36,508 nucleotides of DNA from NCBI GenBank assembly GCA_003252455.1, contig QKED01000014.1, positions 1 to 36,508 on the forward strand, given 5' to 3'. The position numbers and the translations under genes are program-made. A model generated the notes under the pieces. That model had not been told where the DNA came from. It saw nothing but the letters and a program-made list of their open reading frames with translations, and made no database searches. Shown here one piece after another: positions 1 through 36,508 of the stretch. This DNA is from Gammaproteobacteria bacterium (GTDB taxonomy: Bacteria; Pseudomonadota; Gammaproteobacteria; Thiohalomonadales; Thiohalomonadaceae). The stretch's first letter is position 1; the number at the start of each line of letters is the position of its first letter.

Positions 1-3000
1 CCAGGGTGGCGCCGTTGCCGTCGCCTTCGACCAGCGTCGCGCCATCCAGGGTGACGCGGTAGGCGGCGACCCCGAGGTTGTCGCGCAACTGCACACTGAA
101 CTTGGCGGGCTGCCCCTCGTAGAGGCTGCTCTGCGGGGCGTTGACCTGCACGCTGGGGGCCTCGTCGTCGCCCAGCAGGGTGAGGGCGACACCGTCGGTC
201 ACCACCAGGTTCTCACCGCCATCTTCACCGCTCAGGTAGAGGGTGAAGGTCTCACCGGCGCGCGAGAGCAGTGTCTCGGGGAGCTTGATGCGCCCGCTCA
301 CCTCGACGTAGAAGCGCGAGCCGGTGACGATCTCACCGAAGGTGATGGGGTTGGCGCGGGTCACCTGTTCGGTGCGCTCCTTGCGCACCAGGGTCTGCCA
401 GTCGAGGTCGATGCGGCTGCCGCTGGCGTCCTCCAGGTAGGCGGTGAAGCTGCCCAGATAGTGGTTGTCGTCGCCGCTGGCGCGTAGCTCGAACGCCTCG
501 CCCGCCATCAGGCTGAAGGGGCCGTCGGGCAGGGTCAGCTGCAGCAGCGGCGGCTCGGCGTCGGGCTGTAGCTCGATGTCCACCCGTGCCTCGCCGGTCT
601 GACCGGCGCTGTCGGTGGCGATGAGGCGCAGCAGCGGGGCGCTACCGTCCGCCGCCAGGGCGGGCAGGCGCAGGGCGTAGGAGAGGTAGCCGGAGCTGTC
701 GAGGCTGGAGAGGGGGATCGACTTCTCACCCAACAGCGCGCCGCTGGCACTCTCGATGCGCAGCACCAAGCTGGCGAGGGCGCGGTCGTCGCTGACCAGG
801 GCGTTGAGGGTGGTGGAACTCCCCTCCTCCAGGCGGCTGCCCGCGGCGGGTTGCAGCAGGCGCACGCTGGGGGCGGCATCCACGCCGATCAGATAGGGCC
901 AGCTGAAGTGGGCCTGGTTACCGTAGTGGTCGGTCACCTCGCCGTCGATGGTGAGGCTGTCGCGCCCCTCGGCGGGGGTGAAACTGAAGCTGCCGCTGCG
1001 TTCGCCACTGCTGAGCCCCTCGACCTTCTGTACCTCGACGCCGTCGATGGTGAAGCGCAGGCTGGCGAGGCGGGTGTTGTCCACCGCGCGGTAGCTGAAG
1101 CTGACCGCCTCACCGGGGTAGAGCGAGCTGCCGACGGTGGGGCTGGTGAGGCTCAGGCTGGCGGCCTGGGTGTCGGGCTTGATGGTCAGGGTGGTGGTGA
1201 GCGGTTCTGAGCTGAGGCCACTGTTGTCGGTGACCACCACGCTCACCTCCAGGGTGGCGCTCGCGTTGGCCAGCGCCAGCGGGGCGAGGTCGAGGCGACT
1301 GCTCGCCACCACCTCGCTGCCGGGTTCGAGGCCACTGGCGGCGTCGAGGGTCTGCTCGGCGAGCGCCGTGCTGCTGCCTGCGAGGCGGTAGGTGACCACC
1401 AGCGACTCGACGCGACGGTCGTCGCGCGCCTGGAGCAGTAGCTCCACGGTTTGTGCCGGGAAGTAGGCGGGGCGCGAGGGGGTCAGGGTGACCAGGGTCG
1501 GGGCCGTGTCGCCCTGCACCTCGATGGTGAGCGCGGCGCGGTTCGCATTACCGCGCGCGTCGCTGGCGACCACCTCGATGGGGTAGCGGTTGTTCTCACT
1601 CGCGCCCAGATAGGCAGGCACGCGCACGATGCGCATGGCGGAGTAGGCGCGCAGGCTGCCGGGGATGCCCTGCGGGGCGAAGGCGTTGCCGCTGATCTGA
1701 TCGGCGGGGTCGCCGGTGAGCAGCAGGTGGTCGCCCATGTCGCGCACACCGCTGAGCAGCAGGGTGTCGATGCCGACGTTGTCGTAGCCGCTCACCTTGA
1801 TCACCGTGTCGACCTGCTCGACCACGCGGGCGATGCCCTGCCCGGCCTCGGTGGCGACCACCTCGGGGGCGACCAGGTTGAGCACCGGCGCCTCGCGGTC
1901 GGGGCCGACGGTGACCGCGACCACACTGCTCGCGCTCTGCTCGCCTTCGCGGTCGACCGCCACGCTGTAGAACTCCAGGCGCTGGTCCTGAGTCAGCCCG
2001 GCGGGGGCGTCGTAGTCGAGGGTGTAGGGGGCGGTGGTGTCGGAGCCGACCAGGCGACCGGCGGCGTAGAAGTCGACACGGGCGATGCCGAGGTCGTCGC
2101 TGGCGTTGGCCTCCAGGGCGATGGGCAGACCGGCGACCCACTGGCTACCGGCCTGGGGGCGCAGCATAGCGATGCTCGGTTTCTGGTTGCCACGCACCGG
2201 CAGCTCGACCACATCACTGGTGGCGAGGCGCCCGTGCAGGTCGGTGACCTGGGCTTCGAGGCGCAGGGTGGTGCCGAGCAGGTCGTCGTCCACCGCGATG
2301 GTGTAGCTGAGGGTGGTGCTCTGCAGGCCGCTATTGGCGGCGAAGCGGTTGTCCGGGTCCTGATAGCGTTCGCTGAAGCGGCTCTCGCCGTTGACCAGCA
2401 GCTCGACGTCGGCACCAGAGGCGAGCAGGTCGTCGCTCACCTCCAGGGTGACGGCGATCTGCTGACCGAGGGTGACGTTCTGCTGGTCCTGCGGGGCGCT
2501 GATGCGGATCGACGGCGCCTGGTTGGCCACCACGCGGATCAGGCGGCCCTCCATCTGGCCCACGGCGCCGTTGTTGCCGTAGACCTTGGCGCCCACGGCG
2601 AGGCTGGTCTCCTGGGTGGCGATCTCCGCCAGGGTGTGGTCGTAGTGCCAGACCATGGCGTAGGTGGCGCGCTCACCATCGGCGTTCTGTGCCGGGACCA
2701 TGCGCTTCTCGACGCTGGGGAAGCGCGTCTCGCCGAGGGTGCGACCATCCAGGGTGAAGACCACGCGGCTGACATCGTTGGAGACCGCATCGAAGCTGTC
2801 GAACAGCTTGACCAGTTGCAGGCGCACGACGCCGCCCTCGACGTGGCGCTCCAGATTGCTCGGCGTCTCCCAGCTCAGCTCGGGGGCGGTGAGCACGGTT
2901 TTCTGCGCTACAGACAAGGCGAGCGGCGCGCTACGGGTGGTCTGCCCGGCGCTGTCGACCACCTCGGCCTGTAGCGAGAGGGTCTGGTTGACCATCTCCT

Positions 3001-4654
3001 CGGCCAGTCCCAGCTCCAGCTGGTAGGGGGCGGCGCTACGCCGACCGACCACGGCGCCATCGAGCAGGAAGCGCACCTCCTGCACGGCGACATCGTCCTC
3101 GGCGGCGGCAGAGAGGAGGAAGGTCCCCCCCACCTGGCGGCTGCCACTGCCGCTGAGGGTGACCGTGGGGGCGGCATCTTCGGCCAGCACCGGCAGGGTG
3201 AGCAGTGCTTCGTCGAGGTCGGCGACACCGATGGTCAGGCTCACCGGCGCCTCGCTACCGATGGTGGCGAGGGCGGTGAGGCCGCCCTTGGCATCGACGC
3301 TCAAGAGTGCGGCGGCGCTCTCCTCCACCCTGTAGGTGAGGTCGAGCTGACCACCGAGGGGCATACGACTGTCGTCGTCGAACACCGCCACCAGGGCGGG
3401 CGGGTCGACGCGGGTGTTGAGGCTCGGCAGCAGCAGCCTCCCCTCCCCGTCCAGACCCTCGGCCTCCAGCCCCACCAACTGCTTGTTGAGCGCCACCTCG
3501 ACGGCGACGCTGACCGGCTCGACACCGGGATAGGCGACGGTGATGGTCACCGCGCTGCCTGCGGTGGCGGCCAGCGGCGTGACCAGACCCGAGGCGGAGA
3601 CGCTGACCAGTTCCGGGTTCGAGGAGCTGTAGCTGAGACCGGCGCTGTCACCGGCCAGGGCGGTGAGGCCACGGAAGGCGAAATCCACCGAGGGGGTGAG
3701 GCTGGCACGCTGCAACAGATTGGTGAACAGCAGGGTGCTGGGGGCGACCTGCAGGGCATTGGCGCTCTCGACCACGTCGCTACCGGTAAAGGCGACGCGG
3801 GAGAGGGATTGGCGGTTGCCGCTGGCATCCACCGCCTCGATGTCGGCCAGCACCAGGCCGTCGTGGGCGATGGTGGCGGCGTCGAGGGTGAAGCGCACCG
3901 GCAGGGCGAGGGAGAAGCGCGTCTGGCCGTCGGCGCTCGGGGTGACGCTGACGCTACCGCTGCTGTCGGCGAAGTGGCCGCCGCTATTGATCACCTGGTC
4001 GACCACACCGCCATAGCGGCGCAGCTCGGAGGCGAGCAGGCCGACCACGCGGAAGTTGACGCGGCTGAGGTCCACGTCGTCCGTGGCCACGGCGCTGACC
4101 ACCAACTGCTGCACGCCGCCCGTGGCGAGCAGCGAGACGCCCTCGAAGCTCAGCTCCGGGGCGCTCGACTCGATGGCGAAGGATTCGCTGTGCAACTGGC
4201 GACTCCCATCGCTGAACTGCACGGTCAGTTGCGGCTCGAAGCGACCCTCACCGGTGAGCACGAAGTCTCCCTCGCAGGCGAGGGGGGCGTCGGCCACGCG
4301 GCGCAGGTCACCGAGGGCCAGACTCTGGCGGCTCCCACCCGCCTCCAGGGTCACTGCCTCGACGCGCGAGCAGTCGTGGATGTGTGCGATGTAGTCGACG
4401 CGCTCGGCGTAGCTGCCGAGCGGGCTGGCGACGCGCAGGTCGACCTCCACCGCGCAGGCGCTACCGACGACGAGGCCGAGGGCGACCAGCCCGGCGGCAC
4501 CGAGCCGATGCCAGTGGCGCCGCGGCCATGTCGTCCCTCCACGGGTGCGTGACGGGCACCACGACGACGTCGGCCGAGGCCGAGAGCCTCGGGCATGGGC
4601 GTGGCGCAGAGCCTGAAGAAGGGTACGCAGGGGGTTGCTGGCGTTGGAACTCAT
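1..4654 (-). CDS. Giant secreted/surface protein with bacterial Ig-like repeats (5' part; C-terminus outside window)
   Basis: One frame stays open from 4654 to the left edge (at least 1,551 codons, no stop seen). The start at 4654 (ATG) or GTG 4660 follows an in-frame TGA. Residues about 52-68 are a hydrophobic signal-like segment ending GSACA, after an unusually long basic N-terminal stretch. A BIG2-like domain lies near residues 298-395 (SNPELVSVSASGLVTPL). From about residue 490 come roughly 100-residue Ig-like units of the Big_7 type, for example near 494 (EDDVAVQEVRFLLDG), 822 (ASDDLGIARVDFYAAGRLVG), 1163, 1259 and 1501; each has an AP.V opening and an SDD..(I/L)..V core. Known: such arrays act as stalks in adhesins and exported enzymes. 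Inferred: extracellular or outer-membrane protein. The function-bearing C-terminus, such as an RTX/T1SS signal or anchor, cannot be seen. Confidence 0.85.
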   Translation of the reverse strand, partial: MSSNASNPLRTLLQALRHAHARGSRPRPTSSWCPSRTRGGTTWPRRHWHRLGAAGLVALGLVVGSACAVEVDLRVASPLGSYAERVDYIAHIHDCSRVEAVTLEAGGSRQSLALGDLRRVADAPLACEGDFVLTGEGRFEPQLTVQFSDGSRQLHSESFAIESSAPELSFEGVSLLATGGVQQLVVSAVATDDVDLSRVNFRVVGLLASELRRYGGVVDQVINSGGHFADSSGSVSVTPSADGQTRFSLALPVRFTLDAATIAHDGLVLADIEAVDASGNRQSLSRVAFTGSDVVESANALQVAPSTLLFTNLLQRASLTPSVDFAFRGLTALAGDSAGLSYSSSNPELVSVSASGLVTPLAATAGSAVTITVAYPGVEPVSVAVEVALNKQLVGLEAEGLDGEGRLLLPSLNTRVDPPALVAVFDDDSRMPLGGQLDLTYRVEESAAALLSVDAKGGLTALATIGSEAPVSLTIGVADLDEALLTLPVLAEDAAPTVTLSGSGSRQVGGTFLLSAAAEDDVAVQEVRFLLDGAVVGRRSAAPYQLELGLAEEMVNQTLSLQAEVVDSAGQTTRSAPLALSVAQKTVLTAPELSWETPSNLERHVEGGVVRLQLVKLFDSFDAVSNDVSRVVFTLDGRTLGETRFPSVEKRMVPAQNADGERATYAMVWHYDHTLAEIATQETSLAVGAKVYGNNGAVGQMEGRLIRVVANQAPSIRISAPQDQQNVTLGQQIAVTLEVSDDLLASGADVELLVNGESRFSERYQDPDNRFAANSGLQSTTLSYTIAVDDDLLGTTLRLEAQVTDLHGRLATSDVVELPVRGNQKPSIAMLRPQAGSQWVAGLPIALEANASDDLGIARVDFYAAGRLVGSDTTAPYTLDYDAPAGLTQDQRLEFYSVAVDREGEQSASSVVAVTVGPDREAPVLNLVAPEVVATEAGQGIARVVEQVDTVIKVSGYDNVGIDTLLLSGVRDMGDHLLLTGDPADQISGNAFAPQGIPGSLRAYSAMRIVRVPAYLGASENNRYPIEVVASDARGNANRAALTIEVQGDTAPTLVTLTPSRPAYFPAQTVELLLQARDDRRVESLVVTYRLAGSSTALAEQTLDAASGLEPGSEVVASSRLDLAPLALANASATLEVSVVVTDNSGLSSEPLTTTLTIKPDTQAASLSLTSPTVGSSLYPGEAVSFSYRAVDNTRLASLRFTIDGVEVQKVEGLSSGERSGSFSFTPAEGRDSLTIDGEVTDHYGNQAHFSWPYLIGVDAAPSVRLLQPAAGSRLEEGSSTTLNALVSDDRALASLVLRIESASGALLGEKSIPLSSLDSSGYLSYALRLPALAADGSAPLLRLIATDSAGQTGEARVDIELQPDAEPPLLQLTLPDGPFSLMAGEAFELRASGDDNHYLGSFTAYLEDASGSRIDLDWQTLVRKERTEQVTRANPITFGEIVTGSRFYVEVSGRIKLPETLLSRAGETFTLYLSGEDGGENLVVTDGVALTLLGDDEAPSVQVNAPQSSLYEGQPAKFSVQLRDNLGVAAYRVTLDGATLVEGDGNGATL

Positions 4655-4783
4655 CGTCACTCATCCCGTCAAATGCACGATGCGCACGGGGACCGCCCCC
4701 GGAGCGCGTGGGAACGGGAACCCTAAGGATGAGAAGTTAAGGGTTTGTTACAGCCATATGGCGGGCGCCACAATTCTAGCTAA

Positions 4784-4795
4784 TTGCATATGCAA
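4784..4795. promoter_or_regulatory. Palindrome TTGCATATGCAA, possible operator
   Basis: This is a perfect 12-bp palindrome in an AT-rich patch about 130 bp upstream of the giant surface-protein start. Position and symmetry would suit a dimeric regulator site, but no regulator or box family is recognised. Confidence 0.25.
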
Positions 4796-5215
4796 ATGAC
4801 CGCCTGCGGCACATAGACACTAACGTCAATAATGCGCAACACAATATGCGTCGTGGTTCTAACCAACGCTAGGTGACTGATAACACTCAGATCCTCCGGG
4901 CCACCTAGGGCAAGACACCTAGGTCGAACGGTGCGCCCACCATCAGCGATATGAATAGGCTCCATCAGTCGCCGTTTATCAGAAATCGGAGCAAACACAC
5001 TGTCGATAGGGTGGGATGGGGTGTAGGCAGTACCCGACTGCCGGGGTCATCTTCAGGCCCACAGCTCGGCGATGACCGATTCGCGACGCGGCGCCGCGCG
5101 GGTCGAGTGCGGGCAGAGGGGTGAGAATCGGAGTCAGGGCGCGGCCCGTACCGCCGCCCCGCGTGACATCGGTTCGAGGTTGCCCTCGGACACCCCAGGG
5201 CAACCGCATACTTTT

Positions 5216-5350
5216 GCCACAGAGGCACGGAGGAGACGCAGAGGCGGTATTCCGGCGCGGGTGTATATTGAAGTGCACCGCTCCACCTATTCGGGCAGCC
5301 ACTCCCATGCACCCATAACGATTTTTCCGTCTCCTCTGTGTCTGCGTGGC
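5216..5350. repeat. MITE/REP-like element with 22-bp imperfect terminal inverted repeats
   Basis: The left arm (5216-5237) and right arm (5329-5350) are inverted copies with the pattern GCCAC..AG.CAC.GAGGAGAC, differing at about four positions. They enclose about 91 bp with no ORF. The CCACAGAGGCAC / TCTGTGTCTGCGTGG character resembles a repeat family scattered through intergenic regions of many environmental bacteria (recollection, not searched). A 14-bp piece of the left side (AGGAGACGCAGAGG) recurs at 33232-33245. It is probably a non-autonomous, transposase-mobilised or REP-type element; no transposase is in the window. Confidence 0.6.
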
Positions 5351-5486
5351 TGATTTTCAGCCGTTCGGGCAAAGTATGCGCTGGCCCTATCGGACACCCC
5401 GGCGCCGGGGCCGTCGCCACGCGCACTCTGTTAGTATGTCGGCCTACAGCACGCGCCCTCCCCCCTACGAGCAGCCGACCGCCCCC

Positions 5487-6752
5487 ATGTCACAGACCAT
5501 CCCCCACATCGTGCTCACCGCCAAGCGCCTGGAGATCGACGAGCTGGCGCGTATCCAGACCCGCACGCACCTGTTTGGCGTGGTCGGAGAGATGATCCAT
5601 GTGCTGCAACTGGAGCGTGGCGCCTCCAGCCTCTACCTCGCCTCCAGCGGGGTACGCTTCGAGGGGGAGCTGACGCAGTTGGTGCGCGAGACCGAGCAGG
5701 TGGAGCAACGGCTGCGTCAGGTGCTCGACGAGGAGCTGGAGAACGCCGCCCACTCGAATGCCAAGATCATCTCACTCATCGGTTGGGTGGTACTCGGCCT
5801 CGACGCCCTCCCCGAGCTGCGCGAACGGGTGCGCCACCACCGTCTACAGGGGCACGCCTCGGTGGCGGCCTTCAGCCGCCTCATCGCTGGGTTGATCGCC
5901 CTCATCTTCGAGCTGGCGGACGCGGCGGTGGACCCGACCATCTCGCGCCTGTTGGTGGGGCTGTTCAATCTCATCGAGGGCAAGGAGCTGGCGGGCCAAG
6001 AGCGTGCGGTGGGCTCCCTCGCCTTTGGCGCCGGGCTCATCGAGGGCTCGGTGCAGCAGCGCAGCCTGCATCTGGTGGAGGCGCAGCGGCGTAGCCTGCT
6101 GGTGTTTCAGGAGTTCAGCGACGCGGCCATCGTCGCGCGCTGGCAGCGCTTCGAGGCCTCACCGACCATGAAGACGTTGGAGCAGTTGCGTCGGCGCCTG
6201 CACAACGCCCGCGCCGGCGGACGCATCGATGCCGAGTTGAGTCAGAGCTGGTTCGACTGCTGTAGCGCGCGTATCGGCGAGATGTGGTCGATCCAGCGCG
6301 AGCTGGTGGAGGCGATGCAGCGTCACTGCGCCGCGCAGATCGAGGCGGCCGAGCAGGCCCTGGAGGATGCACAGGGGCTGGTGCGCAAGCTGCGCGAGAA
6401 CCCACCGGCACGCGCCGAGGCGATCGACCACTTCTTCGACCCCGACCTGCCCATCGAGCAGTCGTTGGCGATGCGTAGCGAGGGTCAGGGGGCGATGGGA
6501 CCGGCAGGGGGGGTGATCGAGCTGCTCCAGGCACAGTCCCTACACCTGGCCAAGGTGGAGGACGAGCTGGCGGAGGCGAAGCGCGCGCTCAACGAGCGCA
6601 AGGTGATCGAACGGGCCAAGGGCATCCTCATGGCGCGCATGAACATCAGCGAGGCCGAGGCGCACAAACAGATGCGCAAGCTGGCGATGGACAAGAACCA
6701 GCGCCTGGTGGAGGTGGGGCAGACGGTGCTGAAGATAGTCGGTCATCCCTGA
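5487..6752 (+). CDS. nasR: NIT-ANTAR nitrate-responsive transcription antiterminator (NasR-like)
   Basis: This 421-residue protein combines an N-terminal helical nitrate/nitrite-sensing NIT domain (about 30-270) with a C-terminal ANTAR RNA-binding domain (about 361-417; VIERAKGILMARMNISEAEA). The two NIT arginine signatures are present: LERGASSLYLAS (R44) and AGQERAVGSLAFGAG (R173). They correspond to the residues that bind nitrate in Klebsiella NasR. Known: nitrate-bound NasR grips a two-hairpin leader and prevents termination. The ATG at 5487 gives the usual family length; an upstream in-frame ATG at 5436 is possible, and no strong ribosome-binding site decides between them. The gene converges on the cyanase gene with 23 bp between stop codons, and its likely target is the leader at 10010-10193. 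The symbol rests on domain architecture; orthology is not proven. Confidence 0.9.
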   Translation: MSQTIPHIVLTAKRLEIDELARIQTRTHLFGVVGEMIHVLQLERGASSLYLASSGVRFEGELTQLVRETEQVEQRLRQVLDEELENAAHSNAKIISLIGWVVLGLDALPELRERVRHHRLQGHASVAAFSRLIAGLIALIFELADAAVDPTISRLLVGLFNLIEGKELAGQERAVGSLAFGAGLIEGSVQQRSLHLVEAQRRSLLVFQEFSDAAIVARWQRFEASPTMKTLEQLRRRLHNARAGGRIDAELSQSWFDCCSARIGEMWSIQRELVEAMQRHCAAQIEAAEQALEDAQGLVRKLRENPPARAEAIDHFFDPDLPIEQSLAMRSEGQGAMGPAGGVIELLQAQSLHLAKVEDELAEAKRALNERKVIERAKGILMARMNISEAEAHKQMRKLAMDKNQRLVEVGQTVLKIVGHP

Positions 6753-6775
6753 CCTGTGTGTATCCGCGTCGCGGT

Positions 6776-7216
6776 TTACCAACTCTTGTAGGGGAGGAAT
6801 TTACCGCTCATGGTCACCTTGACGCGGTCGCCGGCGGGGTTCTTCTCCTTGTCGATGTGCATGGAGAAGTCGATGGCGCTCATGATGCCGTCACCGAACT
6901 TCTCGTGGATCAGCTCCTTGATGGTCTCGCCGTAGACGCCGACGATCTCGTACCAGCGGTAGATCACCGGGTCGGTGGGCACGCTCTTCTCCCAGCTCTT
7001 GTGCGGAAAGGCCTGCAGGGCGAGGCTCACCTCGCCAGGGAGACCCAGCACGGCACACACCTTGTCGGCGTACTCGGGCTTGAGGCTGTTCATGCCCAGG
7101 CACGCAGAGGTGAGAAACACGGGGGCGAGGCCCACCTGCTCGGCCAGTGCCTCCCAGCCCATGCCGGTAGCGCTCTTGGCCACCATCACGGCCTCGGTCA
7201 TCTCGATCTTATTCAT
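6776..7216 (-). CDS. cynS: Cyanate hydratase (cyanase)
   Basis: This 146-residue cytoplasmic enzyme is expected to convert cyanate and bicarbonate to carbamate and CO2, with carbamate decaying to ammonia, so it detoxifies cyanate and supplies nitrogen. The family catalytic triad is visible: R87 and E90 in YRWYEIVGVYGE and S113 in IMSAIDF, offset by nine from E. coli R96/E99/S122. The N-terminal helical domain (TEAVMVAKSATGMGWEALAEQVG) and the C-terminal FLPYKSW also match. The ATG at 7216 is preceded by GGAGA at good spacing; the in-frame upstream extension is not conserved-looking. It is the last gene of the FNT-kinase-cyanase run, 85 bp after the kinase stop. No cynT carbonic anhydrase or cynR is adjacent, which is atypical. 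Confidence 0.96.
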   Translation of the reverse strand: MNKIEMTEAVMVAKSATGMGWEALAEQVGLAPVFLTSACLGMNSLKPEYADKVCAVLGLPGEVSLALQAFPHKSWEKSVPTDPVIYRWYEIVGVYGETIKELIHEKFGDGIMSAIDFSMHIDKEKNPAGDRVKVTMSGKFLPYKSW

Positions 7217-7301
7217 CGGCTTCTCCTCTCGGTCGGGGTTGTCATCGACCCGGCGCCAGCTCATGGCCAGCACCGGGGCGGCTTGCTTAGCGTAGGCGGC
7301 G

Positions 7302-9044
7302 CTAGCCGCCGGTAAAGTAGGGGTGGGTGCTCGCCAGCGCGATGAGCATGAGGAAGAGCAGTAGGGCGGTCATCTTCCACACCAGGATCGGGTGGCTCTC
7401 CAGCAGTGGTGGGCGCCCCTTGCGCATGAACTCGGCGTTGGGTGTGCGTAGGTCGTGGATGAACTCACTCAGCTCGTCTTGGCGCTTGTAGGGGTTGGGG
7501 TTGAGTGCCTTCTTCAGCGCCTCGTCGATCCAGGCGGGGATGGTGCGTTCGTCGTCCAGTACGCTTGCATAGACCAGGCGGTGTTGTGCGGCGCGGGTCG
7601 TCGCGCGGGCCACCTGGGTGCCGTAGGGGGTGCGCCCGGAGAGCATCTGGTAGGTGATTACGGCCAGTGAGAAGAGGTCGGAGCGCGCCGTGGCCGGCTC
7701 GCCGATGAAGTACTCCGGGGCAGAGTAGAGGGCAGTACCGAGGATCGGCGGCTGCTCGACCAGGTTAGTGGCCTCGGCGATGCCGGCCACGCGCACCGAG
7801 CCGAAGTCGATGATCTTCACCGTGCCGTGCTGGTCGAGCATGATGTTGTTGGGGCGCAGGTCCTGGTGCAGCATCTCCTGACGATGGAGCGCCTGCAGCC
7901 CCTTGGCCACCTGCTCGACGATGTTGCGCACCGTCTCCAGTGGCGGGTGCGGGTTGTCGGCCATCCACTGATTGAGACTCTTGCCCTCGATATATTCGCT
8001 GACGATGTAGAGGTAGTTGCGCTTGCGCGTCAGTGCACACGGCTTGAGCAGGTGCGCGCTCTCCACGCGCCGCGCCACCCACTCCTCCATGAGGAATCGC
8101 TCCAGGTAGGCCGCGTCGTGGCGCAGGTCCACCGAGGGCAGTTTGAGCACCACCGAGTGACCGCTCTCCTCGTCGCGCGCCAGGTAGACGTGGCTACGGC
8201 TACTGCGCTGCAGCTCGCGCAGGATCTCGAAGCCGTCGAAGCGCATGCGCGGGCTCAGTTCGGGGGGAAACGGCAGGCTGTCGAGCTGTGACTGCAGCTC
8301 ACCCAACTGGTGGTTGGGCAGGCCGTCCACGCGCACGATCTGGATCGTCAGGTTGTCGCCACTGCCCTGTGCGTAGGCCTCCTCGACGACCGCCTGGGCG
8401 ACACCGTCGAGGTCGTAGCGCTGACGGTTGAGACACTCGATGATGAAGCGCGGCTCGACGAACTCGTAGACCCCGTCGGTGGCGAGGATATAGGTGTCAC
8501 CCTGCTCCAGAGGCAGGGCCCGATACTCCACCTCGACCCGGTCGCGCATACCCAGGGCGCGCGCCAGATAGCTCTTTTCGCGCGAGACCCACAGACGATG
8601 GTCCTCGGTGAGCTGTTCGAGGCTGTCGCCGACGACGCGGTAGACGCGCGCATCGCCGGCGTGAAAGATGTGCGCCGTGGTGGATTTGAGCACCAGGGCG
8701 GTGAAGGTGCAGACGTAGCCCTTATCCATGTCGTAGCGGTAGGGGCCATTGCGCGTCTGCGCGTAGAGCCAGGAGTTGGTCGCTTCGAGCACCTTGATCG
8801 CGGCACTCTTTACCGACCACGCCTCGGAGGTGGAGTAGTAGTCCTCCAGGAAGCCGGTCACCGAGGTCTGGCTCGCCTCCTGGCTGACTTGGCTGCTGCT
8901 GATCCCGTCCGCCAGCGCCACCACCACGCCCTTGGCGCTGAGGAGCGGCTCTTCAGGCACCATCACCGCGTGAAAGTCCTGATTGACGGCCTTTCGTCCC
9001 TTGTCGGAGTACTGGCCGATGGCGAGGTTGAGCTGGGCGGACAT
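7302..9044 (-). CDS. Bifunctional PP2C phosphatase - Ser/Thr protein kinase, C-terminal membrane anchor
   Basis: This is a 580-residue fusion. Residues about 5-240 are a PP2C phosphatase with its metal-binding set: D23 (NQD), D46 (LADG), D131 (HAGDARVY), D190 (ATDG) and D230-N231 (GDN). Residues about 268-530 are a Hanks-type kinase: K301 (VVLKLPS), HQDLRPNN with D395, D413-FG and APE at 442-444. The nucleotide loop (ELQRSSRSHVYLA) lacks the usual glycines. A hydrophobic segment (about 553-572) followed by a short tail should anchor it in the inner membrane. Known: a kinase of this architecture sits beside nitrite/nitrate assimilation genes in Pseudomonas (PA1782 region), which fits the FNT channel upstream. 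The ATG at 9044 has GGAGA upstream. Substrates are unknown; it may set phosphorylation of the transporter or another assimilation protein (inference). Confidence 0.93.
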   Translation of the reverse strand: MSAQLNLAIGQYSDKGRKAVNQDFHAVMVPEEPLLSAKGVVVALADGISSSQVSQEASQTSVTGFLEDYYSTSEAWSVKSAAIKVLEATNSWLYAQTRNGPYRYDMDKGYVCTFTALVLKSTTAHIFHAGDARVYRVVGDSLEQLTEDHRLWVSREKSYLARALGMRDRVEVEYRALPLEQGDTYILATDGVYEFVEPRFIIECLNRQRYDLDGVAQAVVEEAYAQGSGDNLTIQIVRVDGLPNHQLGELQSQLDSLPFPPELSPRMRFDGFEILRELQRSSRSHVYLARDEESGHSVVLKLPSVDLRHDAAYLERFLMEEWVARRVESAHLLKPCALTRKRNYLYIVSEYIEGKSLNQWMADNPHPPLETVRNIVEQVAKGLQALHRQEMLHQDLRPNNIMLDQHGTVKIIDFGSVRVAGIAEATNLVEQPPILGTALYSAPEYFIGEPATARSDLFSLAVITYQMLSGRTPYGTQVARATTRAAQHRLVYASVLDDERTIPAWIDEALKKALNPNPYKRQDELSEFIHDLRTPNAEFMRKGRPPLLESHPILVWKMTALLLFLMLIALASTHPYFTGG

Positions 9045-9100
9045 AGGGTCTCCGTAGCGTCACGCACCCGGCCCGTGGGGCCGGATACGTCGGGTCGTGC

Positions 9101-9922
9101 TCAGTGCTTGCCCTTGAGGATGCGCTCGGGGCTGGTGCGCACATGGGTGTAGTAGAGCGGCAGACCGACCAACACGAAGCCGCCGATCAGGTTACCCAGC
9201 GCGGTGGGCAGCTCGTTCCAGATGATGTACTCCATGAAGGTGAAACCGCCCCCCATGATCATGGAGAAGGGGAAGAGGAACATGTTGACGATGGAGTGCT
9301 CGAAGCCCATGAAGAAGAAGAGCATGATCGGCATCCACATAGCGGCCATCTTGCCGGTGGCGCTGGTGGAGATCATCGCGCCGACCACACCCATGGAGAC
9401 CATCCAGTTGCACAGCATGCCGCGGATGAGGATGGTCAGCCAGCCGTCCACGCCGTGGGCGGCGTAGCCGAGGGTACGCGACTCACCGATCTTGGCCACC
9501 TTGGCCGCAATGGCGCCACCATCGGTGTTGTAACCATAGGTGAGGATGAAGGACATCATGAAGGCGACGGTCAGCGCACCGGCGAAGTTGCCGACGAATA
9601 CCAGGCCCCAGTTACGCAGCACCTGACCGACGGTGACGCCGGGACGCTTATCGAGCAGGGCCAGGGGCACCAAGGTGAAGACGCCGGTGAGCAGGTCGAA
9701 CTTCATCAGATAGAGCATGATGAAGCCGACCGGGAAGAGCACCGCACCGAGCAGCGGTGATCCGGTGTTGGTGGCCACGGTGATGGCGAAGACAGCGGCC
9801 AGGGCGAGGATGGCACCGGCCATGAAGGCGCGGATCAGGGTGTCCTTGGCGGACATGTAGACCTTGGACTCGCCCTGGTCGACCATCTTGGTTACAAACT
9901 CGCTCGGATCTAAGTAGGACAT
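9101..9922 (-). CDS. Formate/nitrite transporter (FNT) family channel, NirC-like
   Basis: This 273-residue inner-membrane protein has six hydrophobic spans and the FNT pore features: the loop KFDLLTGVFTL near 74-84, the CNWMVSMGVV motif near 171-180, and the central histidine H209 in FFFMGFEHSIVNMF, equal in number to FocA H209. Known: FNT pentamers pass monovalent anions such as nitrite, formate or hydrosulfide. Context (nitrate sensor, nitrogen genes) favours nitrite, so NirC-like, but the substrate cannot be fixed from sequence. The ATG at 9922 sits eight bases after GAGG; an in-frame ATG at 9928 lies closer to that site and is less likely. It is the first gene after the leader terminator and 56 bp upstream of the kinase start. 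Confidence 0.93.
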   Translation of the reverse strand: MSYLDPSEFVTKMVDQGESKVYMSAKDTLIRAFMAGAILALAAVFAITVATNTGSPLLGAVLFPVGFIMLYLMKFDLLTGVFTLVPLALLDKRPGVTVGQVLRNWGLVFVGNFAGALTVAFMMSFILTYGYNTDGGAIAAKVAKIGESRTLGYAAHGVDGWLTILIRGMLCNWMVSMGVVGAMISTSATGKMAAMWMPIMLFFFMGFEHSIVNMFLFPFSMIMGGGFTFMEYIIWNELPTALGNLIGGFVLVGLPLYYTHVRTSPERILKGKH

Positions 9923-10009
9923 CGTCATTACCTCGGGTTGCTACTATCGGTATGGGTTGAAGCGCTCGGCCCGCCGCCACCACGACACCAACACCACAGA
10001 AGCGGAACC

Positions 10010-10061
10010 AAAAAAAAAGCCCTAAGCGCCGGACCGCTGGATACGGTCAGGTGCTTAGGGC
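10010..10061 (-). terminator. Leader intrinsic terminator upstream of the FNT operon
   Basis: On the minus-strand RNA, GCCCUAAGC (10053-10061) pairs with GCUUAGGGC (10019-10027). The stem continues through CC/GG and GACCG/CGGUC with single mismatches to a UAUCCAG loop, and nine U residues follow (10010-10018). It ends about 90 bases before the FNT start codon, so it cannot end an upstream gene and must act on the leader of the FNT transcript. This is the arrangement expected for antitermination control. Confidence 0.88.
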
Positions 10062-10071
10062 TTCTTCACCC

Positions 10072-10095
10072 TCGACCTCGGCAGGGCCGGGTCGA
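10072..10095 (-). ncRNA. Leader hairpin immediately upstream of the terminator
   Basis: On the minus-strand RNA, UCGACC-CGGC pairs with GCCG-GGUCGA around a CCU loop, with one bulged A (10 base pairs). It lies 10 bases before the terminator and does not overlap its stem, so it is more likely a spacer or folding element than a classical antiterminator. Confidence 0.5.
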
Positions 10096-10142
10096 ACATG
10101 GGGGTCGGGTTGCCGCGAACGGCGCTGAGTGTCAGATGGCGG

Positions 10143-10193
10143 GCACGGCGCCATTACCGTGCGGCCTCTTGCTGGTATCGACACAGCAAAGGC
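10143..10193 (-). promoter_or_regulatory. Candidate ANTAR-binding two-hairpin element
   Basis: On the minus-strand RNA two hairpins lie back to back. The downstream one (10143-10162) has stem GCACGG/CCGUGC, closed by a U-G pair, leaving hexaloop AAUGGC; A at position 1 and G at position 4 are the ANTAR-recognised bases. The upstream one (10164-10193) has stem GCCU-UUGCUG/CAGCAA-AGGC with one bulged G; its loop (UGUCGAUAC) is nine bases unless an inner pair forms, so it is not a clean AnnGnn loop. Known: ANTAR proteins bind such paired hairpins in leader RNA. The NIT-ANTAR gene at 5487-6752 is the obvious partner. Confidence 0.6.
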
Positions 10194-10653
10194 TGGGCCA
10201 ATTGGACGAAAGGGGCGCTGGAGTGGGCCATTTCCTACACTCGGCGACGCACATCGGGCGCCCCTGGCGAGCCTCTGTGCACTATCAGAGGGCAAGAGAG
10301 ACGACACAGGGTGTGGGATTGCACCAAAGAGTGACGCGACCGGCGCCCTCGTGGCGGGTCGTGCGGGCACACCCGGTACCGGCCCCCTACATCCGGCGGC
10401 GCACTCTCCTGCCGACACGACTACGCTTAGAGGGTCCTGGCACCCAGACAAGGCACCTGCGCAAGAGTCCGCCTCAGGGCGGCACGCACCCCCAGGCGCC
10501 GTGGGTCGAGTGGTTGAACCTGAGCTTACCGGTCGTCCGGTGACGGCCAGCGCGCGAACGGGAACGATTCATCCCGCACAGAGGTTCAATGACTTACCCT
10601 ATTCGGCCCCCATCATCGAGCGCGTGCGTCGCCGCCCTGAACATCGTCTAAGC

Positions 10654-10682
10654 TTGCCTGAGCAATGACACTCTGGTATTTA
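10654..10682 (+). promoter_or_regulatory. Candidate sigma-70 promoter for dksA
   Basis: TTGCCT (10654-10659) and TATTTA (10677-10682) are separated by 17 bp, about 150 bp before the dksA start. Both hexamers are partial matches, so this is a candidate only. Confidence 0.35.
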
Positions 10683-10831
10683 TGCTCGCTTATTTTTTCG
10701 GTGCCTGGCCCTTTGACCCCGTTTCGAGGCAAAGTCCGCGCGTCTGGTGCCGACCACTTTCCGGCCTCGGGGTATCTCCGGACGAGGGATGAGGCCGGGT
10801 GAGAGCCAACAACCGCATGGCGAAATAAGGC

Positions 10832-11284
10832 ATGAGTAACAATAGTAATAACGTCGCGTCCAGCAGCAGTGCGGACGGCTTCAGCAGCTTCACCCCCTAC
10901 GAGCCCGTCTCGGGTGAGGAGTACATGAGCCGTCCTATGCGCGAGCACTTTCGTGGCCTGCTGCTCGCTTGGCGCAAGGAGCTGATGGAAGAGGTGGACC
11001 GCACCGTGCACCATATGCAGGACGAGGCGGCCAACTTCCCCGACCCCAACGACCGTGCGACTCAGGAGTCTGAGTTCACCATGGAGCTGCGTACCCGTGA
11101 CCGCGAGCGCAAGCTGATCAAGAAGATCAACGAGGCACTCGACCTACTCGACGACCAGGAGTACGGCTACTGCGAAAGCTGTGGCGTGGAGATCGGCATC
11201 CGCCGCCTCGAAGCCCGCCCCACCGCCACCCTCTGCATCGACTGCAAGACCCTCGACGAGATCCGCGAAAAGCAGCGCGGCTGA
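10832..11284 (+). CDS. dksA: RNA polymerase-binding transcription factor DksA
   Basis: This 150-residue protein matches DksA in length and layout. It has a coiled coil with the tip sequence DPNDRATQE (D71, D74), which reaches the polymerase active site through the secondary channel, and a zinc finger with C114, C117, C135 and C138 (CESCG...CIDC). Known role: with ppGpp it lowers rRNA transcription and raises amino-acid biosynthesis promoters. The first 20 residues are a serine/asparagine-rich variable tail. The ATG at 10832 is preceded by a weak AAATAAGG. The gene stands alone, with a G+C-rich hairpin after it. Confidence 0.97.
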   Translation: MSNNSNNVASSSSADGFSSFTPYEPVSGEEYMSRPMREHFRGLLLAWRKELMEEVDRTVHHMQDEAANFPDPNDRATQESEFTMELRTRDRERKLIKKINEALDLLDDQEYGYCESCGVEIGIRRLEARPTATLCIDCKTLDEIREKQRG

Positions 11285-11326
11285 TCCTGGCCGCGCACGC
11301 GGCAGAGATATCGATGCAAACAAACA

Positions 11327-11344
11327 GGGGGCCTCACGGCCCCC
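11327..11344 (+). terminator. Terminator-like hairpin after dksA
   Basis: GGGGGCC (11327-11333) and GGCCCCC (11338-11344) form a 7-bp stem with a TCAC loop between dksA and the converging gene. Only two T residues follow, so it may be a weak or bidirectional terminator. Confidence 0.5.
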
Positions 11345-11358
11345 TTCGACGTTCTGGA

Positions 11359-12756
11359 CTACAGCCCGCCCCGGGGTTCCGGGTCCAGCTCCGGCACCGC
11401 CCCCTCCTCCATCGGCCCGAAGCCGAACAGCGAACGGCGCTGACTGGCGCGCTGCTGCTCGAACCAGCGCCCCAGGTCGAGACCGCCGTTCGGCGTCAGC
11501 ATCCCACCAAGGCGCAGGATATCGTCGCTCCCCGCCCCCATCTGCGCGTCGTCGGAGTGGGCCAGGCTGAGTAGCGCCCCACGTCCATCGGGGGTGAAGA
11601 CCAGGCCACCGACACGCGCACTGGGGTCGCTGGGCAGTAGCAGCGGTTCGCAGCCGTCACTCAGGGTGTCCGCATCCTCGCCGTCCGGCAGACAGGCCAC
11701 TAGCCCTGCACCGGCGGTGTCGCCCCAGAGATAGAGCAGCCCCGAGGGGGCCAGGGCCAGTCCGGCGATACGCGCAAGGCCGCTGGCGCGGATCGGATTG
11801 GACCATCGGGGTGCCGCACCCGCCGTCTGCGTCACGCAGTTGACCACCCGCCCCTCGCCCCAGCAGAGGCCGAAGCCGTCGCTGCGGGTGATCGCCAGTA
11901 GCCCGCCGATCGCCTGCTCGCCCCCGGTCGGCGCGGGACGCCAATCGGGCAGAGGCTCCCAGCGCAACGCGGCCTCGGGACAGACCCCGGCACAGGGGGC
12001 GGTGAGCCCCTGCAGCTCCCCGTGACGCAACGGCGACTCCTCCAGGAGGGCGAGACGCCGTGCGCCCACATAGGGGGCCAGCGGGGCGAAGCGCAACAGG
12101 GCATCGCTACCCGGTTGACGCCGATCGAGGGCGTAGAGGGTGCCATCGGGGAGCACCACCACCCCGCCCCAGGCGAGGTTGGGTAGCCCCTGACGATAGG
12201 CGAGCAGGTCGCGGCGCGGGCGCCCCTCCTCGTCCACCACCAGGGCGTCACTCTGACCCTCGGCGGGGCGCACCAGATTGAGGTCGCTCACCGCCAGCGG
12301 GTCGAGTAGCTCGTAGAGGGCCCCGGTACCGTCACGGGTCTCGGCGATGAGCAGGGTACCCCAGGGGGTGGCCGCCTGGGCGGCGCAGCGGGCCAATCCA
12401 CGCACTACGGTCTCGACCTTGCCGTCGAGCAGGTCGATACGCTGCAGCGAGGCGTTGTAGGCATCGCCCAGTGAGTAGAGGGCGGGCTCGCCATGGTCTT
12501 CGGTCAGCTGACGCGGCTGGTCGACGCACACCAGCAGGTGGGTGGGTTGGCCACCCTGGGGCCAGAGCAGCAGGGGTCCACTCCCCTCGGCGGCTTGGCG
12601 GGTAAGGTAGGAGAGACCGAGCCCCTGGGCCTTGCGTGCCAACTGTGCGGCCATCTGATCGGGGTGGCGCGCGCTGGCCTGGGCCACGGCAGTCAACGTG
12701 AGTAAGAGCAGGGTGAGGGACACCTGGGCCAGGGAGGGGAGACGGGAGGGGGGCAT
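11359..12756 (-). CDS. Secreted protein of unknown function, probable beta-propeller
   Basis: This 465-residue protein has a clear signal peptide (positive start, LTLLLLTLTAVAQASA, cleavage near residue 28). The mature part has repeated short segments of the kind found in propeller blades, such as GGVVVLPDGTLYALDRR, LARIAGLALAPSGLLYLWGD and VGGLVFTPDGRGALLSLAH, suggesting a six- or seven-bladed fold. Four to six cysteines could form disulfides, in keeping with a periplasmic location. I do not recognise a named family; a distant relation to PhoX/DUF839-type proteins is possible but no catalytic residues can be assigned. The ATG at 12756 is chosen because it begins the signal peptide; a GTG at 12798 would add a non-signal extension. 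No operon partner. Confidence 0.7.
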   Translation of the reverse strand: MPPSRLPSLAQVSLTLLLLTLTAVAQASARHPDQMAAQLARKAQGLGLSYLTRQAAEGSGPLLLWPQGGQPTHLLVCVDQPRQLTEDHGEPALYSLGDAYNASLQRIDLLDGKVETVVRGLARCAAQAATPWGTLLIAETRDGTGALYELLDPLAVSDLNLVRPAEGQSDALVVDEEGRPRRDLLAYRQGLPNLAWGGVVVLPDGTLYALDRRQPGSDALLRFAPLAPYVGARRLALLEESPLRHGELQGLTAPCAGVCPEAALRWEPLPDWRPAPTGGEQAIGGLLAITRSDGFGLCWGEGRVVNCVTQTAGAAPRWSNPIRASGLARIAGLALAPSGLLYLWGDTAGAGLVACLPDGEDADTLSDGCEPLLLPSDPSARVGGLVFTPDGRGALLSLAHSDDAQMGAGSDDILRLGGMLTPNGGLDLGRWFEQQRASQRRSLFGFGPMEEGAVPELDPEPRGGL

Positions 12757-12822
12757 AGCGGCGTATCGCGGGTGGGGGTCGGGAATATGCAAATACACTA
12801 CTATGCTAAATCAGATCGGCAG

Positions 12823-12846
12823 AAAAAAACCGCCAAAGGGCGGTTT
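12823..12846 (-). terminator. Intrinsic terminator of the 29-residue peptide gene
   Basis: On the minus strand AAACCGCC/GGCGGTTT forms an 8-bp stem with a 4-base loop, followed by a run of seven T residues (12823-12829). It lies 24 bp after the stop codon at 12870 and upstream of the next minus gene, so it closes the small transcript on its own. Confidence 0.85.
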
Positions 12847-12869
12847 CTTTGTCCTGCGTCACTCGCGCA

Positions 12870-12959
12870 TCAGAGCCGATCGTCGCCCTTGGGTCCCCCC
12901 GTAATGAGAAACACCACGGCGGCGACCACTATGACCAGGATAATCAGTTCGATAAGCAT
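12870..12959 (-). CDS. 29-residue single-span membrane peptide
   Basis: The ORF encodes 29 residues: an N-terminal hydrophobic helix (MLIELIILVIVVAAVVFLIT) and a short polar tail GGPKGDDRL. The ATG at 12959 has GGAG eight to eleven bases upstream, and an intrinsic terminator follows the stop. A dedicated ribosome-binding site plus terminator argues for a real gene despite its size. It resembles small regulatory membrane peptides in general form, but no family is recognised. The hydrolase gene upstream (start 13978, stop 13121) is 160 bp away, so it may have its own promoter or be co-transcribed. It could also be a type I toxin-like peptide, though no antisense RNA can be shown from the sequence. 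Confidence 0.65.
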   Translation of the reverse strand: MLIELIILVIVVAAVVFLITGGPKGDDRL

Positions 12960-13120
12960 GGGCTCTCTCCGTACCTCCGCCCCGATCCATGGCATGTGGG
13001 CTCCTATAAGGAACTGTAGGACATTATCACCTCTTCCGTAAGGAAAAGTGTATTCAATGTGTAAAGGCAGACACGCGGCAGCGGCTGACTCCCGCGTAAT
13101 ATCAAGGTATTGGGTTACCG

Positions 13121-13978
13121 TTACGTAACACTCACCCCACAGGCGCGGGCCAACGCGACGACACACGCCTCGGGGGCATCGGTGTGCAGGTAGTGCCCGC
13201 CGGGCAGCTCCACGCAAGCCAGACCACTGGCTGCCAAGCGCTCGGGGAGGTAGGCGCGTGACTTCACCAGACCCTCACTCGGCAGCAGCAGTAGCCCGGG
13301 CACGGTCAAGGCGCGTAGCTGGGCGAGCACCTGCTCCTCGGTGTGATAGTAGGGCGAGGGGAGCGTCAGGCGCGGGTCGTGACGCCACACCACGCCCCCC
13401 TCCACCGGGCGCAGGGCACGGGAGAGCAGGGCACGCGCGACCGCGTCGACGCCGGGCAGCAGGCCGTACTGGGCGCGCTGGGCCAAGGCCTGCTCCAGAC
13501 CCTGCATGCGTCGCACCCCGTGACGCGCAATGGCGGTATGGTGGCGCAGTGCCTCGGCCAGACGTCCCCCTGCCAGCTCGGGCGGCTCGGTACGCGGGCC
13601 GAGGGCGTCGATGAGCAGCAGGCGTTCCACCCGTTGCGGGCGGGCGATGGCGAAGATCAGTGCCACCACGCCGCCGAGGGAGTGGCCGAGGAGGGCTACC
13701 TGGCGCAGGCCCAGGCGGTCGAGCAGGGCATCGAGCAGCGGCAAGGCATTGTAGAGGTGGTAGTCGGCGCTCGCCGGCAGGTGTTCGGAGAGGCCGTGCC
13801 CCGGCCACTCCAGGGCGATGATGCGTTGCCCAGGCCAGTGGGCAGCGAGCGGGGCGAAGCTCTCGCTGTTGTCGAGCCAGCCGTGCAGGGCGAGGATCGG
13901 CAGCGTCCCACCCTCTCCCCACTCACGCACGCAGAGGCGCAGCCCCAGCACCTCGACAAAACGCGCCGTCCCCTGCAT
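13121..13978 (-). CDS. Alpha/beta hydrolase
   Basis: This 285-residue alpha/beta-fold hydrolase has the nucleophile elbow GHSLGG (S100), the oxyanion-hole segment LHGWLDN near 31-37 and a late histidine in LPGGHYLHTD. The acid may be the D in the LLIDALGP strand or a later one. No signal peptide, so cytoplasmic. Known relatives include esterases and MhpC-type hydrolases, and substrate cannot be predicted. The ATG at 13978 has GAGAGG about eight bases upstream; the GTG nine bases earlier abuts that site and is unlikely. It is divergent from sbcB. Confidence 0.88.
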   Translation of the reverse strand: MQGTARFVEVLGLRLCVREWGEGGTLPILALHGWLDNSESFAPLAAHWPGQRIIALEWPGHGLSEHLPASADYHLYNALPLLDALLDRLGLRQVALLGHSLGGVVALIFAIARPQRVERLLLIDALGPRTEPPELAGGRLAEALRHHTAIARHGVRRMQGLEQALAQRAQYGLLPGVDAVARALLSRALRPVEGGVVWRHDPRLTLPSPYYHTEEQVLAQLRALTVPGLLLLPSEGLVKSRAYLPERLAASGLACVELPGGHYLHTDAPEACVVALARACGVSVT

Positions 13979-14112
13979 CCCCCACACCTCTCGCGCTACC
14001 TTGTTCAGTTGCTATAGAGTCACATGCTCGCGGGTTGTCGTAAAATGGTCATGACCCCGTTCAGCAACGTCGGTGGCGGCCTTTTGCCTTCGGCCCCAGA
14101 GGAGTATGGCGC

Positions 14113-15558
14113 TTGACCCAGAGCATCTACTGGTACGACTACGAGACCAGCGGCACCGACCCCAGGCGCGACCGCCCGTTGCAGTTCGCCGGGCTGCGCA
14201 CCGATGAGCACCTGGAGGTGATCGGCGAGCCACTGACGCTCTTCTGTCGCCCGAGCGACGACCAACTGCCGCAACCGGATGCCTGCCTCATCACCGGCAT
14301 CACACCCCAACGCGCCCTCGCCGAGGGGCTTCCCGAGGTCGCCTTCATCCGCCGCATCCTGGAGGAGTTCGCCCGGGCACAGACCACGGTGGCGGGCTAC
14401 AACAACCTGCGCTTCGACGACGAGGTGACGCGCCACACCCTCTACCGCAACCTGCTCGACCCCTACGCCCGCGAGTGGCGCAACGGCAACAGTCGCTGGG
14501 ACCTCATCGACCTGGCGCGCATGACCCGCGCCCTGCGCCCCGAGGGGATCGTCTGGCCCGACTACGACGACGGCACCCCCTGCTTTCGCCTCGACCGCCT
14601 CGCCCCGGCCAACGGCATCGAACACGCCAACGCCCACGACGCCATGGCCGATGTCTACGCCACCATCGCCTTCGCCAAGCGCCTGCGCGCGGCCCAACCC
14701 CGGCTGTTCGACTACCTGTTCAAACTGCGCCAGAAGAGTGAGCTGGCACAACTCATCAACATCAGCCAGATGACCCCACTGGTGCACGTTTCCGGCATGT
14801 TCCCCGCCAGCCGCGGCCACCTGAGCCTGGTGGCCCCGGTGGCCCTGCACCCGCATTTCCGCAACGAGGTGCTGATGGTCGACCTGGCCAAGGACCCGGA
14901 GGAGCTCCTCAGCCTCGACGCCGAGACCCTGCGCGAACGCCTCTTCACCCCCGCTGCCGCGCTCCCCGAAGGGGTGCAGCGCCCGCCGGTAAAGGGCATT
15001 AACCTGAGCCGTTGTCCGGCCCTCGCACCACTCAGCGTGCTCACCCCGGCGGATGCCGAACGCCTCGGCCTCGACCTCGCCGAGTGCCGCGCCCATCACG
15101 CCCGCCTCCTGCAGAGCCCGGAGGTGGCCGGTAAGCTGCAGACGCTCTATCTGCGCCGTGAGGAGCATGAGACGCCCGACCCCGACCTCGCCCTCTACGG
15201 TGGCGGCTTCTTCTCCGATGCCGACCGCGAGCGCATGGAGTCGGTGCACCAGACCCCGCCCGAACGGCTCGGCGAGCTGCAACTGCACTTCGACGATCCA
15301 CGCCTCGACGAGATGCTCTTTCGCCTACGCGCGCGCAACTGGCCCGAAAGTCTCGACCCCATGGAGCTCCCGCGCTGGGAGGCGTTTCGCCAGCAGCGCC
15401 TGAGCAACCTCGACGATGGCGCCAGCATCGATTGCCACCACTACTTCCAGCGCCTCGCCGAGCTGCGCGCCGACACCGGCTTGAGCGCGCAGCAGCAGGT
15501 CCTGCTGGATGAGTTGCAGGGGTGGGGCGAACGCCTCTGCCACGGCCGCGTCGAGTGA
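14113..15558 (+). CDS. sbcB: Exodeoxyribonuclease I
   Basis: This 481-residue protein (E. coli 475) degrades single-stranded DNA 3' to 5' and acts in recombination, mismatch repair and clearing of DNA ends. The DnaQ-type exonuclease domain carries D9 and E11 (YDYETSG), the NNLRFDDE motif and the HDA segment in EHANAHDAMADVYA. The SH3-like and C-terminal helical parts follow to about residue 478. The TTG at 14113 is the start: AGGAG ends eight bases upstream, while the nearby ATG at 14106 is out of frame. Its stop overlaps the truC start by four bases, implying translational coupling. Confidence 0.96.
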   Translation: MTQSIYWYDYETSGTDPRRDRPLQFAGLRTDEHLEVIGEPLTLFCRPSDDQLPQPDACLITGITPQRALAEGLPEVAFIRRILEEFARAQTTVAGYNNLRFDDEVTRHTLYRNLLDPYAREWRNGNSRWDLIDLARMTRALRPEGIVWPDYDDGTPCFRLDRLAPANGIEHANAHDAMADVYATIAFAKRLRAAQPRLFDYLFKLRQKSELAQLINISQMTPLVHVSGMFPASRGHLSLVAPVALHPHFRNEVLMVDLAKDPEELLSLDAETLRERLFTPAAALPEGVQRPPVKGINLSRCPALAPLSVLTPADAERLGLDLAECRAHHARLLQSPEVAGKLQTLYLRREEHETPDPDLALYGGGFFSDADRERMESVHQTPPERLGELQLHFDDPRLDEMLFRLRARNWPESLDPMELPRWEAFRQQRLSNLDDGASIDCHHYFQRLAELRADTGLSAQQQVLLDELQGWGERLCHGRVE

Positions 15559-16256
15559 CCCCGCTCACCCTGCTCTACCGCGACCCCTATCTCGTGGCGG
15601 TGGACAAGCCCCACGGCCTCCTGGTCCATCGCAGCAGCATGGCCGCCGAGGTACACGACGCCTACGCCGTACAGCTACTGCGTGACCAGATCGGTCAGAA
15701 GGTCTACCCGGTGCACCGCCTCGACCGCCCCACCTCCGGGGTACTGCTCTTCGCCCTCGACCCATCCACTGCACGCCAGTTGGGCGACGCCTTCACCCGC
15801 CACGAGCTACACAAGCGCTACCTGGCGGTGGTGCGTGGCTACACCGACGACGAGGGGGTGATCGACTACCCGCTGGTGGGCGAAAACGGCGGGGAGGCAC
15901 GCCCAGCGGTAAGCCGCTACCGTACCTTGGGGCGGGTCGAGCTACCGATCCCGGTGGGGCGCTACCCCTGCGCACGCTACTCGTTGGTGGCGGTGGAGCC
16001 ACTCACCGGGCGCTGGCGTCAGATCCGCCGTCACTTCCACCACATCTTCCACCCCCTGGTGGGCGACACCAGCCACGGTGAGGGGCGCCACAACCGCCTG
16101 TTTCGCGACCACTTCGACTCCCAGCGCCTACTGCTCTTCGCCACCGACCTGAAACTGCGCCACCCGGTGAGCGGCGAACCCCTGCACCTGCACGCCCCAC
16201 TGGATGTGTCGACCCAGGCGCTCTTCGCGCGCTTCGGCTGGCAGGGGTTGGGCTGA
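15555..16256 (+). CDS. truC: tRNA pseudouridine synthase, TruC/RluA family
   Basis: This 233-residue RluA-family enzyme isomerises uridine to pseudouridine. The catalytic motif HRLDRPTSGV contains D57. YLAVVRGY and GRWRQIRRHFHHIFHPLVGDTSHG fit TruC (tRNA position 65), where a longer H-rich segment distinguishes it from RluC/D, and no S4 domain is present. The GTG at 15555 overlaps the sbcB stop (GTGA). An in-frame ATG at 15522 would extend it into sbcB by 11 residues unlike the family start. RluA-type members aimed at rRNA are the alternative. Confidence 0.87.
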   Translation: MTPLTLLYRDPYLVAVDKPHGLLVHRSSMAAEVHDAYAVQLLRDQIGQKVYPVHRLDRPTSGVLLFALDPSTARQLGDAFTRHELHKRYLAVVRGYTDDEGVIDYPLVGENGGEARPAVSRYRTLGRVELPIPVGRYPCARYSLVAVEPLTGRWRQIRRHFHHIFHPLVGDTSHGEGRHNRLFRDHFDSQRLLLFATDLKLRHPVSGEPLHLHAPLDVSTQALFARFGWQGLG

Positions 16257-16444
16257 GAGGGCGTCGGCTTCTTCTGCCAAGGTGGTCCGCAGGGCGCCGC
16301 GAAGGGCCCTGCTCGGGTCCGTGCGAGCCATTACCGTTCAGCAGGCGCGTACTTACGCGCTACAGCCCATGCCCCGTCTGCATGAGGCCGCTTTCTCTGG
16401 CCACCGGGCGTAGACGTTCGCGGGCTCCCACTACAGACACTGCC

Positions 16445-16473
16445 TTGGGCCGACCCGGCGTGGCTGGTATGAT
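16445..16473 (+). promoter_or_regulatory. Candidate sigma-70 promoter
   Basis: TTGGGC (16445-16450), a 17-bp spacer and TATGAT (16468-16473) lie 33 bp upstream of the small membrane protein start at 16506. Spacing is ideal and the -10 differs from consensus at one base. Confidence 0.55.
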
Positions 16474-16505
16474 CGCCGCCCCTCCCCCCGAACAGGCCCC
16501 CAACC

Positions 16506-16691
16506 ATGCCCGAAAACAAGAACTTCATGCTCGGCAATCTCGTGCTGGCCGTGGCACTCCTAGTGCTGCTCTATCTGGGCAAACTGTGGGAGCAGTTCGG
16601 CGCGCTGGCGATGGTCATCTGGGTGGCGCTGGTGGCGGTGGGGGTACTGTTGGTCTCCAAGGGGCAGGCGGGGCCGGGCGGCCCCGACTGA
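16506..16691 (+). CDS. Small two-span membrane protein, unknown function
   Basis: The 61-residue product has two hydrophobic helices (about 9-25 and 33-52, VIWVALVAVGVLLVSK), joined by a short KLWEQFG loop, and a glycine-rich tail. No family is recognised. The ATG at 16506 lacks a strong ribosome-binding site, but a good promoter match lies just upstream, and the stop precedes the convergent GGDEF gene stop by four bases. It may be a real small inner-membrane protein. Confidence 0.6.
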   Translation: MPENKNFMLGNLVLAVALLVLLYLGKLWEQFGALAMVIWVALVAVGVLLVSKGQAGPGGPD

Positions 16692-16695
16692 ACAC

Positions 16696-18387
16696 TCAGA
16701 CCCCGGCCTTACGCATGGTGGGGTTGAAGAAGAGGTAGTCGTTGGGGCCGTGGGCATGTGCCTGCTGCATGGCGATCTCGGCACACTGCACCAACTCCTC
16801 GGGCCCCTCCCCGTCGCGCGGATAGAGGCTGATACCGACATTGGTGGTGACGAATAGGGTGTAGCCCTCCCAGCTGATGGGCTCCTGAAACAGGCCGATC
16901 ACCTCCTGCGCCGCCATGTCCATGGAGTGGGCGTCGCCCACATCACGGTAGATGATGGCGAACTCCTCGCCACCGAGGCAGGCGACGGTGATGCGTTCGG
17001 GGAAGTGCTCGCGCAGGCGCTCGGCGACGCGTGCGACGAACTGCTCGGCCAGTTGCCGCTGCCCCTCACCGAGTAGTTCGAAGATCTCCACCTTAAGGCG
17101 CAGCAGCCCGGCCATGCTCTGCTTACGCTTGGCCGAGCGCACCGCCTCGCGCAGCCGCTCGGCGAAGAGGATACGGTTGGGCAGATTGGTCACCGCATCG
17201 TAGTGGACGATGCTGTGCAGGCGCTGTTCGCGGCGTAGGCGTTCGGTGATGTCCTTGCCGGTGGAGACGAAGTGGGTCATCTCCCCCTCGGCGTTGCGCA
17301 CCGGGGTGATGGTCTGCTCGTCGTAGTAGAGGTCACCGTTTTTGCGTCGGTTGATGAACACGTCGGTATAGGCGAGCCCCGAGCGCATGCTCTCCCACAT
17401 ACGATTGTAGAAGCGCTCGTCCTGGAGGCCCGACTTGAGCAGACGCGGGTTGCGCCCGATCACCTCCTCACGCCGATAGCCGGTGATGCGCTCGAAGGCC
17501 AGGTTCACATATTCGATCTGCCCCTGGGCGTTGGCGATGAGTACCGCGTCGGCGGTCTGTTCCAGGGCGCGGATCATGGTGCGCATCTCCATCTCGGCAC
17601 GCTTCTGTGCGGTGATGTCGATGGAGAGGCCGGCGACGCGGTAGACGCGCCCCTCACTGTCACGGATGGGGAAGGAGGAGGTACGCACCCAGCGCTCGGA
17701 GCCGTCGGGACGCTGGATCCGGTAGTCGAGATTGAGCCCGGCCCAGCCCTTCTCCTCCAGCCGCTCGCTGACGCGGTTGAAGTCCTCGGGGTGGACCGAG
17801 TCGAGTAGCGCGCTGATGTCGCTCTCCAGGGTGCGGCGCGGCAGCTCCCAGAGGGTCTCGTAGCTCTCGCTGAGGTAGAGGATGCGCATGCGTTCGCAGT
17901 CGATGAGCCAGAACACCTCGTCGATGTTCTCCACCAGTTGGCGGAAGCGCTCGCGCGACTCCTCCAGGGCACGCTCGGCGGCGGCGTACTCCCGATGCAC
18001 ACGGATCTCGGCCAACTCGCGCTCGATGGCCGGGACCAAGCGGTAGCGATTGCGTTTGGAGATGTAATCGTGCGCCCCGGCGCGCATCGCCCCGGCGGCC
18101 AACTCTTCGCCGATACCGGTGGCGAGCACGATCACCGGTAGGTCGAGCCCAGCGCCTTGGATCCAGGCGAGCAGTTCGAGCACGGTAAAGTCGCTCAACT
18201 GGTAGTCACTCACCACCAGGTCCCAGCGACGTTGCATCAACGCCGCGCGCGCCTCCTCCGCCTGGTGCACCACGCGATGGTCGAGGCGGTAACCCGCCGC
18301 CTCCAGTTGTTCGATGAGGCGGGTCACCTCATCGGGGTCACGCTCGACGACCAACGCCTTGAGCGTCTCTCTACTCTCAGTTGCCAC
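16696..18387 (-). CDS. Response regulator with REC-PAS-PAS-GGDEF, GGDEF probably inactive
   Basis: The 563-residue protein begins with a receiver domain (about 10-120; phosphoacceptor D61 in VVSDYQL, with T90 and K111). Two PAS domains follow (about 143-262, ending VAGLSIDITAQKRAE, and about 266-385, ending STGKDITER), then a GGDEF domain (about 392-555). The signature GGEEF (472-476) is intact, but the upstream segment normally DxDxFKxxND reads LKVEIFELLGEG, so the metal-binding aspartate and the guanine-contacting N/D are gone. It may sense and bind rather than make cyclic-di-GMP (inference). The start is GTG 18387, with GGGAGGAG upstream. A 6-bp hairpin (18401-18406 with 18414-18419) covers the region just upstream of that site. 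No histidine kinase is adjacent. Confidence 0.9.
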   Translation of the reverse strand: MATESRETLKALVVERDPDEVTRLIEQLEAAGYRLDHRVVHQAEEARAALMQRRWDLVVSDYQLSDFTVLELLAWIQGAGLDLPVIVLATGIGEELAAGAMRAGAHDYISKRNRYRLVPAIERELAEIRVHREYAAAERALEESRERFRQLVENIDEVFWLIDCERMRILYLSESYETLWELPRRTLESDISALLDSVHPEDFNRVSERLEEKGWAGLNLDYRIQRPDGSERWVRTSSFPIRDSEGRVYRVAGLSIDITAQKRAEMEMRTMIRALEQTADAVLIANAQGQIEYVNLAFERITGYRREEVIGRNPRLLKSGLQDERFYNRMWESMRSGLAYTDVFINRRKNGDLYYDEQTITPVRNAEGEMTHFVSTGKDITERLRREQRLHSIVHYDAVTNLPNRILFAERLREAVRSAKRKQSMAGLLRLKVEIFELLGEGQRQLAEQFVARVAERLREHFPERITVACLGGEEFAIIYRDVGDAHSMDMAAQEVIGLFQEPISWEGYTLFVTTNVGISLYPRDGEGPEELVQCAEIAMQQAHAHGPNDYLFFNPTMRKAGV

Positions 18388-18801
18388 TGTGCGCTCCTCC
18401 CTACTCGATCTCGGAGTAGGACGGTTACGTCGTGTCCCGGGCGACGTGTTCTCAGGGGGGTGCGGTGTGACGGTTCTATGACCGCCTTAAGGGCCCATCC
18501 TACGGATCCTCACCCGCCACGACAACCGGAAAAATCCCTATGACGACACGGCCCGACGATTGACCACAAAGGTTCTAAGTCATTGACCCCACAGCCTCGT
18601 CGGCGTCATCCCGACAGTGACCTACCTAGGTACCCTGCAAGACCCTGCAGACTCTATGTGAATAGACTGACAGCCGAGATGCCGTACACGCCTTGAAACG
18701 CGCGAGCACCACCTACGCGGCCCCACGCCCTGCGCTATAATCGGCGACCGCTCGCCTTCGAGCGCCCCTACCCACCTCGACAGCAGGATCCACGGAGCAC
18801 C
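18388..18801. other. 414-bp intergenic region between divergent GGDEF protein and ettA
   Basis: No gene is supported. It holds the GGDEF-gene leader hairpin (18401-18419), an isolated GCCCATCCTAC (18493-18503) that matches the outer end of the REP arms at 35011-35095, and a TATAAT at 18736-18741 as a likely ettA -10 without a good -35. The rest shows nothing I can name. Confidence 0.5.
18736..18741 (+). promoter_or_regulatory. Candidate ettA -10 box
   Basis: A consensus TATAAT lies 61 bp before the ettA start codon in otherwise G+C-rich DNA. The -35 region (near 18713-18718, CTACGC) is not a match, so activity may rely on other contacts. Confidence 0.4.
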
Positions 18802-20466
<1,665 letters not shown>

Positions 20467-20476
20467 CCCCCACCAA

Positions 20477-20498
20477 CGCCCCGGCCCAGGCCGGGGCG
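20477..20498 (+). terminator. Hairpin after ettA
   Basis: CGCCCCGG (20477-20484) pairs with CCGGGGCG (20491-20498) around CCCAGG, 10 bp after the ettA stop, followed by ATTT. Strong stem, short T-tract, so termination is likely but may be leaky. Confidence 0.65.
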
Positions 20499-20875
20499 AT
20501 TTGGGTCGCCTCGCAGAGCGGTCGTCCGGCGTCCTGCGTGGCGCCCCGCCCGCACGCCCCGCGCCCTCGTACTCCGACACACCACCTCGCGTGCGTGACC
20601 CCGTATAGCAGGTGACATCGATGTAGCAATGCGCCAGAGTGTGAAATTAGTCACGCCCTTTTTGGCCCGCTACACACATCATCTAAACCACTGTTTTTGT
20701 TGCCCTATTTTTAATAAATTGTGGATTTTGGGTGACAATTGTAAATCTCTGTGAGATCTGGCCGAAGCGAGGGAATTCCCCCGTTCACCTCGGCTCGAAG
20801 AGGTCGCATATTGTCCCTACGGGACGTGCGAAGGGGCCGCCCTCACACTGTCATAAGAACTCAAAGGAAGCCGAC
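20499..20875. other. Intergenic stretch after ettA with AT-rich promoter-like segment
   Basis: The stretch 20680-20760 is strikingly AT-rich for this genome. It contains TTGTGG (20719-20724), a 17-bp spacer and TAAATC (20742-20747), a plausible promoter for the zinc-ribbon gene at 20876; other overlapping pairs are possible. The G+C-rich part before it holds no supported gene. Confidence 0.45.
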
Positions 20876-21202
20876 ATGCCCGCCTGCCCCAACTGCAAAC
20901 GCCCCATCGCCGCCACCCGGTTACGCGAGTACGCCACGCGCCGCCAGGAGGTGGTCTGCAGCACCTGTGGAGAGCGCCTGTTGATGCAGAGTTCTCCCAA
21001 GACCCAACTGAAGCTCTTCGCCGTCACCTTCACCATCACCGCCCTCTGGGTCGGGTTTGGCTTCCCCCCCTATCTGCTCTTGGCCCTGGTCGCCTGGTTC
21101 ATCGCCCTACCGCTGTTGAAGTACCACGTCATCGCCCTGGTGCGAAATAACCAGAGTTCGAGCAACACGCGCGTCACGCGTGACGCGCCAAGCGCCTCCT
21201 GA
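20876..21202 (+). CDS. Zinc-ribbon, two-span membrane protein, unknown function
   Basis: The 108-residue product starts with a zinc-ribbon-like CPNC (residues 3-6) and CSTCGE pair separated by about 22 residues. A hydrophobic hairpin follows (about 45-85: FAVTFTITALWVGFGFPPYLL and VAWFIALPLL), with a polar tail. The ATG at 20876 has AAGGAAG upstream. A perfect 20-bp palindrome (21169-21188) lies in its last codons. The TraB-like gene starts 13 bp after its stop, so the two are probably co-transcribed. It is unrecognised beyond these features; location should be the inner membrane with the zinc ribbon in the cytoplasm (inference). Confidence 0.75.
   Translation: MPACPNCKRPIAATRLREYATRRQEVVCSTCGERLLMQSSPKTQLKLFAVTFTITALWVGFGFPPYLLLALVAWFIALPLLKYHVIALVRNNQSSSNTRVTRDAPSAS
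21169..21188. repeat. Perfect 20-bp palindrome at a gene junction
   Basis: GCGCGTCACGCGTGACGCGC is fully self-complementary and spans codons near the end of the zinc-ribbon gene, 27 bp before the TTG start of the next gene. It could be a DNA operator or an RNA hairpin influencing the downstream start; no T-tract follows. Confidence 0.5.
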
Positions 21203-21215
21203 ACGGAGAACTCCC

Positions 21216-22187
21216 TTGCGTCAGCTGCTCAGTCTCCTGCTCCTCCTCGTCCTCGCCACCGCCCAGGCGGAGGTCTACCGCTGCACCGATACCAACGGCA
21301 AGGTGAGCTTCCAACAGACCCCCTGCAGTGTCAGTCGTACCCCCAAGTCCAACGAGCCCCAGCGCGATACGAACCAGAAACACATGCTCTGGCACGTCAC
21401 CCTGCACGGCAACGGCGGCATCTACCTCGTCGGTTCGCTACCGTTCGGCGACAGCACCCTCTACCCCCTGCCCAAGGTGTTCGATGACGCCTATCGGGCC
21501 GCCGACGCCCTGGCCATCGACCATCAACTGGTGAGCCCCGAAGATGGCAAGCTCGACCCCGACTACAAGCGCTACTTCTACCTCCCCGGCGGTGAGCGTC
21601 TGAGCAACCTGCTCGACCAAGACAGCCGTGAAACCTTCGACCAGGTGGCACACAAGTACGCCATCGAACGCGGGCGCATCGAACTCTTCCGCCCCTGGTA
21701 CGCCGCCCTGGAGATCGCCCGCGCGGCCATGCGCAACGCCGGTTACAACGAGAATTTCGCCATCGAGAGCTACCTCTCCACCAAGGCGATGAACGAAAAG
21801 CCGGTACTCTCCCTGGGCAAGCCCGAGAGCCTCATCTCGCGCTACGCCGGCCTCGAACCCATGCAACAACAGCTGCTGCTCGACAAGACCCTCGGCGATC
21901 TCAACACCGAGGTGCCCTACTTCGACCGCCTCACCCAGGCGTGGCGCGAGGGGCGCGTGCAGAACCTGGAGGCCTATCTCATTGGGCGGTTGACCCAGGT
22001 GCCCTCCCTCTCGACCCTCTACAACAAGCTCTGGGAGCAGCGTAACCGCGAATTGGTGGCGCTACTCGACGGTATGCTCAACGACAAACTGGTCTATCTG
22101 GTGGTGATCGACGCCAGCCATCTGCTCGGTACCGAGGGGATACTCAACCAGCTCAAGCGTCGCGGTTACGTGGTGGACCAACTCTAA
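21216..22187 (+). CDS. Exported DUF4124 - TraB/GumN-type protein, catalytic motif degraded
   Basis: This 323-residue protein has a signal peptide (MRQLLSLLLLLVLATAQA), a short DUF4124 segment (EVYRCTDTNGKVSFQQTPC, residues 19-37), and a TraB/GumN domain from about 57. The TraB domain opens MLWHVTLHGNGGIYLVGSLPFGDSTLYPLP and ends LVYLVVIDASHLLGTEGILNQL. Active TraB members have G-S-I-H-x-G; here His is replaced by P76 (GSLPFG), and the acidic VVELD strand reads AIDHQ. The C-terminal His of ASHLLG remains. It may be a non-enzymatic periplasmic protein. The TTG at 21216 is preferred: GGAG lies seven bases upstream and it gives a clean signal peptide; the ATG-like alternative at 21180 overlaps the previous gene. 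Confidence 0.8.
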   Translation: MRQLLSLLLLLVLATAQAEVYRCTDTNGKVSFQQTPCSVSRTPKSNEPQRDTNQKHMLWHVTLHGNGGIYLVGSLPFGDSTLYPLPKVFDDAYRAADALAIDHQLVSPEDGKLDPDYKRYFYLPGGERLSNLLDQDSRETFDQVAHKYAIERGRIELFRPWYAALEIARAAMRNAGYNENFAIESYLSTKAMNEKPVLSLGKPESLISRYAGLEPMQQQLLLDKTLGDLNTEVPYFDRLTQAWREGRVQNLEAYLIGRLTQVPSLSTLYNKLWEQRNRELVALLDGMLNDKLVYLVVIDASHLLGTEGILNQLKRRGYVVDQL

Positions 22188-22359
22188 CGCTACCAGTAAC
22201 GACGTGCGGGGCGCGAAGGTCGCACTCCGCGAGCTGCCGCACGGCCACGACGGGCGTACACCGCACCCCGCTCGACCATCGGTCGCGGCACGCAATTGAC
22301 AGCCTCTCGGCCCATCCAGTAAAACCTGGAGATCCACCCTCCCGCGCCGAAGGAGTCGC

Positions 22360-24801
22360 ATGTCCCGTCCCGCCCCCCTCGCCCCCGCTGCCCTCTACCA
22401 CACCTGTGACCCTAGCCAGCTCGGTTTCGCCAGCACCGACGAACTCGAACCGCTCGATGAGCTGATCGGGCAGGCCCGTGCGCTGGAGGCGATCCGTTTT
22501 GGCGTCGGCATGCGCCGCAGTGGCTTCAATCTCTACGTCATGGGCCCCGCGGGTCTGGGCAAACACAGCCTGGTGGCACAACAGCTCGACCGCCAGGCCC
22601 GCCACGAGCCGACCCCGCCGGACCTCTGCTACGTACACAACTTCGAACAGCCGCACCGACCCGAGGTGCTGCAGCTCCCCCCCGGCGAGGGGGCGCACCT
22701 GCAGGGGCAGATGCAGCAGCTCATCGAGGAGCTGACCAACCTGCTCCCCGCCAGCTTCGACAGCGAGGAGTACCAGGAGCACCGCCAGGCACTGGAAGAC
22801 GAACTCAAGCGCACCCAGGAGGAGGCGTTCAGTGCCCTCGCCGAGCGCGCCGCCGAGCACGATATCAAGCTGTTTCGCACCCCGAGCGGCTTCGCCTTCG
22901 CGCCGATGCGCGAGCAGGAGGCGCTCTCCCCGGAGGCGTTCCAGCAACTCCCCGAGGATGAGCAGACACACATCGGCCACCAGCTGAGTGCGCTGCAAGA
23001 GGAGCTGGAGGCGATCATCAAGCGCATCCCGCAGTGGCGCAAAGAGACCAAGGGCAAGGTCAAGGCACTCAACCGCGAGGTAACCATGGCCGCCGTCGGC
23101 CACCTCATCGGTGAGCTGCGCGCCCAGTTCGCCGCCACCCCGCGCGTGCTCGACTACCTCGACACGGTGCAGCGCGACATCATCGACAACGTCAAGGATT
23201 TCCTCAAACCGGAGGATGGCATCGAACAACCGGGTCAGGGCGAACCGGACCCTACCGCCCTGCACCGCTACAAGGTCAATCTGCTGGTCGATCACGGCCA
23301 GAGCCCCGGTGCCCCAGTGGTCTACCTGGACAACCCCTCCTACCTCAACCTCATGGGGCGCGCCGAGCACCTGGCCCAGTTCGGTACCCTGGTCACCGAC
23401 TTCACCCTGCTCAAGCCCGGCGCACTGCACCAGGCGAGCGGCGGCTACCTGCTGCTCGATGCGCAAAAGTTGCTCACTCAGCCCTTCGCCTGGGAGGGGC
23501 TCAAGCGCGCCCTTTACAGCAACGAGATCCGCATCGAATCGCTGGAGAAGATGCTCTCCATGGCCAGCACCGTGACCCTGGAACCGGCCCCGGTCCCGCT
23601 GGATGTGAAGGTGGTGCTGATCGGCGACCGTACCCTCTACTACATGCTGCACGAGTACGACCCCGACTTCGGCGAGCTGTTCAAGGTGGCCGCCGACTTC
23701 GAGGAGCGCATCGACCGCACCCCTGAGAACAGCCGCCTCTACGCCCGTCTCATCGCCACCCTGGCGCGCAAGGAGCGGCTGCTGCCGTTCGACGTGGGGG
23801 CCGTGGCCCGCCTCATCGAGGAGGGCTCTCGCCTGGAGGAGGACTCCGAGAAGCTCACCACCCACATGCGCAGCGTGGTCGACCTGATGCACGAGGCCGA
23901 CTACTGGGCGCGCCAGAGTGGGCATGAGCGCGTCTGCCGCGAGGATATCCAGCAGGCGGTGGCGCGTGCCATGTACCGCGCCTCGCGGGTGCGCGAACGT
24001 CTGCACGAAGAGGTGGAGCGCGGCACCCTGCTCATCGACACGCGCGGGGCCAAGGTGGGGCAGGTCAATGGCCTCTCGGTGCTCGCCATGGGCAGCTACG
24101 AGTTCGGCCAGGCGAGTCGCATCACCGCCACGGTGCATATCGGCGAGGGGCAGCTCATCGACATCGAGCGCGAGGTGGACCTCGGCGGTACCCTGCACAG
24201 CAAGGGGGTGATGATCCTCTCCGCGCTACTCGCCGCGCGCTACGCCAAGAACCAGCCCCTCTCCCTCTCCGCCAGCCTGGTGTTCGAGCAGAACTACGGC
24301 TATGTCGACGGCGACAGCGCCTCCTGCGCCGAGTTCTGCTGCCTCATCTCGGCCATCGCCGAGGTCCCCATCTACCAGCACCTGGCGATCACCGGATCGG
24401 TCAATCAGCACGGTGAGGTACAGGCCATCGGTGGGGTCAACGCCAAGATCGAGGGCTTCTTCGACCTCTGTGTCAAGGCCGGCCTGAGCGGCGAGCAGGG
24501 GGTGATCATCCCCTACAGCAACATCAAGCACCTGATGCTCGACGAGGGCGTGGTGCAGGCCGTGGCCGCGGGGCAATTCCACATCTACGCCGTACGCAGC
24601 GTGGACGAGGCGCTGGCACTGCTCACCGGTCAGACCCCGGGCGAGGCGGACCCGGACGGCGACTACCCGGAGGAGACCCTCAACGGCAAGGTGCACGCAC
24701 GCCTCACCGAGATGACGCTGATCCGCGCCGACTTCGTCGACCAGCAGAAAGAGAAAAGGAAGGGCAAGGGTAAGCGCAAGGGCAAGAAGGGCAAGGGCTG
24801 A
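22360..24801 (+). CDS. Lon-family ATP-dependent protease (LonB/YcbZ-type)
   Basis: This 813-residue protein has an N-terminal helical part with an AAA+ core and a C-terminal Lon protease domain. The Walker A-like loop is GPAGLGKHS (62-70), where His replaces the usual Thr/Ser after Lys, as in relatives with GxxGxGR. The proteolytic dyad is S653 (DGDSAS) and K696 (GGVNAKIEGF). A long coiled insertion lies near 125-240. The tail is strongly basic (KEKRKGKGKRKGKKGKG), possibly binding nucleic acid. It differs from housekeeping Lon in lacking the N-terminal LAN domain. The ATG at 22360 has AAGGAG about eight bases upstream. Substrates are unknown. Confidence 0.92.
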   Translation: MSRPAPLAPAALYHTCDPSQLGFASTDELEPLDELIGQARALEAIRFGVGMRRSGFNLYVMGPAGLGKHSLVAQQLDRQARHEPTPPDLCYVHNFEQPHRPEVLQLPPGEGAHLQGQMQQLIEELTNLLPASFDSEEYQEHRQALEDELKRTQEEAFSALAERAAEHDIKLFRTPSGFAFAPMREQEALSPEAFQQLPEDEQTHIGHQLSALQEELEAIIKRIPQWRKETKGKVKALNREVTMAAVGHLIGELRAQFAATPRVLDYLDTVQRDIIDNVKDFLKPEDGIEQPGQGEPDPTALHRYKVNLLVDHGQSPGAPVVYLDNPSYLNLMGRAEHLAQFGTLVTDFTLLKPGALHQASGGYLLLDAQKLLTQPFAWEGLKRALYSNEIRIESLEKMLSMASTVTLEPAPVPLDVKVVLIGDRTLYYMLHEYDPDFGELFKVAADFEERIDRTPENSRLYARLIATLARKERLLPFDVGAVARLIEEGSRLEEDSEKLTTHMRSVVDLMHEADYWARQSGHERVCREDIQQAVARAMYRASRVRERLHEEVERGTLLIDTRGAKVGQVNGLSVLAMGSYEFGQASRITATVHIGEGQLIDIEREVDLGGTLHSKGVMILSALLAARYAKNQPLSLSASLVFEQNYGYVDGDSASCAEFCCLISAIAEVPIYQHLAITGSVNQHGEVQAIGGVNAKIEGFFDLCVKAGLSGEQGVIIPYSNIKHLMLDEGVVQAVAAGQFHIYAVRSVDEALALLTGQTPGEADPDGDYPEETLNGKVHARLTEMTLIRADFVDQQKEKRKGKGKRKGKKGKG

Positions 24802-24824
24802 GGCGGCGTGCCGGGCGCGCCGCC
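24802..24824. terminator. Hairpin between converging genes
   Basis: GGCGGCG (24802-24808) pairs with CGCCGCC (24818-24824) between the Lon-type gene and the DUF6763-like gene stops. There is no T-tract; a weak bidirectional terminator at best. Confidence 0.35.
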
Positions 24825-24831
24825 CGACAGG

Positions 24832-25122
24832 CTATTCGAGGGTGTCGATGGGGTTGTTCCAGTCGTCGTGATGGACCGGGGTCTCGGTGTCGCCGAAATC
24901 ATCGCGCTCCAGGTCGTCGAACGGCCCGGACCAATCCTCCGGTGGCTCACGCGGGGTGATCTCCGAGTCGTACCACACCTCCAGGTCCATCTCCTCGATG
25001 TCGCCGTCGAAGTACTGGATATCCACGACACCGGCGCGCTCATCGTAGGCGACCACCTCGAACGGGGTCTCGCCCGGTCCCTGATACCAGCTGCCGACCT
25101 CGGGTTCGACTTGAGTGCTCAT
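24832..25122 (-). CDS. Small acidic DUF6763-like protein
   Basis: The 96-residue soluble protein is very acidic, with the blocks GSWYQGPGETPFEVVAYDE, VDIQYFDGDIEEMDLEVWY and EDWSGPFDDLERDDFGDTE. These resemble the DUF6763 family of gammaproteobacterial proteins (recognised by memory, not searched). Function is unknown; the N-terminal segment resembles a small beta-barrel reader fold. The ATG at 25122 has AGGAGG upstream, which rules out the longer 139-residue frame. It is divergent from the M48 protease gene. Confidence 0.8.
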   Translation of the reverse strand: MSTQVEPEVGSWYQGPGETPFEVVAYDERAGVVDIQYFDGDIEEMDLEVWYDSEITPREPPEDWSGPFDDLERDDFGDTETPVHHDDWNNPIDTLE

Positions 25123-25244
25123 GGCTCTCTCCTCCTGGTTGGGAAGGTGCCCGCTGCGGGCACGAAGCAGGGGAACCTCTCCCCCTGACGGCCATCTTAG
25201 GATCAATCCCCCGCCCCGCCAACTGCCCATCACGGATCTCCGCC

Positions 25245-26687
25245 ATGCCACTCGCCACCCACCTGCGCCCCCTCGCCCTGCTCCTGCCGCTGCTCTGCGC
25301 GCCCCTGCACGCCAGCGAGCTACCGAACATGGGCGACAGCTCCGCCAGCCTGTTGAGCCAGGCCCAGGAGGAGGCGATCGGGCGCAATGCCTACCAGCGC
25401 ATGCAGTCCGCCGGCAGCCTGGTCGACGACCTGCAACTGCAGGGCTACCTGGCCCAGCTCGGCCAGCAGATCACCGCCCATCTGCCGCTCGGCGGGGGGC
25501 ACTACACCTTCTTCCTGGTCGACGACCCGACCATCAACGCTTTCGCCATGCCCGGCGGCTACATCGGTGTGCACACCGGTCTGCTCATCGCCGCACAGAG
25601 CGAGGACGAACTCGCCTCCGTGTTGGCCCATGAGGTGGCCCACGTGCATCAGCACCACCTGGCACGCCAATACGAACAGGCCTCGCGCCTCAACCTGCCC
25701 CTGGCGGCGGCGATCATCGCCGCCATCCTCGCCAGCGGCAGCAACGCCCAGGTGGGCCAGGCGGCGATCTTCGGTTCCCTGGCCGGGGCGAGTCAGATGG
25801 AGCTGAACTTCAGCCGCGCCCACGAAGCGGAGGCGGACCGCGTCGGCATCACCCTGCTCTCCGCCAGTGGCCACGACCCGCTGGCCATGGCCGGTTTCTT
25901 CCGCCGTCTACACGACGAGGAGCGCTACCGCGGTGCCCCGCCCGCCTTTCTCAGCACCCATCCGGTGACCCTCGAACGCCTGGCCGAGGCGCAACAGCGC
26001 GCCGAAGAGCTACCAAGACCCAGCGACGCCCCCGCCAATCCCACCTTCGATCTGGTCAAGGCCAAGCTGGTGGCGAGCATGAGCAAAGACCCACAGGCGC
26101 TGCTCGAAACCCTGCGCCAACGCGGTGGCGACAACCCCGCCGACCGCTACGCCCAGGCCCTGCTGCTGCAGCGACAGGGCGAGACGCACCGCGCCCTCAC
26201 CCTCCTGCGCGCCCTGCACGAGGCCGACAAGGGGCGTCTCAGCTACCTCATCTCCCTGGCCGAGGTAGAGGCCGACGCGGGCGAGGCGGTGCGCGCCGCA
26301 CAGCGCCTCGACGCCGCCCTCGCCCTGCACCCCACCTACGTCCCACTCGTCACGGCGCGTGCCGAACTCGCCCTGCGCCAGGGCGAGGCGGAGGCGGCGG
26401 CACGCCTACTGCGCGGTTACCTGAGCCTCAGCTCCAACCCGCCACCGCGCCTCTTCGGCCAGTTGGCGCGCGCCGAGGATGGGCGTGGCCACCCGCTCGA
26501 CGCCGCCCTCGCCGAGGTCGACCTGCGCCTCGCCCAGGGCCAGTGGGGCGAGGCGCGCCAACTGCTGGAGCGGCTGGAGCGTGAACAGAAGGCGAGCCGG
26601 GGTGAGTACTACCTGCCCCTGATCCAGGCGCGCCTGGAGCAGTTGGAGCGCGACCAGGCGCGGGAGAAGGAGATGGGGATCGAGTAG
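25245..26687 (+). CDS. bepA: Periplasmic M48 metalloprotease/chaperone with TPRs, BepA-like
   Basis: The 480-residue protein has a signal peptide (cleavage near LHA, residue 23), an M48 peptidase domain with HEVAH (H129, E130, H133) and the third zinc ligand E194 in HEAEAD, and TPR-like helical repeats from about 280 to 470. Known: BepA/YfgC degrades or assists assembly of LptD and BAM substrates at the outer membrane. Length and layout agree with BepA (487 in E. coli). The ATG at 25245 is the only start giving the signal peptide. The next gene has its own promoter just after the stop. Confidence 0.92.
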   Translation: MPLATHLRPLALLLPLLCAPLHASELPNMGDSSASLLSQAQEEAIGRNAYQRMQSAGSLVDDLQLQGYLAQLGQQITAHLPLGGGHYTFFLVDDPTINAFAMPGGYIGVHTGLLIAAQSEDELASVLAHEVAHVHQHHLARQYEQASRLNLPLAAAIIAAILASGSNAQVGQAAIFGSLAGASQMELNFSRAHEAEADRVGITLLSASGHDPLAMAGFFRRLHDEERYRGAPPAFLSTHPVTLERLAEAQQRAEELPRPSDAPANPTFDLVKAKLVASMSKDPQALLETLRQRGGDNPADRYAQALLLQRQGETHRALTLLRALHEADKGRLSYLISLAEVEADAGEAVRAAQRLDAALALHPTYVPLVTARAELALRQGEAEAAARLLRGYLSLSSNPPPRLFGQLARAEDGRGHPLDAALAEVDLRLAQGQWGEARQLLERLEREQKASRGEYYLPLIQARLEQLERDQAREKEMGIE

Positions 26688-26691
26688 CTTC

Positions 26692-26719
26692 TTGACTATT
26701 TCACTCGGTTTTCTATAAC
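26692..26719 (+). promoter_or_regulatory. Strong sigma-70-like promoter
   Basis: TTGACT (26692-26697), a 16-bp spacer and TATAAC (26714-26719) each differ from consensus by one base. It sits 50 bp before the small acidic protein start and immediately after the bepA stop. Confidence 0.75.
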
Positions 26720-26769
26720 CAAGGGTGAGCGGGGCGTCTGACCCCGTCCCCCACCAGAGGAGAACCGAG

Positions 26770-26979
26770 ATGATCATCCGTAGCACCATGGACCCGATCA
26801 CGCTGGTCGAAGTGCAAGACCCCCACCACGCCCCCTGCGTCTATGACGGTGATGGGGAGAACGGCTTGGAGGTCTACTTCGAAAACGAGGAGCATCGCCA
26901 ACTCTATCTGCACATGGAGATGGAGGGGCACAAGGTGCTCAAGGGCGACGACACCGCCGACTACGTGGCCGAGGGCTGA
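26770..26979 (+). CDS. Small acidic protein of unknown function
   Basis: The 69-residue soluble product (MIIRSTMDPITLVEVQD to DDTADYVAEG) is rich in Glu, Asp and His, with alternating strands suggesting a small beta-rich fold. The ATG at 26770 has AGGAGA upstream and a near-consensus promoter, so expression is probably high. No family is recognised. It is monocistronic and converges on tonB with three bases between the stop codons. Confidence 0.75.
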   Translation: MIIRSTMDPITLVEVQDPHHAPCVYDGDGENGLEVYFENEEHRQLYLHMEMEGHKVLKGDDTADYVAEG

Positions 26980-26982
26980 GCC

Positions 26983-27768
26983 TCAACGCAGCGTAAACAC
27001 CACCCCCAACACCACCTGCGACTGGTCGCCGAAGTGCGGCGGTGGGGGTGGTAAGGGCCCCGACTCCACCGCGGCGCAGGCGGCACTGCGTAGCAGTGCC
27101 GAGGCCTCGCTGCAGACCACGCCATGCGCCACCCCTGCCGCATCGATGGCAAAACGCACCTGCACCACCCCCTGCTCACCCCGCTTGCGCGCCGCCAGCG
27201 GGTAGCGCTGGCGCGCGGCAATGGCCTGTTCCAACACCTGCACATACGCCGCCTGCTCCACCTCGCTCGGCGCCGAGAGCGTTTGCGTGGGGCCCGAGGG
27301 CCCAGCGTGTCGGTCGGTCGTAGTCTGTGGGGCGCCACGGGCCATTGTCGGGGGAGCCGACGAGACCGATGGGCGCAGCGGGGACCGAGGTGGACCGGTC
27401 GGGGTCGGGCGTGGCGGTGCGGGGTTCGAGGGCCGCACCGTAGACGCCACGGGCGATGGCGTGTCGGATGGGGGGGGGGTGGCCAGAGGCGCCGAGGGCG
27501 GCGTGGCGACGGCTGGGGCTACGGGCAGTGGCACCGCCTCGGCCCGCGTCGGGGCCGCATCGGGACGGGCCCGAGCCACGGTGGGGCCGTGTGGAGTCGC
27601 ATCGGGTCGAGCCTGGGTCGCGGCGGAGGTCAGGTGCAGGCGCACCGCGCCGGACGGCGCCGGGTCGGCCCCCGGGGTCGGATCGGGGTACTCCACCTCC
27701 ATCAGCCCCAGGTGCAGTGCCACCGTCACACCGAGGGCGGCGCCCCAGACCCACGCCTCGCGGGCCAA
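26983..27768 (-). CDS. tonB: Energy transducer TonB
   Basis: The 261-residue protein has an N-terminal membrane helix (about 7-24), a long Pro/Thr/Ala-rich periplasmic spacer (about 28-165) and a C-terminal TonB domain (about 172-261; RYPLAARKRGEQGVVQVRFAIDAAG). Known: it couples the proton motive force harvested by ExbBD to outer-membrane receptors. The TTG at 27768 follows the exbD stop by three bases with GAGG just before it, indicating coupling. No TonB-dependent receptor is in the window, so its client is unknown. Confidence 0.92.
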   Translation of the reverse strand: MAREAWVWGAALGVTVALHLGLMEVEYPDPTPGADPAPSGAVRLHLTSAATQARPDATPHGPTVARARPDAAPTRAEAVPLPVAPAVATPPSAPLATPPPSDTPSPVASTVRPSNPAPPRPTPTGPPRSPLRPSVSSAPPTMARGAPQTTTDRHAGPSGPTQTLSAPSEVEQAAYVQVLEQAIAARQRYPLAARKRGEQGVVQVRFAIDAAGVAHGVVCSEASALLRSAACAAVESGPLPPPPPHFGDQSQVVLGVVFTLR

Positions 27769-27771
27769 ACC

Positions 27772-28176
27772 TCAGCGCGCCTCGGTGAGCAGTTCCACCG
27801 ACTCGGCCCCGGCGGCGCGCGCGGCGTCGAGGATTGCCACCGCCTCCTGCAGATTGGCCGCCTGGTCTCCGCGTATGCGCACCAGGCGCGGCGAGGTGGT
27901 AGCGAGCAGGGCACCGAGCCGCTCCACCAGCTCACCCATGGCCACCGGTTCGCCGTTGAGGCTGAGTGCCCCGCCCGCCGCGAGCACCACCTCGACCCCC
28001 TGCGACACCGCCGTCCGGGTCTCTGCGTGCTGCGCCTCCGGCAGGCTCACATCCAGCGCCTCGTCGCGCACAAAGTGCGAGGTGAGCATGAAGAAGACCA
28101 GCAGCAAAAAGATGATGTCGATGAGCGGTGTGAGGTTGACCACCGGCGCACTTCGACGATAGCCCTCAAACTGCAT
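27772..28176 (-). CDS. exbD: Biopolymer transport protein ExbD
   Basis: The 134-residue protein has the single N-terminal span NLTPLIDIIFLLLVFFML with the proton-path aspartate D20, then a periplasmic domain. The ATG at 28176 overlaps the exbB end by 11 bases and gives the usual short cytoplasmic N-terminus (MQFEGYRR). It is part of exbB-exbD-tonB. TolR is the closest alternative, but the TonB partner decides for ExbD. Confidence 0.93.
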   Translation of the reverse strand: MQFEGYRRSAPVVNLTPLIDIIFLLLVFFMLTSHFVRDEALDVSLPEAQHAETRTAVSQGVEVVLAAGGALSLNGEPVAMGELVERLGALLATTSPRLVRIRGDQAANLQEAVAILDAARAAGAESVELLTEAR

Positions 28177-28840
28177 GGGTCCCCTCCCGATGGTGCACCG
28201 CCGCCACCGCCTCGTCGCCATCGTGCTCGCCCCCCGCCGAGTGCGGTAGTCGCTCGATGAGCAGCGAGGCGAAGTAGCGCATCCGCTTGGCGCGGTTGTC
28301 CGCCAGCCCCTCCAGCAGGTGCAGCAGCACCAGGGTGGGCAGGGCCACGCTGAGACCGACGCCGGTGGTGATCATCGCCTCCCAGATCCCCCCGGCGAGG
28401 GCCGAGGCATCCACCCTGCCGCCCGCCTCCTGGATCACCATGAACGCCTTGATCATGCCGAAGATGGTACCGAGCAGACCGAGCAGGGGTGCGGTATTGC
28501 CGATCAGGGCCAGGCTACGAAAGCCGCGCTCCAGGCGCTGCAGCTGCTCGGAGCCGACACGCACCGCCACGGCGTGGAGGTCACGCACACCGCTACGGTG
28601 AGCGGCGTAGATGGCCCGCAGCACCTCGGCCTCGGGGCCGCGCAGGGGCTCCAGCACGCGCTCGGCCTCGCCCTGGGCGAGCGCCTCGGGCAGGGTCTGT
28701 CCGACCCGCTTGGGCGTACTCGGCAGGGTGAGCAGGACGATGAAGCGCTCCACCGCGATGGTGCAGGCGAACACCGAGTAGGCGAGCAGAAACTGTACGA
28801 CGATGCCGCCGTGCTCGAAGAGGATCTGGTGCAGGTCCAT
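28166..28840 (-). CDS. exbB: MotA/TolQ/ExbB proton channel protein ExbB
   Basis: The 224-residue protein has three membrane helices: about 11-35; about 122-145 around NTAPLLGLLGTIFGMIKAF; and about 163-190 around MITTGVGLSVALPTL. The ExbB/TolQ motif GLLGTV-like and the Thr-rich third helix are intact. The ATG at 28840 gives the typical length; GTG at 28855 is an alternative, and neither has a strong ribosome-binding site. It is the first gene of exbB-exbD-tonB. No Fur box was identified upstream. Confidence 0.92.
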   Translation of the reverse strand: MDLHQILFEHGGIVVQFLLAYSVFACTIAVERFIVLLTLPSTPKRVGQTLPEALAQGEAERVLEPLRGPEAEVLRAIYAAHRSGVRDLHAVAVRVGSEQLQRLERGFRSLALIGNTAPLLGLLGTIFGMIKAFMVIQEAGGRVDASALAGGIWEAMITTGVGLSVALPTLVLLHLLEGLADNRAKRMRYFASLLIERLPHSAGGEHDGDEAVAAVHHREGTHAV

Positions 28841-28963
28841 CAGGGGGTCAACCACACTCGCTGATAAGGCAGGGAGCGGATAGGGTACCACGCCTCCCCA
28901 CCCGGGGCGGGTCATGCGGGTTCGCGGCACCCAGTGGCCTACCCTGTCGAACGACCGCCGGGG

Positions 28964-30853
<1,890 letters not shown>

Positions 30854-31051
30854 AGGTTTTCTCCTCGGGGTGTATCTACCGCCCCCTCTCCGGGGAGCTA
30901 TGACATTCAGTATAGATATCTAACCATTAGGTACAAGTTGCGCGATACGGTCCTTCGAGGTGTAGCAAGCTGGCACAGGTGTCCCGCTATAGTACGCGCC
31001 ACGCCGCTGTAACGTAAATAAATTCTCCTTAATTTACAGCATGTTATGAGG

Positions 31052-31067
31052 TGGCACACGGACTGCA
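31052..31067 (+). promoter_or_regulatory. Sigma-54 (-24/-12) promoter of the aldehyde dehydrogenase gene
   Basis: TGGCAC (31052-31057), five bases and CTGCA (31063-31067) match the TGGCAC-N5-TTGCA consensus with one change. The invariant GG and GC have the correct spacing, about 60 bp before the ATG at 31128. Upstream of it (30950-31010) a second TGGCAC-containing stretch lacks the -12 GC at the right place and may belong to the activator site. Confidence 0.82.
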
Positions 31068-31127
31068 ATAGGGAAGTCGGCCAGCGCGGCCAAACAACAT
31101 AACGATGCACCCCAGAGGAGTCCGACC

Positions 31128-32648
31128 ATGATCTACGCTGCACCCGGCGCACCCGACGCCAAAATCCAGTACCAGGCCAAGTACGACAACTTCATCGGTG
31201 GCAAGTGGGTGCCCCCGGTCAAGGGCCAGTACTTCGACGTGCTCACCCCGATCAACGGCAAGCACTACACCCAGGCCGCCCGCTCGACCGCCGAGGATGT
31301 GGAGTTGGCGCTCGACGCCGCCCACGCCGCCGCCGACGCCTGGGGCAAGGCCTCGCCCACTACGCGGGCCAACGTCCTGCTCAAGATCGCCGACCGCATG
31401 GAGGCCAACCTGGAGCTGCTGGCCTACGCCGAGACCGTGGACAACGGCAAGCCGATCCGCGAGACCCTGAACGCCGACATCCCCCTGGCCGCCGACCACT
31501 TCCGCTACTTTGCCGGCTGCATCCGCGCCCAAGAGGGCGCCATCAGCGAGATCGACGAGAGCATGGTCGCCTACCACTTCCACGAGCCGCTCGGCGTGGT
31601 CGGGCAGATCATCCCCTGGAACTTCCCCCTGCTGATGGCCGCCTGGAAGCTCGCCCCGGCCATCGCCGCCGGCAACTGCGTGGTGCTCAAACCCGCCGAA
31701 TCGACCCCCATCTCCATCATGATCCTGATGGAGCTGATCGCCGACCTGCTCCCGCCCGGCGTGATCAACATCCTCAGCGGCTTCGGGCGCGAGGTGGGCA
31801 TGCCGTTGGCGCAGAGCCGACGTATCGCCAAGATCGCCTTCACCGGCTCCACCTCCACCGGTCGCGTCATCGCCACTGCCGCCGCCAACAGCCTCATCCC
31901 GGCCACCCTGGAGCTGGGCGGCAAGTCACCGAACATCTTCTTCGCCGACGTGATGGAGAAGGACGACGCATTCCTCGACAAGGCCATCGAGGGTCTGGTG
32001 CTGTTCGCCTTCAACCAGGGCGAGGTGTGCACCTGCCCCTCCCGCGCACTGATCCACGAGTCCATCTACGAGCCCTTCATGCAGCGCTGCCTGGAGCGCA
32101 TCGCCGCCATCAAGCAGGGCAACCCGCTCGACACCGAGACCATGATGGGCGCCCAGGCCTCCATGGAGCAGATGGCCAAGATCATCTCCTACCTCGACCT
32201 GGGTCAGGAGGAGGGTGCACAGCTGCTGTGCGGCGGCGAGCGCGCCCACCTCGACGGTGAACTGGGGGACGGCTATTACATCCAGCCCACCGTGTTCAAG
32301 GGCCACAACAAGATGCGCATCTTCCAGGAGGAGATCTTCGGCCCGGTGCTGGCCGTAACCACCTTCAAGGACGAGGCCGAGGCCCTGGCCATCGCCAACG
32401 ACACCCTCTACGGCCTCGGCGCTGGCGTCTGGAGTCGCAACGGCAACGTCGCCTACCGCATGGGCCGCGCCATCAAGGCCGGGCGCGTCTGGACCAACTG
32501 TTACCACGCCTACCCGGCGCACGCCGCCTTCGGCGGATACAAGGAGTCCGGCATCGGCCGCGAGACCCACAAGATGATGCTCGACCACTACCAACAGACC
32601 AAGAACCTGCTGGTCAGCTACGCCGAGCAGAAGCTGGGCTTCTTTTAA
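31128..32648 (+). CDS. Acetaldehyde (NAD) dehydrogenase, AldB/ExaC/AcoD type
   Basis: The 506-residue enzyme belongs to the aldehyde dehydrogenase superfamily and oxidises an aldehyde, probably acetaldehyde, to the acid with NAD. Visible motifs are [18 protein letters not shown], the Glu-containing LELGGKSPN and the catalytic cysteine C301 in [11 protein letters not shown], a sequence typical of ExaC/AldB/AcoD. The ATG at 31128 has GAGGAG seven bases upstream. Sigma-54 control with the divergent AcoR-type activator and the following DUF779 gene matches ethanol, acetoin or acetaldehyde catabolism loci. Two hairpins, one a terminator, follow the stop. Confidence 0.93.
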
Positions 32649-32674
32649 CCACTGACAAGGGGATTCACCTCCTC

Positions 32675-32689
32675 GCCACGTAACGTGGC
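32675..32689 (+). other. Small hairpin after the aldehyde dehydrogenase gene
   Basis: GCCACG (32675-32680) and CGTGGC (32684-32689) form a 6-bp stem with a TAA loop, just before the terminator. It may stabilise the upstream mRNA 3' end. Confidence 0.4.
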
Positions 32690-32693
32690 TTTC

Positions 32694-32722
32694 GGGGGCG
32701 GAGTGCCCGCCCCCACTTTTTT
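32694..32722 (+). terminator. Intrinsic terminator between aldehyde dehydrogenase and DUF779 genes
   Basis: GGGGGCGG (32694-32701) pairs with CCGCCCCC (32707-32714) around AGTGC, followed by AC and six T residues (32717-32722). It ends 16 bp before the DUF779 start codon, so the downstream gene probably gets only read-through transcripts. Confidence 0.8.
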
Positions 32723-32738
32723 CATTTGGAGAGACATC

Positions 32739-33149
32739 ATGGTCGAGAAAGTGATCGCAACACCGATGGCTCTAGTGCTCATCGGCCTGCTCAAGGCCAA
32801 GCACGGGGAGCTGCTGTTTCACCAGTCCGGTGGCTGCTGCGACAACAGTGCCCCCAACTGCTATCTGCCCACCGATCTCTGCATCGGCCCCGGCGACGTC
32901 CTGCTCGGACGGATCGGCGGCGTCCCCTTCTACATCAGCGCCTCCCAGTACGAATACTGGAAGCACACCCAACTCATCATCGACGTCATCGACGCACAGG
33001 GCGGCGGCACCTTCTCCCTCGAAGGGCCGGAGGGTAAGGCCTTCATCACCCGCTCACGCCTCTTCTCCCGGGGTGAACTCAAGGAACTCGGCATCGAGGC
33101 CCCCGTGCCCGGGTCCCAGGTCTGCGCCGCCAACGTCAAACGCGGATAA
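32739..33149 (+). CDS. DUF779 family protein, aldehyde dehydrogenase-associated
   Basis: The 136-residue protein matches DUF779, with the cysteine-rich segment SGGCCDNSAPNCY, VPFYISASQYEYWKHTQLIIDV and the ending FSLEGPEGKAFITRSRLF. Known: the family is regularly encoded next to ExaC/AcoD-type aldehyde dehydrogenases; its biochemical role is not established. The ATG at 32739 has TTTGGAGAG upstream; the longer frame from 32685 runs through the terminator and is rejected. The cysteine cluster could bind metal or form disulfides (inference). Confidence 0.88.
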   Translation: MVEKVIATPMALVLIGLLKAKHGELLFHQSGGCCDNSAPNCYLPTDLCIGPGDVLLGRIGGVPFYISASQYEYWKHTQLIIDVIDAQGGGTFSLEGPEGKAFITRSRLFSRGELKELGIEAPVPGSQVCAANVKRG

Positions 33150-33196
33150 TCGCCCAGCGCCTCCATCCAAGAAAAATCGAGCACAGATAACAATAC

Positions 33197-33220
33197 CCCC
33201 GGCCTGACCGGGGCTTTTTT
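33197..33220 (+). terminator. Intrinsic terminator after the DUF779 gene
   Basis: CCCCGG (33197-33202) and CCGGGG (33208-33213) form a 6-bp stem with a CCTGA loop, followed by C and six T residues (33215-33220). Confidence 0.85.
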
Positions 33221-33414
33221 CGTCGGACCGAAGGAGACGCAGAGGTCTCGTGCCATCGCCCTTGGGCGCCACGCTGGCGTGTGGTTCGTCGTAGTGTGCG
33301 GAGAGCTGTCGGGCCAGCACCTACACACCGAGGCAAGTCAGTGCGGGAAACGCCCGCCAGGTGAGCCTGATTTGCTAAAGTAGCGCCCCAATTTATCGCA
33401 CGACGGAGCCCCCC

Positions 33415-34971
33415 TTGGTCAACACCGACGCCACCCGCCGCCTCTGGGCCGCCGCCGACCAGTTGTGGGCCAACACCGGCCTGAAACCCTCAGAGTTCTC
33501 CACCCCGGTGCTCGGGCTCATCTTCCTGCGCTACGCCGAGAAGAAGTACGCCGCCGCCGAGGAGAAGCTCGGCCCGCTCGGCTCCGGCGGGCGGCGCAAG
33601 GTGAAACGGACCGACTTCCTCGCCGAGGGGGTCATCTTCCTGCCCGACCACGCCCGTTTCTCCTATCTGCTCGCCCTCACCGAGGGCGACAACATCGGCA
33701 AGGCGATCAACGAGGCGATGAAGGCCATCGAGGAGGAGAACCCCGACCTCAAGGGGGCCCTGCCGCGCAACTACACCCGCCTGGAGAATTGGGTGCTGCT
33801 GGAGCTGCTCAAGCTGCTCGGCCCGGTCGACCTCAGCGGCGACGCCTTCGGCAAGGTCTACGAATACTTCCTCGGCAACTTCGCCCTCAGGGAGGGGCAG
33901 AAGGGCGGCGTCTTCTACACCCCCGAGTCCATCGTGCGCCTCATCGTCGAGGTGCTGGAGCCCTACCACGGGCGCATCTACGACCCCGCCTGCGGCTCCG
34001 GCGGCATGTTCGTCCACTCGGCCGAGTTCGTGCAGCGCCACCACAAGACGGCGATGGACGAGATCTCCATCTACGGCACCGAGAAGGACCGCACCACGGT
34101 CAACCTCAACAAGATGAACCTGGCGGTGCACGGCCTCACCGGCGACGTGCGCGAGGCCAACACCTACTACGAAGACCCGCACCTGGCGGTCGACCACATC
34201 GGTGGCCGCTTCGACTTCGTCATGGCCAATCCCCCCTTCAACGTCTCCGGGGTGGACAAGGCGCGCCTGGAGGGGGACCCGCGCTTCCCCTTCGGCCTGC
34301 CCAAGCCGGACAACGCCAACTACCTCTGGATCCAGCTCTTCTACGCGGCCCTCAACTACCAGGGGCGCGCAGGTTTCGTCATGGCCAACTCGGCGGGCGA
34401 CGCGCGTGGCAGCGAGCAGCTCATCCGCCAGCAGCTCATCGAGAGCGGCGCGGTGGATGTCATCGTCTCCATCGGCCCCAACTTTTTCTTCACCGTCACC
34501 CTGCCCTGCACCCTCTGGTTCTTCGACCGCGCCAAGGAGGCCGACCCGGAGCAGGCGGACAAGGTGCTGTTCATCGACGCCCGCCACATCTACCGCCAGA
34601 TCGACCGCGCCCACCGCGACTTTCTGCCCGAGCAGGTGGAGTTCCTCGCCAACCTCGTGCGCCTCTACCGGGGCGAGGCGCTGGAGACCGAGCAAGGCAG
34701 CGCCGCACTGCTGGCCGAGCAGGGGCTGGCCGAGGGCTACGTGGACGTACCGGGGCTGTGCAAGGTGGCGACCCGCGCCGAGATCGCGGCCCAGGGCTGG
34801 TCGCTCAACCCCGGACGCTACGTGGGCGCGGCGGCACGCGACGCCGACGGGGTGGACTTCGCCGAGCGGCTGGAGGAGCTGAGCGAGGAGCTGGAGGTGC
34901 TCAACGCCGAGGCGCGCGAGCTGGAGGAGCGCATCGCCGGGAATGTGGCGGCGCTGTTGGGGGCGGTATGA
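33415..34971 (+). CDS. hsdM: Type I restriction-modification system, methyltransferase subunit
   Basis: The 518-residue N6-adenine methyltransferase has the HsdM N-terminal helical domain (about 1-140), then the catalytic domain with the S-adenosylmethionine motif DPACGSGG (from D190) and the target-base motif NPPF (N272). A coiled C-terminal part (about 485-515) contacts HsdS. Together M2S methylates adenines in a split target and, with HsdR, forms the restriction complex. The TTG at 33415 has GGAG six bases upstream and fits the family start; no earlier start fits. hsdS normally follows closely or overlaps, but here 145 bp containing a REP pair intervene. Confidence 0.95.
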
Positions 34972-35010
34972 GCACCATGGCCCAGCACACACCCCGTACA
35001 ACGACCCCAC

Positions 35011-35095
35011 GTAGGATGGGCAAAGCGCAGCGTGCCTATCAGAGGCTTGGGGGCATTCCGAGAGATGATGGGCACGCGAGCTTTGCCCATCCTAC
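35011..35095. repeat. REP pair (BIME-like) between hsdM and hsdS
   Basis: The left arm (35011-35040) and right arm (35067-35095) are inverted copies sharing GTAGGATGGGCAAAGC and then differing at a few positions (CAGCGTGCCTATC versus TCGCGTGCCCATC). A 26-bp spacer separates them. Each arm can also fold on itself (GATGGGC against GCC-ATC-type ends). This is the GTAGGATGGGCAAAGCG family of repeats met in many gammaproteobacterial genomes (recollection). It fills most of the gap inside the type I operon. Confidence 0.85.
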
Positions 35096-35116
35096 GCCAG
35101 CGAGGTATCCACTCTA

Positions 35117-36391
35117 ATGCTGGCTTTAGCTCCCGAAGGTTGGCGTAAGGTCCGACTTGAAGATGTTTGTGACAAGATAACGGTCGGTCATGTTGGCCCA
35201 ATGGCCAATGAATACGTCGATGACGGAATTCCATTTCTACGTTCCCAAAACATCAAACCATTCAAGATAACCCTTGAAGACACCAAATGGATTTCTCCAG
35301 AGTTTCACCACAAGATCAAAAAGTCAGCGTTGCAACCTGGAGATGTTGCAGTAATAAGAACTGGTTACCCAGGCACAGCGGCAGTCGTACCACCATCACT
35401 TCCAATTGCAAACTGTGCTGATTTAGTGATCATAAGACCTTCGGCCGAAATTGATCCGTGGTTCCTCTCCAGTTTATTCAATTCAGTGTGGGGACAGGGG
35501 GCCGTAGCTGGCAATCTCGTAGGTGTTGCACAGCAGCACTTCAATGTAGGTGCGGCAAAGAATCTTGCAGTGTATCTCCCACCTATCGGGTTACAACGCC
35601 GAATCGCCTCCGTCCTCTCCGCCTACGACGACCTGATCGAGAACAACACACGCCGCATCGAGCTCCTCGAAGAGATGGCGCGGCGGCTGTACGAGGAGTG
35701 GTTCGTCCACTTCCGCTTCCCTGGGCATGAGGCAGTGAAGTTCAAGGAGACAGAGCGAGGGAGGATTCCATCTGCGTGGAGTTGGGAAAAGCTAGGAGAT
35801 GTCGCCGTATTCCTGAGTAGAGGAATCTCCCCAAAATATGACGACTCATCGTCCTGCCGCGTTATCAACCAAAAATGCATCCGTGATCAGCGACTTCATA
35901 TGGCTCTGTCTCGTAGGCAATCGAAGAAAGTGCCCACCGACAAGTTCGTTCAGTTCGGTGATGTCTTGATCAACTCAACAGGAGTCGGAACCCTCGGCAG
36001 GGTAGCTCAGGTCTACGAGGCACTTGATGAGGTCACTGTAGATAGTCACGTGACTATCGTAAGAGCCGGGGACGACGCAGATATAGATTTCTTCGGCCTC
36101 AGCCTACAGTCGCTGCAAACACACTTTGAGGCGCAGGGAGTTGGTGCTACTGGTCAGACCGAACTTTCACGTACTAGTGTGGGTGACACCGTTGTTTGCT
36201 GGCCATCCACTGAAATACAACGTGAGTTTGGGCATATCGTTAGGAGAATGCGAAAGGCATGTGTTTTGTATTCCAACAAGAACACCAACCTCCGCAACCA
36301 ACGCGACCTCCTCCTGCCCAAACTGGTCTCGGGCGAGATCGACGTCGCCGACATCCCCCTCCCCGACACGCAAGGAGGCGCCCCGGCATGA
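35117..36391 (+). CDS. hsdS: Type I restriction-modification system, specificity subunit
   Basis: The 424-residue protein has the two-domain HsdS plan. Target recognition domain 1 spans about 1-155. A conserved coiled spacer (about 156-215; RIASVLSAYDDLIENNTRRI then EEMARRLYEEWF) precedes domain 2 (about 220-370), and a second conserved coil (about 371-415; RNQRDLLLPKLVSGEIDV) closes it. The two domains read the two halves of the split DNA site; the site itself cannot be predicted here. Base composition changes sharply, with both recognition domains AT-richer than the conserved coils and hsdM, a sign of domain exchange. The ATG at 35117 has GAGG 11 bases upstream, at the end of the REP region. 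hsdR begins in an ATGA overlap. Confidence 0.93.
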   Translation: MLALAPEGWRKVRLEDVCDKITVGHVGPMANEYVDDGIPFLRSQNIKPFKITLEDTKWISPEFHHKIKKSALQPGDVAVIRTGYPGTAAVVPPSLPIANCADLVIIRPSAEIDPWFLSSLFNSVWGQGAVAGNLVGVAQQHFNVGAAKNLAVYLPPIGLQRRIASVLSAYDDLIENNTRRIELLEEMARRLYEEWFVHFRFPGHEAVKFKETERGRIPSAWSWEKLGDVAVFLSRGISPKYDDSSSCRVINQKCIRDQRLHMALSRRQSKKVPTDKFVQFGDVLINSTGVGTLGRVAQVYEALDEVTVDSHVTIVRAGDDADIDFFGLSLQSLQTHFEAQGVGATGQTELSRTSVGDTVVCWPSTEIQREFGHIVRRMRKACVLYSNKNTNLRNQRDLLLPKLVSGEIDVADIPLPDTQGGAPA

Positions 36392-36508
36392 CCCCACCCA
36401 GCCCCAGCCACGCCTACGCCGAGGACACCCTGGTCGAACAACCCCCCACCCTACTGGTTCCCACGCTCCGGCGTGGGAACCCATCCGGCGACGCTCCTGC
36501 GTCGCGTA
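36388..36508 (+). CDS. hsdR: Start of type I restriction endonuclease subunit (partial, possibly disrupted by a repeat)
   Basis: The ATG at 36388 overlaps the hsdS stop (ATGA). The first 22 codons read like an HsdR N-terminus (AYAEDTLVEQPPTLL; family starts commonly contain EDTLVEQP followed by a hydrophobic segment and LGW). Instead of that continuation, the frame enters a palindromic repeat at 36457 and reads VPTLRRGNPSGDAPASR to the window edge. The frame is still open, so either the gene resumes beyond the repeat with an insertion or it is truncated. Only 40 codons can be seen. Confidence 0.65.
   Translation, partial: MTPPSPSHAYAEDTLVEQPPTLLVPTLRRGNPSGDAPASR
36457..36505. repeat. Double-hairpin REP-like repeat inside hsdR
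   Basis: GTTCCCACGC (36457-36466) and GCGTGGGAAC (36471-36480) form a perfect 10-bp stem with a TCCG loop. GCGACGC (36488-36494) and GCGTCGC (36499-36505) form a second perfect 7-bp stem with a TCCT loop. The repeat may continue past the window. The GTTCCCACGC palindrome is a common REP type in gammaproteobacteria (recollection); one arm, GCGTGGGAAC, also occurs alone at 4706-4715. Confidence 0.8.

Follow-up and report, generated by a model that had tools for sequence, protein, structure and literature searches.

What governs transcription of an operon that joins an FNT channel, a phosphatase-kinase fusion and a cyanase? We addressed this question in the window, that is, the whole analyzed stretch of 36,508 nt (contig QKED01000014.1 of assembly GCA_003252455.1, Thiohalomonadaceae; coordinates are in forward-strand numbering, and L numbers denote compared loci). 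An earlier note on the same DNA had proposed an ANTAR-type antitermination leader with a NIT-ANTAR protein as its likely effector, and comparative anatomy, covariation, co-occurrence and synteny support this proposal. The relevant features are as follows.

5346-6752, plus strand: NIT-ANTAR regulator gene, with an ATG start at 5484 (PF08376, 160.7 bits; PF03861, 68.9 bits)
6776-7273, minus strand: cyanase gene (cynS), probable start 7216 (TIGR00673 and NF002773 over cut-off)
7302-9044, minus strand: PP2C phosphatase-protein kinase fusion (profile matches)
9101-9928, minus strand: FNT channel gene (PF01226), probable start ATG 9922, as used by orthologues
10061-10010, minus strand: intrinsic terminator GCCCUAAGC..GCUUAGGGC, U9 at 10018-10010 (folding and shuffles)
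10071-10058, minus strand: hairpin P2, GGGU-GAAGAA-GCCC, 4-5 bp, loop 10067-10062 (aligned with the L008, L030 and L006 leaders and the nirB leader of the same genome)
10095-10072, minus strand: hairpin LH2, ending directly before P2 (0/400 shuffles as stable)
10123-10112, minus strand: hairpin LH1, GCCG-UUCG-CGGC (leader fold from the predicted start)
10162-10143, minus strand: hairpin P1, GCACGGU-AAUGGC-GCCGUGC, 7 bp (fold, shuffles and covariation)
10201-10185, minus strand: sigma54-type promoter TTGGCCCAGCCTTTGCT, with the -24 GG at 10199-10198 and the -12 GC at 10187-10186

Read 5' to 3' on the minus strand, the leader thus consists of promoter, P1, LH1, LH2, P2 and terminator, and dksA (10832-11284, plus) is divergent from it and the genes it precedes. 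The regulator gene, which the earlier note had placed at the other end of the same gene run, does encode NIT and ANTAR domains, but it is encoded on the plus strand, converging on cynS, and is not part of the operon transcript. The PP2C-kinase gene follows FNT within 1.3 kb in 75/80 orthologous loci (L003-L082). For the cyanase start, the NF002773 model begins at residue 20; among solved structures, LCIA (9v2a) ranks as the closest relative of the window FNT, before FocA and NirC. The channel substrate may be nitrite, cyanate or bicarbonate, and the operon as a whole would serve the import and use of small nitrogen anions.

The strong minus-strand terminator claimed about 90 bases before FNT, with nine U residues, is borne out by folding: the stretch 10072-10010 reaches -37.7 kcal/mol (z -6.2; 0/200 shuffles as stable), and the U-run ends 87 nt upstream of ATG 9922. 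Likewise present is the claimed hairpin with hexaloop AAUGGC (A1, G4), here P1; no other A1/G4 hexaloop between 10300 and 10010 on the minus strand sits on an unbroken stem of 3 bp or longer. Among 5000 dinucleotide shuffles of the 165-nt leader, 41 contained a hairpin of 7 bp with an A..G.. hexaloop, and 3 contained one with the loop AA[ACT]G[GA].; the folding energy of P1 by itself is unexceptional (z -1.8, 9/200 shuffles as good). The nine-base-loop hairpin that the earlier note took as the second can be drawn at 10193-10166 and is near chance (z -1.9, 11/200 shuffles as good). The -12 GC of the promoter falls within its 5' arm, an arm probably absent from the RNA, since the start is expected downstream of it near 10174, and we rejected this hairpin as the second ANTAR hairpin. 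Judged from the sequence, the true second hairpin is P2 in the 5' arm of the terminator, as the ANTAR model requires, which had been overlooked.

P2 and the terminator 5' arm have GCCC (10061-10058) in common, an overlap also found in the L008, L030, L006 and own nirB leaders, and in folds the terminator displaces P2 once its 3' arm is included. The window P2 (GGGU-GAAGAA-GCCCUAAG) occupies the same place as those of Reinekea L008 (GGGU-AAUGGA-GCCCUAAG) and Competibacter L030 (GGGU-AACGAA-GCCCCAAG), both of which also lie inside the terminator 5' arm. In agreement with the published description of the element (PMC3369931, available text), both window hairpins are hexaloops on stems of at least 3 bp, and both loops carry G4; in departure from its A1 in each loop, position 1 is A in P1 and G in P2. 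The window P2 is the sole one without A1 among 17 collected P2 hairpins, most of which were collected by demanding A1, and when 87 leaders were scanned explicitly for non-A1 loops, with A2, G4, a 4-bp stem and a terminator required, no second case appeared. According to the available parts of two studies, A1 of P2 is needed for full EutV induction, which an A1-to-U change in P2 lowered (PMC3369931), and G4 stacks on Tyr164, while A1 has no specific protein contact and may serve to prevent cross-loop pairing (PMC8934654). Function of the GAAGAA loop is thus plausible, because no cross-loop Watson-Crick pair is possible in it. The G at position 1 is also the reason why an A1-based scan missed the window, and any scan built on A1/G4 in both loops plus a short linker would overlook this element. 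The earlier note had suggested the Rfam ANTAR model as a check; a copy of Rfam release 15 gave no match at the gathering score in the window (best sub-threshold match in the leader: RF03032 narK RNA, 18.7 of 43.2 bits, E 0.42), which neither supports nor weakens the reading.

Scored against the sigma54 promoter consensus, the window promoter (TGGCCC-N5-TTGC) has 9/11 letters, a score equaled in 9/500 base shuffles. A sigma54 start lies about 12 nt past the -12 GC, and the window transcript is accordingly expected to begin near 10174. Sites of 9-11 letters occur 11-49 nt upstream of P1 in 13/13 element leaders scored, although these scores carry selection because the scan imposed GG and GC; the window, L030 and L006 all have 23 nt between promoter and P1. 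A site of 9 or more letters was also found in 38 of 71 leaders treated as element-free, a set that includes L077 and L080, which do carry P2 and a terminator. The L159 leader, outside the 13 scored and inspected by eye, has the -24 motif and lacks the -12 GC, which counts against the model. The window's genome encodes RpoN (rpoN). Upstream of the promoter lies TTTGGTGC (10328-10321, minus), presumably resembling an NtrC half-site, and GCACCAAA/TTTGGTGC-like words stand upstream in several orthologous leaders. Just upstream of the promoter, a second AAAUGGCC stretch is set in an imperfect hairpin (GAGUG..CACUC; 10242-10221, minus); this AAUGGC stretch was rejected as P1, being upstream of the promoter and forming no uninterrupted A1/G4 hexaloop hairpin. 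The available text of PMC12316311 describes sigma54-regulated cyanate lyase as enriched in alpha- and gamma-Proteobacteria and predicts 66 sigma54 promoters at ANTAR-family genes, for the most part from beta- and gamma-Proteobacteria, which fits the picture in the window.

The P1-P2 linker of the window measures 71 nt, far from the 5-12 nt of eut leaders (PMC3369931), a 2012 study whose covariance search, in the available text, allowed a variable linker. Similar lengths recur in four further leaders: 58-62 nt before nirB in the same genome, 57-61 nt in L030, 70 nt before nirB in L006 and about 60 nt in L159, all of which vary with where the stems are cut; the linkers of other orthologous leaders are 6-40 nt. 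LH2 and P2 of the window fold as adjoining hairpins (10095-10057; z -3.95, 1/200 shuffles as good), and a hairpin ends 0-2 nt before P2 in 5/5 long-linker leaders, with 0, 6, 3, 2 and 0 of 400 dinucleotide shuffles as stable. The combined p value for the first four (4.7e-6) is optimistic because the definition of the test, one local hairpin, was set after the result of a first, looser test (any fold ending at P2), which did not discriminate (178, 358, 78 and 236 of 1000 shuffles as good). As a whole, the linkers of four leaders were equaled in stability by 76, 451, 49 and 13 of 1000 shuffles. The P2-adjoining hairpin has the same stem in L030 and L159, and none was found in the medium linkers of L008, L032 and L081. 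In the published EutV system, as far as the available texts describe it, linkers of 3 or 14 nt cut induction drastically (PMC3369931), a 20-nt extension abolished antitermination in vitro, and P1-P2 spacing is treated as a strict constraint and used to argue for successive binding (PMC8934654). Folding of the linker, with LH2 against P2, may bring P1 and P2 back into close range.

The element recurs in related leaders. In the window's own genome, a paralogous leader, that of nirB (contig C6, L097 minus), has a sigma54 site, a P1 with loop AAAGGU, a long linker, P2 GGGU-AACGAA-GCCC and a U9 terminator, and the three long-linker leaders outside this genome (L030, L006 and L159) precede FNT or nirB operons; in L006 the first gene behind the element is nirB, followed in the same run by nirD (by eye), FNT and kinase. 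Of the 80 orthologous loci, 12 have a terminator upstream of FNT that contains an A1/G4 hexaloop hairpin (L008, L024, L027, L029, L030, L031, L032, L033, L068, L077, L080 and L081). From the 15 orthologous rows of a loose scan, L012, L061 and L078 were rejected, having ATTG loops, weaker terminators and no P1. A P1 candidate is present in 10 of the 12 element loci, with the loop AGCGUG in L068; a P1 match in L077 was not counted, as it overlaps the L077 promoter. The P1 alignment was made without L068 and L081, where candidates are present, and without L077 and L080, where none is convincing.

Both stems covary, to an extent that the figures overstate because rows were chosen for having stems. 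The P2 alignment (15 rows, 11 distinct) has 100% of cells paired and 11 cells changed on both sides (0.87 vs 0.42 shuffled), and that of P1 (11 rows, 10 distinct) has 94.7% paired and 17 cells changed on both sides (0.89 vs 0.30 shuffled); for P1 of six clade A-type leaders (clades as defined below) the values are 90.2%, nine cells and 0.62 vs 0.30. A2 occurs in all aligned P1 and P2 loops, a recurrence free of row-selection bias because A2 was not demanded. Covariation in two hairpins, which the earlier note had called for, is therefore found for P1, while the second covarying hairpin is P2 in the terminator arm and not the nine-base-loop one.

To search more widely we used R1, a covariance model of P2 plus terminator built from five leaders, including those of the window and own nirB. 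Over the whole of the window's genome R1 gave exactly two sense-strand matches, the window (70.9 bits) and nirB (71.5 bits) leaders, and the other two matches were antisense to these. Across 40 genomes of the order of L030 it found L030 and, blind, a new leader, L159 (46 bits), which has P1, a long linker, LH2 and P2, precedes an FNT-kinase pair and is accompanied by a convergent NIT-ANTAR gene whose product is 57% identical to that of the window; the 13-kb stretch there gave no cyanase match. Over 34 sequence sources it returned only training leaders, their second copies (L137 and L140) and antisense matches. A P2-terminator pattern search of 369 genomes of the class gave only the window's two own leaders, so that the long-linker subclass is rare. 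The search for FNT by rank covered one genome in the genus and 20 in the family, with five matches, the order comprising the same 20 genomes; by eye, no element was seen in the FNT leaders of four family relatives.

The candidate effector has a NIT domain followed by an ANTAR domain and matches NasR (4akk) with E 3.2e-37. It keeps ERGAS and GKELAGQERA, as in NasR, and the R and K of ERK..AK; it has R at the position of NasR K345 and H at that of W362 (numbering inferred from PMC7496416). The W362 position is H in the window and L008 and Y in the other nine aligned NIT-ANTAR proteins. NIT-ANTAR genes occur in 8/12 element genomes vs 3/54 tested element-free genomes (Fisher p 1.2e-5), and any ANTAR gene in 12/12 vs 25/54 (Fisher p 6.5e-4), p values that ignore kinship (L029, L031 and L033 are close kin) and come from a count that leaves out 12/80 loci and in which part of the NIT absence calls rest on open frames of 193-238 aa; L015 and L056 represent one genome. 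Two of the three NIT-ANTAR genomes without the element at FNT have a particular arrangement: in L006, FNT belongs to the nirB run and the element lies in the leader of that run, and in L005 a nirD-like gene immediately precedes FNT and the contig start truncates the nirB frame. In the third, L043, NIT-ANTAR is present with no element before FNT, which counts against the model. In a tree of NIT-ANTAR proteins (the L160 protein stands outside it), the window, L030, L008, L005 and L006 form clade A and the other seven clade B, each at 100/100. Leaders are present in four clade A genomes, with a GGGU..GCCC P2 and linkers of 30-71 nt, and in six clade B genomes, where P2 contains AAYGGC and the linkers measure 6-20 nt.

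The window's genome has one further ANTAR gene, encoding a response-regulator-ANTAR protein of NasT type on contig C87, which adjoins a cluster of nitrate-uptake and nitrate-reductase type. That this protein, and not NIT-ANTAR, acts on the window leader is improbable in our view, even though the gene is at hand and the genomes of L032, L077, L080 and L081 carry the element with only response-regulator-type or short ANTAR genes; because 4/12 element genomes are without NIT-ANTAR, the FNT leader is not always paired with it. The nrtA leader, which follows nasT, is of a different, canonical type: both its loops read AAAGGC and its linker does not exceed 6 nt. No ANTAR gene other than NIT-ANTAR was found in the genomes of six loci with the FNT element (L008, L024, L027, L029, L031 and L033). 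Moreover, NIT-ANTAR is convergent with the FNT operon in L030 and L160 as in the window, and long-linker leaders go with NIT-ANTAR clade A, again pointing to NIT-ANTAR. In the same region, the nasT leader (L096:13311-13296, minus) has a sigma54-like site and a GUGC-AAUGGC-GCAC hexaloop hairpin with no T-run seen, perhaps a case of autoregulation that does not involve a terminator, and a protein with a PilJ-type sensor domain (PF13675; L096:6979-7902, minus) is encoded between the NasS-like and nitrate reductase genes.

Slightly less probable still is that NIT-ANTAR senses cyanate or another small anion in place of nitrate or nitrite and turns on the use of cyanate. The last gene of the operon is cyanase, 33/80 orthologous loci have a cyanase gene no more than 2.7 kb from FNT (in several orders and orientations), and clade A is separate from clade B; against this, NasR itself shares ERGAS and GKELAGQERA, the gene behind the paralogous leader is nirB, which encodes a nitrite reductase, and L160 has the same leader and regulator with no cyanase match in a 13-kb stretch. 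Least probable is a decaying element whose P2 with G1 no longer binds, leaving the terminator as a constitutive attenuator: the window P2 is alone among the 17 collected in lacking A1 and the A1-to-U change in P2 reduced EutV induction (PMC3369931, available text), but P2 retains its stem and G4, and P1, LH2, the promoter and the terminator are retained as well, A1 has no specific protein contact in what is available of PMC8934654, and the NIT-ANTAR reading frame is uninterrupted.

Collectively, the leader most probably encodes a default terminator on a sigma54 transcript that the NIT-ANTAR protein lifts in response to nitrate or nitrite. The promoter match, P1, P2, terminator, conservation, covariation and co-occurrence are read directly from the sequence. 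Under this model the FNT-kinase-cyanase operon would be transcribed from the sigma54 promoter, with NtrC as the presumed activator when nitrogen is limiting, and by default the leader would fold into P1, LH1, LH2 and the terminator, ending transcription before FNT. Nitrate or nitrite would bind the NIT domain of the convergently encoded protein and free its ANTAR domains, which would then grip the hexaloops of P1 and P2. With P2 held, the terminator could not form because P2 contains the GCCC segment that the terminator needs, and the operon would be transcribed; nirB would be under the same control through the paralogous leader. The nitrate/nitrite signal, the NtrC activator, the binding of the protein and the role of LH2 are the parts that we infer. 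A P2 without A1 and a 71-nt linker count against the model, because EutV needs A1 for full induction and tolerates only short linkers in the available descriptions (PMC3369931, PMC8934654). The earlier suspicion that the element deviates from the two-hexaloop rule was hence right in kind, the deviation being the G1 of P2 and the long linker with its hairpins, and wrong as to the nine-base loop.

We further propose, tentatively and with slightly less than even confidence, a subclass of ANTAR antiterminators with a folded spacer of about 60-70 nt and a hairpin abutting P2, in which one NIT-ANTAR clade would act across a distance that abolishes the function of known elements, would tolerate G1 in P2, and would tie cyanase, FNT and the kinase-phosphatase to nitrate/nitrite sensing. 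Such natural folded linkers offer a direct test: either distance is counted in space and not in nucleotides, or the EutV model needs change.

Two Rfam families resemble the window leader, in that the consensus of both RF00625 (P11) and RF03032 (narK RNA) begins with a sigma54-like promoter and contains A1/G4-type hexaloop hairpins; P11 additionally has a hairpin between two hexaloop hairpins, as in the window. Its consensus reads sigma54 promoter, hexaloop P1, linker hairpin, P2 GGAC-AAAGGC-GUCC and terminator, and the window leader gave no match to it up to E 10. Rfam files P11 as an sRNA gene; the 'Pseudomonas sRNA P11' may be a nitrate antitermination leader, and P. aeruginosa P11 is described in the available text of PMC12080996 as regulating the nirB-nirD-nasC operon. 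Sub-threshold RF00625 matches (L107:1833-1965, plus, 37.0 bits; L115:1811-1950, plus, 34.1 bits; L128:5262-5377, minus, 30.1 bits; of 70 bits) coincide with ANTAR-type leaders, and two of these directly follow a NasT-like gene. The narK RNA aligns weakly at 10199-10145 (minus), with its 5' end on the window sigma54 promoter; at its 3' end stands CGAC-AAAGAC-GUCG, a hairpin with an A1/G4 hexaloop, and narK RNA too may be a promoter plus an ANTAR element.

Among characterized systems, NasT-type leaders (nrtA of the same genome and Paracoccus nasA, whose leader RNA is bound by NasT in the available text of PMC3795266) are likewise ANTAR target leaders before nitrate genes; the nrtA leader differs from the window in its short linker, its paired AAAGGC loops and its response-regulator-type regulator. 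The eut leaders of Enterococcus faecalis share dual hexaloops and a P2 in the terminator 5' arm, and differ in their 5-12 nt linkers, A1 in both loops and a response regulator, EutV, as effector (PMC3369931, PMC8934654, available texts). Open-licence articles in PubMed Central yielded no report of ANTAR control of an FNT-kinase-cyanase operon or of long folded ANTAR linkers. The closest counterpart is NasR-nasF of Klebsiella oxytoca, which likewise combines a NIT-ANTAR protein, P1 and P2 hexaloops, a P2 exclusive with the terminator and nitrogen genes, and in which nasF has a sigma54/NtrC start. Compared with it, the window differs in its FNT-kinase-cyanase operon, its 71-nt linker with hairpins, the G1 of P2 and a regulator gene convergent with the operon. 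Taken together, the window leader in all likelihood works like NasR-nasF, yet it is a variant and not a plain member of the published element, because it departs both from A1 in P2 and from the short linker, and it would extend nitrate-type antitermination to an FNT-kinase-cyanase operon.
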